Shown piece by piece: positions 1-64,000 of a DNA stretch of 64,000 bases. The notes beneath the pieces were generated by a model, which did no database searches, had not been told where the DNA came from, and worked only from the letters and a program-made list of their open reading frames with translations. The stretch is taken from positions 1 through 64,000 of the forward strand of contig CALXNZ010000006.1 of NCBI GenBank assembly GCA_944389885.1. Direction: 5' to 3'. How positions within the stretch are numbered: the stretch's first letter is position 1; each line of letters begins with the position of its first letter. The stretch comes from an uncultured Opitutales bacterium (GTDB lineage: Bacteria; Verrucomicrobiota; Verrucomicrobiia; Opitutales; Intestinicryptomonadaceae). The position numbers were made by a program, and so were the translations under genes.

Positions 1-119
1 GACCCGCATAAGCAGTCGGGTATACCCGACTGCTTATGCTCAACTTCCGCAATCGAAAAGTCTTGACCAACTCTTACTGTCCTGAGTATCTTGTAACCCT
101 TGATTAACACATTGGGCAT
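1..119 (-). CDS. N-terminal fragment of a possible ISL3-like transposase (runs off the left edge)
   Basis: An open frame starts at ATG 119-117 and is still open at base 1, giving about 39 residues. It begins MPNVLIKGYKIL and reaches a PDCLCG segment. A short beta-strand-like stretch followed by a Cys-Cys zinc-ribbon start resembles the N-terminus of ISL3-family transposases, but only a few residues support this. No good ribosome-binding site precedes the ATG. A perfect palindrome lies inside the frame (6-39). It could equally be a chance frame, and the decisive part lies outside the window. Confidence 0.3.
   Translation of the reverse strand, partial: MPNVLIKGYKILRTVRVGQDFSIAEVEHKQSGIPDCLCG
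6..39. repeat. Perfect 34-bp palindrome
   Basis: Bases 6-22 are the exact reverse complement of bases 23-39, with no loop. The core is AGTCGGGTATACCCGACT. No T-run follows on either strand, so it is not a typical terminator. It may be an extragenic palindrome, a protein-binding site or part of a mobile-element end; the edge position prevents a decision. Confidence 0.8.
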
Positions 120-132
120 TGTAGAACATTTT

Positions 133-1113
133 TTATTCTCTTTGCCCTCTTTTTTTTCTCCCATTCCACAATCTTTGACGTAGAGCGAAAATAACCAAGC
201 TGACCGATTGTCCGCGTTTATCTATATTTGAAGCATCTAAAACAAATCCTATTCCCCCCAATAGAACCGGAACTCCAGGCCAAAGCGCAATCGACGTTCT
301 TAACTCGGATTTTTTTACGACACAGTCCACAATATTTTTATCTTCGATAAACCCCTCCAATTCTCCATTATAAAAATATACTTCCGCTTTAAGTGAATTC
401 GCGCCGTCGGGCCTTAGCCTCAAAGAAAATTTATTCCCGAAGAAGTCAGGCTTTTTCGATACCGCATCGATTAAAGCACTATCTTTAGGCTCAATGAATT
501 TTGCAAAATCCTTAGCTTCCATTCCCACCTCCTGGGACGAAAACCCGAATCCGTTAACGCTTCTTATCTCCATAGGAATAACGATATCACCGGCTTCGGA
601 GAGGCATATTATTTTTGCCAAATATTTTTTTACGTCGAAATTCCCAATATTATGCAAAGGTTTTTCAGAGTCCGTTTTAACATTCTTGCAACCCGTCGCG
701 TCTTTCAGTTTGGATACGAGTTCCTCTGCGGAAATATCTGCGAGCTTCGATTTAAACGCCACCTTTCCGGAATCGTCAAATATTGCCAAAAAAGGAGTTC
801 CAAATTCTGCGGCGTCTCTCGCCAATAGGTCGGGTATTTTAGAATTCCCTAAATGGACGCCGCCGCAAATTTTTTTCACGACCCCGTTCGGCGACTGAAT
901 AAACTCCACCATAAATAGATTATCATCCGCGAATTTTTTAAACTCCTCGGAGTTTAAAACCGATTCCTTAAATTCCGAAACATTGTATGCGACCAACGCC
1001 AGATTGCGTTTTAAATATTTCGCGGCGTCTGCGAGCCTATCCACTATATTATCGTTAGCGGCTAAGCATAATCCTGCAAAAGCAAAAGAAACAGCACACA
1101 ACAGCGCTTTCAT
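133..1113 (-). CDS. Exported thioredoxin-like-fold protein of unknown function
   Basis: The product has 326 residues and starts with a signal peptide (MKALLCAVSFAFAGLCLA, likely cut before ANDN). The ATG at 1113 is preferred over an in-frame TTG at 1134. Residues about 25-135 read like a thioredoxin fold: a strand with DNLFMVEF, then FLAIFDDSGKVAFKSK as the central strand and hairpin. The CxxC redox motif is absent, so reductase activity is not expected. The second half shows no recognised domain and ends in a very basic tail (RQRLWNGRKKRGQRE). It is monocistronic, and the next gene upstream on this strand has its own terminator. The function is unknown; a periplasmic scaffold or binding role is only a guess. 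Confidence 0.7.
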   Translation of the reverse strand: MKALLCAVSFAFAGLCLAANDNIVDRLADAAKYLKRNLALVAYNVSEFKESVLNSEEFKKFADDNLFMVEFIQSPNGVVKKICGGVHLGNSKIPDLLARDAAEFGTPFLAIFDDSGKVAFKSKLADISAEELVSKLKDATGCKNVKTDSEKPLHNIGNFDVKKYLAKIICLSEAGDIVIPMEIRSVNGFGFSSQEVGMEAKDFAKFIEPKDSALIDAVSKKPDFFGNKFSLRLRPDGANSLKAEVYFYNGELEGFIEDKNIVDCVVKKSELRTSIALWPGVPVLLGGIGFVLDASNIDKRGQSVSLVIFALRQRLWNGRKKRGQRE

Positions 1114-1237
1114 ATTTCCGTATTTATCCCCCAAAATATAAAAGGCAAGCGCAAACTATAATCAGCATCAAATATGTTTAAAAATACTATAATTTAATAC
1201 TTTGCAACATTCAATTAATTTAGGCAAAAAGAATAAA

Positions 1238-1268
1238 AAAGGCGGATAAACATTTTTTATCCGCCTTT
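1238..1268 (-). terminator. Rho-independent terminator of the phosphodiesterase gene
   Basis: GGCGGATAAA (1241-1250) pairs with TTTATCCGCC (1256-1265) around a 5-base loop. On the minus strand a run of T follows. It lies just past the stop of the gene at 1290-2111. Confidence 0.85.
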
Positions 1269-1289
1269 GGGAACCAAGCATTAGGATTT

Positions 1290-2111
1290 TTATTTAAAAT
1301 CGAGCTCTTTTAATATTTTGAAATCCTCGCGGAGCCTGTATGCGTGGTTGGAACATACCCGCAAAGCTCCAATTTTCGCGGCATACACGAGATCGTCGAG
1401 ATTTTCGACCTGCCATACGTTCACTTTGATTCCAGCGTCGAGAATTTTTTTGACGAAAGCCCTGTCTATTTTTCTGTAATTGCCTATCGACACTTCGGAC
1501 GCCCCCGCATCTTTCGCCAATGCGACAATATCCTCTGCCGACTGCTTTTGTGGATTGAGCCACACAATGAGGGCAGTTTCGTATTTTGGGTACTTCGACT
1601 TAAAATCTTTTATTACGGAGGGCTCAAAACTCGTCACCATAATATTCCAATAATCCAGACCGGCTTTTTTGCGGGCGGCCTCGACCTTGTCGGCAAAGGA
1701 TTCCCCATAGCCTTTTACTTCAAGCTCAAATCTTTTATCTTTAGGCATTATGGCAAAGACATCGTCTATAAGGGGTATTCTGCAATCGGAATATTTTTTG
1801 TCGTATTTTTCCGGTTTAGCGAGGCGGGCATTTTTTATCTCCTCCGGAGTGAGATTTTCCGGGCTCTTTTTTATACCCCAAACATCGTTGAGCTCATAAG
1901 GGCCGTGCATGCACACCATTTGGCCGTCTTTAGTTAGCCAGAAATCAGTCTCTATCATAAGGGACCCCATGTCGAAGGCCAGCTTTATTGATTCCACGGT
2001 GTTTTCCGGAGCGAAGTCAGTTTCGCCTCTATGCGAGTGTACGCGAATTTGATCCGCGCTCGCCGTTGAAAGCATGAGCGCGAGAGTTATTCCTATTAAA
2101 GCATTTCTCAT
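1290..2111 (-). CDS. Secreted glycerophosphodiester phosphodiesterase
   Basis: The product has 273 residues and a signal peptide (MRNALIGITLALMLSTASA). It hydrolyses glycerophosphodiesters, the deacylation products of phospholipids, to glycerol-3-phosphate and an alcohol, here in the periplasm. Family motifs are clear: HSHRGETDFAPENT holds the catalytic His-Arg and the PENT box, and METD-like IETDFWLTKDG supplies metal ligands. The next expected HD appears as MHGPY, a known variant. The later ELEVKG and VNVWQVEN stretches complete the TIM barrel. Start at ATG 2111 is fixed by the ribosome-binding site GGAGGATAAT just before it; an upstream TTG would lie inside that site. It is a single gene with its own terminator. 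Confidence 0.9.
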   Translation of the reverse strand: MRNALIGITLALMLSTASADQIRVHSHRGETDFAPENTVESIKLAFDMGSLMIETDFWLTKDGQMVCMHGPYELNDVWGIKKSPENLTPEEIKNARLAKPEKYDKKYSDCRIPLIDDVFAIMPKDKRFELEVKGYGESFADKVEAARKKAGLDYWNIMVTSFEPSVIKDFKSKYPKYETALIVWLNPQKQSAEDIVALAKDAGASEVSIGNYRKIDRAFVKKILDAGIKVNVWQVENLDDLVYAAKIGALRVCSNHAYRLREDFKILKELDFK

Positions 2112-2337
2112 ATTATCCTCCAATATTAATATTATTGTTTAAATTTGAGACGCCTAAAGACGGCATATTTCACTGTCAATAGAGAATAATGATATTTTTT
2201 GTCTTTTTCGGCTCAATTTATCAATTAAGCGCAAAATGAAAAATCGGACACTCCATGTCCGAAAAATGCCCAGATAAAATATATTGGCTTGACCTTGCCT
2301 ATAAGGCCGGCCCCCTACAAGAAAATAGGTTGGTTTC

Positions 2338-2553
2338 CTAATTGCCTGAAATTCCGGAGAATTTGAATCCCGCGTCCTCCACAGCTTTTTTCAATGCGGA
2401 TTCTGCGACGCCCTCCTTGGTTTCAACATAGGCTTTTTTTGCGGACAAATCCACTTCTGCGGACACGACCCCATTTACAGATTTCAAAGCCTTTTCCACT
2501 GCCGCCGCACAATGCGGACAATTCATTCCATCTACAGATATTTTTATATGCAT
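2338..2553 (-). CDS. copZ: CopZ-like copper chaperone, possible internal start within copA
   Basis: The last 71 codons of copA begin with ATG at 2553, preceded by AAAGGAGA at 2561-2568 with 7 bases between. That is an excellent ribosome-binding site inside a coding frame. Read alone the segment is a complete heavy-metal-associated domain (MHIKISVDGMNCPHCAAAV to the end) of the size of free CopZ chaperones. I infer that a separate copZ was joined in frame to copA by loss of the copA stop, and that free chaperone may still be made. Free CopA-derived chaperone is known in E. coli, where it is made by frameshifting. Whether both products exist here cannot be read from sequence. Confidence 0.55.
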   Translation of the reverse strand: MHIKISVDGMNCPHCAAAVEKALKSVNGVVSAEVDLSAKKAYVETKEGVAESALKKAVEDAGFKFSGISGN

Positions 2554-4833
2554 AATCGACTCTCCTTTCGCTTCAGATTCTCCCATATCTCCAGACAACA
2601 TATCGGGTTTAAAGAAGCGTAGCCTAAGCGAGTTTGCGACCACGCTCACAGAGCTAAAACTCATAGCCGCTGCCGCTACAATAGGATTCAATGCTATTCC
2701 CCACGCTGTGTAAAATGCGCCGGCCGCGACTGGAATTCCTACGGCATTATAAAAAAACGCCCAAAATAGATTCTGTTTTATGTTGCGCAAAACAGCCCTC
2801 CCAAGATTTATCGCAACCACCACATCGGAGAGTCCGCTTTTTACCAATACAACATCTGCGGATTCCACGGCGATATCCGTCCCCGTGCCTATCGCGATTC
2901 CCACATCTGCGCGGGCGAGGGCGGGGGCGTCGTTTATGCCGTCGCCCACCATGGCTACCCGCCTTCCATCAGCGCGCAATTTTCTAATTTGAAAATCTTT
3001 ATCCTGCGGCAAAAGTTCAGAAAGAGCGGAATCAGCTTTAACCTTTTCTTTAACAATAGCAGCTGTCTTGGAATTGTCGCCGGTGAGAATAATCGTAGTG
3101 AGTCCCATTTTATTCATAGACTCGACGGCAGAGCCGCTGTCTTGCCGTATTTTATCATAGACGGCAATTATTCCCATAAGAACTCCGTCCCTTGCGCAAT
3201 AAAGGGGAGTTTTTCCCTCTGAAGCCATTTTTTCTCCCAAGCCTTCAGGTATGCGGATTCCATTTGAACTCATCATTAAGGCGTTCCCGGCAATATAGAG
3301 GGCCCCGTCTATAAAGCCCGATACGCCCTGCCCCGCAATCTGTCTAAATCCGGATACTTTTTTCACCGCGAGACCGCGATTGTCCGCTTCCGATACTATC
3401 GCCGATGCAAGGGAATGTTCCGAAAGCCTTTCCAAGGAGGAAATATGCGTTAAAATATCGTTTGAATCAATGTCGGACAATGGAACCACATCGGACACCG
3501 AAGGTCTGCCTTCCGTTATAGTTCCGGTCTTGTCGAGCACTACTGTATCTACTTTTCCCAGGGCCTCCACCGCCTGCGCGGATTTAAACAATATACCCAT
3601 CTCCGCACCTTTTCCGGTTCCGACCATTATTGCCGTCGGGGTCGCCAAACCGAGAGCGCACGGACATGATACCACCAATACGGAAATTGCCGTTGAGATT
3701 GCAAATCCCATGTCATATCCGAGCATAATCCACGTCAGGGCAGAAAGGGCGGCCGCGCAAATTACAAATGGAACGAACACTCCGCTTACCTTGTCTGCAA
3801 GCCTTGCTATTGGGGCTTTTGAGGACGTTGCATCGTCCACAAGTTTTATAATTCTGGCGATTGCCGTATCCTCGCCGACTCTCACAGCCCGCATTAAAAA
3901 ATGTCCCGACAAATTTACCGTAGCCCCGCTCACCGAATCCCCGTTTTTCTTTGAGATTGGCATACTTTCACCGGTTAGAGCGGATTCGTCCAAAAGCCCA
4001 GTTCCTTCGATTACAATTCCGTCCACGGGAATTTTTGCGCCGGCTTTGACGCTTAAAATGTCCCCAACCGCAATATTCTCCACCGGCACAGACACCTCTT
4101 TGCCGTTTATTAACGCAATTGCGAACTTAGGGGAGAGATCCATCAATCGGCGTATAGCCTCCGAAGTTCTCGATTTCGCCTTCTCCTCAAAATATCTGCC
4201 CAGGGTTATGAGGGATAAAATCATTGCCGCAGATTCAAAATACAGCGAGCCTCCGGCATGTTTCGCGCCCTCCAAATCCCCCTCCGACAAAGCCATGAAC
4301 ATAGCGCATATAGAGCATATTCCGGACAGCATAGCCGCCCCGGAACCCAATGCTATCAAAGTATCCATATTTGGAGATCCTTTAAATAGAGAGGAGAAAC
4401 CCGTTCGATAATACTTAAAGTTTACCAATACAATGGGCAGCACAAGCAGGAGCTGCGCAAGCGCAAAGCACATAACATCAGAAAGAAAATCCGGCAGTGG
4501 AAATCCTAAGGTGCTGCCTAATGAAATATACACCAACGGAATCGCAAATGCGAACGACACAATAACCCTGCGTTTCATATAAAGGGTTTCATTTGTCTGA
4601 TAACCCTTCCCCATAACACCGAACCTTTGGGAGGCTCCATAACCAGCTCCTCTAACGGCAGATATTATATCATTGGCTGAAATGCAATCTTCCCGGTAAG
4701 ACACTTCCATGGTATTTTTCAAAAGGTTTACCATAACCTCGTCAACCCCGCGAAGTTTCGACACCGCCCTCTCGACTCTGTTTGAACAAGCCGCGCAACT
4801 CATTCCGCTTACATTAAAATATTCCCTTTTCAA
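2338..4833 (-). CDS. copA: Copper-exporting P1B-type ATPase with C-terminal CopZ-like domain
   Basis: This is an inner-membrane pump that moves Cu(I) out of the cytoplasm using ATP. In order it has an N-terminal heavy-metal domain (GMSCAACSNRVERAV), the actuator TGES loop, the transport site VSCPCALGLATP, phosphorylation motif DKTGTITEG, and the hinge GDGINDAPALARAD. YN in membrane segment 7 and MSFSS in segment 8 are typical of Cu(I) pumps. A second metal-binding domain (GMNCPHCAAAVEKAL) follows about 25 residues after the last membrane segment. That is an unusual place, since these domains normally sit at the N-terminus. The start is taken as TTG 4833, preceded by AGGAG at 8 bases and giving KREYFNVSGMSC, the usual CopA beginning. 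ATG 4878 and TTG 4914 are alternatives. An inverted repeat upstream (4978-5005) may bind a regulator. Confidence 0.93.
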   Translation of the reverse strand: MKREYFNVSGMSCAACSNRVERAVSKLRGVDEVMVNLLKNTMEVSYREDCISANDIISAVRGAGYGASQRFGVMGKGYQTNETLYMKRRVIVSFAFAIPLVYISLGSTLGFPLPDFLSDVMCFALAQLLLVLPIVLVNFKYYRTGFSSLFKGSPNMDTLIALGSGAAMLSGICSICAMFMALSEGDLEGAKHAGGSLYFESAAMILSLITLGRYFEEKAKSRTSEAIRRLMDLSPKFAIALINGKEVSVPVENIAVGDILSVKAGAKIPVDGIVIEGTGLLDESALTGESMPISKKNGDSVSGATVNLSGHFLMRAVRVGEDTAIARIIKLVDDATSSKAPIARLADKVSGVFVPFVICAAALSALTWIMLGYDMGFAISTAISVLVVSCPCALGLATPTAIMVGTGKGAEMGILFKSAQAVEALGKVDTVVLDKTGTITEGRPSVSDVVPLSDIDSNDILTHISSLERLSEHSLASAIVSEADNRGLAVKKVSGFRQIAGQGVSGFIDGALYIAGNALMMSSNGIRIPEGLGEKMASEGKTPLYCARDGVLMGIIAVYDKIRQDSGSAVESMNKMGLTTIILTGDNSKTAAIVKEKVKADSALSELLPQDKDFQIRKLRADGRRVAMVGDGINDAPALARADVGIAIGTGTDIAVESADVVLVKSGLSDVVVAINLGRAVLRNIKQNLFWAFFYNAVGIPVAAGAFYTAWGIALNPIVAAAAMSFSSVSVVANSLRLRFFKPDMLSGDMGESEAKGESIMHIKISVDGMNCPHCAAAVEKALKSVNGVVSAEVDLSAKKAYVETKEGVAESALKKAVEDAGFKFSGISGN

Positions 4834-4977
4834 GGCTGCCACTCCTGCACAAAGTTTTAAATTTATATTATACGGCATGTCCAACGTTCCAAGAAACACC
4901 CAAATCGGAGGCAAAATCCGACTAAACTCTTATTAAATTTCCACGAACGCGAACATTGTCCTTTCGCAAATTTTATT

Positions 4978-5005
4978 CGATAAGTTAAACAAACCTAACT
5001 TATCG
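4978..5005. promoter_or_regulatory. Inverted repeat upstream of copA, candidate operator
   Basis: CGATAAGTTA (4978-4987) is the reverse complement of TAACTTATCG (4996-5005), with an 8-base spacer. It lies about 145 bases upstream of the chosen copA start and has no T-run, so a protein-binding role in copper control is more likely than termination. It does not match the classical CopY box. Confidence 0.4.
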
Positions 5006-5121
5006 TCAAGTTATTTTCTTTCCAAAGGAATGCAGTTCGGCATGTGTGCAAGACAAAGGCGATTTGCTGGAGAGTTCCCCCAAGTTCTTTTAATGTTCTT
5101 GAAAAATGGGTGGAAGACAAA

Positions 5122-5160
5122 AAGAGACACCCCTCATAGAGTAAATCTCTAAGAGGGGTG
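5122..5160 (-). terminator. Terminator of the rhomboid/TcdA transcription unit
   Basis: A 14-base stem with one mismatch (5128-5141 against 5147-5160) starts and ends with CACCCCTC / GAGGGGTG. On the minus strand it is followed by TCTCTTTTTG. It sits about 90 bases past the rhomboid stop. Confidence 0.65.
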
Positions 5161-5251
5161 CTATATATGATGGGGAGGAGGAAATATTTAGTATGTTGTT
5201 ATAATCGAAATTTATTTATGGAAATCAAGAGAAAAATTTAAAAATTTTTAC

Positions 5252-6118
5252 TTATAATTTATTTTTGGCTTTTTTTAGAAAATCGCGCTCGGCATCCGTG
5301 AGAGATGCAAACCCTTCCGAATTTATTTTGTCGAGGATTCTGTCGAGTTCTTTTTTTGAATCGGTATCGCCTCCTATGTTCACCTTAAACTTATAATCCG
5401 AGGCACTGCGGCGCCTCGCAGTTTTTGGGAGAGAGCATGACAATATAGAATCGAGCATTTTTCTTCTATCCATATGGATCATGGCAAGTCCCGCAGCCAT
5501 TCCGCCAAGATGCGCCGAGTATGCGACTACCGGGTGCCCGCCCAATATCTCCACCGCAAACCCCGCCAATTCCATGGCGGCGGCTATTTTGAGCATAGTC
5601 ATAGGTTTTACGGATACCGGCAGCACGAAAAAAATCATAAAAGTCAACGGGACAGGGGGATAAACCGCGCAAAAGGCCGCAAAGACAGCCATTACAGCCG
5701 CCGACGCCCCGATGAGCACTTCAGGGCGTCCAAATCCCGTAGCCAACCATATCAAGCCTCCCAAAACGGCCCCGCAGAAATAGACCGCCAAGAATTTGCG
5801 CGGCCCGAGAAAATGCTCCAAATATTTCCCTATAAAAAACAGGCCGAGCATATTTAGGAATATGTGGAGGAAGTCGTAATGCAGGAATGAATAGGTGACG
5901 AGGGTCCATATTCTTCCGTGCAAAAGACCGTTTAACGACAGCTCGAAGAATGAAAATATTGACGGCCCCCAAGAGGTGGAAGCAACAAACGCCCCGACAA
6001 TAAAACAAACCACATTTGCGACTATTAAAACGCCAACGGCCGAAAAATTTCCGTCAAAGAGAGCGTTCAACGGACTCTTTGAGCGCTCCCTCATATAATC
6101 TCTATCGTACAAACCCAT
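5252..6118 (-). CDS. Rhomboid-family intramembrane serine protease
   Basis: The 288-residue product is predicted to cut membrane proteins within their transmembrane segments. Residues about 25-215 form six hydrophobic helices. The catalytic serine lies in LIGASAAVMAV (GxSx motif) and the histidine in YSAHLGGMAAG. The long first loop contains the HYDFLHIFLNMLGLFFIG helix typical of the family. A charged cytoplasmic tail (residues about 225-288, ending SLTDAERDFLKKAKNKL) resembles the small DUF6576-type tail found on many rhomboids. ATG 6118 is used; Met9 is a possible alternative. It is the last gene of the minus-strand run and starts 29 bases after tcdA. Its substrates are unknown. Confidence 0.9.
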   Translation of the reverse strand: MGLYDRDYMRERSKSPLNALFDGNFSAVGVLIVANVVCFIVGAFVASTSWGPSIFSFFELSLNGLLHGRIWTLVTYSFLHYDFLHIFLNMLGLFFIGKYLEHFLGPRKFLAVYFCGAVLGGLIWLATGFGRPEVLIGASAAVMAVFAAFCAVYPPVPLTFMIFFVLPVSVKPMTMLKIAAAMELAGFAVEILGGHPVVAYSAHLGGMAAGLAMIHMDRRKMLDSILSCSLPKTARRRSASDYKFKVNIGGDTDSKKELDRILDKINSEGFASLTDAERDFLKKAKNKL

Positions 6119-6147
6119 AAGTGTCAGATATTATTTTAAGACAATCC

Positions 6148-6876
6148 TCAAAGTGGATTGTCGCAAACTTTTTCCGTTAAAATCTCGCCCAGAGCCAAAT
6201 CCGCCAGTTTTAATCCGAATATTCCTGCTACTTGAACTGCGCTTCCGAGAACTTTGCGGCTGTCACCGCCTCCCAAATGTGTTCCGTTTGCCGGCTCCTC
6301 CGTAGAAAATACGCACGGTATTTTTTCCCGAACTCCGCGGGAGCGCAATTCTTTACGTATTCTGGCAGCAAGGGGACAAACGCTCGTCGAGAATATATCG
6401 GCCTTAAATACTTTTTCCGTATCTTTTCTGCGGGCCGCCCCCATGCTGGATACCACGCGTATCTTATTATTCACGCACGCGCAAAGTAAATCGCACTTCG
6501 CCGCGAGGCTGTCCGCGGCGTCCACCACCACTGACGGATTGCAACGGAAAATTTCCCCCATATTATCCGACGATATAAATTCTGCAAAAGCCTCTACCCT
6601 TGCATTTGGATTTATGTCGAGCAGGCGCGATTTTACTACATCCACCTTAAGTTTGCCGACAGTGGAATCGAGCGCGCAAAGTTGCCTGTTTATGTTTGAT
6701 ATTTCCACTGAATCGGGATCGAAAAGGAAAAAATTTCCCACGCCAAGCCTGGCGAGAGCCTCCGCCGCAAAAGATCCGACCGCACCCACGCCGCAGATTG
6801 CCACGGAAGCCTTTGCAATCCTTGAACAGGCAGCGTTTCCGTAAATGATTTCATTTCTTGAAAACCGCGCGTCCAT
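6148..6876 (-). CDS. tcdA: tRNA threonylcarbamoyladenosine dehydratase (MoeB/ThiF-like)
   Basis: The 242-residue product is an E1-like ATP-dependent enzyme that cyclises the t6A base at tRNA position 37 to ct6A. The nucleotide loop GVGAVGSFAAEAL is at about residues 30-45, followed by FDPDSVEISNINRQ, the conserved Asp and Arg-Gln contacts, and VDAADSLAAK. The sequence SSMGAARRKDTEKV and the C-terminal VFSTEEP stretch are typical of TcdA and not of MoeB or ThiF. ATG 6876 shares its first base with the last base of the tatD stop codon, so translation is probably coupled. An in-frame TTG at 6885 is less likely. Confidence 0.9.
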   Translation of the reverse strand: MDARFSRNEIIYGNAACSRIAKASVAICGVGAVGSFAAEALARLGVGNFFLFDPDSVEISNINRQLCALDSTVGKLKVDVVKSRLLDINPNARVEAFAEFISSDNMGEIFRCNPSVVVDAADSLAAKCDLLCACVNNKIRVVSSMGAARRKDTEKVFKADIFSTSVCPLAARIRKELRSRGVREKIPCVFSTEEPANGTHLGGGDSRKVLGSAVQVAGIFGLKLADLALGEILTEKVCDNPL

Positions 6877-7601
6877 TATCCGCAAAATAATTCGTTAAAA
6901 TTATCCGAGGTCAATGCGGCGGCCTCATCTGCGGAAATTCCGATAGTTTCCGCAATTCTTCCCACGGCCGATTCAACCATCGCAAGTTGTTCTGAAGCTT
7001 CGGCGGAGTCGCTTTCCGAAAGTATTCTGTTCTTAGGGATAGACGGCATGGCAACCAAAACCCTGCGCAGATTGAGCTCGCGCGCCCCGAAGGAGAAGAA
7101 GCCCCCAAGTTTTACAAATTCCGAGCATAGCTCAGCCGAACATTTTGCCGCGTGAATGAGAAACTTTTTTTCACCCTTCCCCGTCCACTTGCGGATTATA
7201 TCCAATAACAATCCCCAAGCCCCTACGCAATGGATTATAACAGGCAATTTAAAATCGTCCGCCAACGAGAGATGTTTGCTAAAAATATCCGCCTGAATTT
7301 CAACGGGAAAATTCTTCGAGAAACGTTCGTCTATGCCCGTTTCTCCGATTGCGTCGGCATCATTGAAAAGCCTCGCAAAGTCGGGCATTAAGGATTCCCA
7401 TTCGGTAATATCGCCCGGCTGCGCCCCAATTTTAAGAGCTGGGAAAAAACCGTAAGTTTTTTTTAATTTGCGCGAATCGGCTTTTGACAAGGCTTCCCAT
7501 TCCTCCGGGAAACACGCGCTTGAACATAATCCTGCAATCTTATCCGAGATCTTTGCAAGGTCTGAAATATGGCAATGCGCATCTGTAAGATATGCGGACA
7601 T
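6876..7601 (-). CDS. TatD-family metal-dependent hydrolase
   Basis: The 241-residue product belongs to the TatD deoxyribonuclease-like TIM-barrel hydrolases. Metal-binding residues appear in order: DAHCH near residue 8, GETGID near 100, the His of PVIIHCVGAWG near 135, the His of LIHAAKCSAE, and the Asp of ILSESDSAE. The segments around the third and fourth ligands differ from the common PVIIHxR and LHCF forms, so it is a divergent member with an open substrate question. A long in-frame extension upstream overlaps aroB and is rejected. ATG 7601 comes one base after the aroB stop, which indicates coupling. Confidence 0.8.
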   Translation of the reverse strand: MSAYLTDAHCHISDLAKISDKIAGLCSSACFPEEWEALSKADSRKLKKTYGFFPALKIGAQPGDITEWESLMPDFARLFNDADAIGETGIDERFSKNFPVEIQADIFSKHLSLADDFKLPVIIHCVGAWGLLLDIIRKWTGKGEKKFLIHAAKCSAELCSEFVKLGGFFSFGARELNLRRVLVAMPSIPKNRILSESDSAEASEQLAMVESAVGRIAETIGISADEAAALTSDNFNELFCG

Positions 7602-7602
7602 T

Positions 7603-8685
7603 TCAACGCCCGATAAATTCGTCGATGGTTTTGCGCGCCAAATCCGGATCTCCGTCCTGCTCAAACGCCTTTCCGATTCCGCGCAGCAAAACGAGGCGCA
7701 ATTTTCCCGAACGCGTTTTTTTATCGTGGAACATAGAGTCGAGCATTGCGGCGGCATCGAGGGGGCAAGAGGGGCGGATTGGAAGCGAATTTTTTTCGAG
7801 CAGGGATTCCACGCGCCCAATTTCCGCATCGGAAATTAGGCCGAGCCTGCGGGAATACATCATGCACATTACGATTCCCTGCGATACGGCCTCTCCGTGA
7901 AGCACATTTCCATACCCTGCGCATTTTTCCACTGCGTGCCCGAACGTATGCCCGAGATTTAATAGGGCTCTCCCCCCGCTCGACGCAGTTTCGCATTCAT
8001 CTGCGGAAACTACCCTTGCCTTCATTGCGCAAGCTTTTGCGAGCGCCTTTGAAAGAAAGGGGTGCCCCGCGCATAGGGGAGTTTCGAGAGATTCGAGTTC
8101 ACCGAAAAATTCCGCGTCGTTTATAAGAGAACATTTTATAAGTTCGGCCATGCCCGCGGCGAATTCGCGTTTTGGGAGAGTTCCCAAGAACTCCGTGTCC
8201 ATAAACACCCCTTTGGGCTGGTGAAAGGCTCCCACGAGATTCTTGCCTTCGGGGATATTGACGGCGGTCTTGCCGCCGACGGAAGAATCGACCATTGCCA
8301 GGAGAGTGGTGGGTATCTGGTAGAAGTCAATTCCGCGCATATACGCCGCCGCCACAAATCCGGCCAAATCCCCTATGACTCCGCCGCCCATAGCCAATAG
8401 GGCGCTCTTGCGGTCTATGCCGAGAGCGGCAAGCTTTGAGCATAGTTGGCCGAACATTTCCACGCTTTTGCTTTTCTCGCCTGCGGGGATTTCTATAATA
8501 GGCATAAGTTGCGACAATTCACGGACTCTATCGGGATAAGCCGCGCAAACGGCGGAATCGGCCACGCAAACGAGCCTGCGCGATTTTGCAGTATCGCGCA
8601 TTTGGCACGCCATGAATCCAAAGGCGTTGTCGCCTATAAAAATTGGATAACTCCGCCCGGCGAGATTCACATTTTCGGTTATCAT
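7603..8685 (-). CDS. aroB: 3-dehydroquinate synthase
   Basis: The 360-residue cytoplasmic enzyme makes 3-dehydroquinate from DAHP in the shikimate pathway, using NAD and a divalent metal. The NAD segment MGGGVIGDLAGFVAAAYMRG and the substrate loop TTLLAMVDSSVGGKTAVN are intact. The metal ligands fall in GMAELIKCS, NLGHTFGHAVE and VLHGEAVS. ATG 8685 is preceded by TAGGAGAATAT, an ideal ribosome-binding site that overlaps the stop of ftsY, so aroB is read with ftsY. The longer open frame upstream lies inside ftsY and is rejected. Confidence 0.96.
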   Translation of the reverse strand: MITENVNLAGRSYPIFIGDNAFGFMACQMRDTAKSRRLVCVADSAVCAAYPDRVRELSQLMPIIEIPAGEKSKSVEMFGQLCSKLAALGIDRKSALLAMGGGVIGDLAGFVAAAYMRGIDFYQIPTTLLAMVDSSVGGKTAVNIPEGKNLVGAFHQPKGVFMDTEFLGTLPKREFAAGMAELIKCSLINDAEFFGELESLETPLCAGHPFLSKALAKACAMKARVVSADECETASSGGRALLNLGHTFGHAVEKCAGYGNVLHGEAVSQGIVMCMMYSRRLGLISDAEIGRVESLLEKNSLPIRPSCPLDAAAMLDSMFHDKKTRSGKLRLVLLRGIGKAFEQDGDPDLARKTIDEFIGR

Positions 8686-8693
8686 ATATTCTC

Positions 8694-9614
8694 CTATTCC
8701 AATCCGAACACTCCGCGCGAATATGCGCGGACATCGAAATCTTGCAAGTCCTCGGTTTTTTCTCCAAGCCCGACGCAAAGTATAGGAATTTTCAGGGTTT
8801 TGTAAATCCCGGCGACAGCCCCGCCCTTACCGGTTCCGTCGAGCTTTGTGACAATCATGCCGGTAAGCCCGAAAGCCTTGTCGAACGCCTTTGCCTGCTC
8901 TATGCTGTTGGAGCCGAGGGAACCGTCTATGACGATTATCGAATTATGCGGGGCATCTGGATCGTTTTTTGACAAGACCCTGCGTATTTTTGCCAGTTCC
9001 GCCATTAGATTCTCCTTCGTATGCAATCTTCCGGCAGTGTCGAGTATGAGCCATTTGAAGCCGCGGGCTTTTGCGCTGTGCCAAGCGTCCCAGGCCGTTG
9101 CGGCGGAGTCGCCGCCCTGTCTGCTCTCGACCAAATCCACCCCGATGCGCCCGGCCCATTCTTTTAATTGCGCGTTGGCCGCCGCGCGGAATGTGTCGCA
9201 CGAGCCTATGAGAACGTCTTCGCCGAATTTTTTGCGTATCATATACGCCAGTTTTGCGGCTGTTGTCGTCTTCCCCGCCCCGTTTACCCCCACGAGACAA
9301 ATTACAGTGGGGAATCCTTCCGCCGCCCGTTTAAAATCGCCATTTGCCCCCGATAGTATCTTTTCGAGAACCGCGGCCCCTATTTCCGCGACGTCCTTTC
9401 CGCGCAACTCCCTGTTTCTGGCGTACTCGTCCTTGACAGATTTCATTATTTCAGAAGTCGTCTCGTAGCCGAAGTCCGATCCCAACAGGGAATCTTCAAG
9501 CTCCCCTATGTCGTCGGGGGACAGCTTTTTTGAGAATAGGGACGCAATTCCGCCGAGGGCTCCGGCAGCCGTTCCCTTGAGGGCGTCTTTAAATTTCTTT
9601 AATGCGGAAAACAC
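8694..9614 (-). CDS. ftsY: Signal recognition particle receptor FtsY
   Basis: The 306-residue GTPase docks ribosome-SRP complexes to the membrane for co-translational insertion. The short N-terminus has no acidic A domain and goes straight to the NG domain. GTPase motifs are GVNGAGKTTTAAKLA (P-loop), DTFRAAANAQLKEW, DTAGR, TKLDGTGKGG and GLGEKTEDLQDFD. The start is GTG 9614, placed immediately after the nusB stop, so translation is likely coupled to nusB. Length is near the minimum for the family. Confidence 0.96.
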   Translation of the reverse strand: MFSALKKFKDALKGTAAGALGGIASLFSKKLSPDDIGELEDSLLGSDFGYETTSEIMKSVKDEYARNRELRGKDVAEIGAAVLEKILSGANGDFKRAAEGFPTVICLVGVNGAGKTTTAAKLAYMIRKKFGEDVLIGSCDTFRAAANAQLKEWAGRIGVDLVESRQGGDSAATAWDAWHSAKARGFKWLILDTAGRLHTKENLMAELAKIRRVLSKNDPDAPHNSIIVIDGSLGSNSIEQAKAFDKAFGLTGMIVTKLDGTGKGGAVAGIYKTLKIPILCVGLGEKTEDLQDFDVRAYSRGVFGLE

Positions 9615-10067
9615 TTACTTTTGGGCGGTTCGCGGAGGGCGCGACAACCCTCCTTTTATATTGTCGAGAATGCCGTTCACGAATCTGCGGGACTCCGCTC
9701 CGGCAAAAGTTTTTGCAATGTCTATAGCCTCGTTAATGGATACCACAGGGGGTATGTCCGGGCGATGCAGCAGCTCAAAGACTGCAAGCCTAAGTATGGC
9801 GAGCTCCACTTTTGCGATTCTGTCCATGCTCCAATTGCGGGTGCTCGAAGCGATTGCCGCATCTATTTCAGGCAGATTGTTCAAGCAGCCCGATATGAGT
9901 TCCTCGGCGAACGCGTAATACTGGCGCGGTTTTTCACGGGTTTCAAAGAACACGGACAAAGCGTCTTCGAGGGGTTCGTCCCCATTTGCCTGGCGCATAT
10001 ATAGGAACTGCATCGCTGCAATGCGATTCTCCCTGCGTCCGGATATTTTGTTTTGATCTTGGCTCAT
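9615..10067 (-). CDS. nusB: Transcription antitermination factor NusB
   Basis: The 150-residue all-helical protein binds boxA RNA with NusE (S10) and supports rRNA antitermination. The N-terminal RRENRIAAMQFLYM and the later ELAILRLAVFELL and VVSINEAIDIAKTF stretches are family signatures. The start codon overlaps the ribH stop by four bases (ATGA). Proximity of nusB to ribH is common across bacteria. Confidence 0.95.
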   Translation of the reverse strand: MSQDQNKISGRRENRIAAMQFLYMRQANGDEPLEDALSVFFETREKPRQYYAFAEELISGCLNNLPEIDAAIASSTRNWSMDRIAKVELAILRLAVFELLHRPDIPPVVSINEAIDIAKTFAGAESRRFVNGILDNIKGGLSRPPRTAQK

Positions 10068-10579
10068 ATATTGGAATTGATAATGTCGGAAACTGAATTG
10101 GCGTTTTCAAGCTCCAGAGGGAAATTGCAGGCCATTTCGAGAGCGCTTTCGGCAAATTCAACGCCTCTTTGTATTTTTCCAACGGTTCTGGCCTCGGCTT
10201 GTTCCGTTGTATTGGCGACTATTATACCGTTTACAACACAAATTCCGAATTTCAACGATATAGACTGCAAGGCTTGGGCGGTGCTGTGGGCTATCACCAT
10301 GTGGTGCGGCGTCTCGCCGGCTATTACGACCCCCAATGCGATTATCACGTCATACGATGCTTTCTCCGCCAATTTTAAACACGCAAACGGAAGCTCCGCA
10401 GATCCGGGCACGCGGACAATTTTTATATTTTCGGGCTCAACACCGTTCTCAATGAGGGTTGAACGGGCGTCTTTTACCATTGCATCGACAAAGTCGCAGT
10501 TGAATCGGGAGGCGGCTATTGCAAAACGTTTATTCCCCGCCCCGTGTATCTCGCGCATTTCCGCCTTTAACAAGCTCAT
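10064..10579 (-). CDS. ribH: 6,7-dimethyl-8-ribityllumazine synthase
   Basis: The 171-residue enzyme condenses the ribityl-pyrimidine with dihydroxybutanone phosphate, the penultimate step to riboflavin, and usually assembles into pentamers or 60-mers. IAASRFNCDFVDAM near residue 22 holds the Phe that stacks on the substrate. VRVPGSAELPFAC, ALGVVIAGETPHHM with the catalytic His, and FGICVVNGIIVANTTEQAEAR are intact. The start follows one base after the ribBA stop, and the stop overlaps nusB. Confidence 0.96.
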   Translation of the reverse strand: MSLLKAEMREIHGAGNKRFAIAASRFNCDFVDAMVKDARSTLIENGVEPENIKIVRVPGSAELPFACLKLAEKASYDVIIALGVVIAGETPHHMVIAHSTAQALQSISLKFGICVVNGIIVANTTEQAEARTVGKIQRGVEFAESALEMACNFPLELENANSVSDIINSNI

Positions 10580-10580
10580 A

Positions 10581-11660
10581 TCAGAGTCCTATTTCTTCGG
10601 TTATTTCCAGGCCGTAGCCTTCAGAAAGGGAATGTTTGCCCACATGCGTAGTGAGCAGCTTTATCTTTTTGAATCCGAGCTCGCGCAATATTTGCGCTCC
10701 CATTCCGTAATCCCGCATATTCGGCGCAACCGCCTCGCCTTCGGGAACTTTTATTCCGGAATCCGCCTGGCTTATGTATATAAGCGCCCCACAACCTTCT
10801 TTGGCGATTATTCGCATGGCTCTATCGAACGATTCCGCCCCGGTGATTTTATACGAGGAATCGGCGAAAATATCGCTCAAAACATTTTCCGAATGTACGC
10901 GCGCGAGCGTCGGCGCGGAGGTGATTTGGCCTTTTACAAGGGCGTAATGGGTTTTGCCGTCGCTCGATCTCATTCCCACAAACTTGAAATCGCCGTAGGC
11001 GGTGTTTATGGGGCGCTCAAAAATCCGCTTTATGAGAGAGTCGGTCTTCAGCCTGTACTCAATGAGAGACGCCACGCTCATCATCTTCATTCCGTGCAGT
11101 TTTTTAAACTTCACCAAATCGGGAATTCGGGCCATCGTTCCGTCGGCGTTCATTATTTCGCAGATGGCTGCGCATGGAAATAGCCCTGCCAAACGCGCCA
11201 AATCCACAGCGGCCTCCGTGTGCCCCGCCCTCTCAAGCACGCCTCCCTTGTGCGCGCGCAGAGGATTCACATGCCCCGGCGTGACGAAATCCGAAGCCCC
11301 TTTTGAGGGATCCGCCATAAGGCGTATTGTGCGGGCCCTATCCGCTGCGCTTATACCGGTGGTGACCCCCTGGGCTGCGTCAACCGTAACGGTAAAAGCC
11401 GTGCCTTTAGCGTCGCGGTTTAGGCGGACCATATCGTCGATTCCCAACTGCGCGAGCCTCTCGGATATAGTCGGAACGCAGAGCAATCCGCGGGCGTGCG
11501 TGACCATTGTGTTCACCGCATCTGCACTTATCTTTTCGGCAGCCACAATCATATCGCCTTCATTTTCGCGCGACTCGTCGTCGGCGACTATTACGATACC
11601 TCCCGCCGCGAACTCGCGAATGCAGTCTTCCACGCTGTCAAAAATATCTTCCTTTTCCAT
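10581..11660 (-). CDS. ribBA: 3,4-dihydroxy-2-butanone-4-phosphate synthase with degenerate GTP cyclohydrolase II domain
   Basis: The 359-residue protein has a normal RibB half (residues about 8-205) with DDESRENEGD as the acidic metal loop, FTVTVDA, and GHTEAAVDL near the catalytic residues. It should convert ribulose-5-phosphate to the four-carbon riboflavin precursor. The second half has the RibA fold, with DYGMGAQILRELGFKKIKLLT and EGYGLEI. However, the zinc-ligand block RVHSECx(10)CDC is replaced by RVHSENVLSDIFADSSYKI: all three cysteines are gone. GTP cyclohydrolase activity is therefore unlikely and a separate RibA is expected elsewhere. ATG 11660 is used; a TTG two codons upstream is possible. 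It heads the rib-nusB-ftsY-aroB run. Confidence 0.9.
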   Translation of the reverse strand: MEKEDIFDSVEDCIREFAAGGIVIVADDESRENEGDMIVAAEKISADAVNTMVTHARGLLCVPTISERLAQLGIDDMVRLNRDAKGTAFTVTVDAAQGVTTGISAADRARTIRLMADPSKGASDFVTPGHVNPLRAHKGGVLERAGHTEAAVDLARLAGLFPCAAICEIMNADGTMARIPDLVKFKKLHGMKMMSVASLIEYRLKTDSLIKRIFERPINTAYGDFKFVGMRSSDGKTHYALVKGQITSAPTLARVHSENVLSDIFADSSYKITGAESFDRAMRIIAKEGCGALIYISQADSGIKVPEGEAVAPNMRDYGMGAQILRELGFKKIKLLTTHVGKHSLSEGYGLEITEEIGL

Positions 11661-11709
11661 TTTCAAGAGAATATAAGATATGCAAAAGAGGGTTTAATGC
11701 CAGAAAAAT

Positions 11710-12438
11710 TCAATCTCCCGCCGCGAGAAGTTTTTTTATTTCCGCGGCGCCGAGGCGTTTACAAGTCCCTTCCGGTATGCGCTTTAGTTCAAATGCCCCG
11801 ATTCTAAAGCGTTTGAGTTCCTTGACAAAATACCCGACGGCCTCAAACATTCTGCGTATTTCGCGTTTTCTGCCCTGTTGAAGCCATACCTCAAGCCTGC
11901 GGTCTGAATCTGGTATTTTTGAAGACGGATTAAAAAATATCTTATGGGCCCTGAGTGTTTCGCCTTCGTTGACTACCCCGCGCAACAGGGAGGGAATTAC
12001 TTCAGGATCAAATTTGCGGTTTAAGAGAATCCTGTAGCGCTTTATGATTCCGGACGAAGGATGCGTTATTTTATTGGCCAGATCGCCGTCGTTGGTGAGT
12101 ATTGTAAGACCCTGGGAATTTTTATCGAGGCGTCCGCAACAAAAGAGTTTCATATTGTTATACGGAGCCGGCAAAATATCGAACACCGTCTTGCCGCCGT
12201 CGAAAGGATCTTCGTTTGTGCAGAGGTATCCCTTTGGTTTATTCATCGCCAGCACAACTTTTTCGGAGACTATTCCCTTAAGGATTTTCCCGTCAACCAT
12301 TACTTTGTCGCCTTCGGCGATGTCCATTCCCAGATGCGCGATTTCGCCGTTGACGGTTACCGCAGCGTCCAATATTTTTCTTTCGGCTTCGCGGCGCGAG
12401 CATACACCGCATTGCGAAATGTATTTATTTATTCTCAT
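11710..12438 (-). CDS. rluB: 23S rRNA pseudouridine synthase, RluB/RsuA family
   Basis: The 242-residue enzyme isomerises specific uridines in large rRNA. An S4 RNA-binding domain (MRINKYISQCGVCSRREAER, residues 1-60) is followed by the catalytic domain. The catalytic Asp lies in CCGRLDKNSQGLTILTNDG, and GRKREIRRMFEAVG is the usual late motif. RluB is the best fit by length and the LAMNKPKGYLCT stretch, but RsuA/RluE cannot be excluded. An inverted repeat with one arm directly beside the start codon (12439-12494) may form a leader hairpin. Confidence 0.9.
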   Translation of the reverse strand: MRINKYISQCGVCSRREAERKILDAAVTVNGEIAHLGMDIAEGDKVMVDGKILKGIVSEKVVLAMNKPKGYLCTNEDPFDGGKTVFDILPAPYNNMKLFCCGRLDKNSQGLTILTNDGDLANKITHPSSGIIKRYRILLNRKFDPEVIPSLLRGVVNEGETLRAHKIFFNPSSKIPDSDRRLEVWLQQGRKREIRRMFEAVGYFVKELKRFRIGAFELKRIPEGTCKRLGAAEIKKLLAAGD

Positions 12439-12494
12439 TAGAGCCTTTCCCGCGTCTTCACGGCGCTTAAGTATCCCTATAATATAAGGCTCTA
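12439..12494 (-). promoter_or_regulatory. Inverted repeat bracketing the rluB leader
   Basis: TAGAGCCTT at 12439-12447 and AAGGCTCTA at 12486-12494 are perfect reverse complements, 38 bases apart. On the minus strand the second arm ends directly before the rluB ATG and includes its purine-rich ribosome-binding region. AT-rich promoter-like sequence (TATATTATA) lies beside the distal arm, so the start point of transcription decides whether both arms are in the RNA. Confidence 0.35.
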
Positions 12495-12528
12495 GAGGAG
12501 GGAATTTGCAAGATTAAACTGGCTCCTG

Positions 12529-13824
12529 CTAATGGTACAAGCGGAATCTGGAGCTTGATTTTTTGAAATTGGCGCAATAAGCCTGCCATTTTTTCATAAA
12601 CAATTCCACTTGGGCATATTGTCCTCTCCTATGCAATTCGTCCCACCACTCTTGAGAGCCGACATGCTTGTTGAACAGGAGTTCGTTGGACGCCTTCATT
12701 CCGCGAAATACGTTTCCTCCGTTAAACTCGCAAGCCATTTGCATTAAATGAAAATTCAATTCCGTGGGCCGCCAGGCGTTCCAATTAGAGATTAGAACAT
12801 ACACGCCGCGGATTTCCTTGCCGGAATTTGTTTTTGTTTTTGTTATTTTGTAGTCGAGTCCGCGTATATTGCGGCGGCGCAGAGCCTCCCACACTTGTTC
12901 CGGACGTTTTCCGGCAAAAGTCAGGAGACGGAACGGGTAGCGTGTGCCGTACCCGTGCTGAAAACCGCCGTGCTGGCAGCCGAGACCCGTCATGGGATAT
13001 CCCATAGCCGCTCCAATCGAAGGTATTGCCGGGCTTGTGGGAACCCATTTAAGCCCCGTATCGGACCATAACATTGAACGCTGCCAACCGCGCATTGGTA
13101 TTACTTTCAAGTCTCCGCGATAACGGGCCCTGTCGGATATTTCCATGGCGCCTGTGGTACCTTTTGCGAGCTTTGCGAGTTCTCCAATGGTGAGGCCGTG
13201 CACATAGGGAACTTGAAACATTCCCACATAGCTTTTAAATTTTTTATCGAGAGGCGGGCCGTCAACCTTTGTGCCGCCAAGAGGATTCGGCCTGTCTAAA
13301 ATGACCACTTGTTTCCCGCACTCAAAGCAAGCCTCCATAGTGCGCAGCATACAGCTTATGTATGTGTATGAGCGCGAGCCAATATCCTGCAAATCCACCA
13401 CCATAGCGTCTATTTTGGAGAGCATTTGCGTGGTCGGCTTGCGATATTTTCCGTAGAGCGAGTAAACCGGCAATCCGGTGCGTTTATCTACTTTGTCGAG
13501 AACGGGGACTTCCGCTTTTTCGTTTCCGTATATACCGTGTTCGGGGCCGAACAGGGCGGTAAGGCGGACGCCTTTATTCCTCGCCGACCTAAGCACGTCT
13601 ATGGAACTGCGCCCGTTGCGGTTTACTCCAGCCGGATGGGTTAGCAACCCCACTCTCATACCGGATATAGGGGAAAATCCCATGCTTTCAAGAACGTCTA
13701 TTCCCAGTTCGACTTTAGTTTTTGCGGGAGAGGCGGAAGATTTTGAGGCTGCGAGCAAAGAATCGGAAAATCCCGCCCCTGCGAGTCCCGCCGCCATAAT
13801 CCTCAAAAAATCCCCACGATTCAT
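12529..13824 (-). CDS. Exported NamZ-like exo-N-acetylmuramidase (DUF1343)
   Basis: The 431-residue product matches the DUF1343/NamZ family, whose characterised members cut terminal MurNAc from peptidoglycan fragments. Clear blocks are [52 protein letters not shown] and the C-terminal [14 protein letters not shown] region. The N-terminus [19 protein letters not shown] is a signal sequence with a Tat-like RxxFLR stretch, so export may use the Tat route. ATG 13824 has TTAGGATT before it; a TTG 18 codons upstream is less likely. It probably recycles cell wall in the periplasm or scavenges muropeptides. Confidence 0.87.
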
Positions 13825-13867
13825 AATCCTAAAAAGTCTAAACGAAAAAAATTCTGTATAAAGTTTT

Positions 13868-14452
13868 TCACTTTGCAATTACAGAATGTTTACCCGACCA
13901 AATTTTATAAGACAACGCCGTCAGAAAAGCTCCAATCAGGCTTAAGAGAAAGCCTCCGACAATTACGCAAGCCCCCACATACTCGAGGTTTTGAGCCGAC
14001 ACGAGACTTTTCACGGTTTCCATATCTGCGCCTGATACGAATGCCTCCATAATTTTGCCCTCTATGTTTGGGGAATCGAAAAATCTTCCCAACAATAGAT
14101 TTCCCAAGAAATATTGTCCCGCCAAGAAGAATGGAATTGTCAGGGGATTTGTAATCCACTGAAGCGCCATGGCGACGAGACAGTTTGCTTTTAATAGAAA
14201 ACAGAATACAAAAGCCAAAATCATCTGCAATCCATAGACGGGAATAAAAGCGATGAACCAGCCTATGTATATGGCTCTAATCATATTGCTATCGCGCAGG
14301 CTCCAAAGGTAGTCGCGCTTTCTCGCCGACGCCGCAAACCATTTCAGAATTGGATACTTATGCAAATTATAACGCCTCGGCATAGGTCTTAGAATCCGTT
14401 TGAGATACCGTATACGCCTGTATCGAGCCTGTTTCTGAGCTTCGGTTTCCAT
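13868..14452 (-). CDS. DUF2062 membrane protein
   Basis: The 194-residue protein has a basic N-terminus (residues 1-50, rich in Arg and Lys) and three or four hydrophobic segments. The conserved DUF2062 core appears as [16 protein letters not shown] and [17 protein letters not shown]. Members are small inner-membrane proteins, often fused to or near glycosyltransferases; the biochemical role is unknown. It lies 43 bases upstream of the NamZ-like gene and may be co-transcribed with it, which would suit an envelope role. Confidence 0.82.
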
Positions 14453-14554
14453 AAATTTTGCCGATTATCCGCTTTTATTTTTAAAGTATTCGCTGATAAA
14501 ATACTCCTTTCAACACAAAAGTTTAAGACAATACCTTAGACAAAAAAGTGCAAT

Positions 14555-14585
14555 TTTGTCCCACAATGTTATCGATTTGTCCCAC
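14555..14585. promoter_or_regulatory. Two direct copies of TTTGTCCCAC, 21 bp apart
   Basis: TTTGTCCCAC occurs at 14555-14564 and 14576-14585. The 21-bp spacing is two helical turns, as expected for a regulator binding one face of DNA. The site lies in the 298-base gap between the divergent DUF2062 gene and the sigma factor, so it could control either. No other gene or RNA is seen in this gap. Confidence 0.4.
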
Positions 14586-14750
14586 TCTTGGGGATAGCAA
14601 AGCCAGGCTATAAATATAATTAGATGATAATCAACAACATCATTACAATAGAAAAAACGGGCATAGAATCTGTTAGCAATATATCGCAATGAGCTAAGAT
14701 AAATTAAACGTAAAAATCTTGAGACTCTTAACAATCAAATATGGACGGAT

Positions 14751-15509
14751 ATGAAAACATACCTTACCCCAAAGGCTCCCAAAACTAAAAAGCCCAAAAT
14801 CTTAACAACGAGGCAAAGGGAGCTTTTTGTAAAATATTATCCGGTCATATCTAAGGTCGTAAATTCCATGAGGGCAAAGCTACCCTCGCACGCGGATATA
14901 GACGAACTGCATTCGGCCGGAGTTTCAGGCCTCGCCGACGCGGTGTCAAAACTCGATCCGTCGCGCAAGAAATCGTTCGACGGTTATGTTGCCACAAGAG
15001 TAAGGGGGGCAATAATAGACGAACTTAGAGACCTCGACTACATGTCCCGCTCTGCGCGCTGCGACGCTAAAAACCTCGACAAGTTGCGCGAATCGCTCGA
15101 ACAAAAGCTTGGCAGGAGCCCCACCGACGAAGAGCTGCGCAAAGCCATGGGCGTATCGCAGAAGCAGTTTGATAAAGTGTTGCGCCGCACTCAGGCGTGC
15201 TCTTTCATCTCGATAAACGACACTCCCAATTCGTGCGATTCCGACGCTGCCGCTCCAAGTTTTTCTGAATCCATACCGGACGAGAATTCCCCGACCGCCG
15301 TTGAAGAAATAGAGAAGCGAGAGCTCTTCGAGGACGTGAAGCGCAATATAGCCGCCCTGCCGGAGAGGCAGCGCAGAATACTTGAAGGCTATTATTTTCA
15401 AGAAAAGAAGCTTGCGGAAATAGCGAGGGAATTCGGCCTTACCGAAGCCCGCATATGCCAGATACACTCGCAGGCGTTAAATTCCCTGCGCCCGAAATTC
15501 GGGAATTGA
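14751..15509 (+). CDS. WhiG/FliA-type RNA polymerase sigma factor
   Basis: The 252-residue protein is a sigma-70 group 3 factor. Region 2 spans about residues 25-95 (YYPVISKVVNSMRAKLPSHA, ADIDELHSAGVSGLADAV, FDGYVATRVRGAIIDELRDL). Region 3 contains ESLEQKLGRSPTDEELRKAM. Region 4 is LPERQRRILEGYYFQEKKLAEIA with the helix-turn-helix GLTEARICQIHSQALNSLR. This pattern is that of FliA/SigD/WhiG, which drive flagellar or developmental genes. No flagellar, chemotaxis or anti-sigma gene lies nearby, so its regulon here is unknown. A weak GGA precedes the ATG. A strong terminator follows. Confidence 0.92.
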   Translation: MKTYLTPKAPKTKKPKILTTRQRELFVKYYPVISKVVNSMRAKLPSHADIDELHSAGVSGLADAVSKLDPSRKKSFDGYVATRVRGAIIDELRDLDYMSRSARCDAKNLDKLRESLEQKLGRSPTDEELRKAMGVSQKQFDKVLRRTQACSFISINDTPNSCDSDAAAPSFSESIPDENSPTAVEEIEKRELFEDVKRNIAALPERQRRILEGYYFQEKKLAEIAREFGLTEARICQIHSQALNSLRPKFGN

Positions 15510-15515
15510 GGATTC

Positions 15516-15547
15516 GGGGCTTTGCGGAATGCAAAGCCCCTTTATTG
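15516..15547 (+). terminator. Terminator of the sigma factor gene
   Basis: GGGGCTTTGC (15516-15525) pairs perfectly with GCAAAGCCCC (15531-15540) around GGAAT, followed by TTTATTG. Confidence 0.85.
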
Positions 15548-15610
15548 CATATCGGAGCATGAAGAAATCCATTCGCCCACTCTAAAAAATTCTTAGCGGG
15601 AAAAATGGCT

Positions 15611-15640
15611 TTGACAATATTCCCGCGATTTCATTATCGA
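15611..15640 (+). promoter_or_regulatory. Candidate promoter giving a leaderless antiporter mRNA
   Basis: A perfect -35 box TTGACA (15611-15616) is followed after 18 bases by TATCGA (15635-15640). The expected start point falls at or next to the ATG at 15648, and no ribosome-binding site is present, so a leaderless message is plausible. Confidence 0.45.
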
Positions 15641-15647
15641 TATAAGC

Positions 15648-17144
15648 ATGGAACTGTACATCGGCTTGACCGTAGTGGCTTTTCTCGTATTGATTTGCCT
15701 GCTCTCAAGCAAGATTTCAAGTCATCTCAATCTTCCGAGCCTTTTGCTTTTTCTGGCGGTTGGAATGCTGGCGGGAAGCGAAGGAATAGGCGGCATATAT
15801 TTCGACAACGCAAAGGTCGCCAACTATGTGGGATCTGTGGCGATGGCATTCATACTGTTTTCCGGAGGATTCGACACCAAATGGGCCTCCGTAAAATCTA
15901 TAGCCATAACCGGAAGCATACTGTCAAGTTTGGGGGTGCTGCTCACCGCTCTTTTCGTGGGAATATTCGCATGGATTTTTCTGGGCGCATTGATGCCGGA
16001 ATCCACGATTTCCCTGTCGTGGTGCCTTCTATTGGGAGCCATAATATCTTCCACCGACGCCGCGGCGGTATTTTCAATATTGCGTTCGAGAAGCGTAAGC
16101 CTGCGCGGAAAATTGCAGCCTCTGCTCGAATTTGAATCCGGAAGCAACGACCCGATGGCGGCGTTTCTCACCGTATTCATGGTGGGAATAGTCGGCTTTG
16201 AAAGCTCCTCCGGGGCTCCCATGCCGCTGGCAGATTATTGGATAATATTTCCAAGTTTTCTCATAAAGATGTCGGTGGGGCTCGGTTTGGGACTTATATT
16301 CGGGTGGGCGGCCTCCGCCATATACAACAAAATAGACTTCGACTACAACGGCCTCTACTATGTTTTGGGAATTGCGGTCGTGTGCTTTGCTTACGCCGTG
16401 CCGGAACTTGTCAACGGAAACGGATTCATGTCGGTTTACGTCGCAGGCATGGTCATGGGCAACAGGAGGTTTGTATTTCACAACGGAGTGGGCAGATTTT
16501 ACGACGGCATAGCATGGATAATGCAAGTTTTGCTCTTTACCCTGTTGGGGCTGCTCGCATTTCCATCGCAAATCTGGCACGCAAAATGGCTCGGCCTCGG
16601 AGTGGCCCTGTTTTTAATGCTGGTAGCCCGCCCGCTTGCTGTCATGATATGCATGTGGAGAAGCCGTTTCAATATAGGCGAGAGGTTTTTGGTTTCGTGG
16701 GTGGGCCTTCGCGGCGGGGCTCCCATTATGTTGGCGACCTTTCCCCTAATGGCGAACGTGGAAATGGCTATGCTTCTTTTCGACATAGTATTTTTCATAG
16801 TGATAACGTCGGTCGCAATCCAGGGTATGACAATAATGCCCCTTGCAAAATTGCTGGGGCTTGACGCCCCCATGCGCAAGACGCCCCGAACTCCGCTTTC
16901 GATAGAAGAGACTGGCGACGACTCCACCGATTCCGTGGAATTCACCCTCCCTTCGGAGATGCACGACACCCGTCTATGCGAGCTGGAGTTTCCGCCCGAC
17001 GCCCTGATTCTCCTCATCAGGCGCGACGAAAAATTTATAGTGCCACGCGGGGAGACAAAGCTTAAAAGCGGCGACATTCTGACCGTAATGGGCAACAAAG
17101 CAACCATCGAACAGATTCGGCACATTTTGACTTCAAATACATAA
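15648..17144 (+). CDS. NhaP2/CvrA-type K+/H+ (or Na+/H+) antiporter
   Basis: The 498-residue inner-membrane protein belongs to the CPA1 cation-proton antiporters. Residues 1-400 form about twelve hydrophobic segments, with the ion-binding region SSTDAAAVFSILRSRSVSLRG and FESGSNDPMAAFL, where the paired Asp residues are the transport site. Residues about 420-498 are a cytoplasmic RCK_C/TrkA-C domain (CELEFPPDALILLIRRDEKF), which fits NhaP2/CvrA and suggests ligand control. It probably helps with K+ and pH balance. No ribosome-binding site is visible. Confidence 0.88.
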   Translation: MELYIGLTVVAFLVLICLLSSKISSHLNLPSLLLFLAVGMLAGSEGIGGIYFDNAKVANYVGSVAMAFILFSGGFDTKWASVKSIAITGSILSSLGVLLTALFVGIFAWIFLGALMPESTISLSWCLLLGAIISSTDAAAVFSILRSRSVSLRGKLQPLLEFESGSNDPMAAFLTVFMVGIVGFESSSGAPMPLADYWIIFPSFLIKMSVGLGLGLIFGWAASAIYNKIDFDYNGLYYVLGIAVVCFAYAVPELVNGNGFMSVYVAGMVMGNRRFVFHNGVGRFYDGIAWIMQVLLFTLLGLLAFPSQIWHAKWLGLGVALFLMLVARPLAVMICMWRSRFNIGERFLVSWVGLRGGAPIMLATFPLMANVEMAMLLFDIVFFIVITSVAIQGMTIMPLAKLLGLDAPMRKTPRTPLSIEETGDDSTDSVEFTLPSEMHDTRLCELEFPPDALILLIRRDEKFIVPRGETKLKSGDILTVMGNKATIEQIRHILTSNT

Positions 17145-17264
17145 GGCCCCGCTACGGCGGCATAAAAATGGATAGCCGCGCAAGGCTTGATTTCTTGCGG
17201 TTGTTTGATTTTTATTGAAAAGTATCGAAAACTTTGATTTTTCCGAATCCGTCAAAGGAGAATT

Positions 17265-19883
17265 ATGCTAAAGTTTATACATTTGTTTTTTATTGGAACC
17301 TTATTTGCGGGCATCAACCTGAGTGCGGAAACGCCGTCGCACGACTATAAAGTGGAGATGGTTGACGGAGTGCCGATAATAATGATGGACGGCAAACCAA
17401 TACGCGCCCGAATGTTGTACGGCACGCCGCGCGGGAGCTCGCTTACTCCGGTGACCCCAAAGTGGAAGGATTATTCATTTGAGTTTGAATCGCCTATAGA
17501 CTGTCCGAAGTGCGCCATACACATAAGATTCAATCTTATGGATTTGAAATTGTACATAAGCAAAATCGAGGTGAAAAACCTGACGGATGGGAAAGTCGAG
17601 AAATCGCTCGACTTGTCTTCGGCAACGCTCGATCCGGATATGACATTCTGGTGCCTCGGCAAGGCGACAAAGAAACTCCCGTTTTCCATGAAGGTTGTCG
17701 ACGACTCCGGGACTCCCGCAGTTCTGGCCGACATAAAGCCCGGAACTGGCGATGAGATGGAAGGCATACATCTGCTCTTCATGGGGCTCACCGCCAAAAA
17801 AGGGAATAAATACCAAGTCAACATGACGGTCAGGTCTGATAAGGACGCCCTGCTCGACGTGGGATTCCGCAAACAATTTGACGACCATATGTTGCTTGGC
17901 GCGCTCGGGGAAAAGACCCTCGAGCTTCAGACAAAAATTGCCGCCGATGCAGGAGTCGATTTTGTGACATTCCCAGTGGAGCCCTCGTGGACAGAAGAGG
18001 GTGAAGAGCCGGATTTTGAAGAGCTCGCAAAAATATACGATTCCATCATAAAAGTGAATCCGAATGCCAAGTTGATACCCCGCATACGTTTTTATCCCCC
18101 GGATGAGTGGAGGAAGAAACACCCGGACGACATGTTGCGCTATTTTGACGGAGAGATAGATTCATATTTTCCGTCCATATCCTCAAAGACTTATAGGGAC
18201 GCCTGCGTACGCGCGTTGAAATTGTTGATAGAATTTTCCGAGAAGAACTACGCTGCCAATATGGCGGGATACCACCCCACCGGCGGAAATTCGCACGAGT
18301 GGTTTTACGGCAATACATGGAGAAAAAAATTGAGCGGATATGACGCCCGAACGGTCGAAGCGTGGAGAAAATGGCTCGGCAAAAAATACGGAACTGACGA
18401 AGTACTAAAAGCGGCCTGGAACAATCCCGCCGCCACAATAGAGGGAGCAGAGATCCCTGCCGCGCAAAGGCGCGATGCCGTAGGCAGCCTTGTTGATCCC
18501 AAAAACGAGGCCGACATCGCTGACTTCAACATATTCCTGCAAGACGAGATGACAGACATCGTAAAACTGCTCGCAGACGAGACTCGAAAAGCTGTTCCGA
18601 ACCGTCTGGTTGTATTTTTCTACGGCTACGGCATTGAATTTTCTCCAGTTTACAACGGTCCGGCATTCTCCGGGCACTATGGGCTCTGGAAAGTTTTAAA
18701 GATGGATTCCATAGACGTTCTCTGCGGCCCAATTTCCTACTCCGACAGAATGTTCGGAGGCGGTAAGACCACAATGGGAGCCACCGAGACAATAATGCGT
18801 TCCGGCAAAATATGGCTCGACGAGGACGACACTTCAACCTATTTGGCGCCAAAGACGCCATATCCGGGTTCTGAAAAAGGCCTCGACACCCAGGAAAAAA
18901 CAATAAAAGTCTTGCGCCGAAATCTCGCCCAAGAGCTCGTGAGAAATCTCGCTTGCTGGTGGATGGACTTAGGCGGAAACGGTTGGTTTGCCGATCCAAA
19001 ACTATGGGAACAGATGTCGGCGCTGGCCCCGATAGAAGCTGAGCTTGCAAAGAATCCATCGCCCTACCAGCCAGATGTGGCAATAATATTCGACGAGACA
19101 TCATTGTGCATGGTTGGGGGCAAAGGACAATCAAGGGACACAAGCCATACTTTGTTAAACGGGGCAAGAGTAGCCTTGAACCGCTCCGCAGTTCCCTTTG
19201 GGCATTACCTCGCAAAAGATTTAATATCAAAGAGGATTAAATCAAAACTCAAGATTTTCTCCGGCATTTATGCGCTGAACGAAAAAGATAGAAAGAAGAT
19301 AAAAAGCCGCGCGGCTGGCTCATTTAATATTTGGGCATGGCTGCCCGGATACATAGATCTCGACAAGCGCGAATTCTCCCTTGAATCGGTAAAGGAGCTT
19401 ACCGGATTCGATGTAGTCCAGGCGAAGAAAGGCACAAAAGCGTTTGTTGACAGCACGCCCGAGGGCCTCGGAATCGGATTGCCCGCAAGATTCGGCTCCC
19501 AAGCCGAAATAATGCTGCTTGCTCCCGTTCCGCAAGAGGGCGATAAAATTCTGGCAAAGTTCAATGACGGGACGCCCGCTATTATAGAGCGCGGCAAGAA
19601 CATATTCTGCGCCATACCCACAATGCCTTCCGAACTCATGCGCTACGCCGCCAAGCGCGCGGGTGCGCATGTATATACCGACGCCCCCGCAGCGGTATAT
19701 GCCAACGGAAAGTACGTCTCCATATGCGCCACCGCAGACGGCCCATACGAGATTGATTTGGGCGACACTTACAAAATCCGCGAAGTATTCGACGGACAGG
19801 ACTTGGGAGTCTCCCGAAAGATAAATTTCGAGATGAAAAAGGGCGACATCAAATTCCTAAGGCTTGACCCCCCGTCTGAATAA
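17265..19883 (+). CDS. Secreted GH42-like glycoside hydrolase
   Basis: The 872-residue product starts with a signal peptide (MLKFIHLFFIGTLFAGINLSA) after a strong ribosome-binding site AAAGGAGAATT. Residues about 25-200 look like a beta-sandwich sugar-binding module. A TIM barrel follows from AADAGVDFVTFPVEPSW; GNSHEWFYG carries a likely acid/base Glu and KIWLDEDDTSTYL acidic residues on the nucleophile strand. Residues about 590-800 (PDVAIIFDE to PTMPSELMRYAAKRAG) resemble the beta-galactosidase trimerisation domain. This layout is that of GH42-like enzymes, but the core motifs differ enough that the sugar cannot be named. It stands alone with a terminator behind it. Confidence 0.7.
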   Translation: MLKFIHLFFIGTLFAGINLSAETPSHDYKVEMVDGVPIIMMDGKPIRARMLYGTPRGSSLTPVTPKWKDYSFEFESPIDCPKCAIHIRFNLMDLKLYISKIEVKNLTDGKVEKSLDLSSATLDPDMTFWCLGKATKKLPFSMKVVDDSGTPAVLADIKPGTGDEMEGIHLLFMGLTAKKGNKYQVNMTVRSDKDALLDVGFRKQFDDHMLLGALGEKTLELQTKIAADAGVDFVTFPVEPSWTEEGEEPDFEELAKIYDSIIKVNPNAKLIPRIRFYPPDEWRKKHPDDMLRYFDGEIDSYFPSISSKTYRDACVRALKLLIEFSEKNYAANMAGYHPTGGNSHEWFYGNTWRKKLSGYDARTVEAWRKWLGKKYGTDEVLKAAWNNPAATIEGAEIPAAQRRDAVGSLVDPKNEADIADFNIFLQDEMTDIVKLLADETRKAVPNRLVVFFYGYGIEFSPVYNGPAFSGHYGLWKVLKMDSIDVLCGPISYSDRMFGGGKTTMGATETIMRSGKIWLDEDDTSTYLAPKTPYPGSEKGLDTQEKTIKVLRRNLAQELVRNLACWWMDLGGNGWFADPKLWEQMSALAPIEAELAKNPSPYQPDVAIIFDETSLCMVGGKGQSRDTSHTLLNGARVALNRSAVPFGHYLAKDLISKRIKSKLKIFSGIYALNEKDRKKIKSRAAGSFNIWAWLPGYIDLDKREFSLESVKELTGFDVVQAKKGTKAFVDSTPEGLGIGLPARFGSQAEIMLLAPVPQEGDKILAKFNDGTPAIIERGKNIFCAIPTMPSELMRYAAKRAGAHVYTDAPAAVYANGKYVSICATADGPYEIDLGDTYKIREVFDGQDLGVSRKINFEMKKGDIKFLRLDPPSE

Positions 19884-19898
19884 AAATTCGATTTACAA

Positions 19899-19932
19899 AA
19901 AACCGGAGGATTAACCCTCCGGTTTTCTTATA
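19899..19932. terminator. Bidirectional terminator between the GH42-like gene and the protease gene
   Basis: AACCGGAGG (19901-19909) pairs with CCTCCGGTT (19916-19924). T-rich tracts follow on both strands (TTTTCTTAT and TTTTTTG), so it can serve both convergent genes. Confidence 0.9.
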
Positions 19933-19945
19933 ACTTAACAATTTT

Positions 19946-20930
19946 TCAACGCCTGCGCCATACGGCAAAAGCAAAGGATATAAAGCTTATCAAAACAGCA
20001 TAAGACATCGGCTCCGGAATTTGCGGAACACTGGCAATTATCAAATTTATATCGTCGGCATATTTGGAAAGATTTTGCGATACAGTCATCGAAAAATCTT
20101 CAAATGCTGAAGTGTCAACACCCGACGGTTTGCCGTCTTCCCCATACTTGAGAACGGCATACGAATAATCTCCAAAATTGGCTGCGTCGGGAGACTGGGT
20201 GACATTTGTATTTACCCCTATTAGATACCACTGCCCATTATACTCTACAAACATGCCGCTTCCAGAATCGCCTCTTTGGGCTTGGGCAATGCCGACATCT
20301 GTGACAGCCATAGTAGCAAATATATCGTTAGCATCTTTTGTCGAGCTGTAAATCGTACCCGAAACCCGAATACACGGTTCCCTGAACTCCGTTTGATTCC
20401 ACCGTAGAATCAAAGAGGCCGCTTGAATCGGAGCGCCCGCTTCCTGCTCCGACAATAGAAACTTGAGTGCCATCGTTGTAAACTAATGAATATCCGGTAA
20501 GAGGGCTATACCTTGACGAGAATGTTCCGCCTTTTATCGAATCGCAGACAGTCGAACTCACCGCAACAGATTTTAGAGTCCCTTCCAACGACGACAGATC
20601 CGACACATAAAACATTTTTAAATCTACGCCGTAATTGGAATTGAGGGACGAGTCCACATAGGAGACTTTAGCCGAAGTCCCGTTTTGGGTGACATACATG
20701 GAAGTTGTAATGCCCACATGGTTTGCCGTAATGAACCACCCTCCTCCAAGGTAAACCGCAGACGCCGAATTTATGCTCACAACAGAGGCCTCCGCCGCAG
20801 TAGTGGAGGAATCGTATTTTACTGCGGAGTCTTCATTGCCCTGCCCATAAACAATAATTGCTTCCGCGGAATTTACAAAAAATATAGGCGCAAACAAAAA
20901 AACTGAAATTAAATGAAATAAGTCTCTCAT
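19946..20930 (-). pseudogene. Frameshifted trypsin-like serine protease with PEP-CTERM tail
   Basis: Two overlapping frames together make one exported protease of about 327 residues. The first frame (ATG 20930, stop at 20328) has a signal peptide, GGGWFITANHVG with the catalytic His, and NYGVDLKMF with the Asp. The second frame, ending at 19946, has QRGDSGSGMFV with the Ser and ends PEPMSYAVLISF, hydrophobic residues, WRRR, a PEP-CTERM sorting signal. Skipping one base within 20358-20367 (GGGTTTCGGG on the coding strand) joins them cleanly as YSG then TIYSS. So there is one extra base, by mutation, programmed shift or sequencing error. Intact members would be secreted and anchored through an exosortase. 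Confidence 0.8.
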
Positions 20931-21008
20931 ATGTACCAACTAATATTAGTCAGACGGATTTTTTAGCATGTCAAATAAAAAATTTTTGATATATTTTCTG
21001 TTGTTTAA

Positions 21009-21028
21009 GAGCGACTTTGAAGTCGCTC
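21009..21028. repeat. Short hairpin between the protease and rhamnosidase genes
   Basis: GAGCGACTT (21009-21017) and AAGTCGCTC (21020-21028) form a 9-bp stem with a 2-base loop and no T-run. A 12-base direct repeat, CATATGTACCAA, is found at 20928-20939 (covering the protease start) and again at 21043-21054. The role is unknown. Confidence 0.45.
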
Positions 21029-21161
21029 AGTAAAACAAGAGACATATGTACCAAGTGCTTTTGTATTCCTACCAATTAAATCTTTTTGTAAACAATAATA
21101 TTGTAATGCTCCTAATGAATCGTTATTTTCCCAAATTATTCAACAAACAGGGAGTATATAA

Positions 21162-23426
21162 ATGAAGCATATATTTGCGATATTTACACTGCTAACGGCA
21201 ATCCCCCTAATGGGGCAAAATGCTAAATGGGTAAGTGCAAATGAAGAAAGCGTAGATTCGCCAAACACATGGGTGGCGTTCCGCAAGGATTTTGATGTAG
21301 GCAAGGTGCCGTCGAGTGCAAACGCGAAAATCGCCGTTGACAGCAAATATTGGCTATGGATAAACGGGAAATTAGCGGTATTCGAGGGCGGGCTGAAACG
21401 CGGGCCAAATCCTAAGGACGGATATTTTGACGAAGTGGACATAGCCCCTTTCCTGAAAGAGGGACAAAATAAGCTGGCAATACTCGTCTGGTATTTTGGC
21501 AAAGACGGATTCTCGCACAAAAGTAGCGGAAAGCTTGGACTATTTTTTGACTCCGACGCATTGAATCTCAAGAGCGATTCAACTTGGGTGTCAAAAATAC
21601 ACCCTGCTTATATTGACGCCGGAGAACCGCGGCCAAACTTCCGCCTATCCGAAAGCAATGTTCATTTCGACGCCAACAAAGACATGGAAGGCTGGCAGAC
21701 CGTCCCCGACGCGGTAAAAAAATTCGGATTTAGAGAATCCAAAGAGCTCGGAGAATGGGGCTGTTCCCCATGGAATGACCACCAGAAACGTCCGATTCCC
21801 ATGTGGAAAGAGTTTGAAATACGCTCCGCAAAACTCGAGCGCATACCCGGAGAAAAGACGGACACAGTAAAAGCATACCTTCCGTATAATATGCAGATGA
21901 CTCCGATAATAACCCTCACCGATTCCAGCGGCGGCAGTCTCGTGGATATAAGAACCGACCACACTGTCGCCGGAGGGCAGACAAACATAAGGGCCCAATA
22001 CACCACAAAAAAGGGAACTCAAACTTACGAATCGCTCGGTTGGATGAACGGGCAAATCATTCTGCTCGAAGTTCCCAAAAACGTAAAGATAGACGAGGTA
22101 AAATACAGGGAAACCGGATACGATACAAATCCCGACGGCGAATTTTTCTGCGACGACGACTTTTACATGCGCTTCTGGAAGAAGGGCTTGAATACTCTCT
22201 ACATAAATATGCGCGACAACTACTTTGACTGCCCCGACCGCGAGCGCGCTCAATGGTGGGGGGACGCCGTCGTATTGATGGGCGAGAGCTTTTATACATA
22301 TTCCGCATCGACACACGCCATTATGCGCAAAGCAATAAGAGAATTGGTATCGTGGCAGAAAGACGACGGCGTATTATATTCTCCAATACCCGGGAATTTT
22401 AAGAGCGAACTTCCCGGACAAATGCTCGCCAGCATCGGCAGATACGGCTTCTGGAATTATTATATGAATACCGGCGATATTGAGACCATAAAATACGCCT
22501 ATCCCGCAATAAAAAAATACCTTTCGCTATGGGAACTTGACAACACAGGCTTGACAGTTCTCCGCAAGGGAGGCTGGACCTGGGGCGACTGGGGCGACAA
22601 CAGGGACATGCGCCTGATATTCGCCGGCTGGCACTATATAGCCCTTTCCGCCGCCGCCGATATGGCCGATATACTCGGGTTTCCCCAAGATGCTAAATCT
22701 TATAGAAGTACAATGGAAAAGGTGAAGTCGGGATACAACAAATGCTGGAACGGATTCTCCTACCGGCACCCGGAATACAACGGCTCTACGGACGACCGCG
22801 TACAGGCTCTCGCCGTCATATCGGGAATAGCCGACAAAGATTTGTACGAATCCATATTCAAGCTTTTCAAAACGCAGATGCACGCAAGTCCCTACATGGA
22901 AAAATATGTAATGGAGGCCCTGTTCAAAATCGGCCATGGAGACTACGCCATGGAACGCACAAAGCAGCGTTTCGCCAATATGGTAAATGACAAATTCCAC
23001 ACAACCCTATTTGAGGGCTGGGAAATAGGGGGATTTGGAGGAGGCTCCACAAACCATGCGTGGAGCGGCGGGGCAATTACCGTAATCTCCCAATACTTGT
23101 GCGGGCTATACCCGTTAGAGCCCGCGTGGAAAACTTTCCGCATAGAGCCGACTCCCGTAAAATTCAAAGAGGCGGCAATATCAATACCGACCGTATCCGG
23201 CACAGTTAAATCTTCGTACAGCCTAAAAGACGGAAAATTTTCCATGAAAGTTTCCGTGCCGTCGGGGACAACCGCAATGCTATATCTGCCGACATTCGTC
23301 GGCTCAAAGAGCATTTCCGTAAATGGCGACAAAGAACTCTCAAAATACGGGGCAGACAAATTTAAGCACCCAACAAAACGCTCTCTAAAACTGCCCGCCG
23401 GCGAATATTCTATAAATGTAGAATAA
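21162..23426 (+). CDS. Secreted GH78 alpha-L-rhamnosidase
   Basis: The 754-residue enzyme has a signal peptide (MKHIFAIFTLLTAIPLMGQ). Residues about 20-160 form an N-terminal beta-sandwich seen in this family (WLWINGKLAVFEGG). The central (alpha/alpha)6 barrel begins near residue 330. DCPDRERAQWWGDAVVL is the GH78 signature that carries the catalytic acid, and GWTWGDWGDNRD and FEGWEIGG supply further active-site residues. A C-terminal beta domain (PTVSGTVKSSYSLKDGKF) closes the protein. It should release terminal rhamnose from plant or bacterial polysaccharides. Subfamily and natural substrate cannot be read from sequence. Confidence 0.85.
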   Translation: MKHIFAIFTLLTAIPLMGQNAKWVSANEESVDSPNTWVAFRKDFDVGKVPSSANAKIAVDSKYWLWINGKLAVFEGGLKRGPNPKDGYFDEVDIAPFLKEGQNKLAILVWYFGKDGFSHKSSGKLGLFFDSDALNLKSDSTWVSKIHPAYIDAGEPRPNFRLSESNVHFDANKDMEGWQTVPDAVKKFGFRESKELGEWGCSPWNDHQKRPIPMWKEFEIRSAKLERIPGEKTDTVKAYLPYNMQMTPIITLTDSSGGSLVDIRTDHTVAGGQTNIRAQYTTKKGTQTYESLGWMNGQIILLEVPKNVKIDEVKYRETGYDTNPDGEFFCDDDFYMRFWKKGLNTLYINMRDNYFDCPDRERAQWWGDAVVLMGESFYTYSASTHAIMRKAIRELVSWQKDDGVLYSPIPGNFKSELPGQMLASIGRYGFWNYYMNTGDIETIKYAYPAIKKYLSLWELDNTGLTVLRKGGWTWGDWGDNRDMRLIFAGWHYIALSAAADMADILGFPQDAKSYRSTMEKVKSGYNKCWNGFSYRHPEYNGSTDDRVQALAVISGIADKDLYESIFKLFKTQMHASPYMEKYVMEALFKIGHGDYAMERTKQRFANMVNDKFHTTLFEGWEIGGFGGGSTNHAWSGGAITVISQYLCGLYPLEPAWKTFRIEPTPVKFKEAAISIPTVSGTVKSSYSLKDGKFSMKVSVPSGTTAMLYLPTFVGSKSISVNGDKELSKYGADKFKHPTKRSLKLPAGEYSINVE

Positions 23427-23456
23427 AAAAGGGGGCGCCCCATCGGGAAGCGCCCC
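23425..23456 (-). terminator. Terminator of the nucleoside phosphorylase gene
   Basis: GGGGCGC (23432-23438) pairs with GCGCCCC (23450-23456). The T-run lies on the minus strand only, just after the stop at 23478. Confidence 0.75.
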
Positions 23457-23477
23457 AAAAATAAATCGAACAACAGC

Positions 23478-24812
23478 CTACGCCACGCGCTCCACAACCA
23501 CAATGGGGGCGTTTGGACGCCGCGGAGCAAGCCTGTAAGCGTTCCTCAAATAATCTATTGCCGAATCGAGATTGGATTCGTCGTTATAGTTTATCATAAG
23601 AAGGGGCTCTCCCTGTTTTACCTGGGTGCCAACCTTCTTTATATCGGTCACGCCCACATAAGGATCGATTTTACCGCTCTTTGTAGTCGAAAGGATTTGA
23701 ACGGCTCTGGCAATCATGCCCGCATTGATATTGTGCACATAGCCGCGCTTGGGAGCGGGCAGCTTGCGCTGATGCTTTGGCATTGGATATTTCGACGGAT
23801 CTTCAAGCCAGGGAGCCGAACCGCCCTGCGCTTTCACCATCTCCAGAAACTTCTTATACGCATCTCCATTCTCAATCACGCGCTCCACCGACTGCTTGGC
23901 CGACAATGTCGAACCCGCGACCCCCGCCAGCCTCAGAATCTCCATGCCGAGTTTGAGCACGAGTTCTTTCATGTCGTCGGTGCCGCCGCCGCGCAAGAAA
24001 TCGAGGGCCTCCATAACCTCCAATCCCATTCCCACGCAGTTTCCAAGCGGCTGGTTCATATCGGTGACAAGGGCCACGCAGCGGTGCTTCATAACCCTCG
24101 CTACCCTTGTAATTGTTCGGGCAAGCTGTTTGGCCTGTTCCAAATCTCTTATGAAAGAACCGTTGCCCCATTTCACGTCAACTACAAGTCCGTCGGCGCC
24201 GACAGCAAATTTCTTGCTGAGAACGCTCGCCGTTATAAGCGGAAGGCTCGGAATTGTTGCGGTGGATTGGCGCATTTTGTAGATTTTATCGTCCACCGGG
24301 GAAATTTTGCTGTCATGGGCACAAATTGCGCAACCTACCTTATCGAGCTGTTTAAAGAAATCTCCGAGCGAAAGAACGTTTTTGAAATTGGGAATTGACG
24401 AAAGCTTATCTTGGAGTGAAACCACGAAATCTTCGTCCGCGCTGGTCATACCCGGAATGACCACGCCGCATGCCGCGCCCACCGCCGCCAATATCATCGA
24501 AGTTTTATCCCCTACTCCTCCCGTGGAATATTTTGCAACTTTTGGACGCGTAATCGGCGAGAGATCGAGAATTTCTCCGTTGACAATCATTTCGTCGGCG
24601 AACACCGCGGTTTCCTGCGCAGACATATCCTTGAAGAATATTGCCATTATCAAGGCCGCAAGCTGGTAGTCCGGCATTTCGTCGTCGAGTATGGAATCGA
24701 CAATATTGCGGACTTCGTCTTCCGTAAACTCGTGCCCTTCGCGCTTCTTCTCAATCAGATACGCATAAGACGAATTGATTGACGACTTTCCAATGATTTT
24801 TCTGATTGCCAT
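23478..24812 (-). CDS. Divergent thymidine/pyrimidine-nucleoside phosphorylase
   Basis: The 444-residue protein belongs to the family that splits pyrimidine nucleosides with phosphate. The helical domain, the phosphate loop KYSTGGVGDKTS, and DKIYKMRQSTATIPSLPLITASVLSKK, which carries the Arg, Ser and Lys that hold the base, are present. The usual loop GRGLGHTGGTLDKL, with the substrate-contacting His, is replaced by TSADEDFVVSLQDKLSSI. The substrate may therefore differ from thymidine, and deoA is not assigned. The C-terminal domain ends YLRNAYRLAPRRP. ATG 24812 has AAGGAAAG upstream. It is a single gene with a terminator. Confidence 0.8.
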   Translation of the reverse strand: MAIRKIIGKSSINSSYAYLIEKKREGHEFTEDEVRNIVDSILDDEMPDYQLAALIMAIFFKDMSAQETAVFADEMIVNGEILDLSPITRPKVAKYSTGGVGDKTSMILAAVGAACGVVIPGMTSADEDFVVSLQDKLSSIPNFKNVLSLGDFFKQLDKVGCAICAHDSKISPVDDKIYKMRQSTATIPSLPLITASVLSKKFAVGADGLVVDVKWGNGSFIRDLEQAKQLARTITRVARVMKHRCVALVTDMNQPLGNCVGMGLEVMEALDFLRGGGTDDMKELVLKLGMEILRLAGVAGSTLSAKQSVERVIENGDAYKKFLEMVKAQGGSAPWLEDPSKYPMPKHQRKLPAPKRGYVHNINAGMIARAVQILSTTKSGKIDPYVGVTDIKKVGTQVKQGEPLLMINYNDESNLDSAIDYLRNAYRLAPRRPNAPIVVVERVA

Positions 24813-25039
24813 AAGAATGAAACTTTCCTTGGAGTTAAAAAATGCGCCGCAAACCAACGTTGCATTTCAACGCTCAACCCAGCCCACCTCTATTATGTAA
24901 TCTGAACTTTTTGGATAGAAAGTCGAGCAAAAAAATCCATCTACCGCCGTAAATATCGAACTACGGCCTATTTTTCATTTTTGGAACAAGACGTCGCAAA
25001 CCGCCCATAAGGGAGTCCCGGCAAAACGCACAGAAAGAA

Positions 25040-26923
25040 CTATCTATAATATGCGTCTTTTATCTTGGATACTATGGAATCCACGTCGAGCCCGAATTCC
25101 TTTCGGAGAGTCGCCACATCGCTGCCATGCGGAATGAACTGATCCGGCCAGCCTATTGCGCACAGGTGCGCTTTAGACTGGGCTTTTAACATAAGCTCAC
25201 CGCAAGCCGAACCGAATCCTCCGCTGACGGAGTGGTCTTCTATTGTCACTATAAGTTTATTGGAATCGGCATGTTTAAGCAGCAATTCTTCGTCTAAGGG
25301 CTTGGCGAATCGGGGATTTACAACTCCGACCTTCACGCCGAGTTCCCGCGAAAGTATTTCCGCCGCCTCTCTTGCCGGCCGCAACATATTCCCAAAGCCC
25401 CATATTACGATACTGCCGTCCGAAGCTTCCAACTCGACCGCCTTTCCAATAGGTATAAACTCCGGCTCCTCCTTCATGGGAACCCCTTCCGCCTTGCCGC
25501 GCGGATAGCGTATAAAGCAGGGTTTTCCGGAATATATCGCGGTATTGAGCATATCAGCAAGCTCGTCTTCGTTAGACGGCTGCATTATGACGGCATTCGG
25601 AAGCGGCCTGAGGAAAGAGATGTCGAACACGCCGTGATGCGTTGCCCCGTCATTGGGGCTCAATCCGGCCCTATCCATACAAAAAGTTGCGGGAAGATTT
25701 TGCAGGCAGACATCGTGCATGGCGCAATCATAGGCGCGCTGCATGAAGCTTGAATATATAGCAGTCACCGGTTTCATTCCCTGGGAAGCGAGCCCGGCTG
25801 CGAATACGGCGGCGTGCTCCTCGGCTATGCCCACGTCAAAAAACTGCTTTGGAAGCTCGTTTTTCAAATATGACAGCCCTGTTCCGGAGGCCATTGCCGC
25901 GGTAATTCCCAAAATCTTGGAGTCTTTTTTGGCGAGCTTAAGCAGGGTTTTACCCATCGCGTCTTGATAATTCGGAATAGACTTGTCCGCATTTGACGTA
26001 GATTCCCCTGTGATAATATCGTACGGGGTGGCGCCGTGGAATTTTTCCGGATTGCGCATTGCCACTTCCAAACCCTTGCCCTTCTTTGTTATCACATGCA
26101 GCAATATCGGGCGGGTGGAACTCTTGCAATAGTTGAGATATTTCTCAAGAAGGGGTATATCGTGCCCGTCTATTGGGCCGAGATAAAGAAACCCGAAATA
26201 TTCAAAAAGCGACGAGGGCAGGATAAAGCTCTTTGCGTCGCTGGCTGTCTTTTCGGTGAACTTAGTGACAGCCTCTCCCATTGGCAGTTTTTTTAGGAAG
26301 GCGTTTATGTCGGAATAGAGTTTATTGCAAGCGGGATTGGTGATGACTTCGTTGAGATATTTTGCTATTGCCCCGACATTCTTGGCAATCGACATTTCGT
26401 TGTCGTTTAGGACTAATATAAATTTCTTTGTGGCGGAGGCTATATTATTAAAAGCCTCGTATGTGATGCCGTTGGTCAGGGCGGCGTCTCCCAAAACGGC
26501 CACGACATTTTCTGAGCCGCCATTTTTATCGCGGGCCACTGCCAAGCCCAAAGCGGCCGAAGCCGCAGTTCCGGCATGTCCGGCCCCGAAAGCGTCGTGC
26601 GGGCTCTCCTTGCGATTGCAGAATCCGCTTATGCCGCCGGTTTGGCGCAAGCCCTTAAATATTTCGTTATTGCGCCCGGTCAGAAGCTTATGCGTATAGC
26701 ACTGGTGTGAAACATCAAAGAGGATTTTGTCTTTAGGCGTTTCAAAAACTCTGTGCAGGGCTATTGTCAACTCCACTATTCCAAGATTGGGGCTTACATG
26801 TCCTCCTTTTTGGGAGGTGACGCTTATGATTTCCTGTCTTATCTCATAAGCCAAATCGTCGAGCTTGTCCGCCGGCAACTTTTTGAGATCGGCGGGAGAA
26901 TGTATGTTGCTTAATAATGACAT
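25040..26923 (-). CDS. dxs: 1-deoxy-D-xylulose-5-phosphate synthase
   Basis: The 627-residue thiamine-diphosphate enzyme makes DXP from pyruvate and glyceraldehyde-3-phosphate, the first step of the MEP isoprenoid pathway. SHQCYTHKLLTGR, DAFGAGHAGTAASAALG and the cofactor motif GDAALTNGITYEAFNN mark domain I. GIAEEHAAVFAAGLA and SPNDGATHHGVFDISFLR mark the pyrimidine domain, and VGVVNPRFAKPLDEELL the transketolase C domain. It follows xseB by 15 bases, a common pairing. The polyprenyl synthase that uses its product is at 61.2 kb. Confidence 0.97.
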   Translation of the reverse strand: MSLLSNIHSPADLKKLPADKLDDLAYEIRQEIISVTSQKGGHVSPNLGIVELTIALHRVFETPKDKILFDVSHQCYTHKLLTGRNNEIFKGLRQTGGISGFCNRKESPHDAFGAGHAGTAASAALGLAVARDKNGGSENVVAVLGDAALTNGITYEAFNNIASATKKFILVLNDNEMSIAKNVGAIAKYLNEVITNPACNKLYSDINAFLKKLPMGEAVTKFTEKTASDAKSFILPSSLFEYFGFLYLGPIDGHDIPLLEKYLNYCKSSTRPILLHVITKKGKGLEVAMRNPEKFHGATPYDIITGESTSNADKSIPNYQDAMGKTLLKLAKKDSKILGITAAMASGTGLSYLKNELPKQFFDVGIAEEHAAVFAAGLASQGMKPVTAIYSSFMQRAYDCAMHDVCLQNLPATFCMDRAGLSPNDGATHHGVFDISFLRPLPNAVIMQPSNEDELADMLNTAIYSGKPCFIRYPRGKAEGVPMKEEPEFIPIGKAVELEASDGSIVIWGFGNMLRPAREAAEILSRELGVKVGVVNPRFAKPLDEELLLKHADSNKLIVTIEDHSVSGGFGSACGELMLKAQSKAHLCAIGWPDQFIPHGSDVATLRKEFGLDVDSIVSKIKDAYYR

Positions 26924-26938
26924 TTCCGTTTTTGAAAT

Positions 26939-27178
26939 TTATTCCCCATCGTTTTCGCCGAAATCCGAACATGCGTCGGGATCGAGCTTTTTGATTTTGA
27001 GTTCCGCTGCATCGAGCCTGGCGCGGCAAAAATCCAGACACTCTTTTGCCTGCCCGAATTTTGACACAAGCTCGTCCAAGGGAACGTCCGGGCTTTCAAG
27101 TTCGCGCAAAATACCTTCAAGCTTTTTCAGGGAGCTTTCGAAAGTATCTGCCCCATCTTTTTTTGAATTTGAACCCAT
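26939..27178 (-). CDS. xseB: Exodeoxyribonuclease VII small subunit
   Basis: The 79-residue product has the XseB fold: TFESSLKKLEGILRELESPDVPLDEL then two helices with AKECLDFCRARLDAAELKIKKL. XseB binds XseA to form the single-strand-specific nuclease that degrades DNA from either end. XseA is not in the window. ATG 27178 gives a typical length; a TTG at 27217 would add 13 residues. Neither has a clear ribosome-binding site. It lies between a ROK kinase and dxs. Confidence 0.88.
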   Translation of the reverse strand: MGSNSKKDGADTFESSLKKLEGILRELESPDVPLDELVSKFGQAKECLDFCRARLDAAELKIKKLDPDACSDFGENDGE

Positions 27179-27224
27179 TATGTTTGAAACGCTAAGCAAT
27201 CGCCGTTCTTTTGCCAAGAAAAAT

Positions 27225-28025
27225 TTATGTATTTCGCACGCGCCTCAGAATTCCAGAATGGGCGTTTCTTGAAGCGGCCAAAGCCGCCCCTATAATTCCA
27301 GCCCTATTTTCAAGTTTGGCTATCTCGATGTCGCAATTTACGTCGAGATATTTTAGGAATTTTTCGCTTTTGGAGGCGACGCCACCGCCTATTATTATTA
27401 AATCCGGCCAACAAAGCGAATACAGATACTGCAGATACTTGTTAAACCTCTGCGCCCAGGCCTTCCAAGTGAGATCCCCCCGTTTACGGGCGGCGTCGGA
27501 ACAAAGCTTCTCGGCGGATATATTTTTTCCGGTCAGCTTATCGCGCATTCTCAAATGCCCAAATTCCAGGTTCGGCACGAGAACTCCGTCGGTAAACATG
27601 CTCACCCCTATTCCCGTCCCCACGGTCAGCATCACGACAACCCCGTTTGAAACGCGCCCCGCCCCGTAAGTAGTCTCAGCCAGACCCGCGGCATCTGCAT
27701 CGTTGAGCACCCATGCCTCGCAACCGCAAGCTAATCCTATTTGCTCAGCGAGATTCACTCCTATAAAATTTTTGCCGCCAAGATTTGCTGCGGTCTCGAT
27801 TATCTGCGAGCGTATCACTCCGGGAAACCCGCAACCTATAAGCCCCTTCCATTTAAATTCGTCCACTATCTGCCCTATGGCGTCCAAAATACTCTGAGGG
27901 GTGTGGCTCGACGGAGTCGGTATGCGCAAACGGTCGCCTTTAAAGTCGCCCTTTTTCAAATCGACAATCGCCCCCTTCACGCCGGATCCGCCTATGTCTA
28001 TGCCTAAAACAAGATCTTTTTTCAT
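27225..28025 (-). CDS. ROK-family sugar kinase, polyphosphate-glucokinase-like
   Basis: The 266-residue kinase starts LVLGIDIGGSGVKGAIVDL, the first phosphate loop of the ROK fold. GCGFPGVIRSQII, the catalytic segment VLNDADAAGLAE, and the second loop MLTVGTGIGVSMFTDG follow. The late LIIIGGGVASKSEKFLKYL is also typical. Overall pattern and short length, without the ROK zinc-finger Cys cluster, resemble polyphosphate/ATP glucokinases (PPGK). Glucose is the likely substrate; the phosphate donor is uncertain. It is 34 bases downstream of the TetR gene and probably shares its transcript. Confidence 0.85.
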   Translation of the reverse strand: MKKDLVLGIDIGGSGVKGAIVDLKKGDFKGDRLRIPTPSSHTPQSILDAIGQIVDEFKWKGLIGCGFPGVIRSQIIETAANLGGKNFIGVNLAEQIGLACGCEAWVLNDADAAGLAETTYGAGRVSNGVVVMLTVGTGIGVSMFTDGVLVPNLEFGHLRMRDKLTGKNISAEKLCSDAARKRGDLTWKAWAQRFNKYLQYLYSLCWPDLIIIGGGVASKSEKFLKYLDVNCDIEIAKLENRAGIIGAALAASRNAHSGILRRVRNT

Positions 28026-28059
28026 AACTATCCTATTGAAAATACCTTAAAAACTCCAA

Positions 28060-28632
28060 TCACGAACGCCTTATAAGTGAATAGAAAGTATCTACATCTT
28101 CGATTATGCGCTTTTTTACATATTCATTTGAGGGCGTTTCGGTTATATAGCTCGTCCTTCCGAAAATCGCCAGAAGGGTCGCCCCTATAAAATTCTCCGG
28201 CAACTCTTTTACTTCGCCGCGCACGATGGAGTTGTGGATAACCTCCCGGGCCTTGGCGAATTCTTCCAACGCGACTCTGTTGAAACGCGGCTGGCACTGT
28301 ATCAGCGCAGAATATAGAGTATTATATTGCAACATGCCTATTTCCGTTCCGTCGAGGTTTGTTATGTCCAAAACCGCAGATTTTGCATGTTCCAGAAATT
28401 CGCGCAAAGTCATATTGGAGTAGTCGGCCCCGCGAAAATACCTGTCGTAAAAATATTCCCTGCACGCGGCAAAAAACAGCTCGTTTTTACTCTTAAAATA
28501 TCTGTAAAGCAGCCCGCGCGACATTCCAAGCAGGCTTTGTATGTCGCTTACCAGTACTCTATCGTAGCCTTTTTCCAACAGGAGCAGAAAGGTAGCTTTT
28601 AATATTTTATCTTTTGTCCCCGCTTCAGCCAT
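28060..28632 (-). CDS. TetR/AcrR-family transcriptional regulator
   Basis: The 190-residue protein has the N-terminal TetR DNA-binding domain: TKDKILKATFLLLLEKGYD, then the recognition helix in SDIQSLLGMSRGLLYRYFKSK, then NELFFAACREYF. The C-terminal two-thirds is a helical ligand domain without family-wide motifs. It is divergent from fadL, and the gap holds two nearly identical 18-bp palindromes. It is therefore very likely an autoregulated repressor of fadL. Given FadL's substrates, a fatty acid or acyl-CoA is a reasonable but unproven inducer. Confidence 0.9.
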   Translation of the reverse strand: MAEAGTKDKILKATFLLLLEKGYDRVLVSDIQSLLGMSRGLLYRYFKSKNELFFAACREYFYDRYFRGADYSNMTLREFLEHAKSAVLDITNLDGTEIGMLQYNTLYSALIQCQPRFNRVALEEFAKAREVIHNSIVRGEVKELPENFIGATLLAIFGRTSYITETPSNEYVKKRIIEDVDTFYSLIRRS

Positions 28633-28726
28633 ATTTTCGATGCTCGCATATTTTTCTCCGGGCGCAAGAATTTTCAGCCCTATATGCCACTACAATCAAC
28701 ACGTTTAGAAACTCTCAATCGCCGAA

Positions 28727-28744
28727 AATGAACGTTCGTTCATT
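28727..28744. promoter_or_regulatory. TetR operator copy 1
   Basis: AATGAACGTTCGTTCATT is a perfect 18-bp palindrome, extended by flanking A/T pairs. It lies in the tetR-fadL divergent gap. The length and symmetry are typical of TetR-family operators. Confidence 0.85.
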
Positions 28745-28756
28745 TTTTGCTTGACG

Positions 28757-28774
28757 AATGAACGCTCGTTCATT
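28757..28774. promoter_or_regulatory. TetR operator copy 2, overlapping the fadL promoter
   Basis: AATGAACGCTCGTTCATT differs from copy 1 at one central base. The centres are 30 bp apart, about three helical turns, so two dimers could bind the same face. TTGACG at 28751-28756 directly precedes it, so the operator would occupy the spacer of the fadL promoter and binding would block polymerase. Confidence 0.85.
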
Positions 28775-28797
28775 GACTTTCTGCTTTCTTTACGGAC

Positions 28798-30024
28798 ATG
28801 AAAATCAAACATACACTTACAGTTGCCACATTTGCTTTCTGCGCATCGACATATGGCGCAGGATATCAGATAATAGAACAGGGAGCTGCCAATATGGGAA
28901 CGGCTATGGCGGGATCAACCGCAAACGCCAATAATGACACTTCTTGCGCATTCTGGAATCCGTCCGCAGCGGCATTCATTTCTCTCGAAGAGGGCGAAAC
29001 CCGCGTGGACAACACCGTTTCCGTGGTAATGCCGACACTTGTTTTTGAAGATGCCGGTTCTTACAGCGCCCTCGGCGGTCCTGTAAAAAACAATGGCGTG
29101 TGCTCGTCGAACAATGTGCTTCCGAATTTTTCCATGGTTCATAAATTTACGGACGATATTTTGGGAACTTTTTCTTTTACAGCACCTTACGGGCTCGAAT
29201 CCAATTACGAGAGCGATTGGGTAGGAAGGGCGTACGCCAGAAGAAGCTATCTTTTCACTATGGATTTCAATCCGTCCATAGTATATAAAGTGACAGACTG
29301 GTTTTCAATTAGCGGCGGAGTAAGCGCCCAATATGCTTATTGTACTCTCACTTCAAACTTAATGGGAAATGAAATAGACTTTACCGGAGAGAATTGGTCA
29401 GTTGGAGGAAACGTAGGATTTACCATTCAATATGCGGAAGACGGTAGATTTGGATTTAACTGGAGAAGCGCCGTAGATTACACCCTTGAGGGACACGCCC
29501 ATGCAAACGACATGACATTGGCGGCCATAACCGCCGACATGCACATGCCCAATACCTTTACAATGGGCATATACCAGCGCCTTCGCGGGGATTTTAAGGA
29601 ATTTGCCGTAATGGCGGAATACGCCTACAATATGTGGTCTTGCTTTGAGAGCCTTGAAATCAAAGGATACCCGGTTGATCCCGTAGAGATGGATTGGAAG
29701 GACACGTCGAGGGTCGCCATAGGGTTCCATTATTATCCAAAATATTTTGAGGATAAAATGACCATACGCATAGGTTCCTCGTTCGACGAATCTCCCGTGC
29801 GTTCTCCAACCGCTAAAACTGCAAGAATACCATGCTGCGACAGAGTATGGTTGTCGGGGGGCATAGGGTACGATTTCGACATATGCACGGTGGACTTGAG
29901 CTATACATACATATTCCTTGTCGGCAACGACGAAATAAACAGGAAGGAAACCGGCGGCTTAATCAAGGGAAACTATTGGGGACATATACATGTGGTTTCC
30001 GTACAAGTCGGATTTAAATTCTAA
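28798..30024 (+). CDS. FadL/OmpP1/TodX-family outer-membrane transporter
   Basis: The 408-residue protein has a signal peptide ending at STYG/AGYQIIEQ. The mature N-terminus GYQIIEQGAANMGTAMAGST and the following NNDTSCAFWNPSAAAF are the FadL hatch signature. The rest is alternating beta strands, and the C-terminus ends ...VVSVQVGFKF with a terminal aromatic residue, as required for barrel assembly. FadL proteins import long-chain fatty acids or hydrophobic compounds through the outer membrane. Two TetR operators lie just upstream. Confidence 0.93.
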   Translation: MKIKHTLTVATFAFCASTYGAGYQIIEQGAANMGTAMAGSTANANNDTSCAFWNPSAAAFISLEEGETRVDNTVSVVMPTLVFEDAGSYSALGGPVKNNGVCSSNNVLPNFSMVHKFTDDILGTFSFTAPYGLESNYESDWVGRAYARRSYLFTMDFNPSIVYKVTDWFSISGGVSAQYAYCTLTSNLMGNEIDFTGENWSVGGNVGFTIQYAEDGRFGFNWRSAVDYTLEGHAHANDMTLAAITADMHMPNTFTMGIYQRLRGDFKEFAVMAEYAYNMWSCFESLEIKGYPVDPVEMDWKDTSRVAIGFHYYPKYFEDKMTIRIGSSFDESPVRSPTAKTARIPCCDRVWLSGGIGYDFDICTVDLSYTYIFLVGNDEINRKETGGLIKGNYWGHIHVVSVQVGFKF

Positions 30025-30049
30025 GCGTTTAATTTAATTGCTAATTAAA

Positions 30050-30080
30050 AAAGGAGCCTTTTATCAGGCTCTTTTTTTTA
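30050..30080 (+). terminator. Terminator of fadL
   Basis: GAGCC (30054-30058) pairs with GGCTC (30067-30071), extended by an A-run on one side and eight T on the other. Confidence 0.8.
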
Positions 30081-30164
30081 CGCATTTATAAATCGAATAC
30101 AAGAAAGCCGCTTTCCAGACATCATTCGGCGCATAAGAACATAGGAAGAGCGATTGGCGCATGT

Positions 30165-30200
30165 AATAAAAAAGAGGGACGTGCGGCAAGCGCACGCCCC
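30165..30200 (-). terminator. Terminator of the YfgM-like gene
   Basis: On the minus strand GGGCGTGCG pairs with CGCACGTCCC (one bulge), followed by CTCTTTTTT. It lies about 30 bases after the stop at 30231. Confidence 0.8.
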
Positions 30201-30230
30201 ATTTTAGACAAACCTTACAAACCAAAAAAT

Positions 30231-30941
30231 TTAATTGATTTCGTTGAGTGATTCTTCAGCCACCCTCGAATACATTCCAAAAGATTCGTTTTCGCTCATG
30301 GCTTTGAATATGGACTTTGCCGCCTCGATATTTCCCGAAGACTTTTCCAAAAGGCCTAATAGATATCCTGCCTGGGCTCTGTAAGCCGGAGAAATTTCAG
30401 CGTCGTCATATACGGCTTTAAGCTGCGCTTTTCCCTTAGCGGGATCCACCATAGCCACACTCGCTGCGGCCCCGAGCTTTGCCCGCCCAAAGAGCACCGT
30501 TCCCGAGAGTTCTCGAGCGCAGGAATCGTAGAGAGAGGCCGCCTTTGCATAATCTCCGGACGAATAAGCGGCATCTGCAACTTGAATTTGGACGGCTCCC
30601 GCAAGCGGAGTGCCCGCATTCGACTTTGCAAATTCCAAGAGCTGCGAATCGGACGACACCGCCTCGTAAGCCGACGCCAGAGACGCCGCCCTTGAGGCTT
30701 TGTACATTTTAAAGCCCTGCACTCCGATTATAACGGCGAGAACAAGTATAACCGAAAACACAATGAAGTTTTTATTGCGCGTCCAATAGAGCCAAACTTT
30801 ATCCTCAAATTCGACCCCTTCAAGATCCTCGTCCAATACTACGGTTTTGCGCTCGTCCGCGGAGGGAGATATTGACGACATATCGACGTCAATTTTATTT
30901 TTTGCGGCGTGCGGTCCTTTCCTAAAATTATTCTCTGCCAT
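30231..30941 (-). CDS. YfgM-like single-pass membrane protein with TPR repeats
   Basis: The 236-residue protein has an acidic cytoplasmic N-terminus (about 55 residues). One membrane helix (FIVFSVILVLAVIIGVQGF) follows, and then a periplasmic helical-repeat region. VADAAYSSGDYAKAASLYDSCA and LLGLLEKSSGNIEAAKSIF are TPR-like hairpins. The arrangement matches YfgM, which associates with the SecYEG translocon and periplasmic chaperones. Sequence similarity is weak, so the name is a structural analogy. It is a single gene, divergent from hemY. Confidence 0.7.
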   Translation of the reverse strand: MAENNFRKGPHAAKNKIDVDMSSISPSADERKTVVLDEDLEGVEFEDKVWLYWTRNKNFIVFSVILVLAVIIGVQGFKMYKASRAASLASAYEAVSSDSQLLEFAKSNAGTPLAGAVQIQVADAAYSSGDYAKAASLYDSCARELSGTVLFGRAKLGAAASVAMVDPAKGKAQLKAVYDDAEISPAYRAQAGYLLGLLEKSSGNIEAAKSIFKAMSENESFGMYSRVAEESLNEIN

Positions 30942-31066
30942 AGATTACGTTTAATAAAGAGAGGCAGAAAACCATAATTTTGCCGCCTATTCAAGACAAA
31001 ATTTGAGCGTGCTTCCGAAATCTCGCCCCCAAAGAATGCTTGCAAAAAAAGCTCACTGAAGATTTC

Positions 31067-32455
31067 ATGTCAGCGATGGAAATTAAGAAAGCTATTGTCA
31101 TAGGCGGGGGGATCAGCGGGCTCTGCGCCGCTTTTGAATTAAAGCGCGGCGGCGCCGACGTCACGCTCCTGGAAAAATCCGACAGGGTCGGCGGAGTCAT
31201 AGGGACGCACTGCGAAGACGGGTTTAAAGCCGAGAGCGGCACCAACACCGTGATGGTCAACAACCAGAACATATTCGACCTCTTTGATTCAATAGGGCTT
31301 TCCGACGAAATTGCAAGAGCCCTGCCAAGCGCAAAAAAGCGCTTCTTTGTCAAATGCGGCAAACCTATGGCAGTTCCGATGTCACCGTTCTCCTTTCTGT
31401 TTTCGAGGCTGTTTTCGCTGGGCGGAAAAGTGCGCATACTGCGCGAGCCTTTTGTAAAAAAGGAAGATCCGGAATCAGAACCGAGCGTTGCGGAGTTTGC
31501 AGTGCATAGATTTGGCCAAGAGGGGCTCGACTACGGCCTCGATCCTTTCATGGCGGGAGTTTACGGAGGGGACCCTGAAAAATTGTCGATAAAATACGCC
31601 TTTCCCCCGTTCTGGAATCTCGTGCAAAAATACGGTTCCGTCATCGGCGGAGGAATAAAGTCAATGAAGGAAAAATCCGCATTAGGAAACTATTTTAAGC
31701 CTGTGTTGATATCCTTCAAAAACGGAATGAAAACCCTCACCGATAAATTGGGAGAAATTCTGGGAGATTCCGTGAAAATATCAGCAAAAGTCATATCGGT
31801 TGACGCAAGCAAGGGGGGTTGGCAGGTATCGTGGGGAACTCCTGAAGGAGATTTCTGCGAAGAGTTCGACGCCCTTGTACTGGCCGTGCCCGCACACGCG
31901 CTGGCGGAACTCCCGCTTTGCGGAAATCTCGCATCGGCCCTAAAGCCTCTGTCTGAAATAAGGTACGCCCCGGTAGCGACGCTTACGCTCGGATTCAAGA
32001 AATCGGATATTCCCCATCCCCTCGACGGATTCGGGGCCCTCATACCTAAGAAAGAAAATCTCTCCATATTGGGCTCATTGTTTGTATCGTCGATATTCGA
32101 TGGAAGAGCGCCTTCTGACCACATAACGCTTACAAATTATGTTGGGGGAGAGCGCAACCCCGAGCTGGCAGGATTGCCGGAGGGGAAAATCACGGAAATA
32201 GTGCTGGCCGACCTTCGCAAGATATTGGGATTAAAAGGCGTCCCCGTATTTAGAAAACTGTACTCATGGAAGCACGCCATAGCCCAATACAATCTCGGAT
32301 ACGGAAAAATTCTCGATACCGCCGACCTTGCCGAAAAAGAAATTCCAAACTTTGCAATAATAGGCTCTTTTCGCGGAGGAGTAGGCGTTGGAAATTGCAT
32401 TGAAAACGGATTGACCGCCGGGAAAAGAATTCTCGATAAACTCTCTAAAGAATAG
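31067..32455 (+). CDS. hemY: Oxygen-dependent protoporphyrinogen/coproporphyrinogen oxidase
   Basis: The 462-residue flavoenzyme removes six electrons from a porphyrinogen late in heme synthesis. The FAD loop AIVIGGGISGLCAAFELKRGG starts near residue 9; VTLLEKSDRVGGVIGT and ESGTNTVMVN are the next conserved parts. Middle blocks DPFMAGVYGGDPEKLS and the C-terminal FAIIGSFRGGVGVGNCIENGLTAG complete the family pattern. ATG 31067 is used; Met at 31076 is possible, and a TTG at 31040 is unlikely. It is the first gene of a run with hemH, hemX and rnr. Confidence 0.93.
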   Translation: MSAMEIKKAIVIGGGISGLCAAFELKRGGADVTLLEKSDRVGGVIGTHCEDGFKAESGTNTVMVNNQNIFDLFDSIGLSDEIARALPSAKKRFFVKCGKPMAVPMSPFSFLFSRLFSLGGKVRILREPFVKKEDPESEPSVAEFAVHRFGQEGLDYGLDPFMAGVYGGDPEKLSIKYAFPPFWNLVQKYGSVIGGGIKSMKEKSALGNYFKPVLISFKNGMKTLTDKLGEILGDSVKISAKVISVDASKGGWQVSWGTPEGDFCEEFDALVLAVPAHALAELPLCGNLASALKPLSEIRYAPVATLTLGFKKSDIPHPLDGFGALIPKKENLSILGSLFVSSIFDGRAPSDHITLTNYVGGERNPELAGLPEGKITEIVLADLRKILGLKGVPVFRKLYSWKHAIAQYNLGYGKILDTADLAEKEIPNFAIIGSFRGGVGVGNCIENGLTAGKRILDKLSKE

Positions 32456-32458
32456 TTT

Positions 32459-33376
32459 GTGACAACCGCATTTATAATCGTGGCGCTCGGCGCCCCAAAA
32501 GATTTTGAGGGGCGATCCGTAAAAAAATTTCTGCGCGAATTTCTGTCCGATAAACGGGTGGTACCGCTCCCATATGTTCCGCGTAGAATAATAGCAGAAC
32601 TTGCCGCCCAACTGCGCTGGAGAAAATATTCGCGCGATATGCGAATGATAGCGGTCGATGGAGAGCCGTCTGTAAGGCACTATGCAAAGAATATCCTCGC
32701 ATCTTTGCGCGAGGCGATGCCAAACGACATTGTAGAGGTAGCCTTTCGCTATCCAAACCTTTCCGACGCAGTGGAAAGAGCTCGCTCAAGAGGGGCAAAA
32801 AAATTCTGTTTTCTGCCGCTTTGTCCGCATAATTCGCGCTCAATAACGCAATCGGCGCGCGCGGCGGCATTGGAGACCATGCGCCCCGGCGATGTCTTTG
32901 AATTTTGCCAATCCTACTGCTCGCACCCTATGTACATAGACGCCGTAGCCGATTCTGTCCGCGGGGCTTGCAAAAGCGGGACTGAAGCTGTGCTTGCGTG
33001 TTTTCACTCTATTCCCCTATCCCAAACTGAAAATTCTCCGTACGTCAAAGAATGCATGCGCACGGCTGAGGAACTCGGTAAACGTGACGGGATTCCGCAT
33101 GTCGAAGTAGCCTGGCAATCGCAGATGGACAAGGGCAAATGGCTGGGGCCTAATGTGGAGGAGATGCTGGGGTCGATGGCAGGAAGGGGAATAAAGCGCA
33201 TATGTGCGGTCTGCCCGGGATTCTTCTGCGACTGCACCGAAACCCTTATAGAAATAAACGAAAGCGCGAGGCTCTTTGCCAAAAATCTTGGAATGGAATT
33301 GTTATATGCGCCATGCCTAAACGATTCTCCCGCGCATGCCGAACTCTTAAAGGCAATTTTTGAGGAGATGCGATGA
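32459..33376 (+). CDS. hemH: Ferrochelatase
   Basis: The 305-residue enzyme inserts iron into the porphyrin to form heme. ACFHSIPLSQTENSPY contains the catalytic His (FSxHxxP form). VEVAWQSQMDKGKWLGPNVEE and CPGFFCDCTETLIEI match the conserved late motifs. The usual LPLYPQYS appears as LPLCPHNS. Cysteines are frequent (FCFLPLCPH, FCQSYC, CAVCPGFFCDC), so an iron-sulfur cluster is possible but not established. The GTG start is three bases after the hemY stop, and the stop overlaps hemX by four bases. Confidence 0.93.
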   Translation: MTTAFIIVALGAPKDFEGRSVKKFLREFLSDKRVVPLPYVPRRIIAELAAQLRWRKYSRDMRMIAVDGEPSVRHYAKNILASLREAMPNDIVEVAFRYPNLSDAVERARSRGAKKFCFLPLCPHNSRSITQSARAAALETMRPGDVFEFCQSYCSHPMYIDAVADSVRGACKSGTEAVLACFHSIPLSQTENSPYVKECMRTAEELGKRDGIPHVEVAWQSQMDKGKWLGPNVEEMLGSMAGRGIKRICAVCPGFFCDCTETLIEINESARLFAKNLGMELLYAPCLNDSPAHAELLKAIFEEMR

Positions 33377-34173
33377 TAGTCATAATTTTGATAATACTAT
33401 CGAGCCTATTATACGCCGGAGCGTTTGTATGCGCGGCAATAGACAAAAAGAATGCGTTTAATATTTCGATATGGCTCGCATGGGTCGCATTTCTATCACA
33501 GGGGGCGGCATTGGCCATAAGGCAAATAGAATGCGGGACGGTTTTTGCGACTTCATACGACCTGCTTGAGACATTTGTTTTCGCGTTCGTGGCATGCGTA
33601 TTGTTTTGCCGCTCATTTTTGGGAATCAAATTTCTTGAATTTTTCTCGATGCTTCCGATATCAATACTGACAATACTGCCGGTATTTTGTCCGGTATTTG
33701 CAGACGCCCTTTCAGACAGGGCTGTTTCAAAAATAGGAAGCGAGGCCGCAACAATGCACGGAATTCTCGCGGCGTTTTCGTATGCGGCAATGGGAATGGC
33801 GTGCCTATTTGCCTGCATGTATTTAATACAAAAAAGGCTCTTGCAAAAAAAGATGTCCAATAAATTCGGGGCCTTAATTCCTTCGATAGGCTTGCTTTAC
33901 AAGGCGCTTAGGGCGTCGGCAACATCCGCTTTCGTCTTTATGTTCGCGTCCATTCTATTTGCGGTAGCGGCGATAAAACCCGAATCTGCGGACGCAACGC
34001 AGATATTTAAATTCTCCATAGGATTCGCGGTTTTCGCCATACAGGGGGCCTTGTGCTTCGCAGTGAAGCGCAGAATATTTTCGGAAGGTAAAGCGGCGCC
34101 TATAACGCTTGCGGCAACGGCAATTTGCCTCCTGCTGCTTCTGGCCATGGAGCTTAAGAAATTCATAATATGA
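33373..34173 (+). CDS. HemX/CcsA-like cytochrome c assembly membrane protein
   Basis: The 266-residue protein has about eight membrane segments. AATMHGILAAFSYAAMGMACLFACMYLIQKR is the recognisable core (shown here only as the region at residues 130-160), with a conserved His in MHGIL that in CcsA-like proteins contacts heme. It lacks the WWxWD tryptophan-rich motif of true CcsA, so HemX is the better label. HemX proteins occur in heme operons, where they influence heme or glutamyl-tRNA reductase levels. Both ends overlap neighbours by ATGA, so it is translated with hemH and rnr. Confidence 0.78.
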   Translation: MIVIILIILSSLLYAGAFVCAAIDKKNAFNISIWLAWVAFLSQGAALAIRQIECGTVFATSYDLLETFVFAFVACVLFCRSFLGIKFLEFFSMLPISILTILPVFCPVFADALSDRAVSKIGSEAATMHGILAAFSYAAMGMACLFACMYLIQKRLLQKKMSNKFGALIPSIGLLYKALRASATSAFVFMFASILFAVAAIKPESADATQIFKFSIGFAVFAIQGALCFAVKRRIFSEGKAAPITLAATAICLLLLLAMELKKFII

Positions 34174-36461
34174 AAAAAGACGAATTATTCGACGACATAT
34201 TGTCCATAATGCGCGGGGAAGATTATTCCCCCCTCACAATACAGCAATTATGCGACAAACTAAAGCTCCCGCGCAAACGCCTGCCGCGCGTGCGCAAGGC
34301 GGTGGAAGCCCTGGTCAGGCACGGGGATATAGCGAAAGTAAAAGGCGACAGATTTGGATTGCCTGCGGATCTGGATTTAATCAGCGGTATAATAGACTTC
34401 AGACAGACGGGCTGGGCGTTCCTCACTCCTTCTGACGGTTCAAGCAGCCTCGAGATACGGCCGGAGGACACCGGCGTGGCCCTCAACGGAGACAAAGTTC
34501 TCGCCCGCGTGCTTGCGCCCTCGCCCGCGCGCGATAAAAACAAGAAATACCGCAGAAAAAATTCCTACGATAAGAAAAAAGAGTATGTGGAACAATATCA
34601 GCCGAAGCGCAGGGCAAAAGTCATACGCATACTTGAGCGCGGCAACTCAAAAGTCATAGGCACCCTGCGCCGCTCGTATAATTTTTGGCATGTGGTTCCG
34701 GACAATCCCAGATTCTATTACGACGTAATCGTTGCCGACCCGGCGCACAGCGGAGTGTTCCCAAGACCCTCGGAAAACGACAAAGTTGTGGTTTCCCTAA
34801 ACGAATGGACACAACGCCACATGAATCCGACAGGAACCATAACAGAGAATCTCGGGGTAAGCCATACTCCGATGGCTGAATACAAGGCAATTCTTTCAAA
34901 ATACCGCCTCAATCCCGAATTTCCGCCAAGCGTAGATGCTGAAGCCAATAGGCTTCCCGATTCCGTGCAGAAGCGCGACATTATCGGCAGAAAGGATTTG
35001 CGCGGGGAGTTCATATTTACAATAGACCCAGAGGACGCAAAGGACTTCGACGACGCCGTTTCAATAAGGCGGCTCGGAGAGTCCGAATGGGAAGTAGGCG
35101 TGCATATTGCCGACGTATCATATTACGTCCGCGGAGGTGGAATTTTAGACAAGGAAGCTATGCGGCGCGGAAATTCGACATATCTTGTCGGGACGGTAAT
35201 TCCTATGCTTCCGTTTAAGCTTTCCAATGGGCTGTGTTCGCTGGTTGAGAATGAGGACAGGCTCGTGAAAAGCGTGTTTCTTACAATAGACGCCGACGGA
35301 ATATGTAAGGGCGCGCATTTTGCCAACTCTGTAATGCGCAGCGCTAAGCGCCTGAGTTATGAGCAGGCCTACGCGCTTCTAAAAGAAGAAGATTTAGACA
35401 GGATAAAGGCCGTAAAGCCCCCGGCCGAATACGATACAAAATACACCGGCAGGCCTCTCGATTCCCTTTCGGACAGCGAACTTTTACATCTGCGCGACAG
35501 CGTGCGGGAAATGTGGAAAGTCGCATCGGCATTGCGCAGAAGGCGTATGAAGAACGGGAGCCTGGATCTCGACATTCCCGAGATAAAGATTTTGTGCGAT
35601 AAAGACGGATACGCCGACAGAGTGGAAAAAGTTGCCTCCGACGAGAGCCATCAACTCATAGAGGAATTTATGCTTGCGGCGAACGAGTCGGTAGCCAAAG
35701 AGCTTTTCGGGGCCAGAATACCTTTCATATCGCGTGTGCACGACACTCCCGATATCGAAAAACTGAACGAGCTGCGCGAAGAGCTTGATTCATTCGGAAT
35801 AACCTGCGGCGATTTGTCTTCAAGAAAAGAAATCATGCGCGTGTTGCAGGCTATAAACCAGCACCCGCAAAGCTATCTGCTAAAGACAAAATTCCTGCGC
35901 AGCATGAAGCGCGCCGAATACAGGGCGGAAGCCGACGGACACTTTGGGTTAAACAAACAATATTACGCCCACTTCACATCTCCGATACGTAGGTACGCCG
36001 ATCTGGTCACGCACCGCTGTCTCGATTTTCTAATGCAAAAACGCGGAATAGAGTCTGCGCGCAGGCTTCCCGTGCAGATTCCGACGCTATCCGCCATGGC
36101 GGGAGCCGCCGCGCACGTTTCGGAAACGGAAATGAATTCCACGGAAGCCGAACGCGATTCTAAGAAAGTTAAGCTGCTCGAATATTTTGAACGCGCGATT
36201 GAAAGCGGAGAAACCTTTGAAGGATTCATCACCGCAGTGGCAAACCACGGATTCTTTGTTGAGCTCACAGAATCTATGGCGTCCGGATTTGTCCACAGCC
36301 ACGATTTGCGGGACGATTTCTACAAACTCTCCGCCGACACGAGAAAATTTGTCGGGCGCAGAACCGGAAAAACCTATGCAGTAGGAGACAAGATCAGAGT
36401 GCGCATAGAATCCGTCGACAGATTCAAGCGCCAAATAGATTTCTCCGTTGCGGAACATTAA
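34170..36461 (+). CDS. rnr: Ribonuclease R
   Basis: The 763-residue 3'-to-5' exoribonuclease degrades structured RNA. An N-terminal winged-helix (PLTIQQLCDKLKLPRKRL, to residue 75) precedes cold-shock-like domains. The RNB catalytic domain begins FTIDPEDAKDFDDAVSI, where the Asp cluster binds magnesium, and continues through HYAHFTSPIRRYADLVTHR. The S1 domain is at about residues 680-760 (FEGFITAVANHGFFVEL). There is no long basic tail. The start overlaps the hemX stop. Confidence 0.95.
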   Translation: MKKDELFDDILSIMRGEDYSPLTIQQLCDKLKLPRKRLPRVRKAVEALVRHGDIAKVKGDRFGLPADLDLISGIIDFRQTGWAFLTPSDGSSSLEIRPEDTGVALNGDKVLARVLAPSPARDKNKKYRRKNSYDKKKEYVEQYQPKRRAKVIRILERGNSKVIGTLRRSYNFWHVVPDNPRFYYDVIVADPAHSGVFPRPSENDKVVVSLNEWTQRHMNPTGTITENLGVSHTPMAEYKAILSKYRLNPEFPPSVDAEANRLPDSVQKRDIIGRKDLRGEFIFTIDPEDAKDFDDAVSIRRLGESEWEVGVHIADVSYYVRGGGILDKEAMRRGNSTYLVGTVIPMLPFKLSNGLCSLVENEDRLVKSVFLTIDADGICKGAHFANSVMRSAKRLSYEQAYALLKEEDLDRIKAVKPPAEYDTKYTGRPLDSLSDSELLHLRDSVREMWKVASALRRRRMKNGSLDLDIPEIKILCDKDGYADRVEKVASDESHQLIEEFMLAANESVAKELFGARIPFISRVHDTPDIEKLNELREELDSFGITCGDLSSRKEIMRVLQAINQHPQSYLLKTKFLRSMKRAEYRAEADGHFGLNKQYYAHFTSPIRRYADLVTHRCLDFLMQKRGIESARRLPVQIPTLSAMAGAAAHVSETEMNSTEAERDSKKVKLLEYFERAIESGETFEGFITAVANHGFFVELTESMASGFVHSHDLRDDFYKLSADTRKFVGRRTGKTYAVGDKIRVRIESVDRFKRQIDFSVAEH

Positions 36462-36466
36462 AATAT

Positions 36467-38179
36467 ATGGCCTACTTCATTAGGTTACTTATTTTTTGCG
36501 CCTTAGCGTCAGCAAGCTCTATAAGCCATGCAGCGGGCGAAAGGGTGCGGGTGTCGGATTTCGGGGCTATTCCTAACGACGGCAAATGCGATATGGAAGC
36601 CGTGGCAAAAGCCGTAAAATACGCAAAGAAAATCTCCGCAAAGAAAATAGTTTTCGACGCCGGGGTCTATGAATTTAACGTTGGAGATCCCGAAAAGAAG
36701 ACGGCCATAGTGCTTGACGGCATGGAAAATCTTGAGGTGTGCGGGGCGACTGATAGGGACGGCAATCCCGGAACCGTCCTGATGCGCAAATACAAATTCC
36801 GAAACGCCATAAGGGGAATGCCAATACTATACGCGGCAAATTGTCCGGAGCTCACCGTAAGGAATCTCGTGTTCGACAACAATCCGCGCTACATGACTTG
36901 CGGGGAAATAGTCGCGAACGACGGGAAATCCGTCACTGTAAAAATCCTTGAGGGAAATCCATGTCCCGACGGAACTCTGCTCTACTGCGCAAATCTATGG
37001 GACGCAAAGACGCATAATCTCAAGAAGAAGCCCAGCCTCACATTCGGCGGAGCAAACGTTGAAAGGCGCGCGGCCGAACTTACCGCAACGCGGACGGGCG
37101 CCCCGCAAGACAGGCTATTGCGCATACCTTCGCCTGACATCGCCGCAAATTCGGAGGTCGGAGACATTCTAAGCTGGAACTTCGGCTGGGAGGGGCTGCA
37201 AGTTCATTTTTTAAAATGCCGCAATCTTAGGGTCGAAAATATCACGACCCACAGCGCAATCGGATTTTGCATGCAGTCGTCATTTTGCCGCAACGTGAGG
37301 GGGACGCGCGTAAGGTTCAAAAGAGACGGAAACCAAATGCACGTTGGGTCGCGCGACGCATGGAAACTGTACTGCTGCAGCGGCACCGCGATAATCCGCG
37401 AATGCTATTTCGAGGGAGTGCGCTGGGACGGGCAAAACGTCCACGGGAGATTCGCCATACCGTTTGAGAAAATCGACGAACGAAGCGCAGTGTTCTCGTC
37501 GCATTTTCTCGGCTGCGAGGCGAAAATATTTATACCCGGGACAAAGGTCGGATTCTGGAAAGACAGGGACACGGAAGTTCGCCTCACGATAAAATCCGCG
37601 GAGGATTTGCCTCCAAGAGAAAGCGGTAAAAAGCGCTCAAAAGTGGAGTTTGTGGAGGAAATTCCAAGTTTTGCGGATAAAAAAACAGTATGCAATCTGT
37701 ACGGCATAAACATCGACTCCTATATTCTGCTCGACTCGGAATTCCGCAATATAGCCGGAACAGCCAGCCTTATAAGGAACGACAACGCCACAATATCCGG
37801 GTGCAAGTTCGACCACATAATGTATCCTGCCATATGCGTAGGCGGGGCCTTGTTTGAGGACGAAGGCGTAAGCTGCGCAAACACCCATATCGCCGACAAT
37901 TCATTCGACACCTGCGGGTGGTCGCCGCGCCACGACGGCCGCGGGGCCATAGCCCTCCGCTTGCAGTACAACAATAGGATTCCCCAAGCCAGAACTCCGT
38001 ACATAATGGGCGCCCACATTTCCGGAAACACAATAGCCAACTGTGATATAGGCATAGACGCCGCAGACGTCCGCAATCTCCACATCTCCGGCAACAAATT
38101 CATAAATACGCCCGTGCCCATATTGCACAAAAACAATCCCGACGCCCAAATATCGCCTTTGGATTGCAACAACCCATAA
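36467..38179 (+). CDS. Secreted beta-helix glycosidase, GH110-like
   Basis: The 570-residue protein has a signal peptide (MAYFIRLLIFCALASASSISHA) and a right-handed parallel beta-helix. VRVSDFGAIPNDGKCDMEAV is the opening of pectate-lyase-like helices. VRWDGQNVHGRF, after CSGTAIIRECYFEG, closely resembles the catalytic region of GH110 alpha-1,3-galactosidases (DDxxNVHG). The C-terminal rungs repeat GxxISGNTIxNC-like turns. GH110 enzymes remove alpha-1,3-linked galactose, including blood-group-B type ends. That substrate is an inference. It starts six bases after rnr, on the same strand. Confidence 0.7.
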   Translation: MAYFIRLLIFCALASASSISHAAGERVRVSDFGAIPNDGKCDMEAVAKAVKYAKKISAKKIVFDAGVYEFNVGDPEKKTAIVLDGMENLEVCGATDRDGNPGTVLMRKYKFRNAIRGMPILYAANCPELTVRNLVFDNNPRYMTCGEIVANDGKSVTVKILEGNPCPDGTLLYCANLWDAKTHNLKKKPSLTFGGANVERRAAELTATRTGAPQDRLLRIPSPDIAANSEVGDILSWNFGWEGLQVHFLKCRNLRVENITTHSAIGFCMQSSFCRNVRGTRVRFKRDGNQMHVGSRDAWKLYCCSGTAIIRECYFEGVRWDGQNVHGRFAIPFEKIDERSAVFSSHFLGCEAKIFIPGTKVGFWKDRDTEVRLTIKSAEDLPPRESGKKRSKVEFVEEIPSFADKKTVCNLYGINIDSYILLDSEFRNIAGTASLIRNDNATISGCKFDHIMYPAICVGGALFEDEGVSCANTHIADNSFDTCGWSPRHDGRGAIALRLQYNNRIPQARTPYIMGAHISGNTIANCDIGIDAADVRNLHISGNKFINTPVPILHKNNPDAQISPLDCNNP

Positions 38180-38193
38180 CAAACGAAACAGAC

Positions 38194-39582
38194 ATGAACA
38201 AAAGCATTGCATTTACGATTATATCGATATTCGCATCGTCCATAACATACTCCGGCATTGTCGAATCAATAGACGGCGCATATGCAAACGCCGAAAAATC
38301 GGCAGAAAAATTTAACGCCGCATACGCGGAAATTTCCGCCGCAAAGCAGGCGTTTATGGAAGGCGAATTCGCGGTGGAAAATGTGGCAAATATGATGTCG
38401 GAGTCCGAAGAGAGAAACCTCATCTTAAAAAACCGTCTAACTGCACTGCGCGGAAGGCTGCTATCTGAATCTTCAATATTTGAAAAGAACCTGGCCGAAT
38501 ACAAAGATGTAGAAGCCTCGCAAAAGGAATTGGCAAAAATTCTTCCCGCGGGGGAAAGGCGCATAGAATATGCGAACGGCCTGATAAAAGAGATTCGCAA
38601 AATCAGCCTTGAAAATCCCGGCGAAGCCCACTCCGACCGCAAATATGCCGAATCTATCTCGTCGGCTTACGAAAGCCAAAGAGATTCATTGCAGTCTATT
38701 ATGGCAGAATTTCCAAAATTGTCCGCGGAATTTGCGGTATGCCAACCTCAAATAGAGGGTATAGATACGTTTTTCAAGACGACAAAAAAGCATTTAGAAC
38801 AGGCGGAAATTCTGCAGGCGGAAAGCAAAGAAAAATTGGACAAGCTGTCCGCAGACTTGGATTCAATTTTAAAAACCATAGATTCCGCCAGGAGCGAGTT
38901 TCTGAAGGAGAGCTCCGATCTCGAGAGCGTGCGCAACAATTTTCACGATGAATATCTGCGGCTTTCAATATTTGTATTAAACGAGCTCCCGAAATCCGAC
39001 AAATGGGCAAATTCGGTGTTTGAAAATGCAAGGGCTGTAAACCTCCCGGAAGTCAGCGTAAATCTCGCCTCCTCCACAAAATGGGAGAAATCCAAAGTTA
39101 AGAAAGAGGGCCTGGCCGCGGGCGCAATATCCAATGCAGACGCCCGCCTCCAAAAGTTCTCCACCCAACTCAATGGGCCAGTTAAGCCATTGGATTCAAG
39201 AAACGCGCAAGCCGGCGTGCGCGCAGAGATATTAAAGCTTACCAACGCCATAAGCGCATTGACGAGGGAACTCGAGGCCGCAAAAGAAATATTCAGCGTG
39301 AAATTTTCAGAAATGCGCAATGCGATGGCGCGCATAAGCACGCAGAGCCAGACATCTTCAGCAATTTTATCCGACTCAATAACCAGGCTATCCGACGCCC
39401 AGCGCCTAAATTCGGAACTAACAATACTTGCCGGCCGCATAGATGTCGCAAAAGCCCAGAGCGCGGCAATGCTTCAAAAGCTGAAAGAATCTCTCTCAAA
39501 AGCAAAAGCCTTGACTGCAGAGGCAAAAAAATATTCGGAAGAAATGCAAAAATGCCGCGAGGCCGCGTCCAAAGAAATCTAA
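38194..39582 (+). CDS. Exported coiled-coil protein of unknown function
   Basis: The 462-residue product has a signal peptide (MNKSIAFTIISIFASSITYSG). Almost all the rest is charged helix rich in Ala, Glu, Lys and Ser, with heptad-like spacing (for example KHLEQAEILQAESKEKLDKL). A non-helical break at about residues 270-330 includes NLPEVSVNLASSTKW. No enzyme motif is present. It starts 14 bases after the GH110-like gene and is probably co-transcribed. It could act as a periplasmic spacer or envelope tether, but there is no direct support. Confidence 0.7.
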   Translation: MNKSIAFTIISIFASSITYSGIVESIDGAYANAEKSAEKFNAAYAEISAAKQAFMEGEFAVENVANMMSESEERNLILKNRLTALRGRLLSESSIFEKNLAEYKDVEASQKELAKILPAGERRIEYANGLIKEIRKISLENPGEAHSDRKYAESISSAYESQRDSLQSIMAEFPKLSAEFAVCQPQIEGIDTFFKTTKKHLEQAEILQAESKEKLDKLSADLDSILKTIDSARSEFLKESSDLESVRNNFHDEYLRLSIFVLNELPKSDKWANSVFENARAVNLPEVSVNLASSTKWEKSKVKKEGLAAGAISNADARLQKFSTQLNGPVKPLDSRNAQAGVRAEILKLTNAISALTRELEAAKEIFSVKFSEMRNAMARISTQSQTSSAILSDSITRLSDAQRLNSELTILAGRIDVAKAQSAAMLQKLKESLSKAKALTAEAKKYSEEMQKCREAASKEI

Positions 39583-39688
39583 ACTTCTTCGCTTGAGATT
39601 CTGTAGAATCCTTTGAAACTAAACATAATCCTCATGGCAGGCTTTATCTGCTCCTTGCAAAACCTGCCTTAAGTTTGCCGAACAACAA

Positions 39689-40660
39689 TCAGAGCGGCTC
39701 GATTCCGTCGAACAAATATTTGTCGATAAAATCGCGGCGCGCTTTTTTTATTTCCGCCCCGCTCATAGAAGGAGTTTTACTTTTATCGCGGCTCTTGAAG
39801 CTATGCCACGCGTTGGCGATTTCTATATATTGAACCTTCGCCCCTAATTTTTTTGCCTTGTCGTAAAAAATGCGAGCGCTTTCCACATCGACAAGCGTGT
39901 CATCGTCGCCTTGAATTACCATGACGGGAACGCTATTTGCGCTTAAATAAGTTATGGGGCTTATATCTTCGGCTTCTTTTCTGTTTTCCGCGGGATTACC
40001 CCCCAATATTCTCTCCATGCCCTTCTCGTTGGCAGTGAGATCTTTGGCTTTAGGATTTACAAAAGTGACGATTGGAGCCAATCCCACGGCGCAAACAAAT
40101 TGCGGGTTTTCGCCTTTTAGAGATTTGTCTCCCTCAAATACCGCATTGGGGGCAAGGGCTTCCATTAACGCCAGATGGCCTCCGGCAGAATGTCCGTACA
40201 CCGCCATACGGGAAGCGTCCAATCCAAATTTTTTCGCGTTTTTTACCAGGAATCTGGCTGCGTCCTTAGAGTCTATTATGCAGTCGCGCACGGTGCTCTT
40301 TACCGGCCCGGTTGTAAGCCTGTAAGATATCGTAGCGCAAGCGACGCCCCGTTGCGTGTAATATCCGATGTCGTCGCCCAAATGGTACCTGTCTCCGGAA
40401 TGCCAGCCTCCGCCGTGTATAAACATCACGAGCGGAGCCCCTTTCTTATAGCGTTTTTCGGGAAGCACTAAATCCAAAGACAACTCCAATCCGTCCACCT
40501 TTTTATAAACTATATCTCTTTGCACATTGAAATTTTTATACTGTGCCGTACCCCTATCGTATGCCTCTTTTGCTTTATCAACCGCTCCATTTCCAGCCGC
40601 AAAGCACGGCATATGCATGGAGATTAAAATTATTAGAAATATTCCAAACGCCTTTTTCAT
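39689..40660 (-). CDS. Secreted alpha/beta-hydrolase (esterase, HSL/BD-FAE-like)
   Basis: The 323-residue protein has a signal peptide (MKKAFGIFLIILISMHMPCFA). The oxyanion-hole motif HGGGWHSGDRY, nucleophile GHSAGGHLAL, the Asp of VIQGDDDTLVDVES and the His of NAWHSF form a full catalytic set. This arrangement fits the hormone-sensitive-lipase/esterase group that includes acetyl-xylan and feruloyl esterases. A role in removing ester groups from polysaccharides would fit the secreted glycosidases here, but the substrate is unknown. ATG 40660 lies in an AT-rich leader; the longer frame upstream is unlikely. Confidence 0.82.
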   Translation of the reverse strand: MKKAFGIFLIILISMHMPCFAAGNGAVDKAKEAYDRGTAQYKNFNVQRDIVYKKVDGLELSLDLVLPEKRYKKGAPLVMFIHGGGWHSGDRYHLGDDIGYYTQRGVACATISYRLTTGPVKSTVRDCIIDSKDAARFLVKNAKKFGLDASRMAVYGHSAGGHLALMEALAPNAVFEGDKSLKGENPQFVCAVGLAPIVTFVNPKAKDLTANEKGMERILGGNPAENRKEAEDISPITYLSANSVPVMVIQGDDDTLVDVESARIFYDKAKKLGAKVQYIEIANAWHSFKSRDKSKTPSMSGAEIKKARRDFIDKYLFDGIEPL

Positions 40661-40769
40661 ATTATATAATAATAAAATGCTCTCCCACGGCATTGCAATA
40701 AAAAGCCAGAATATCTTGAAATTAATTCTCCCCTTAAATGTTTGCGTAAACATCATACTTGCAAGGCAA

Positions 40770-40797
40770 ATAAAAAGGCGACTTGATAGTCGCCCTT
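40770..40797 (-). terminator. Terminator of the arginine operon
   Basis: GGCGACT (40777-40783) pairs with AGTCGCC (40788-40794) around TGAT; on the minus strand TTTTTATTT follows. It lies just past argF. Confidence 0.9.
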
Positions 40798-40829
40798 TGC
40801 TCGATTTGAAATATTTCCGCATTCGTTTC

Positions 40830-41777
40830 TTAGGCCTTATTCATGCGGGCAAGAGTTCCCAATACGGCCTTCTGCACATGGAGCCTATTCTCTGCCTGGT
40901 CAAATATTATGCTGCGATTCCCTTCCAGCACATCTGCGGAAACTTCCTCGCCGGCATGGGCGGGCAGGCAGTGCATAAATACGGCGTCTTTTGAGGCGAG
41001 TTTAAATAATTTTGAGTTTACCTGATAAGGAGACATCGCTTTTATGCGGGCGGCTTTTTCGTCTTCTTTGCCCATGCTTACCCAGACGTCGGTATATAGA
41101 ACGTCCGCGTCTTTTGCAGCTTCTTCCGGATTGGAAGTGAAGGAATAATTCTTTGGAATTCCTGCGTCCTTAAAGAGCTTGTCTAAAACCGGTTTCGGCT
41201 TGAACTCCTCCGGGCCGCAGAGGACTACGTTCACGCCGAACATGCTCCCGGTCAAGGCCAAAGAGTAGGCCATATTGCACGCAGTATCCCCAAAGAACAC
41301 AAGTTTGCGCCCCTTTACAGAATCTATATCGGATTCCCCTCCGCCGAAATATTCAGACATGGTAAATATATCCGTATAACTTTGGCAGGGATGCAAAAGA
41401 TCCGTAAGGGCGTTTACCACTGGAAGCCCCGAATATTTTGCGAAGTCCTCAACTATGTCCTGCCCAAAAGTTCTTATTACGATTCCGTGAAGATAGCGCC
41501 CCATAATGCGGGCGGTATCAGGAACGGTTTCTCCGCGGGATATTTGCAAGTCCGACGAATTTATAACCATGGGATGCCCGCCAAGTTCGTAAACCCCAAC
41601 CTCGAAAGAAAGGCGTGTGCGCGTGCTCTTTTTAAAGAAAACCAAGCCCCAGCTTTGTCCCTTTAAAATATCCGTGACTCCGGCAGAACGCAATTTTTTA
41701 TAACGGGCGGCAAGCTCGAAAACGCCTGCGGCTTCGGCGGGGGTAAAATCTGTATCTTTTAAAAATGATCTTGGCAT
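40830..41777 (-). CDS. argF: Ornithine carbamoyltransferase
   Basis: The 315-residue enzyme makes citrulline from ornithine and carbamoyl phosphate. The carbamoyl-phosphate loop KKSTRTRLSFE, the HPCQ motif in LLHPCQSYTDIF, and the ornithine motif HCLPAHAGEEVS are intact. The SMG ornithine loop appears as WVSMGKEDE. It is the last gene of the argC-J-B-D-F run and is two bases after argD. Confidence 0.96.
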   Translation of the reverse strand: MPRSFLKDTDFTPAEAAGVFELAARYKKLRSAGVTDILKGQSWGLVFFKKSTRTRLSFEVGVYELGGHPMVINSSDLQISRGETVPDTARIMGRYLHGIVIRTFGQDIVEDFAKYSGLPVVNALTDLLHPCQSYTDIFTMSEYFGGGESDIDSVKGRKLVFFGDTACNMAYSLALTGSMFGVNVVLCGPEEFKPKPVLDKLFKDAGIPKNYSFTSNPEEAAKDADVLYTDVWVSMGKEDEKAARIKAMSPYQVNSKLFKLASKDAVFMHCLPAHAGEEVSADVLEGNRSIIFDQAENRLHVQKAVLGTLARMNKA

Positions 41778-41779
41778 TG

Positions 41780-42982
41780 TTAGAGTCCCTTCATTGTTTT
41801 ATCGAAAATTTTCAAGGCTTTATCTATATCCGACTTTTTTATATTAAGAGGCGGCAGAAAACGCAGGGCGTTTGATCCAGCGGGAATCAGGACAAGCCCG
41901 TTGGCGCGCAATTTGGAGCAAACTTCCGCGTTGGAAAGCGGCTCTTTAAAGAGCACGGCCCTCATCAAGCCGAGCCCTCTGGCAAGTTTTATTTTATCGG
42001 GATATTTCTTTGCGATTTCGTCGAGGCCTTTTCCCAAATAAGCCCCGAGTTTTTTTGCGTTTGCCGCAAGCGAACAGCGGTCGAGCTCGTCAAGAGTCGC
42101 CAATGCCGCCGCGCAAGCCAGAGGATTTCCCCCGAAAGTTGTCCCGTGGGTTCCCGGAGTAAGAAGATCCGCGCAAGTCTTTGAGAGCCATACGGCCCCT
42201 ATGGGGAATCCGCCTCCCAAGCCCTTCGCCATGGATACTCCGTCGGCCTTTACCTTGTAGAGCTGCGACGCCAAGAAAGCCCCACACCTGCCAAATCCGC
42301 ATTGGACTTCGTCGAACAGCAACAAGGCGTTGTACTTATCGCATAGCTTGCGCAGGCCCTTTAAAAATTCCGGTGTAGCGGGGGTGACACCGCTCTCTCC
42401 CTGCACGGGTTCCACGAGTACTGCCGCGACATCGTCGCCCATAAGCTTCTCAAAACTTTCGAGGTCGTTGAAATTGCCGTATGAGAACCCGTCCAATAGG
42501 GGCGAAAAGCCCTTTTGGACTTTGTGTTGGGCAGTGGCTGCCAAAGCTCCGAGAGTGCGGCCGTGAAAGCAATCAACCGCCGTCAATACCCTATATTTAC
42601 GGCCTTCCTCCCCCGTCACCCGCATGCCGTGCAGACGGGCCACTTTCAGGAGAGCCTCGTTTGCCTCCGTGCCGCTATTGCAGATGAACGCGCGCCCCAT
42701 TCCCACGGAACGCACTATTTTTTCCAAGAGATCCGCTTGCTGAGACGTGAGATAGAGATTGCTGCAATGCGCCATTTTCGAGGCCTGGGCGGCGACGGCT
42801 TTTACCCAACGAGGATTCGCATGCCCTATGCTGTTTACTGCGATACCCGCTCCGAAATCCAAATATTTTTTCCCGTCGGCTCCGTATAAAACGCAGCCTT
42901 TGCCCCCCACCACTTCAAAGTCACGCACGCCGAAGTTTGGGGTGGCGTACTTTGCGTATTTCTCTTTTACGGTCATTTTCAT
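41780..42982 (-). CDS. argD: Acetylornithine aminotransferase
   Basis: The 400-residue PLP enzyme transfers an amino group to N-acetylglutamate semialdehyde. FICNSGTEANEALLKVAR, CFHGRTLGALAATAQ, FDEVQCGFGRCG and the cofactor lysine in GVSMAKGLGGGFPIGAV are all present. The neighbouring arg genes make the ArgD assignment safe over related aminotransferases. It is two bases from both argB and argF. Confidence 0.96.
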   Translation of the reverse strand: MKMTVKEKYAKYATPNFGVRDFEVVGGKGCVLYGADGKKYLDFGAGIAVNSIGHANPRWVKAVAAQASKMAHCSNLYLTSQQADLLEKIVRSVGMGRAFICNSGTEANEALLKVARLHGMRVTGEEGRKYRVLTAVDCFHGRTLGALAATAQHKVQKGFSPLLDGFSYGNFNDLESFEKLMGDDVAAVLVEPVQGESGVTPATPEFLKGLRKLCDKYNALLLFDEVQCGFGRCGAFLASQLYKVKADGVSMAKGLGGGFPIGAVWLSKTCADLLTPGTHGTTFGGNPLACAAALATLDELDRCSLAANAKKLGAYLGKGLDEIAKKYPDKIKLARGLGLMRAVLFKEPLSNAEVCSKLRANGLVLIPAGSNALRFLPPLNIKKSDIDKALKIFDKTMKGL

Positions 42983-42984
42983 AA

Positions 42985-43878
42985 TTAGATGGAATCGTTT
43001 ACTATTTCTGTTCCTATGCCCTGGTCTGTGAATATCTCCAAAAGCAGGCTATGCGGCATATATCCGTCTATAAAGTGAACCCTGCGCACGCCATTCCTGA
43101 GGGCTTCTACGCCGCTATCAACCTTGGGCGTCATGCCTCCGCCTATCACTCCGCTCTCTTTTAGGGAATCCACCTGGCTCAATTTGAGATGCGATATCAA
43201 TGTGGACGGATCCTTGGTATCGCGCATCAATCCCGCTACATCGCATAGAAACACGAGCCTGCGCGCCTGCAAAGCCCTTGCAACCGCCGCAGCAGCAACG
43301 TCCGCATTGGTATTGTAAACGAGCCCATTGTCGTCCAATGCTATCGGCGACACCACCGGAGTTTTGCCGTGCGCGAGAACGTCGAGAATATCGGCCGCAT
43401 TCACCCTATAAACCTCTCCGACGAATCCCAAATCCAAGATTTCGCCCGAAGGGCCTTTAGAATAGTGCTTTTTGCATACCAAAACATCGTTTCCTCTGAC
43501 AGACTGGGCCGGACAACCGTGAGAATCCAATAGCTTGCATATTTCCGAATTAACTTCGCCATTGAGAACATTCTCTACTATTTTTATGGCGTTTGCGTCA
43601 GTGACGCGCAATCCGTTTAGGAATTTTGCCTGAAGCCCCGACGCACTCATAGCCCTATTTATGGCCTTGCCGCCCCCGTGGACCACCACCACCCTTATGC
43701 CGACAGATGCCAAAAAGGCTATGTCTTGAGCCACCATTCCGCGGACTTCGGGGTTTGGATCGTCCATAAACGCCCCGCCGTATTTCACCACGAAAACCGA
43801 TCCCTTAAAGCGCTGTATGTACGGCAGAGCCTCTATAAGGATTCCCGCCTTTTTTGTAATTTCCACAAAAGTATCCAT
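42985..43878 (-). CDS. argB: Acetylglutamate kinase
   Basis: The 297-residue kinase phosphorylates N-acetylglutamate. FVVKYGGAFMDD, VVVVHGGGKAINRAM, and LVYNTNADVAAAAVARAL are the phosphate and substrate motifs, followed by GGMTPKVDSGVEAL. The N-terminal helix (TFVEITKKAGILIEALPYIQRF) is the extension linked to arginine feedback inhibition in hexameric enzymes, so the enzyme may be arginine-sensitive. ATG 43878 is used; an in-frame TTG is three codons upstream. Confidence 0.95.
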   Translation of the reverse strand: MDTFVEITKKAGILIEALPYIQRFKGSVFVVKYGGAFMDDPNPEVRGMVAQDIAFLASVGIRVVVVHGGGKAINRAMSASGLQAKFLNGLRVTDANAIKIVENVLNGEVNSEICKLLDSHGCPAQSVRGNDVLVCKKHYSKGPSGEILDLGFVGEVYRVNAADILDVLAHGKTPVVSPIALDDNGLVYNTNADVAAAAVARALQARRLVFLCDVAGLMRDTKDPSTLISHLKLSQVDSLKESGVIGGGMTPKVDSGVEALRNGVRRVHFIDGYMPHSLLLEIFTDQGIGTEIVNDSI

Positions 43879-43890
43879 ATCATTCAAAGG

Positions 43891-45123
43891 TTATTCGCCC
43901 TTATTGAAATCCACATAAGCCTCGGTAAGGTCGGTCGTCAGAAGGAAATCTTCAAACTCTCCCATATTGAGGTTCATATTTATAGTAAAAGTTTTATTGT
44001 TTACTATCTTGCGCCAAAGCTCCTTGTTGTGGCTCTGCGGACAGCCTTTTATTATAACGGGAGTTCCGTTATAATCGAGGTCTATCTTGGAAAAGTCTAT
44101 GCCCGTGCGCGCGTATCCGGCCGAATCTGTGAGCCTGCCCCAATTCGGGTCTCCGCCATACCATGAAGCCTTCACCAATAGAGAATTCCCTATTGAACGG
44201 CATATCTTTTCGGCCTGCTCCGCGCTGCGCGCGCCTTTCACCTTAAGTTCGACAACCCTCGTAATTTTTTCGCCGTCTCCAACTATCTTCCTGGCAAGGG
44301 ACATGCAAACAGACTTCAAGGCCTCCTCAAAAGCCTCCTCTAAATCTCCGCCGTCTATTTCTACGCCGCCCGCTCCGCCGCAAAGGCAGAGAACAGTATC
44401 GTTTGTGCTCATATCACCATCGACGGAAATCCTATTGAAAGTCTTGGTTACAGCCCTCCTTAAAATTTCTTTTAGACGAGGCTGTTCTATTGAGACGTCG
44501 CTGGCAATAAACGCAAGCATTGTAGCCATATTGGGCTCTATCATACCGGCGCCCTTGGCCATTCCGGCAACACAGAATTTCTTGCCGCCGCACTCGACTT
44601 TTGAAATGACCGTTTTTGGGCGGGTATCTGAAGTCATTATCGCATGGGCGGCCGCGGCGCTTGCGCTGTCGGAGTCGGAAAGATTTGAAAATGCAGTGTC
44701 GATTCCGCGCTCGAGCTTTTCCATGGGCATAAATTCGCCTATGCGGCCCGTAGAGCAGACAAGTATCTGGTTTTCGTCAACTCCGAACTTCCCCGCCAAG
44801 TACGCGCAAGTATCCCTTGCGTCTTTCAGGCCGCGCTCGCCGGTGCAGGCGTTCGCGTTCCCGCTGTTGGCGACTATCGCCTTTACTTTGCCGCAACGGG
44901 AGAGATGCTCCATATCCACATAAACTGGCGCCGCTTTAACATCGTTTGTCGTAAAAACCCCCGCTGCAGTCGCCGGAGTATCCGAGCATATCAGAGCCAC
45001 ATCAAGACGCTCCAAATCAGCGTTTCCGCGTATATTGCAGGCGACTCCCGCCACCTTGAACCCCTTTACAAGACCAAGCCCGGAGACGTCCTCCAATGTT
45101 TCAATTTTAAAATTCTTACTCAT
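43891..45123 (-). CDS. argJ: Bifunctional glutamate N-acetyltransferase/ornithine acetyltransferase
   Basis: The 410-residue Ntn-type enzyme recycles the acetyl group from N-acetylornithine to glutamate. It cleaves itself before the catalytic Thr in EPNMATMLAFIASDV. Other signatures are VANSGNANACTGERG and the C-terminal GDPNWGRLTDSAGYA. With ArgJ present the pathway can run in its cyclic form, so no ArgE is needed. Whether it also uses acetyl-CoA cannot be told from sequence. Confidence 0.95.
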   Translation of the reverse strand: MSKNFKIETLEDVSGLGLVKGFKVAGVACNIRGNADLERLDVALICSDTPATAAGVFTTNDVKAAPVYVDMEHLSRCGKVKAIVANSGNANACTGERGLKDARDTCAYLAGKFGVDENQILVCSTGRIGEFMPMEKLERGIDTAFSNLSDSDSASAAAAHAIMTSDTRPKTVISKVECGGKKFCVAGMAKGAGMIEPNMATMLAFIASDVSIEQPRLKEILRRAVTKTFNRISVDGDMSTNDTVLCLCGGAGGVEIDGGDLEEAFEEALKSVCMSLARKIVGDGEKITRVVELKVKGARSAEQAEKICRSIGNSLLVKASWYGGDPNWGRLTDSAGYARTGIDFSKIDLDYNGTPVIIKGCPQSHNKELWRKIVNNKTFTINMNLNMGEFEDFLLTTDLTEAYVDFNKGE

Positions 45124-45156
45124 AATATCCCTAATAAAATATTTTAACTATTCCGA

Positions 45157-46194
45157 CTAAAGCAATCCGGAAGTTTCTCCCAATCCGAAGATAAGATTCA
45201 TAATCTGAACAGCCTGCCCGCTGGCTCCCTTCACAAGATTGTCTATAACGCTGCATATAACAAGATTTTTTGTCCGAGGATCGTAGGCTGCAGATATGTC
45301 GCAACGATTCGTTCCGCAAACGTGCAGAGTGTCCGGATAGATGCCGGATTCAAGCACGTTTACAAACGGTTTTTGCGCGTAGTAGCCGTTCCACACATCA
45401 TAGACTTTTTCCACTCCTTCAAACTTAGCAGGAAGGGTGATTGTGGTATAAATACCTCTTGTCATCGGCGCCAAATGCGGGTTAAACTGCACCACTACGG
45501 TCTTTCCGGCAGCTATGGATAGCTCCTCCTCTATCTCCGAAAGATGCCTGTGCTTTATCAGCCCGTAAGCTTTGGCGCTCTCGTTTCTCTCGCAGAATGC
45601 GTAGTCTAAAGACGCCTTTTTGCCCGCTCCGGATACGCCGCTATAAGAATCTATCACGATTCTTTCCCCGTCTATAATCCCTTCGCGCAAAAGAGGCGTA
45701 AGAGGTATTTGTATGCTTGTGGGATAACATCCGGCACACGCTATGAGCTTTTCGTCACCATTTAGAGGGAACAACTCCGGAATTGTATATTTGCCCATTT
45801 CGAGCAAGTCCGGAGCCTTGTGTTCCTCGTTGTAATATTGCCTGTAAATATCGAGACTATGCAGGCGGAAATCCGCCGACAAATCTATAACCTTTCCGCC
45901 GGCTTCTATTATAGCCCTCGCGTATTCGGCGGCCGCGCCGTGCGGGAGCGCCAAGAACCACACGTCTATATCCGACATTTCTGCGCACTTGGCCGGATCG
46001 GAATTTACGAATTCCAATTCCGGATTCAATAGATGGCGCAAGCCCGGCATATTGTCCGCGACTTTAGTGCCCGCAAGGCTCCGGGAAGTGACGCAGGCAA
46101 GTTCCGCGCCCGAATGTTTGGACAGGAGCTTTACAAGTTCCACTCCGGCGTATCCAGACGCCCCGACAATCCCGACTCGTATTTTTCTCGACAT
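45157..46194 (-). CDS. argC: N-acetyl-gamma-glutamyl-phosphate reductase
   Basis: The 345-residue NADPH enzyme reduces the acylphosphate made by ArgB. The dinucleotide motif VGIVGASGYAGVELVKLL is at the N-terminus, and the catalytic Cys is in IACAGCYPTSIQIPL. SGVSGAGKKA and HRHLSEIEEEL follow. ATG 46194 is preceded by GGGGT at about 9 bases. It is the first arg gene after rpsI, separated from it by a terminator, so the arg run must have its own promoter in about 40 bases or rely on read-through. Confidence 0.95.
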   Translation of the reverse strand: MSRKIRVGIVGASGYAGVELVKLLSKHSGAELACVTSRSLAGTKVADNMPGLRHLLNPELEFVNSDPAKCAEMSDIDVWFLALPHGAAAEYARAIIEAGGKVIDLSADFRLHSLDIYRQYYNEEHKAPDLLEMGKYTIPELFPLNGDEKLIACAGCYPTSIQIPLTPLLREGIIDGERIVIDSYSGVSGAGKKASLDYAFCERNESAKAYGLIKHRHLSEIEEELSIAAGKTVVVQFNPHLAPMTRGIYTTITLPAKFEGVEKVYDVWNGYYAQKPFVNVLESGIYPDTLHVCGTNRCDISAAYDPRTKNLVICSVIDNLVKGASGQAVQIMNLIFGLGETSGLL

Positions 46195-46230
46195 TATTTT
46201 TACCCCGATTTTGAGATGATTTAAAAAGCA

Positions 46231-46260
46231 CAAAAGCCCCTCCGCAGTCGCGGAAGGGCT
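46231..46260 (-). terminator. Terminator or attenuator between rpsI and argC
   Basis: AGCCCCTCCGC (46235-46245) pairs with GCGGAAGGGCT (46250-46260) with one mismatch. On the minus strand TTTGTGCTTTTT follows. It lies 22 bases past rpsI and 41 bases before argC. Confidence 0.8.
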
Positions 46261-46281
46261 CCAGATAAAAAACAAAACAGA

Positions 46282-46674
46282 TTAACGCTTTGAGAACTGG
46301 AAACGCTTGCGCGCGCCCGGCTGGCCGGATTTCTTTCTTTCTTTCGCCCTCGGATCTCGAGTGATGAGACCGGCCTTTTTCAAGGCAGGGCGGAGAGACG
46401 CGTCCATTTTTTCAAGGGCGCGGGCCAATCCGTGGCTTATGGCGCCAGCCTGTCCAACTGGGCCGCCGCCTTTCACATTTATATCCGCATCTATCGCAGA
46501 GGCCATATCGACCGTCTGGAGTGGGCGAAGCGCAGTACTTGCCAACTGTTCGGTATAGCAGTATTCGCTTATGGGCTTGTCGTTTACGGTGATCTTGCCG
46601 CTGCCTCTTGCAAGGCGCACGCGCGCCACAGAAGTTTTACGACGTCCTACTGAAACAAATATTTCGGCACTCAT
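46282..46674 (-). CDS. rpsI: Ribosomal protein S9
   Basis: The 130-residue small-subunit protein has the family pattern VGRRKTSVARVRLARGSGKI, INVKGGGPVGQAGAISHGLA, and the C-terminal tail ending FQFSKR that reaches the P-site tRNA. The final KR is conserved. It is two bases after rplM. Confidence 0.97.
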   Translation of the reverse strand: MSAEIFVSVGRRKTSVARVRLARGSGKITVNDKPISEYCYTEQLASTALRPLQTVDMASAIDADINVKGGGPVGQAGAISHGLARALEKMDASLRPALKKAGLITRDPRAKERKKSGQPGARKRFQFSKR

Positions 46675-46676
46675 GA

Positions 46677-47102
46677 TTAGAATTTAAAGGGTTGTGGATT
46701 CTGGGCCGCATGCGGATGTTCGGGCCCCGCGTAAACGTGGAGCTTTTTAAACATTGCCTCGGCCAATTTATTTTTTGGAAGCATTCCTTTTACCGCAGCC
46801 TCTATTATATACTGGGGTTTGCGCGCGCGAAATTCCGAAAGCTTTACATATTTTTCCCCGCCCACATAGCCGGTGTAGAACATGTATTCTTTCTTGTTTT
46901 CCTTATTGCCGGTGACGCGCACCTTTTCGGCGTTTACCACTATTACATTGTCGCCGCAATCCACATTGGGCGTATAGCACGGCTTATGGCGGCCGCGAAG
47001 CACATTGGCTATTTTTACGGCGAGACGTCCCAAGATTTGGTCGCTGGCGTCCACCACATACCACTGTCTCTGCTCGGGTTTTTTGGCTGTTGTTGTTTTC
47101 AT
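46677..47102 (-). CDS. rplM: Ribosomal protein L13
   Basis: The 141-residue large-subunit protein has [22 protein letters not shown], the GRHKPCYTP segment, [12 protein letters not shown], and [24 protein letters not shown] 47102 matches the usual length; 13 extra in-frame codons upstream are the leader. A promoter and a leader hairpin are seen upstream, which suggests autogenous control as known for L13 leaders in other bacteria. Confidence 0.97.
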
Positions 47103-47115
47103 TTGACTATCTTTC

Positions 47116-47134
47116 AGGCGGATATTTTCCGCCT
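47116..47134 (-). promoter_or_regulatory. Leader hairpin upstream of rplM (L13-leader-like)
   Basis: AGGCGGA (47116-47122) pairs with TCCGCCT (47128-47134) around TATTT. With the promoter proposed at 47144-47171, the hairpin sits at the very 5' end of the mRNA and ends 13 bases before the start codon. L13 leaders that bind the protein are known in several phyla; this one does not obviously match a described class. Confidence 0.5.
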
Positions 47135-47143
47135 CGTACACTT

Positions 47144-47171
47144 TTTATAAACTTTTGGAGCTTATCGCCAA
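47144..47171 (-). promoter_or_regulatory. Promoter of rplM-rpsI
   Basis: On the minus strand TTGGCG (47171-47166) and TATAAA (47149-47144) are separated by 16 bases. The predicted start is near 47137. Confidence 0.5.
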
Positions 47172-47242
47172 AACGTCAACTGGCCGCGTTTCGGGACAAA
47201 CGCGCAGACGCTCAAGTTTACACTCCCGCTTTTTTGAGTGAC

Positions 47243-47264
47243 AAGAACAAACCAGATTGTTCTT
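47243..47264. terminator. Hairpin between the SBF-like transporter and rplM
   Basis: AAGAACAA (47243-47250) pairs perfectly with TTGTTCTT (47257-47264). The T-tract is weak on both strands. It is downstream of the transporter stop (47332), so weak termination is likely, but a protein-binding site is possible. Confidence 0.4.
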
Positions 47265-47331
47265 TTAAACTACCATGTCAACATTTTATTTGTTTTTTAT
47301 TTTACAATATTTAAGCCAAATAAAATGCTTT

Positions 47332-48345
47332 TCATTTTGCAGTTTCCGCGCGCAAAGACTTGCCCAGCTGCTGGGCTATAATCGAAACTATGACAAGCTG
47401 CAAGGCGTGGTATATCATCGTAGGCAACAATATGACCCCCAACACTGTGGAATTACCGAATATCACTCTCGACATTATTGTGCCGTGCACCAAAGACTTT
47501 TTCGACCCGCAAAACAAAACCGCTATGGTGTCGGGACGATTCAACCCTATCGCCCTGCAAATGGCGAGAATTATGCCGAACACCAGAAAGAACAGCGCCA
47601 AAAGACCCGCGAACAGCCATATAAGATTCAGCAGAGGAAACCCGTCGAACATTCCGTCGTGGAAGGAATCGCAAAAAGACGTATAAACTATCAATATTAT
47701 AACGCTCTGATCGAAGTTGCGAAGCGCTTTCTTGTGGGCCACTGCGAAGGAGTTAAAGCGGTCGTTTAGAAGCAATCCGGCCACTATGGGGACTATCACT
47801 TGCAAAACGAGCTTGAAAACTATGTCTCCCATGCCCGCCGATCCTTCTATATTGTCGAGATACATGCCCATCCAAAGAGGCGTGATAAACACGCCCAGCA
47901 GGCTTGAAACCGACGCGTTGAATATGGCCACGGGAATATTTCCCCCAGCCAAGGAAACCATCACCACCGAAGACGACACAGTCGATGGAAGCGCCGCCAA
48001 AAAAAACACGCCCATCCAAAGATAGTAATGCGGATTATCCGAAGATATCCCCCCCGCGTACATGGCCAGCAACACTATAATCGGAAACAAGACAAACGTC
48101 GAAAAGTGGACGAGCGCATGCAGTTTTATATTAACCAATCCCGCCACGAGTTCGCGTTTGTCTATACGCAGCCCGTAGAAGAAGAAAATGAAAGCCATGC
48201 CCAAGTTTGCGACGTCGCCGAGGCAAAACGGCTCGCGCTTCATGCCGATTTCAGGATCGAGCCACGCAAGAAAAATCGAGGCGAGCAAAATTACTATAAA
48301 AGGCTCGAGCCCGACGCGCCCGAGCGCCTTCAACACGGCATTCAT
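47332..48345 (-). CDS. SBF-like (YfeH-type) bile-acid:sodium-symporter family transporter
   Basis: The 337-residue inner-membrane protein has about ten hydrophobic segments. NLGMAFIFFFYGLRIDKRELV is the SBF_like signature, and PSTVSSSVVMVSLAGGN corresponds to the crossover region that binds sodium and substrate in the superfamily. Members move organic anions; the substrate of the YfeH branch is unknown. ATG 48345 has GGGGGA upstream and lies 18 bases after the tail-specific protease gene, so the two are probably co-transcribed. Confidence 0.83.
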   Translation of the reverse strand: MNAVLKALGRVGLEPFIVILLASIFLAWLDPEIGMKREPFCLGDVANLGMAFIFFFYGLRIDKRELVAGLVNIKLHALVHFSTFVLFPIIVLLAMYAGGISSDNPHYYLWMGVFFLAALPSTVSSSVVMVSLAGGNIPVAIFNASVSSLLGVFITPLWMGMYLDNIEGSAGMGDIVFKLVLQVIVPIVAGLLLNDRFNSFAVAHKKALRNFDQSVIILIVYTSFCDSFHDGMFDGFPLLNLIWLFAGLLALFFLVFGIILAICRAIGLNRPDTIAVLFCGSKKSLVHGTIMSRVIFGNSTVLGVILLPTMIYHALQLVIVSIIAQQLGKSLRAETAK

Positions 48346-48363
48346 TGCATATTTCCCCCGTTT

Positions 48364-50814
48364 TTACTTCCCGGAGGGGGATTTTGAATCCCCGGACTTT
48401 GACGCGTCAACGAGACCTATCCAATCCGACATAATCCGCAGAGCCTCGCGCAACTGCACATCGAAATCCGGAACATCTTCGTCGTCGTCCCCGCCGCCGA
48501 GAGATTCAAATTTAGAGTTCTTGCGGGTTTTAGATTTTACAGAAGATTTGTCGTCCGATTTTTTTTCTTTGCCCCCGCCCGCGGCTTCTTTTTCGGAATC
48601 CTTAAGAGCTTTTTCTTTTGCGGCAGTTTCTTTGGCGCTTTCAAGAAGAATCTCCTCCTTTTTAAAATTGTTTACGGCCAACTCTTTCTGCCTTGATTTC
48701 ATCTTATCGTTAAAGTCTTCGTCGGCTTTAAGTTCCGCCTCGCGCTCTTTGAGATTCAAGCTCCAGTCTTTTTTATCCTGCAATTTCTTAACCCAATTTA
48801 TGCGCTCGTTCCACACTTTAAATTCTTCAAGCTTGGATTGGCGTTCCTTGGACAGCTCGGTCAGCTTTTTCATAAGGGCGTCGGCCTCTCCCTTCGGCAG
48901 GCCGTATCCCCAAAGCTCCGAGATTCCGTCAGGACTGATACTGTCCCACTTGAGGGCGTAATCCTTATATTCCTCGCCTATCTCCATATAATCGTAAACC
49001 GAAGGCAGAATTATGTCGGAATGAACTCCCTTTACCTGAATAGAAGCCCCGCTTGGAGCGTACCACTTCTGAATTGTGACTTTTGCGGCGGACTTCTGCT
49101 CGGGATCAAAGTTTTCCAAATGATAAACCGCCTGCACGGTGCCTTTGCCGTGAGTGCTCTTGTCTCCGACTATAATCGCGCGCTGGTGGTCCTGCAAAGC
49201 TCCCGCCACAATCTCCGCCGCAGAAGCCGACAAGCGGCTCACTAAAATTATCAATGGCTTATCCCATACCAACTTAGGATTTTCATCATGCAATTTATTA
49301 GTATTGCCGGAGGCGTCCCTGACTTGCACTACGGGCCCCGTCTTTATAAACAATCCGGCCAAATCAACGGCCTCGTTTAAGAAACCACCGCCATTGCGAC
49401 GCAAATCAAGAATAAGGCCCTGCGCCCCCATTTTATTCAGCTTCACCAACAGCTCTTCCACGTCTTTTGTCGTGCTGAAGCCTTTAGCATGCCCTTCCGA
49501 CACGCCGCCCTCTCCGTAGAAGGCCGGCAAATCTATTACTCCTATCGGAACGGTTTTATCTCCCACCGGAACAGTATATATTTCGGCTCTTGCAAGTTTT
49601 GTGGTCAATTTTATTTCGCGGCGCACGAGCGTGACAATCTTGCGCGCCGACGGATTTGAAGCCGGCTCTATTAAAAGCCTAACTTTTGTACCCTCCTCGC
49701 CGCGTATCATCTTCACGGTCTTGCGCAATTTCATTCCTATAACATCTACCATAGGACCTGTCTCTTGCCCAACCGCCACAATCTTATCGCCAGGCTTCAG
49801 CTGCTTGCACTCCTCCGCGGGGCCCCCTGCCATCAATTCCGCAAGCGTACAATAACCGTCCTTATCCTGAAGGAGAGCTCCTATTCCCACAAGGGCGTTG
49901 CGGACGGATATGTCGAACTCCTCGAGATAATACTCCGACAGAAATGCGGAATGGGGATCGTAAAGGCGCGACAATGTATTCAAGTAAATCTCTTGAATTT
50001 CAATAGGATCCGTCTTGCGATAGTTGTCCACTATGCGCTCATAGCGCTTTAAGACCTCCGCCTTAGCTTCGGCCAAGCGCTCCTCGAAAGTTTTCGGCTC
50101 TTCTTTGCGTTCCTCATCGAGTTCCTTGACTTCTTGGGCTACCGACTCGCCGGATTCGGGTATGTCTTTTTTCAGGGGTTTACCTTGAGGATCAAGAGCT
50201 TTTTCGACCTCGAGCTCGTCTTCGGAAGTCGCCTCGTCTTCATGGCCTATCATCTGGTTTATTATATCGTATTCCAGGCGCTTATTCCACAGGGCGTCGG
50301 CTTCGGCATTGTCCTTGGGCCAATCCTCCTTGCTGCGATCCGGACGAAAGGTCTCGGCGTTTTCAAGGTCAAACGGCTCATTCATGCGTTTCTTTATCCA
50401 CGCTATGCGGGCCTCGGCCCTCTCGAGAAATTTTTCGTAAATGGAGTAGGCCGGCAAGAGAGTTCCCTGCCTCAACATTATGTCCACAGAAGGCGCAAAG
50501 AAATCCTGATAGCGCTGGACATCTTCGGCCGTAAAAAACAACTTGAAGAAATCCAAATTTTGCATGTATTCGCGCAAAAATTCGCGGGCGTCGAGTTCGG
50601 AAACCGGCGTCTTCAAGTAGTGCCCACGCTCCATGAGGAACACCAGATAGCGGGTCTCGTTGCGCATTTTCGGCGTGGTCTGCAAGGACATCGGCGAAGT
50701 CTTTGCCGACGCGGGAGCCTGAACTTCAGGCTCCGCCCACGCGCAAAACCCGAACACGGCCGCAGCCGCGAACACCAATATCCTAAACATAGCTTTTTTG
50801 ATATTATCCACCAT
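48364..50814 (-). CDS. Tail-specific (carboxy-terminal processing) protease, S41 family
   Basis: The 816-residue periplasmic protease resembles Prc/Tsp. A signal peptide (MFRILVFAAAAVFGFCAWA core) precedes an N-terminal helical domain. The PDZ domain (GIGALLQDKDGYCTLAELMA) is at about residues 300-380. The catalytic Ser is in SRLSASAAEIVAGALQDH and the Lys in STHGKGTVQ, a Ser-Lys pair. Long Lys/Glu-rich helices lie between the PDZ domain and the N-terminal domain, and also in the last 150 residues, which include an acidic Gly-Asp-Asp patch. It should trim or destroy envelope proteins by their C-termini. ATG 50814 is used; Met at 50790 is an alternative. Confidence 0.92.
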   Translation of the reverse strand: MVDNIKKAMFRILVFAAAAVFGFCAWAEPEVQAPASAKTSPMSLQTTPKMRNETRYLVFLMERGHYLKTPVSELDAREFLREYMQNLDFFKLFFTAEDVQRYQDFFAPSVDIMLRQGTLLPAYSIYEKFLERAEARIAWIKKRMNEPFDLENAETFRPDRSKEDWPKDNAEADALWNKRLEYDIINQMIGHEDEATSEDELEVEKALDPQGKPLKKDIPESGESVAQEVKELDEERKEEPKTFEERLAEAKAEVLKRYERIVDNYRKTDPIEIQEIYLNTLSRLYDPHSAFLSEYYLEEFDISVRNALVGIGALLQDKDGYCTLAELMAGGPAEECKQLKPGDKIVAVGQETGPMVDVIGMKLRKTVKMIRGEEGTKVRLLIEPASNPSARKIVTLVRREIKLTTKLARAEIYTVPVGDKTVPIGVIDLPAFYGEGGVSEGHAKGFSTTKDVEELLVKLNKMGAQGLILDLRRNGGGFLNEAVDLAGLFIKTGPVVQVRDASGNTNKLHDENPKLVWDKPLIILVSRLSASAAEIVAGALQDHQRAIIVGDKSTHGKGTVQAVYHLENFDPEQKSAAKVTIQKWYAPSGASIQVKGVHSDIILPSVYDYMEIGEEYKDYALKWDSISPDGISELWGYGLPKGEADALMKKLTELSKERQSKLEEFKVWNERINWVKKLQDKKDWSLNLKEREAELKADEDFNDKMKSRQKELAVNNFKKEEILLESAKETAAKEKALKDSEKEAAGGGKEKKSDDKSSVKSKTRKNSKFESLGGGDDDEDVPDFDVQLREALRIMSDWIGLVDASKSGDSKSPSGK

Positions 50815-50957
50815 ATGTAATATATAAAAGCATTTCATTCCGACATTGCCGGATAATCAAATAAAAAATACTTTTCGTGTTTTTTGACAAGTATTACCGG
50901 CCAGCGTTCCGAAAAAGCTTGAAGCGGGCCTTCTTATCTCCACTATCCCAAATATCT

Positions 50958-51560
50958 ATGCAAAAGCCCAATATCCTAAAACGATTATATGATTGGACTG
51001 TATCCTGGGCCGACAAGCCCGGCGGTACTTGCGCCTTAACCTGTCTTTCCTTTGCGGAATCGTCTTTTTTCCCCATACCGCCCGACGTACTTCTAATACC
51101 TATGGTTTTTGGCGCGCCCGCTAAATGGTTCAGGATTGTCGTCATATGCACTGTTGCGTCGGTCCTCGGCGGCGTATTCGGTTGGTTTATCGGGCATTTA
51201 GGGTGGAATCTTCTTCAGGATTTCTTTTTCATGTATGTTCCGGGATTTTCCCACGAGGCTTTTGAAAGCGTCGAAAAGCTCTATCAAGAAAATGCCCTTC
51301 TTGCCATTTTTGGAGCTGCGTTTACTCCCATTCCATACAAAATATTCACCATAGCTGCCGGCGTATGCGACGTTTCAATATGGTCCCTTGTAATAGGTTC
51401 GATACTTGGCAGGGGGGGGCGATTTTTTCTTGTAGGGCTGACTATACGCATAGTGGGACCGAAAGCAAAGCCTTTCATAGAAAAATATTTTAATACTTTG
51501 GCCACAATATTTTTTATACTCCTTGTAGCGGGATTTGTATTGATAAAATATCTCATGTAG
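50958..51560 (+). CDS. YqaA/DedA-like membrane protein (VTT domain)
   Basis: The 200-residue inner-membrane protein has five hydrophobic segments. SFAESSFFPIPPDVLLIPMVF and GAAFTPIPYKIFTIAAGVC carry the paired proline-rich re-entrant loops of the VTT/DedA superfamily; GRGGRFFLVGL holds the conserved arginines. DedA-like proteins act in lipid-carrier movement across the membrane and in proton-driven transport. The YqaA branch itself is uncharacterised. ATG 50958 gives the normal length; the upstream GTG extension is unlikely. Confidence 0.85.
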   Translation: MQKPNILKRLYDWTVSWADKPGGTCALTCLSFAESSFFPIPPDVLLIPMVFGAPAKWFRIVVICTVASVLGGVFGWFIGHLGWNLLQDFFFMYVPGFSHEAFESVEKLYQENALLAIFGAAFTPIPYKIFTIAAGVCDVSIWSLVIGSILGRGGRFFLVGLTIRIVGPKAKPFIEKYFNTLATIFFILLVAGFVLIKYLM

Positions 51561-51580
51561 GGCCGCGATAAACATTCCAG

Positions 51581-51616
51581 AAAAAAGGCGCCTCCATTAT
51601 AGAAGCGCCTTTTTTC
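51581..51616. terminator. Bidirectional terminator between yqaA-like gene and pssA
   Basis: AAAAAAGGCGC (51581-51591) pairs with GCGCCTTTTTT (51605-51615). T-runs exist on both strands for the two convergent genes. Confidence 0.9.
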
Positions 51617-51637
51617 TGAAATAAGATGCCGTCTCCT

Positions 51638-52558
51638 CTATTTGGAACCGGCGCGGATTTTCTTATATTTGTATTTTATAGCCTTTATTGCGCGCGGAGA
51701 ATATTTTATTGGCGACCAGAAAACATAGGTCAAAAATATAATAGCAAAGCTGTATTCCTTTAGGTAAACAATCAAAATTAGGCAGACTATGAGGGCAACA
51801 AAAGACCTAAACCGCATGCTTGTTGTCCAATTTATATGCTTGAACGACGGATACGGAATATTGCTTACCATGAGCCATGCTATGAGAATCATTAAAGGTA
51901 TTAGCAACGGAGTATAGGCTCCGAGATCAAAGCTCAACATTGTAAGCGCTATAGACGCAACTGCCCCAGCTGCCGCGGGAGCCGGAAGGCCGCAGAAATC
52001 TCCAGTTTCGTATTTTTCATGGCCCATTATGTAGGGATTTGTAAGCACATTAAAGCGCGCCAGCCGTATTGCGGCGCACAACATGAACACGAATCCTATC
52101 AGCCACCCTGTATTTTTCAGAAGGCTGCGATACGTCTCCGACATCGACTCCGCAGGCTGAAGTATTAGGAAGAAGGTCAGAAGCCCTGGGGCAACCCCGA
52201 ATGAAATAGAGTCGGACAAGGAGTCGAATTCCTTGCCGAATAACGACATTTTGCCGCTTGCGCGGGCAACGCGCCCGTCGAGGGCGTCGCAGAAGAAGGA
52301 CGCGAGTATGCATATTATGGCCAAGAGGTAATATGCCGTGCTCGAGTCCTTCGGAGCATTTCCCGAAGTCAAGAGAGTCGCAAGGGATTTCATTGTTCCT
52401 TCGGTTTGTTCGGCCGGATGGAATCTGGCCTGTATGCACAATATTATGGAGAGAAATCCAAAAAATAGATTTCCCGTGGTAAAAACGTTGGGCAGAATGT
52501 ATATCTTACTTGCCTGATGTACGTTTTCCCAAAGATTGGAATCTTCGCCTTTGTTCAT
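51638..52558 (-). CDS. pssA: CDP-diacylglycerol-serine O-phosphatidyltransferase
   Basis: The 306-residue inner-membrane enzyme makes phosphatidylserine, the precursor of phosphatidylethanolamine. The CDP-alcohol phosphotransferase motif is complete: DALDGRVARASGKM then FGKEFDSLSDSISFGVAPG. PNVFTTGNLFFGFLSI is the usual opening. About 50 extra residues lie between the first helix and the motif, compared with short family members. Its ATG overlaps the stop of the RelE-like gene by four bases. Confidence 0.92.
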   Translation of the reverse strand: MNKGEDSNLWENVHQASKIYILPNVFTTGNLFFGFLSIILCIQARFHPAEQTEGTMKSLATLLTSGNAPKDSSTAYYLLAIICILASFFCDALDGRVARASGKMSLFGKEFDSLSDSISFGVAPGLLTFFLILQPAESMSETYRSLLKNTGWLIGFVFMLCAAIRLARFNVLTNPYIMGHEKYETGDFCGLPAPAAAGAVASIALTMLSFDLGAYTPLLIPLMILIAWLMVSNIPYPSFKHINWTTSMRFRSFVALIVCLILIVYLKEYSFAIIFLTYVFWSPIKYSPRAIKAIKYKYKKIRAGSK

Positions 52559-52911
52559 TTCTTGAGGGATTCTAAATATTTCCAGAAATTATCCTCCTGT
52601 TCAAACATGGTCTCCTCGCGGTAGGGCAGCTTGAATCTGAATACGAAATCCGCGAGAGTATGTTGGTGAAGCAAATAGTGCGCATGCAGAGTATGTCCGT
52701 CGGGCAATATTTCAAAATATATGCGGTATTCTCCTGTTCGCAACCTATAATATACTTTTCCGGCTCTATGTATGCGCCCTATATTGGGAAGGTTTCCCTC
52801 CAATTCCGCGGACGTTATGGAGCTAAACGCCTCCATTATGGCAAGCTGGGAAAGTTTATCCAGCTTGTTTAGTTCCGCCATGCTTTGGTCGCTGAATGTC
52901 ACCTGGTACAT
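52555..52911 (-). CDS. RelE/ParE-superfamily toxin-like protein without an antitoxin
   Basis: The 118-residue protein starts MYQVTFSDQSMAELNKL, a typical RelE/ParE opening of strand then helix. IGRIHRAGKVYYRLRTGEYRIYFEI gives the central strands with the Arg and Tyr residues seen in RelE-type ribonucleases (positions 60-85). A helical tail of about 30 residues follows. No antitoxin-sized gene is adjacent; the neighbour is pssA, whose start overlaps this stop. It may be a house-keeping regulator built on the RelE fold. ATG 52911 has no clear ribosome-binding site. Confidence 0.75.
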   Translation of the reverse strand: MYQVTFSDQSMAELNKLDKLSQLAIMEAFSSITSAELEGNLPNIGRIHRAGKVYYRLRTGEYRIYFEILPDGHTLHAHYLLHQHTLADFVFRFKLPYREETMFEQEDNFWKYLESLKK

Positions 52912-53023
52912 AATAAATTGTATGTACGCTAACCCGTCTAAAACTATCTTCAAACAAAAAAAGAAGCGAAACTTTTGTGGAAAACGAGCGTTTTGAAGAA
53001 GCATAACCCCAATTAAACCAGAT

Positions 53024-53710
53024 ATGAAAAAATTACTAACATTCGCAATAGCCGCAAGCCTCTGCGCATTTTCCTTTGCCCAAGAAGGGCCAAAGGGCGA
53101 AGGCGGACGACCAAAAAAACACGAAGACTTCTCTAAAATGATGTCTGGAATGGACGTTGGAACACGAGTTCAACTTCTTAAAAAATACGATAAGGACGGC
53201 GACGGCAGGCTCGACAAGAAAGAGCGCGCGGAAGCCATGAAGGCAATCAAGGGAAAAGTGGCCGACCTTGAAGAAATCAAAGCCAAGCATGCCGAGCATG
53301 TAATAAAGAAATTCGATGCCGACGGCGACGGCAAGCTCGACAAAAAAGAGCTTATAGGATTCCTCGACGACCAGCGCAAGATGATGGACAAGGCCCGCGA
53401 AAACATGATGCGCCGCCGCGGGAACTTCAATCCGCCGAAGGAGATTCTTGCAAAATACGACAAGGACGGCGACGGCAAGCTCAGCGCCGAGGAGCGCAAA
53501 GCCATGTTTAAAGACGCCGCCGAGCGCCGGGCCGCCCTCATGAAGAAGTACGACGCCGACGGCGACGGCAAGCTCAATGACGAGGAGCGTTTAAAGCTCA
53601 CCCAGGATCCGGAAATCCAGAACATGTTTAAACGCATGTTAAACACGAACCGGACCCCTCGGGGAGGCGGAGACAACCCTCCTCCTCCTCCCCCGCCTCC
53701 GAACGATTAA
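53024..53710 (+). CDS. Secreted EF-hand calcium-binding protein
   Basis: The 228-residue protein has a signal peptide (MKKLLTFAIAASLCAFSFAQ) and four canonical EF-hand loops: DKDGDGRLDKKE, DADGDGKLDKKE, DKDGDGKLSAEE and DADGDGKLNDEE. Basic and Glu-rich linkers separate them, and the C-terminus is a run of eight prolines before ND. Four loops suggest cooperative calcium binding in the periplasm or outside the cell. The nucleotide repeats of the loops indicate internal duplication. The partner is unknown. Confidence 0.88.
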   Translation: MKKLLTFAIAASLCAFSFAQEGPKGEGGRPKKHEDFSKMMSGMDVGTRVQLLKKYDKDGDGRLDKKERAEAMKAIKGKVADLEEIKAKHAEHVIKKFDADGDGKLDKKELIGFLDDQRKMMDKARENMMRRRGNFNPPKEILAKYDKDGDGKLSAEERKAMFKDAAERRAALMKKYDADGDGKLNDEERLKLTQDPEIQNMFKRMLNTNRTPRGGGDNPPPPPPPPND

Positions 53711-53736
53711 CGCGGCGACTTTTCTGTTTGATTTTT

Positions 53737-53766
53737 GGGCGCGGAATTCCGCGCCCTATTTTTTTC
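53737..53766 (+). terminator. Terminator of the EF-hand gene
   Basis: GGGCGCGG (53737-53744) pairs perfectly with CCGCGCCC (53749-53756) around AATT, then TATTTTTTTC. Confidence 0.9.
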
Positions 53767-53826
53767 TCAAATAGACGTCATTTCGTTCTTGAATATCGAA
53801 ACTCTTTTCATAAGAGTCGCCCCATT

Positions 53827-54744
53827 ATGAAAAAAATTCTCGTCATAGGCAGCATGAATACGGATATGGTTGTAAAATGCAGCCGCATTCCCTCTCCGGG
53901 AGAAACCCTATTAGGAGGGGTCTTCTCAAAATTCTTCGGGGGGAAAGGCGCAAACCAGGCCATTGCCGCGCGTAAAATATTTCCGCAGACATCATTTTGC
54001 GCCGGAGTAGGAGCCGATGATTCATCGGAATACTTAGCCTATCTCAAAAAACAAGGCCTCGACATATCCCTCGTAAGAAAATTTAAGAAGGCGAATTCCG
54101 GAGTGGCCTTAATCACGGTTGCAGCAGACGGCGAGAACTCGATAGCAGTAGCCCCGGGAGCAAACCTCATGTTATCGCCCGCAGACATCGGGAAAATAGA
54201 TTTTTCTAAGTTTTCGCATGTAGTGATGCAGCTTGAGACACCCATTGCGACAGTGGCGGCGGCCTTGAAAGCCGCTAAAAAAGCCGCATGCATAACAATA
54301 CTCACTCCGGCTCCGGCTCAAATACTGCCTTTAAATATTCTCAAAGACATCGACTATCTCATTCCAAACGAACACGAAATTCTGCTCCTGCAAAAAGAAA
54401 AATTCACGGACGCGTCCGCCGCGGCAAAATCGCTCTTAGACCGCGGGGTAAAGAATGTTTTAATAACCCTGGGCAAACGCGGAAGCAAAATAATAAACGC
54501 CGGCGGCGAGAAAATATATTCCGTCTATAAAGTCAAAACTGTTGACACGGTAGGAGCCGGAGACTGTTTTGCCGGATCTTTCGCGGCTGGACTTTGCATC
54601 TATAACAACGATTCTGACAAGGCCGCAAAATTGGCGTCCGCCGCGGCATCGCTGGCAGTGACAAAGATGGGAGCCCAAAGCTACCATTCCCTCGCGCAGG
54701 TCAAAAAGCTCATGGCCACAAAGAGAGTCTCTAAGATATCTTAA
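53827..54744 (+). CDS. rbsK: Ribokinase (PfkB family)
   Basis: The 305-residue kinase phosphorylates ribose. The opening ILVIGSMNTDMVVKCSRIPSPGET, then GGKGANQAIAARKI, bind the sugar. LITLGKRGSKII and the catalytic VDTVGAGDCFAGSFAAGL are intact. These signatures match ribokinase better than other PfkB sugar kinases. ATG 53827 is used; the longer frame would run into the upstream terminator. No ribose transporter is adjacent. Confidence 0.9.
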   Translation: MKKILVIGSMNTDMVVKCSRIPSPGETLLGGVFSKFFGGKGANQAIAARKIFPQTSFCAGVGADDSSEYLAYLKKQGLDISLVRKFKKANSGVALITVAADGENSIAVAPGANLMLSPADIGKIDFSKFSHVVMQLETPIATVAAALKAAKKAACITILTPAPAQILPLNILKDIDYLIPNEHEILLLQKEKFTDASAAAKSLLDRGVKNVLITLGKRGSKIINAGGEKIYSVYKVKTVDTVGAGDCFAGSFAAGLCIYNNDSDKAAKLASAAASLAVTKMGAQSYHSLAQVKKLMATKRVSKIS

Positions 54745-54813
54745 CAAAAATCCATAACGCCTGTAAGATATAAGCATGAGCAATGCCGCACTCTGCCATG
54801 CGGATAAGGATAT

Positions 54814-54852
54814 AAAAAAAGGCGGTTCTCCAAAATTGGGGAACCGTCTTCT
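54814..54852 (-). terminator. Terminator of the DUF6259-like gene
   Basis: GGCGGTTCTCC (54821-54831) pairs with GGGGAACCGTC (54838-54848) with wobble pairs; seven T follow on the minus strand. Confidence 0.8.
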
Positions 54853-54888
54853 TTATGGCATGGAATAGCTCTTATAAAAGAATCCGCA

Positions 54889-57816
54889 CTATTTTTTGAG
54901 GCCTTTATATTTTAAGAGCAGATTGTAGTTCACATTCTCCGCCGGAGGTGTCTTTATTCTGCCGACTCCGTCTTTTACCAAGAATTTTACTGGATTTCCA
55001 TTGGCGTCCAACACGGTTTTAAGCCCTTCCGGAACTGGGAAGAGAACTTCGTATCCGGGGTGGGCGTATATGAAGATATCGTATTCATTTCCCTTATCCT
55101 CTAAGAGAAAATACCCCCTGTATCCTTTTTCGGATTTATATTCCCTAAATCCCCCGGCCCAGACATTTTTTCCCTCGAGGTAAAAGCTATTATCCAAGAG
55201 CGTGGTGGTATCGTCCAACTTAAGTTCTTCCTCGCCGACGTTGGCCACTACGGAAATATCTCCGTATTTGGCTTTCACAACGCTGTCTCCCGTAGAATCC
55301 AAGCTCTTCCACGAGTGCTCAAAAGCGGTCATGTCTTTGCCGAGATATTTTGAAACCGCCGCTTTCTGAAGGGCATCGAGCCAATAAATCCATGCCTTGA
55401 CTTGCGGCCTTTCGGATCCTATGGACGGTATGTAAATTAGCGAGAATCCGTGCGCGAGAGTCCAGACGAGCTTCGTTTGGGTATCTACGCTTGTCCCCAA
55501 ATCGTGATGGGTCAGGGAAAGTTTGTCGTGGAACATCGCCCCGCACATATTGTACAAGGTAAAGGAATCTTTGGGCCATTCCTCCCACATCATTCTGCGA
55601 TACCATGAGGCGCTTCCTACCCACCCAAAACTAAAACCGCAAAATTGGACTTCGTAATCGCAGATTCCCCACCAGCCGTCCTCTGTGGAGAGGGGCGCCA
55701 ACTTGGAATCAGAACGCACGGTTGAAATCATGCCTTCAGCGTAGGAATTGGGACTCGGCGCGGCTTTATTGAAGTCCATGCGGGCGTATCTGGCTCCGCA
55801 TTGATCCTGGAAGAGAATGTCAACGGGATAATCCTCGGTAAATTCCTTTGCGAGCTTTTCGTTGGCGGCCCTGACTGCGGGGTGCCACATGCATATTGTC
55901 CAACCGTCGTTCTTTGCGTATTTTTCGTAGAAGTGTTTTCCGTTTATATCCACCGACAACGGATCTTCCCCGTTGGCAATAAACGTGGGGCCGCGCGGAT
56001 TGTCGCACCACCACGTGTTGTTGGTGTACGGCATAAACAGAGAGCCGCGGGCGCGCACTTCCTTTATGAAATCTTTGAAATCCTCGGCCGAACCGAATTC
56101 CGGGCGCGGCGGCAGATGGTCGGGATACTGCTTGTCGAAGCCGCCCAAGAGGTAGTTGGACAGGTGTATTACCGCCGGCACGGGCATAAATTCCACTATG
56201 CGTTTTGTCTCCTCGAGGTCGCGGGCGTTGACCTTTATGAGCAGGCTATCCTTAAATTTTTTGGCTATATTTTTTGGAAGTTTTTCATCGAGGCTTTTCT
56301 TTACGCCGTTATGGCGGCAGAATAACTGCGCTGAATCTATTACGTCTTTGCCGAAGCTCATGCGAACCGGCGGCAGTTTTGCGACATCTCCCGCCTTGAC
56401 ATAAACCACAAATGGCCTGTCTATAAATCCGCCTTCCTTAGAGCCGCCCAATTCAAAACGCGAGGGAAGCACATACTCTTCGGGAGTCCACTCCTTCCAC
56501 GTAATGGGTTGTACGCTGTATAAAGCCACTTTTGCGCCCTTCATGTCAAAGTGGAAGAAATCGGCCTGAGCGGCCGGCACGCGGCCGTCAACGCTTAGGT
56601 AGTCGGAACGCTCCAAAGCGTTGTGGAAACAGATTCCCCCGCATTCAAACCAATATCCGCCGTCTTGCACGAATTTCTTTATATCGTCGGCAAATTCGAG
56701 CATGCTCTTGTCGTTTATTGTAGGACAAAATTCCTTATACGGATTGATTATTGCCATCACTTCCGGATCTGAGAGGGCCTTCACATAGGAATCGTTGTCG
56801 CTAATATATACGGGCTTTTCTTTTATAATCTCAAACTGGTTGCGCCAGCCGCCCATTTCGGAATCTACTCCCTGCGTATTGAAATTAAGAATCGCGATCT
56901 TCCTGCGCGGACTTTTCGCAGCCTTATTGGTTGCGCGAATATGCTCAATTACGGCGCACCAGTAGCGCGCGATATGCAGACGGTCGTAAGTCTTGCCTCC
57001 TACGCGAAATATCGCGCCCTTGCCTCCAAGGGTTGAGCCTCCAAGAAATACGCCCCTGTCGGATTCCGCCAGAACGATATCGGCCTGCCCTTTTCCAAAT
57101 GGACGGCTGGGCTCGAATTTTTCGGCCGCAAGCTTTTTTGTCCAATAGTCTCCAAGCCATTTTTTTGCATCTGGCCCGACTTTCACATTTGTAATTTCGC
57201 TTTTGGGATGGAGGTTTATGCAGTCTCCACCGAAGATCTTTCTATACGCTCCGCCTCCTAACATCTTGCCGCGTTTGAAAACCGGCATTCCCATATTCGA
57301 CCTATTTTTAAAAAACGACGAATTGAGAGTCATGCCGGAATTTCTCGGATTGTTATTTTGCAGGCTTATACCCGAAACTGCATCAGGAGAAAAGTTTATG
57401 CGGGCAGGCACCGCAAACTCCAAGATATCCCTCGACTTCGGAGTGACGGTGGCTATAAAATCCACATACTTGGAGCGCGGTGAAACCGTAACTTGAACGT
57501 CCATATCTTCGCCTGTATATATAAACGCGAGTTTTCCCGCCCGTTCCGATACAGAACAAGTTAGCATGGACGAATCTATTTTACCGCCGTCGCGCAAGGT
57601 TGCGCTCCACAACACCCCGTCGGCATTTGAAAATGTAGTTTCCTTGCCGTCTTGAGTTAGAGATTTTATCGCTCCGGACTTCTTATCCAAAACCAATTTA
57701 TAATTCCCTCCGCTCACCTCGTAAGTATCTCCCACTTCTTTCACATCGGAAGCCTTACAAGCCACCTGGGAAAACAAAACAAAGCACATTAAAATCCAAA
57801 AGACCGTTTTTCTCAT
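54889..57816 (-). CDS. Large secreted glycosidase-like protein (DUF6259-like) with amidotransferase-like insertion
   Basis: The 975-residue protein has a signal peptide (MRKTVFWILMCFVLFSQVACKA). Residues about 30-290 are a beta-sandwich (YKLVLDKKSGAIKSL). Residues about 305-430 (KIAILNFNTQGVDSEMGGW to WFECGGICFHNAL) resemble a ThuA/GATase-like Rossmann domain. The TIM-barrel-like part follows, with VDILFQDQCGARYARMD and PLSTEDGWWGICDYE as likely catalytic Asp and Glu/Asp sites, similar to GH101/GH36-clan layout. A beta domain closes the protein. I place it with DUF6259 proteins; the sugar is unknown. It is monocistronic. Confidence 0.65.
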   Translation of the reverse strand: MRKTVFWILMCFVLFSQVACKASDVKEVGDTYEVSGGNYKLVLDKKSGAIKSLTQDGKETTFSNADGVLWSATLRDGGKIDSSMLTCSVSERAGKLAFIYTGEDMDVQVTVSPRSKYVDFIATVTPKSRDILEFAVPARINFSPDAVSGISLQNNNPRNSGMTLNSSFFKNRSNMGMPVFKRGKMLGGGAYRKIFGGDCINLHPKSEITNVKVGPDAKKWLGDYWTKKLAAEKFEPSRPFGKGQADIVLAESDRGVFLGGSTLGGKGAIFRVGGKTYDRLHIARYWCAVIEHIRATNKAAKSPRRKIAILNFNTQGVDSEMGGWRNQFEIIKEKPVYISDNDSYVKALSDPEVMAIINPYKEFCPTINDKSMLEFADDIKKFVQDGGYWFECGGICFHNALERSDYLSVDGRVPAAQADFFHFDMKGAKVALYSVQPITWKEWTPEEYVLPSRFELGGSKEGGFIDRPFVVYVKAGDVAKLPPVRMSFGKDVIDSAQLFCRHNGVKKSLDEKLPKNIAKKFKDSLLIKVNARDLEETKRIVEFMPVPAVIHLSNYLLGGFDKQYPDHLPPRPEFGSAEDFKDFIKEVRARGSLFMPYTNNTWWCDNPRGPTFIANGEDPLSVDINGKHFYEKYAKNDGWTICMWHPAVRAANEKLAKEFTEDYPVDILFQDQCGARYARMDFNKAAPSPNSYAEGMISTVRSDSKLAPLSTEDGWWGICDYEVQFCGFSFGWVGSASWYRRMMWEEWPKDSFTLYNMCGAMFHDKLSLTHHDLGTSVDTQTKLVWTLAHGFSLIYIPSIGSERPQVKAWIYWLDALQKAAVSKYLGKDMTAFEHSWKSLDSTGDSVVKAKYGDISVVANVGEEELKLDDTTTLLDNSFYLEGKNVWAGGFREYKSEKGYRGYFLLEDKGNEYDIFIYAHPGYEVLFPVPEGLKTVLDANGNPVKFLVKDGVGRIKTPPAENVNYNLLLKYKGLKK

Positions 57817-58072
57817 AAGATAATGTATTTTGAGTTATTACTGATAACGAAATAGTAAAGTAAATAGAAACTCTCGGCATGTAAACTATTAATTTCAAAT
57901 TTATTCTTCTTTTGTTTTTAAAGTTAATATATTACTTTAGAACGACTTATGTTTAAATTTCCGAAACCGCGCAATCGATTGCATAGCCTATTTTAGAAAA
58001 CATGTGAAAACCTGCTATAGTAATGACACTTCTTTGTTGAAAAGTAATCAATAAGGCGGATAATCAAAATTT

Positions 58073-59143
58073 ATGGATAGGTATGCCGTCATCATCGCAG
58101 GCGGGGCCGGTGAACGTTTCTGGCCCCTGAGTAGGATAGCAAAACCGAAGCACCTCTGGAATATTGCCGGCGGAAGAGATTGTTTATTGGAGCAAACCCT
58201 GCAAAGAGTCGGTAAAATAGTGCGGCCTGATAGGATTGTCATAATAACCAACTCCGAACAAGTTGACGGGATTTGCGCAAGCTGCCCGAACGTCTCCAAA
58301 GAAATGATAATTGCAGAACCCATAGGCAGAGACACGACCGCCGCTATAGGATTGGCCGCTATCTTAATCCGCCGCAAATCTCCGGAAGCCTCGTTTGCCG
58401 TATTTCCCTCGGACCATGTCATAGAAAACGTTTCCGGATTTTCCGACACCCTTGAATGCGCATTTGCGTTAGCGGAATCCGGCGACAATCTTGTCACCAT
58501 AGGCATACCCGCCGCGGCTCCATCAACTGCGTTCGGCTACATAAAGCGCGGCGAAAAAAAGGATACGGAACTTGGCGAGATTTTTAAAGTTGACAGATTT
58601 TTTGAAAAACCGTCGTACGACAGGGCTGTTTCGTATGTGGAATCCGGAAAATTTTACTGGAATGCCGGAGTGTTCGTATGGAAGGCCGACACAATTTTAA
58701 AAGCCATAAAATCCGCGGTTCCTGCGATATACGCTTCACTCGAAAAAATATCTTCCGCCCTCGACGCAAACGTTCCTCTTGGGGAAACCCTCAAAGAAAA
58801 TTATCCGGAAATTGAAAAGATAAGCATAGATTTCTCTGTAATGGAACGCGCTAATAACGCATGGGTAGTTCCCGCGCGATTTGATTGGGACGACGTCGGC
58901 TCATGGAGCGCCATAGAGCGGCACTACCCTAAAGACGCATCTTCCAACGTATCGGTCGGAGAGCTTTTCAGCGCACAATCGCAAGACTGCGTCGTATTCG
59001 ACGCCGCCGGGCGCGCCACCGTTCTTTTGGGAGTTAAAGACATCATAGTAGTGCACGCCAAAGACGCTACATTGGTATGCCGTAAAGATTGCGCCGAAAG
59101 GCTCAAGGATTTGGTGCGCACGCTCCCGCCAAAGTATCGATAA
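58073..59143 (+). CDS. manC: Mannose-1-phosphate guanylyltransferase
   Basis: The 356-residue enzyme makes GDP-mannose for envelope and exopolysaccharide synthesis. AVIIAGGAGERFWPLSRIAKPKHL is the nucleotide-sugar pyrophosphorylase motif (positions 5-28). FPSDHVIENVSGF, FFEKPSYDRAVSYV and YWNAGVFVWKADT match the mannose-specific family. The fused isomerase domain of many ManC proteins is absent, so phosphomannose isomerase must be elsewhere. A 256-base gap upstream holds its promoter but no other gene. Confidence 0.92.
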   Translation: MDRYAVIIAGGAGERFWPLSRIAKPKHLWNIAGGRDCLLEQTLQRVGKIVRPDRIVIITNSEQVDGICASCPNVSKEMIIAEPIGRDTTAAIGLAAILIRRKSPEASFAVFPSDHVIENVSGFSDTLECAFALAESGDNLVTIGIPAAAPSTAFGYIKRGEKKDTELGEIFKVDRFFEKPSYDRAVSYVESGKFYWNAGVFVWKADTILKAIKSAVPAIYASLEKISSALDANVPLGETLKENYPEIEKISIDFSVMERANNAWVVPARFDWDDVGSWSAIERHYPKDASSNVSVGELFSAQSQDCVVFDAAGRATVLLGVKDIIVVHAKDATLVCRKDCAERLKDLVRTLPPKYR

Positions 59144-59157
59144 TATTTTGGCACAAA

Positions 59158-59191
59158 AAAATGCCCCTTAGAAAAAAGGGGCATTTTTTAT
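59158..59191. terminator. Bidirectional terminator between manC and the thioredoxin gene
   Basis: ATGCCCCTT (59161-59169) pairs with AAGGGGCAT (59176-59184); A/T runs flank both arms. Confidence 0.9.
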
Positions 59192-59206
59192 TCTTTGCGC
59201 CTTAAA

Positions 59207-59704
59207 TCACTTTTGGGTTCGGAAAGCCTCTACTCTTTCTATGAGTTCCTTGGGGGATCTTACTACATAACCCATGAGTTTAAAGCGTTTGCCGTTTTCG
59301 GGATTTATAAAGATTATAGTTGGAAAAGCCTCAAGCTGATATTCTTCAGCAAGGCTCTCGTGCTTGGCTTTAAAATCCTTTGACTTCGGGCCGCTGCCGC
59401 GGGCCCAGTCGGAAAATACAACCTTTAGATTCTTTTCGGCGTATTTTGCAAAATCTTCGGTATCTATTACATAGCGATGCAACATCTTACACGGAGGGCA
59501 CCAATCAGAACCCAAAAAATAAAGCATTAAAAGCTTCTTTTCTTTTTTAGCCTCGGCGAGGGCTTTATCAAAGTCCTCGGTCACTTTAAGCTCTACTCTC
59601 TTGGCTTCCTGTTTTACCTCCGATGCAACCTGCGAATAGGCGGGCAACATAAGCGCCGTCAAAGCTGCAAAGGTCGCCAATATGCGTGGCAATTTTGTAT
59701 TCAT
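59207..59704 (-). CDS. Exported thioredoxin-family protein
   Basis: The 165-residue product has a signal peptide (LPRILATFAALTALMLPAYS). The redox motif is in LGSDWCPPCKMLHR, and a cis-proline in YQLEAFPTIIFINPENG completes the thioredoxin active site. The N-terminal VTEDFDKALAEAKKEKKLLML is typical of DUF255/thioredoxin_7-like members. It should reduce or form disulfides in the periplasm. AAAGGAAAGAC before ATG 59704 is a good ribosome-binding site; the longer frame is rejected. Confidence 0.88.
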   Translation of the reverse strand: MNTKLPRILATFAALTALMLPAYSQVASEVKQEAKRVELKVTEDFDKALAEAKKEKKLLMLYFLGSDWCPPCKMLHRYVIDTEDFAKYAEKNLKVVFSDWARGSGPKSKDFKAKHESLAEEYQLEAFPTIIFINPENGKRFKLMGYVVRSPKELIERVEAFRTQK

Positions 59705-59830
59705 GTCTTTCCTTTTATTGAAATGGAGGCATTGGCCGCACTGTCGGCCCAACACCTGTTTATACGACAAATTATATCAGACAAATGTTCCAATCATTAT
59801 AAATACTTATATGAAAAATCGAAATACCCG

Positions 59831-61108
59831 CTATTTCTTAGAGTCAAAAAACGACAAATTCCATGAATTGCGCCATCTGATTACAGGCATATCGCCTTCC
59901 CACTCAACAGGCAGCATTATATAGCGTCCGTCCATAGCGTCGTAAGGGTGCCATCTGTCGCCAAAATATATGAAAGCGTCCGCTTTCCCCTGTACGGGAA
60001 TAACGTATGTGCTTTGGGAGCGAAACGTAGTATCCGCCTTTGCCGCCCTATAAGTACTCGACTCCACCTGCCCTTCCCCGCGGCACGGATTGCCGAGTTC
60101 CCGCCATTCGCCCATTATATTGTCGGAAACCGATACGCGGCCGGGATTTGGATTCCACCCCGTGCAGTGGGACGAAAACATATAATATTTTCCCTTAGTT
60201 TTAAATATTGCCGGAGCCTCGTGAAAGCCGCCAATCAGATTGCGGGTATATTTGCCGGTGAATCCGAGAAAATCGTCGTTGAGCTCCGATACATAAAGCG
60301 TTCCATTGCCCTCCGACGCCGAAATTATATAGGCTTTCCCGTCATCGTCCAAAAACGCGGTAAAGTCGCGGCAAGTCTGCCCTATCTTAAAATGCTTTGC
60401 AAACAGATCGTCAACCGTACCGTTTTTGACGGAGTTGCCCAACTCCGATATATTGTCAAAATTCTTATTTTGGGCAACGAGCTTCTTCAGCGATTCCGAA
60501 GCGTTTACGGGGAATTTATTGGCGTGGAGGCGCGTGCTGCCCACAAACTTGTAAGGCCCGGTAATTTTGTCCGCAACTGCAAAACCTATATTAGCCGCGG
60601 AATAATCGTTCTTTTCTTTGCGGATATCGTCGATATTCAAAGATTTTTTTGTAGGACCCTGCCGAAATTCAAGATGGAAAAACATCACATATTTTTTTGT
60701 TTTGGGATTGTAGAGAACTTTAGGGCGCTCCAACACGGTGCCGATTATTACCTTAGATTCGGGATCCCTACTCATTTTAAAAGCAATACCCTCGTCCTTC
60801 CAATTATAGAGATCGTCGGACGAGTAGCAATGCACGCCCACCAGAGCCTTGTTTCCAAGGGCTCCACCCAATTTATGTTCCCCAAACATGTAGTATCTGC
60901 CGTTGTCGTGGAGGAAACCCGCTCCGTGGGCGTTTATATGGCGCCCGTTATTGTCCAACCAAAGCTTTCCGGGAGTAAAATTTGAATATTTCTTCACGGA
61001 AATGGAATTAAATCCGCCTTCGGGACAAGAAGAATTTTGTCCGGCACAAGCCCCCAATACTGCGCATGTTATAAGCGCGCCCATCAATAACAACAATCTC
61101 TTTGCCAT
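59831..61108 (-). CDS. GH43-like glycoside hydrolase lipoprotein
   Basis: The 425-residue protein has a lipoprotein signal with lipobox LGAC, so it is likely anchored to the outer membrane. It has the five-bladed beta-propeller pattern of GH43. INAHGAGFLHDNGRYYMFGEHK-like segment (residues about 57-78) resembles the start of GH43 subfamilies 24 and 34. QTCRDFTAFLDDDGKAYII and GGFHEAPAIFKTKGKYYMF supply the expected Asp and the Glu acid. Subfamily 34/24 enzymes act on galactose or arabinose side chains; the exact substrate is uncertain. Confidence 0.78.
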   Translation of the reverse strand: MAKRLLLLMGALITCAVLGACAGQNSSCPEGGFNSISVKKYSNFTPGKLWLDNNGRHINAHGAGFLHDNGRYYMFGEHKLGGALGNKALVGVHCYSSDDLYNWKDEGIAFKMSRDPESKVIIGTVLERPKVLYNPKTKKYVMFFHLEFRQGPTKKSLNIDDIRKEKNDYSAANIGFAVADKITGPYKFVGSTRLHANKFPVNASESLKKLVAQNKNFDNISELGNSVKNGTVDDLFAKHFKIGQTCRDFTAFLDDDGKAYIISASEGNGTLYVSELNDDFLGFTGKYTRNLIGGFHEAPAIFKTKGKYYMFSSHCTGWNPNPGRVSVSDNIMGEWRELGNPCRGEGQVESSTYRAAKADTTFRSQSTYVIPVQGKADAFIYFGDRWHPYDAMDGRYIMLPVEWEGDMPVIRWRNSWNLSFFDSKK

Positions 61109-61203
61109 ATTTGAATACCTAATTAAAAGGCCCTTCCTTGTAAAGCATAAAATACCTCTTTTTTGGGTTTACAAAACGCATACAGATTGGAAAATATATA
61201 ATT

Positions 61204-62097
61204 ATGACAAAAGAGCAATTCGACGCTGAATTTAAACAAAAACTTAATTCCGTAGAAGCCGCCATAGAAAAATATCTCCCTCCGGCAGATACGCGGCCGT
61301 CAATCGTCCACAAGGCTATGCGATACAGCATGGAGGCCGGCGGCAAGAGACTGCGCCCCATCTTAATGCTGGCCGCCCACGACATGTTTCCGTCCGATGT
61401 CGATCCCTTGCCGGCGTGCGTCGCCATAGAGTGCCTGCACACATACTCTCTCATTCACGACGACCTGCCCTGTATGGACAACTCGGATTTGCGCCGCGGC
61501 AAGCCCACTTGCCATAAGATGTTCGACGAGACTATGGCGCTTTTGGCCGGAGACGGTTTGTTGACATACGCATTCTGGCTGCTTGGCGAATACTACCAAA
61601 ATGTTCCCGCCATATCGAACGGCCTTGTGCGCGACCTCGCATTTGGGGCGGGTTCGCAAGGCATGGTTGGCGGGCAGGTGGAAGACGTCCTGGGAGAGCG
61701 CGAGGGCAAGATGACTCCCGACAAGCTCAACTTTATACACGAAAATAAGACCGCCGCCCTGATAACAGCCGCCGTCACGATGGGAATTCGCATGGCGGGG
61801 GCAATCGGAGACGAAAAACTCGATATCGCAAGAAAGATAGGCCGCAATATAGGATTGGCATTTCAAGTGATAGACGATATTCTCGATGTCGTAAGCGACG
61901 ACGCAACTATGGGAAAAACCACCGGATTGGACGCCGCCAACGAGAAGACAACCTACGTTTCGCTATACGGCATAGAAAAGTCCAGGGAAATCGCCGCGGA
62001 ACTCTCAGACAACGCTATAAAACTGTGCGATTCCCTGAGCCCGAATTGCGAATTTATGAAAGCTCTAATCGGCAGAATGTTAAATAGAATCAACTGA
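61204..62097 (+). CDS. ispA: Farnesyl/geranyl(geranyl) diphosphate synthase
   Basis: The 297-residue prenyltransferase extends allylic diphosphates with isopentenyl diphosphate. GGKRLRPILMLAAHDM binds the diphosphate, HDDLPCMDNSDLRRGKPT is the first Asp-rich motif, and FQVIDDILDVVSDD the second. TMGKTTGLDAANEKTTYVSL is the usual following segment. The residues before the first motif (IECLHTYSLI) fit a farnesyl-length product. It uses precursors made through dxs. The ATG lies in an AT-rich leader, and fabV follows after 53 bases. Confidence 0.93.
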   Translation: MTKEQFDAEFKQKLNSVEAAIEKYLPPADTRPSIVHKAMRYSMEAGGKRLRPILMLAAHDMFPSDVDPLPACVAIECLHTYSLIHDDLPCMDNSDLRRGKPTCHKMFDETMALLAGDGLLTYAFWLLGEYYQNVPAISNGLVRDLAFGAGSQGMVGGQVEDVLGEREGKMTPDKLNFIHENKTAALITAAVTMGIRMAGAIGDEKLDIARKIGRNIGLAFQVIDDILDVVSDDATMGKTTGLDAANEKTTYVSLYGIEKSREIAAELSDNAIKLCDSLSPNCEFMKALIGRMLNRIN

Positions 62098-62150
62098 CGC
62101 CGCATTGATATTGCAGTAAATTTAACAAATATTAAGGAAAGATAAGAAAA

Positions 62151-63341
62151 ATGATAGTCCAACCCAAAGTAAAAGGCTTTTTATGCGTCACAGCGCACCC
62201 AGAAGGATGCGCCCAAAATGTCGCCGAACAAATAGAATATGTGGAGAGTTCAGGCAAAATAAAAGAGGGCTGCAAAAGCGCCCTCATAATAGGAGCTTCC
62301 ACAGGATACGGTTTGGCGAGCCGCATATGCGCGGCGTTTGGCTGCGAAGCCTCCACCGTGGGAGTGTTTTTTGAGCGCCCCGCAGACTCCGCCAAAGAGC
62401 GCCCCGCAAGCGCGGGCTGGTACAATACGGCGGCATTTTCCGCGGAGGCAAAAAAGAGGGGCCTCTACGCGGCAAACATCAACGGCGACGCGTTTTCGGA
62501 CGCGATAAAAGAGCAAGCCATAGAAGCCATAAAAAAGAGTCCGCAAGGCAAAGTAGATCTTATCGTATATTCCCTCGCCTCCCCGCGCAGAACAGACCCG
62601 AAGACTGGACAAGTATATAAAAGCGTCCTCAAAACTGTAGGAGCGGAATTTTCCAGCAAAACTCTCGACACCGACAAAGGAGAGGTATTTTCCACTACAA
62701 TCCCGTGCGCCACAGAACAGGAAGTATTCGACACCGTAAAAACCATGGGCGGCGACGATTGGGAACTTTGGATAAAAGCCCTCGAAAATGCCGGCGTTCT
62801 GGCGGAAGGCTGCACCTCGGTGGCATATTCTTACATAGGGCCGAAACTCACCTATCCTATCTACCGCGAGGGCACGATAGGCTTGGCAAAAAAAGATCTC
62901 GAAAAAGCCGCCGACCGCATAGACTCTATATTAAAGCTGCATAGGGGAAAGGCGTTCGTATCGGTCAACAAGGCTCTTGTCACCCAGGCCAGCAGCGCGA
63001 TTCCCGTAGTGCCGCTATACCTTTCAATACTGTACAAGGTGATGAAGGAAAAGGGCATTCACGAAGACTGCATCAGGCAAATATACAGACTTTTCTCAAA
63101 ACAGTTGTACAACGGAAATTTTCTCGATTTCGACGATTGCGGAAGGGTTCGCATAGACGACCTCGAACAGAGGCGGGACGTACAAGACGCCATAATGGAA
63201 ATCTGGCCGAAAGTAGACTCGCAAAATCTGCGCCAACTCACGGATTTCGATTCCTATAAGAGCGAATTTCTCAAATTGTTCGGGTTCGGACTCCCCAAAG
63301 TGGATTACGGCAAAGATTCAAAACTTGACGCCGAAATTTGA
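62151..63341 (+). CDS. fabV: FabV-type trans-2-enoyl-ACP/CoA reductase
   Basis: The 396-residue NADH-dependent enzyme carries out the last reduction of fatty-acid elongation. The cofactor loop ALIIGASTGYGLASRI is near residue 45. The active site is Y-x8-K in SYIGPKLTYPIYREGTIG followed by AKKDLE. The opening MIVQPKVKGFLCVTAHPEGC is typical. FabV enzymes are insensitive to triclosan, in contrast to FabI. No other fab gene is in the window. Ribosome-binding site: GGAAAG, slightly far from the ATG. Confidence 0.95.
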   Translation: MIVQPKVKGFLCVTAHPEGCAQNVAEQIEYVESSGKIKEGCKSALIIGASTGYGLASRICAAFGCEASTVGVFFERPADSAKERPASAGWYNTAAFSAEAKKRGLYAANINGDAFSDAIKEQAIEAIKKSPQGKVDLIVYSLASPRRTDPKTGQVYKSVLKTVGAEFSSKTLDTDKGEVFSTTIPCATEQEVFDTVKTMGGDDWELWIKALENAGVLAEGCTSVAYSYIGPKLTYPIYREGTIGLAKKDLEKAADRIDSILKLHRGKAFVSVNKALVTQASSAIPVVPLYLSILYKVMKEKGIHEDCIRQIYRLFSKQLYNGNFLDFDDCGRVRIDDLEQRRDVQDAIMEIWPKVDSQNLRQLTDFDSYKSEFLKLFGFGLPKVDYGKDSKLDAEI

Positions 63342-63394
63342 AGACATTCGACCGCATAAAATTTGCGCTCATACCAGCAGATAAAAATTCTTAA

Positions 63395-63440
63395 AAGAGA
63401 GGCGGCCTTATATCTTCGGGGCCGTCTCTTTTATTTTTTA
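63395..63440 (+). terminator. Terminator of fabV
   Basis: GAGAGGCGGCC pairs with GGCCGTCTC (63419-63428) with a small bulge, followed by TTTTATTTTTT. The remaining 190 bases up to the next stop hold a small GGCGG-AGT-CCGCC hairpin (63450-63462) and no recognisable gene. Confidence 0.8.
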
Positions 63441-63630
63441 ACATTCGCAGGCGGAGTCCGCCGGGTTATTTTGCCAGCAAATTCAAATGCGCATCTCTTT
63501 TCCTAAAGAGCAAAGCGAATATATTGCAGAATTATTAGGAGCATAAGTTTTTACTTCTTTTCGACAAATCTAATATAACGTCTGGAATTTTGCGCAACCA
63601 AATCGACAGTGGCCGGACAAAATTCTGCGA

Positions 63631-64000
63631 TTAAGCCCCATAGATATTTATCGAAGACCAACATGCCGCCCCGGAATCCAAACATTCTAAATCCGTAATG
63701 TCTTTATGTTTTTTTATCTCCCCGAGAGCGTATTTAAACTCAAAATTCCCCTCCGCGTTTTTATTGTATAAGCGCGTTAGCCCGACACGGGCAGGTTCGC
63801 ATTTCTTAAAAGGAGCTTCTCGCGAATATTCTTCCGGGTAATTTACATTTAGAACTTCGCCGTCGGCAAACGACTTTTTAGACAAATTTTCTAAAACGAA
63901 CTCCGCCGCGTGCGCGGACGCGGCTTTTACTATATTTTCCAGCCCCCCGCAAACCCTTGAATGGCGCAATCTGTACGCCTCGTAATATTTGTTTGCAAGA
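63631..64000 (-). CDS. surE: SurE-like 5'-nucleotidase, C-terminal part (start beyond the right edge)
   Basis: The frame is open to base 64000 and covers about the last 122 residues. YYEAYRLRHSRVCGGLENI, then VLNVNYPEEYSREAP, and DLECLDSGAACWSSINIYGA correspond to the helix, the LNVNxP motif, and the final GyvSxTPL strand of SurE. SurE removes phosphate from nucleoside monophosphates. The N-terminal metal site (two adjacent Asp) lies outside. The internal TTG at 63969 is not a true start. Confidence 0.75.
   Translation of the reverse strand, partial: LANKYYEAYRLRHSRVCGGLENIVKAASAHAAEFVLENLSKKSFADGEVLNVNYPEEYSREAPFKKCEPARVGLTRLYNKNAEGNFEFKYALGEIKKHKDITDLECLDSGAACWSSINIYGA

Follow-up and report, generated by a model that had tools for sequence, protein, structure and literature searches.

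We found that the copA gene in the 64,000-nucleotide stretch of DNA analysed here (the window), taken from an uncultured Opitutales bacterium, is fused in frame to a CopZ-type domain and carries, in the linker between pump and domain, a Shine-Dalgarno (SD) site and an ATG that most related fusions keep. Judged from sequence comparison, this joined copA-copZ gene with its retained internal start probably makes both a fused pump and a free chaperone by internal initiation. The conserved internal start is the new element; the fusion of a C-terminal HMA domain to CopA is itself already known. The literature searched, mostly outside subscription journals, held no prior report of internal initiation in copA, which is a provisional result.

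The frame running from 4833 to 2338 on the minus strand is open end to end, with two HMA domains and no stop between the pump core and the C-terminal HMA, confirming the in-frame fusion proposed in the first-pass annotation of this DNA. The ribosome-binding site, the 7-nt spacer and the ATG at 2553 that it had placed at the start of the C-terminal domain are also exact in coordinates and motif. The gene and its flanks contain the following features.

2338..4833, (-): copA, P1B-type Cu+-ATPase with an in-frame C-terminal CopZ-type HMA; 831 aa from an inferred TTG start at 4833
4842..4846, (-): AGGAG, SD-like and separated by an 8-nt spacer from the main TTG, SD energy -6.9 kcal/mol
4639..4818, (-): N-terminal HMA, GMSCAAC (CxAC, CopA type); PF00403, 66.8 bits
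3601..4134, (-): E1-E2 ATPase (actuator) domain; Pfam, aa 234-411
2905..3552, (-): HAD-like hydrolase (phosphorylation/nucleotide-binding) domain; Pfam Hydrolase, aa 428-643
2561..2568, (-): internal Shine-Dalgarno AAAGGAGA, within the linker codons Lys-Gly-Glu; -8.7 kcal/mol to the anti-SD
2554..2560, (-): spacer GTCGATT (7 nt) between AAAGGAGA and the ATG
2551..2553, (-): in-frame internal ATG, four codons ahead of the HMA, at which the free chaperone is predicted to start
2338..2553, (-): nested copZ, predicted 71-aa product, GMNCPHC (CxHC, CopZ2 type); HMA 57.6 bits
2362..2541, (-): C-terminal HMA domain, GMNCPHC; Pfam HMA
2244..2262, (-): terminator-like hairpin and T-run downstream of copA, from a consensus scan only, which found 6 terminator-like sites in the region against 3.9 expected

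By its domains, motifs and TIGR01511 match (559.5 bits against a curated cut-off of 397), the protein predicted from the window gene is a Cu+-exporting P1B-1 ATPase (CopA). Both the E1-E2 ATPase and the HAD hydrolase domains are present, and the translation contains the CPC motif of the transmembrane metal site, SCPCALGLATP, as well as the N-terminal CxxC HMA motif GMSCAAC. The predicted 71-aa product spans the complete HMA profile (positions 2-62 of 62) with the motif MNCPHC, and thus has the make-up by which CopZ is recognised, namely a single HMA of about 70 aa with a motif of the MxCxHC or CxGC type (motif classes of PMC7558416); the solved structures related to it include CopZ structures. 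The best NCBIfam model for this product was CopZ_AFE_1862, whose 71 bits fall under the 85-bit cut-off, and we therefore call it CopZ-type only and assign no equivalog.

The two HMA domains are of different types across the related fusions. The C-terminal domain reads CxHC in 125 of 138 fusions, and the N-terminal domain reads CxAC in 125 of 133. As CxHC is the motif of CopZ2-type chaperones (PMC7558416), this difference points to copZ, and not to the N-terminal domain, as the most likely source of the C-terminal tail. The window genome contains two HMA domains, both in the copA gene, and the genome of a member of the same genus (G011) likewise has no HMA domain outside its fused copA. In these two genomes, a free chaperone of this family could therefore come only from the fused copA. 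The window genome also encodes a second heavy-metal-type P-type ATPase (G000:C8:14895-16754), a 675-aa frame with 35% identity to CopA and no HMA.

To judge the internal start against chance, we took 464 kb of the assembly as background, made up of the 64 kb window and a further 400 kb. AGGAG/GGAGG-type motifs stand at 5.7% of the inferred starts in these 464 kb, compared with 1.5% in shuffles and 2.3% at internal ATGs. Start-upstream regions in this genome are 66% AT, versus 51% before internal ATGs, and their SD signal is weak; a strong SD seems to be missing at the starts of most genes in this organism. The SD motif in the window is a weak argument when taken alone, with SD at a minority of starts in the genome, and a composite start score was needed because so few starts use one. 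With energies calculated for the usual anti-SD, no 16S gene having been found in the assembly, 1.6-1.8% of internal ATGs reach an SD energy of -8.7 kcal/mol or stronger. The site is A-rich, and its fold energy of -4.1 kcal/mol over -30..+30 places it among the weakest-structured 2% of internal ATGs. Both limits, an SD of -8.7 kcal/mol or stronger and a fold as weak as -4.1 kcal/mol, are reached by the window site and by 1 of 2238 internal ATGs. Folding of an 81-nt segment places the internal SD and ATG mostly in an open loop. A classifier trained on the genome's own starts, using SD energy, fold energy and base composition (cross-validated AUC 0.88), scored the site above 99.7% of internal ATGs, 7 of 2238 (0.3%) scoring as high, and above about 78% of the inferred true starts.

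Relatives with and without a stop at the junction, the comparison suggested in the first-pass annotation, support its view of a copA-copZ fusion with a retained ribosome-binding site. In G011, copA is fused (52% identity) without a stop and has GGAG, 8 nt and an ATG at the same codon; a contig end cuts the other same-genus copA (G002) before the junction. The window's phylum contributed 13 fused genes; 7 of them have the ATG, and 4 of those 7 an SD of -5.6 kcal/mol or stronger. We scanned 85,000 species genomes with a junction alignment and obtained 80 loci, ranked by similarity to an alignment with Met in 7 of 12 members, a ranking that could favour Met but not SD. All but one of these loci (79/80) are fused in one frame, and they are mostly from Bacillota, with others from Actinomycetota, Spirochaetota, Elusimicrobiota, Deferribacterota, Nitrospinota, Thermodesulfobacteriota and Myxococcota. 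A further 46 fused and 14 split genes came from two family-wide samples. In total there are 138 fusions (131 non-redundant) from at least nine phyla. This spread, together with the same-genus fusion in G011, rules out a recent fusion local to the window genome, as which the event had initially been read.

In the split relatives, copA ends in a stop and is followed immediately by copZ, which has the SD, the spacing and the HMA register of the fused genes. The copZ start reads AAGGAGGAAACTATC-ATG in three of them (L157, L253 and L254); in L157, AAGGAGG is followed by 8 nt and an ATG four codons before the HMA, which is the register found inside the fused genes. Two loci have unusual architectures. 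L097 (G217:C9:1-4200) has two tandem HMA units after copA as a near-exact repeat of ~240 nt, each in the +1 frame relative to the preceding sequence across ...AAC TGG TAG GGT...; the ATG of the first unit lies inside the end of copA, and the second unit has no obvious start. L100 (G211:C68:10500-15500) is a 1482-aa open frame comprising an HMA, the CopA core, another HMA and a further tail of ~430 aa with several hydrophobic, membrane-like segments (LHCAGMCGALLLG, MPCGPLQAMQLWALG).

A start codon lies no more than eight codons upstream of the C-terminal HMA in 121 of the 131 non-redundant fusions, and most keep the internal site; the relatives are thus not uniformly fusions devoid of an internal ribosome-binding site, the outcome that had been named in advance as speaking against the idea. 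Met occupies position -4 from the HMA in 74% of the 131, and the only other linker positions at which a single residue exceeds 40% are -2 and -1, between the Met and the domain, with none upstream. The anti-SD energy at the 121 junction starts peaks at -7.57 kcal/mol for a 7-nt gap and is flat, near -0.5 to -1 kcal/mol, away from the peak. Separate copZ starts (n=15) give the same curve, with -7.78 kcal/mol at the 7-nt gap. An SD of -8.7 kcal/mol or stronger precedes 48% of the junction ATGs but 1.5% of the ATGs inside pump cores. The internal sites even have stronger SD energies than the best main-start candidates of the pumps (-8.26 vs -6.89 kcal/mol), and their local structure is weaker than that at core ATGs (-3.8 vs -14.7 kcal/mol, p 5e-56). 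Junctions between tandem N-terminal HMA domains have an SD-start in 1 of 20 cases, the sole one being L162 (uncultured Clostridia), where the second N-terminal HMA has an ATG at -4 and an SD of -6.9.

We separated nucleotide-level from protein-level constraint by keeping the amino acids fixed and redrawing the codons by each gene's own usage. At 84 loci, the observed SD energy was -8.38 against an expected -5.43 kcal/mol (p 8e-14), and at the 36 loci with cores less than 60% identical it was -8.44 against -5.16 (p 9e-7); the loci are mutually related, so that these p-values overstate independence and the pruned set and the core-ATG controls, which matched expectation with no stronger SD, are the safer evidence. 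Where a junction had several candidate starts, we took that with the best SD; this choice biases the values slightly towards strong ones, although most junctions have one ATG. For the window site alone the test was not significant (0.36). Across the fusions, amino-acid constraint falls well short of explaining the conservation of the internal site, which is under selection at the nucleotide level.

Repeated, recent loss of the copA stop might nevertheless have left a decaying ribosome-binding site and ATG without function, the fused pump being the only product. The split operons with the same ribosome-binding site among the relatives supply the raw material for such events, and the SD or the ATG has been lost in several fused lineages. 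We consider this account unlikely. On a tree of 169 cores, made with the quick method FastTree, four changes suffice for the fused and split states, and there are large supported clades that consist entirely of fusions and have kept the SD, so that the site has outlasted long divergence in the fused form. Among fused cores less than 60% identical, where synonymous positions should be saturated, 31 of 42 retain an SD of -5.6 or stronger, and the SD strength in excess of the synonymous expectation also speaks against a relic. The window gene itself belongs to a supported set of five with G011, L130 (Desulfovibrio), L136 (deltaproteobacterial) and the split L097, from a genome of the same class.

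Some observations on the relatives weigh against dual production. L261 and L266-L268 (Acidaminococcaceae) form a supported fused clade with frames of 872-1009 aa, in which both the internal ATG and the SD are lost; this clade is a natural start-less control. In the window's phylum, six fusions (L091, L092, L094-L096 and L100) lack a start or SD. L098 and L099 have the ATG with the SD absent. The idea that a separate copZ compensates for start-less fusions was not borne out: most of the start-less genomes in this phylum have no other HMA gene, suggesting that some hosts can do without the free chaperone. In many of the Bacillota that have the fusion, other small HMA proteins are encoded as well.

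A free CopZ could also be translated from a separate short transcript begun inside copA, and not by internal initiation on the full mRNA. According to the title of Drees et al. (2017), as cited in PMC7558416, differential transcript formation has also been reported for the chaperone of E. coli copA. A consensus scan of the minus strand from 4525 to 2553 found no promoter-like site and no excess over shuffles, although the promoters of this organism may differ from the consensus, and the same internal ribosome-binding site would be used by that route too. We regard a separate transcript as quite improbable.

The purine-rich linker might instead have been selected as a flexible hinge of Lys, Glu and Gly, residues that are frequent in it, with the resemblance to an SD being accidental. 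The C-terminal HMA would then be purely regulatory, the role suggested for the C-terminal domain of A. fulgidus CopA (PMC7558416). A hinge does not account for the excess SD strength that persists with the residues fixed, nor for the confinement of the SD to a gap of 4-9 nt before the conserved Met and its absence 15 nt upstream in the same linkers. The SD also occurs in all three frames relative to the ATG (43/27/5), written as AAG GAG GAA, xAA GGA GGx or xxx AGG Axx, and encodes different residues (KEE, QGG, GRK). Selection for the hinge itself is thus very unlikely to explain the site.

SD-like sequences inside genes can stimulate frameshifting, as in E. coli dnaX. Since E. coli copA makes its chaperone by a frameshift (PMC10187127), the stretch could be a ribosome pause or frameshift stimulator, serving membrane insertion, folding or a tail-less pump, but this is extremely unlikely, as a pause would need neither the conserved ATG, nor the TTG that takes its place in L206 after a complete AAGGAGG, nor a spacing like that of true starts, and no consistent slippery sequence was seen by eye behind the ATG in the listed junctions.

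Internal initiation, the reading that we prefer, suggests the following scheme. A downstream copZ would have been joined in frame to copA, with its own SD and ATG retained in the linker. Translation from the main TTG would yield a Cu+-exporting ATPase that carries a tethered CopZ-type domain at its tail, whereas translation from the ATG at 2553 would yield a free CopZ-type chaperone of 71 aa (about 7 kDa). The free form may gather cytosolic Cu+ and hand it to the pump, and the tethered copy may act as a built-in donor or regulatory site. We infer initiation in vivo, stability of the product, delivery of copper to the pump and a separate role of the tethered copy. Going further, the fusions could represent a widespread, previously unreported class of copA with a nested copZ, found in anaerobic bacteria from nine or more phyla, in which two competing starts on one mRNA set the ratio of free to tethered chaperone, possibly in response to copper, and in which the free and the tethered CopZ may pair in the manner of SctQ-C and SctQ; we put this forward as a possible but doubtful extension.

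If internal initiation holds true, there would be at least two independent routes from one gene to a pump and a chaperone, the N-terminal frameshift of E. coli and the C-terminal internal start, the latter occurring in many anaerobes of the gut and elsewhere. A copper chaperone would then be missed by annotation pipelines in many genomes, some of them without any other HMA protein. The split, nested and start-less versions of one gene pair also provide a natural series for weighing the free against the tethered chaperone.

The copA gene of E. coli reportedly uses a programmed -1 frameshift to produce CopA(Z). There, as predicted here, a Cu+ pump and a free HMA chaperone come from a single copA (Meydan et al. 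2017; Drees et al. 2017). Unlike CopA(Z), which is the N-terminal domain cut off by the frameshift, the chaperone predicted here is the C-terminal domain, belongs to the CopZ (CxHC) type and would be released by internal initiation in frame. An internal translation start is used by SctQ (YscQ, SsaQ) of type III secretion, where both the complete protein and its C-terminal domain alone, SctQ-C, come from one gene, and the flagellar sister system has two genes, FliM and FliN, in the place of SctQ (PMC4295842). SctQ belongs to another protein family, and its short form is a structural subunit, in contrast to the metal chaperone predicted in the window. The small subunit Cas11 likewise arises by internal in-frame translation within the large-subunit gene of type I CRISPR systems (PMC11899642), although its proteins and function are unrelated to those of the nested copZ.

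Closer in domain order is the CopA of Archaeoglobus fulgidus (PDB 3fry; PMC7558416), which has an N-terminal HMA, the ATPase core and a C-terminal HMA in one protein. Together with the 138 fusions, it contradicts the first-pass premise that copper ATPases carry their metal-binding domains at the N-terminus and that a C-terminal one is extra. A. fulgidus has a separate CopZ with an Fe-S domain (PMC7558416), and no internal start is described for its CopA in the literature covered. The nearest counterparts are the copA-copZ operons of Bacillota (L157, L245-L250, L253-L254), which have the same gene order and the same spacing of SD, ATG and HMA as the fusions, but differ in having a stop between the two genes, with the HMA beginning about 30-300 nt past it.

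Follow-up and report, generated by a model that had tools for sequence, protein, structure and literature searches.

The window analyzed here, that is, the whole stretch of 64,000 nucleotides, contains on its minus strand a 149-residue open reading frame (52555–53004), which the first-pass annotation had read as the gene of a solitary RelE-like protein. A real gene was found at this place, but the alignments of its orthologues start at an internal methionine (MYQVTF, codon 52911–52909). The protein is therefore most likely 118 residues long (52555–52911, minus strand), corresponding to the longer frame without its 31 N-terminal residues, and its start most likely lies at 52911 and not at 53004. 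In addition to these alignments, a search of its own genome and the RelE fold of an AlphaFold2 model (pLDDT 80.1) support this feature. The next gene on the same strand (51638–52558) is pssA-like and encodes a 306-residue CDP-alcohol phosphatidyltransferase (PF01066, E 1e-16), which scores 105.4 bits with the pssA model TIGR00473, slightly below the cut-off of 107. The stop codon TGA of the RelE-like gene (52555–52557) and the start codon ATG of the pssA-like gene (52556–52558) together form an ATGA at 52555–52558 (minus strand), and the four-base overlap noted earlier is thus confirmed. A terminator-like stem-loop of 20 pairs is located behind pssA (51575–51621, minus strand), and the two genes therefore look like a short operon. 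The three terminator-like sites in the region are overlapping versions of this one site and show no excess over shuffled sequences (mean 1.8, sd 1.2), nor do the three promoter-like sites (3.4 in shuffles). Upstream of the RelE-like gene lies a divergent gene for an EF-hand protein (53024–53710, plus strand; PF13202, 1.6e-18, four stretches), and a gene for a VTT-domain membrane protein (50877–51560, plus strand; PF09335, 5.9e-10) is convergent to pssA. The EF-hand frame was joined by a blastp cluster to the upstream frames of 13 other loci of the order.

Assignment of the protein to the RelE/ParE superfamily, proposed from the sequence at first, was borne out by structure prediction and by sequence comparison. 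Both AlphaFold2 models, that of the window protein and a second one with a member of another order placed first (pLDDT 82.5), have the RelE (BECR) fold, and the rows returned by Foldseek and VIA-align were mostly RelE, HigB, YoeB, YafQ and ParE chains. The C-terminal part (residues 84–118 and the stop codon; 52555–52662, minus strand), which according to the alignments and models carries the family-specific residues D88, R92, F109 and W110 and a helix at about residues 105–115, was predicted with low confidence in the first model and with higher confidence in the second. The second model was aligned over nearly its full length with ribosome-bound HigB1 (PDB 7nbu; Z 8.9, rmsd 3.4, 98 residues aligned) and with Cami1 (8phj; Z 8.3, rmsd 3.3, 104 residues aligned). 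The match reached the C-terminus for HigB1, HigB2, a pneumococcal toxin-antitoxin chain and Cami1, at Z values of 8–9 with many rows tied, and with 7nbu, 6af3 and 5ja9 the alignment also ran to the C-terminus (Z 8.3–8.9), where a HigB-like placement of the extra helix is possible, this region being of low confidence in the first model. Only two viral structures matched at E up to 0.001, one of them named 'cytotoxic translational repressor', which adds nothing beyond the fold. Z values of 8–11, obtained here with predicted models, show the fold and not the function. At the sequence level, the best match of the family profile among solved chains was RelE3 of Methanocaldococcus jannaschii (3bpq, E 3.2e-6), and phrog_1213, a 'RelE-like toxin', matched 108 of the 113 aligned family members (window member, E 1.9e-6). 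The window member scored 16.8 bits with PF05016 (ParE_toxin), below the curated cut-off of 23, and at a relaxed E of up to 0.1 this model matched 85 of the 113 members. No consistent match to the protein was found in NCBIfam or PADLOC.

The gene is distributed as a core gene of one class of Verrucomicrobiota. Of 236 genomes sampled from the class, 229 have a match, each of them exactly one; the corresponding numbers are 202 of 205 for the near-complete class genomes and 49 of 54 for the relatives of the window genome. In a sample of 288 genomes of the phylum, a single-sequence search matched 93, all of them of the class; among the 20 genomes listed, nearest kin first, of the 195 without a match, one belonged to the class and 19 to other classes. 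The genome profile searches covered Verrucomicrobiota, and in the same 288 genomes the profile scored at least 110 bits over nearly its whole length in the 93 class genomes, with all other matches listed at 37.4 bits or lower. These low matches mostly span the first 80 or so positions and end near profile position 82, as do those of ordinary RelE toxins. A divergent member of the order (G051) scored 88.7 bits, far above this group. Seven class genomes had no single-sequence match, and the profile search of these seven gave only two weak, ordinary-looking matches; the gene is thus not strictly indispensable in the class. No match was found in plasmids, phages or viral contigs. A scan of contigs gave 477 confirmed stretches, and the titles of the best 80 of the 477 name Verrucomicrobiota, Opitutia/Opitutales or their members, the nearest named isolate among these 80 being Puniceicoccaceae bacterium Marseille-Q1082 (77% identity). 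An apparent loss in G010, a genome of the same genus, was not counted: 8001 bases beside the ctpA homologue (L285, 1-8001; G010:C1:1680000-1688000), at the expected rel-pssA site, read N.

When 40 ordinary RelE proteins of the phylum were included in the tree, the 114 orthologues formed one branch (98/95), as did the 54 orthologues of the window's order (98/99), although the tree has few columns, its bootstrap is not fully settled and three of the 40 ordinary proteins carry a long-branch warning. Such branching is as expected of a vertically inherited core gene. In comparisons within the genus, third codon positions account for 65% of the differences, and dN/dS had a median of 0.06 and a maximum of 0.08 in the 9 of 78 pairs that were not saturated, synonymous sites being mostly saturated elsewhere. 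Judged from these substitutions, selection on the sequence is purifying, as for a real gene.

The absence of an antitoxin beside the gene, which had been noted for the window, was confirmed across the family. Same-strand open reading frames of 40–140 residues abutting the gene were searched for Pfam matches at E up to 0.01, with 40 ordinary RelE genes of the phylum, chosen from those listed in the profile search, as the control. In the control, an abutting small frame was found upstream of 31 genes and downstream of 21, and the 59 frames included Phd/YefM (13), RelB-like (9) and RHH and related families. The 114 orthologues had an abutting small frame upstream in 23 cases and downstream in 29, and none of these 60 frames gave a Pfam match at this threshold. 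Thus, the same test that detects antitoxins near ordinary RelE genes finds none adjacent to the orthologues, unlike in a type II RelBE module. At four loci of other orders (L088, L092, L093 and L102), similar small single-pass membrane proteins with a shared C-terminal pattern are encoded directly downstream, overlapping or abutting the gene. This protein was dropped as a candidate for a conserved partner after an iterated profile found no further case among the 114 loci. From its distribution, its monophyly and the absence of an adjacent antitoxin, the gene is shown to have been a solitary, single-copy core gene since the ancestor of the class.

How far does the active site resemble that of a cleaving RelE? 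The basic residues K52, K54 and R61, which surround the scissile phosphate in E. coli RelE, have counterparts in R56 (codon 52744–52746, minus strand), R58 and R63, an equivalence based on RelE numbering and the 3bpq alignment. The three arginines are kept in 114, 111 and 114 of the 114 orthologues, respectively, and in 39, 40 and 40 of the 40 ordinary RelE proteins. The tail arginine/tyrosine pair (R81 and Y87 in RelE) is missing: the motif R-x(2-4)-[VILAF]-Y was detected in 36 of the 40 ordinary proteins versus none of the 114 orthologues, in which the tyrosine position is occupied by K, A, E, R, T, S, Q or N. The family has invariants of its own, namely Q22, Y65, D88 and R92, together with W110 (113 of 114) and F109 (112 of 114). 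Six residues are invariant over 113 sequences, and the same six are invariant in the other orders too. None of the 40 ordinary toxins has a tyrosine at the position of Y65, which lies two residues from R63 on one strand and should face the same side as R63. In E. coli RelE, R61A, R81A and Y87A were reported to lower cleavage and R81A/Y87F nearly to abolish it, whereas K52A and K54A were reported to be without clear effect on activity (PMC2807027). By analogy, the conservation of R56 and R58 would be only weak evidence for cleavage, because the lysines reported for RelE at these places can be mutated without clear loss (PMC2807027). In addition, the core basic residues may be common to ParE-type relatives that do not act on RNA.

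These data bear on two readings in which the protein is still, or once was, an ordinary toxin. It could be an orphan toxin whose activity is kept down by a small RNA or by an antitoxin gene at another place in the genome; the RelE fold and the retained basic residues would suit such a protein, and the neighbour searches, which cover adjacent antitoxins, leave room for an unlinked one. We nevertheless regard this as distinctly unlikely, given that the gene is single-copy and vertically inherited across the class, unlike mobile toxin-antitoxin genes, that the tail motif is lost in 114 of 114 orthologues, and that plasmids and phages gave no match. The loss of the tail motif and the lack of an adjacent antitoxin would also be expected of a decaying toxin remnant without function, yet a remnant would hardly keep six invariant residues over 113 sequences, a median dN/dS of 0.06 and a presence in 229 of 236 genomes, and this reading is scarcely credible.

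The neighbours of the gene were found to differ between lineages. In the 54 order loci fetched first, pssA is the next gene on the same strand in 50, 23 of them with an NTGA overlap, but these loci, returned best first, are those of the closest relatives, so that the 50 of 54 is biased upward. In the 18 remaining order genomes with the gene, pssA is next in only six and lies 432 bases on in one more. Of the 49 order genomes that carry the gene, 35 show the pairing, namely all 16 of the window's family and 19 of the 33 others; in two of the 14 genomes without it, pssA is located 0.4 or about 3.6 kb downstream. In the other orders, neither pssA nor dnaN was found near the gene at any of 60 loci, most of them with 3 kb on each side, and pssA relatives were detected elsewhere in all seven of the other-order genomes searched. 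The neighbours there vary and include NamZ-like proteins, alanine racemase, an aminotransferase, VWA proteins and others, named by reading their sequences. The gene is kept class-wide with no pssA next to it at those 60 loci, and therefore does not need pssA beside it; the adjacency is confined to some members of a single order. The fixed place before pssA stated in the first-pass annotation thus holds for the window's own family and much of its order, but not for the other orders, and the pair is not conserved across Verrucomicrobiota. At two order loci (L122 and L125, in genomes G248 and G039), no pssA is present at the site, and the pssA found elsewhere in these genomes scores lower (E 6.3e-40 and 9.5e-37) than the linked ones of other order genomes; pssA may therefore have been replaced or moved in these two genomes.

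The pairing had led to the proposal that the protein controls pssA, either by binding or cutting the rel-pssA transcript or, by way of translational coupling, by determining how much PssA is made, and that lipid synthesis is thereby tied to stress. The ATGA overlap, the constancy of the pair in the family (16 of 16) and in 35 of 49 order genomes, the terminator-like hairpin behind pssA and a small genome of 1.1 Mb (G043) with no match to either the RelE-like gene or pssA would all fit this proposal. Against it, pssA is adjacent at none of the 60 other-order loci, where the same six residues are nonetheless invariant; 14 of the 49 order genomes lack the pairing, seven of the 18 distant ones having dnaN after the gene with no pssA between; and one genome (G238) keeps the RelE-like gene with at most a weak pssA match. 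Control of pssA as the general function was rejected, since only some members of one order have the pairing (six of the 18 distant order genomes). Such control may exist in some lineages, but the function that is conserved must be a different one, and as an account of the protein we hold pssA control to be improbable.

Within the order, dnaN is as frequent a neighbour as pssA. It was found downstream in 31 of the first 54 order loci, most such loci ending about 1.5 kb past the gene, and in 12 of the 18 remaining order genomes, five times behind pssA and seven times without pssA between (L290, L291, L295, L297, L299, L301 and L304). Judged by this gene order, the ancestor of the order may have had the arrangement rel-(pssA)-dnaN. 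The frequent dnaN neighbour would fit a replication link, as would suit a ParE-like or purely structural protein whose target is another protein, such as gyrase, the replication clamp or some other enzyme, rather than RNA. The lost RelE tail motif would agree with such a protein, as ParE toxins are reported to be likewise without catalytic residues (PMC11980606). However, dnaN lies near the gene at none of the 60 other-order loci and at none of the 16 loci of the window's own family, and the top matches, the best by sequence and the first rows by structure, are to RelE- and HigB-like proteins, though ParE chains match as well. An action on a protein partner is accordingly considered unlikely.

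Comparison with known systems places the protein near RelE and HigB toxins, with clear differences from each. RelE3, the best match by sequence, was also the first row for the second model (Z 9.4, rmsd 3.0, 84 residues aligned), within 1 Z of the next rows, and the two share a YR-x-R-x-G-x-Y core and an L-H-x(5)-D tail. Unlike the window protein, RelE3 was solved with a RelB antitoxin, has a tyrosine at the tail position, and, with 88 residues, lacks the C-terminal part containing W110. HigB1 is part of a toxin-antitoxin module; in Cami1, a CARF sensor is fused to the RelE domain. The structures of HigB1 and of the Cami1 RelE domain were solved on the ribosome, and both match as far as the C-terminus with its last helix, but neither has a sequence match to the RelE-like family at E up to 1. 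E. coli RelE, a ribosome-dependent mRNA endonuclease, has the same BECR fold and the basic core in corresponding places; it differs in length (95 residues versus 118), in having RelB, which has no counterpart beside the window gene, and in the reported cleavage pair R81/Y87 (PMC2807027), for which the window protein has no counterpart motif. The phage family phrog_1213 covers only residues 1–74 of the window member, and relatives of the window protein were absent from the phage records and viral contigs searched. The MazF fold differs from the RelE fold. The solitary MazF of Myxococcus xanthus (PMC2701414) is nevertheless comparable as a reported mRNA interferase used without a paired antitoxin, although its reported role is developmental and in one species, versus a class-wide core gene here.

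Domestication of a RelE-fold protein, as had been suggested, is well supported, because the gene is single-copy across the class (229 of 236 genomes) and vertically inherited, has no adjacent antitoxin, is under purifying selection and has remodelled tail residues. As to what the domesticated protein does, we give about an even chance to a reading in which the protein, a RelE/ParE superfamily member without an antitoxin, still binds RNA on the ribosome and serves as a non-toxic translation or mRNA quality factor. RNA binding at the ribosome would be retained through R56, R58 and R63, with R92 and the H82/K83 region as further candidates, and cleavage would have been either lost or rebuilt around Y65 and R92. 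The place before pssA would then be an operon arrangement found in part of the order, allowing co-expression by close or overlapping genes; it would not be the function, because the gene is conserved class-wide without pssA. A bolder version, possible but doubtful, is that the toxin fold has become a fixed translation component of the whole class, with a rebuilt RelE that cuts or clears mRNA on stalled ribosomes and needs no antitoxin. The rebuilt site would have lost the tail tyrosine and gained Y65 next to R63, with R92 as a new basic partner and a C-terminal helix carrying F109 and W110. The Smr nuclease domain is a known route to mRNA cutting at collided ribosomes. Complementarity between the gene and this domain was dropped, as the genomes that match PF01713, 64 of 194 in the phylum, lie both within the class and beyond it, without a pattern.

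RelE-family genes have usually been studied as halves of mobile toxin-antitoxin pairs, whereas the one described here recurs across a class with the regularity of a housekeeping gene, and it offers a clean case of toxin-fold domestication and of which residues change in the process. The literature searched gave no account of this RelE-like family. Verrucomicrobium spinosum is presumably a member of the same class. A survey of the RelE/ParE superfamily describes the removal of solitary toxins before analysis (PMC11980606). A published transposon study of V. spinosum, from which the importance of any orthologue could be read, reports 618 essential proteins, 100 of them of unknown function (PMC12283558).
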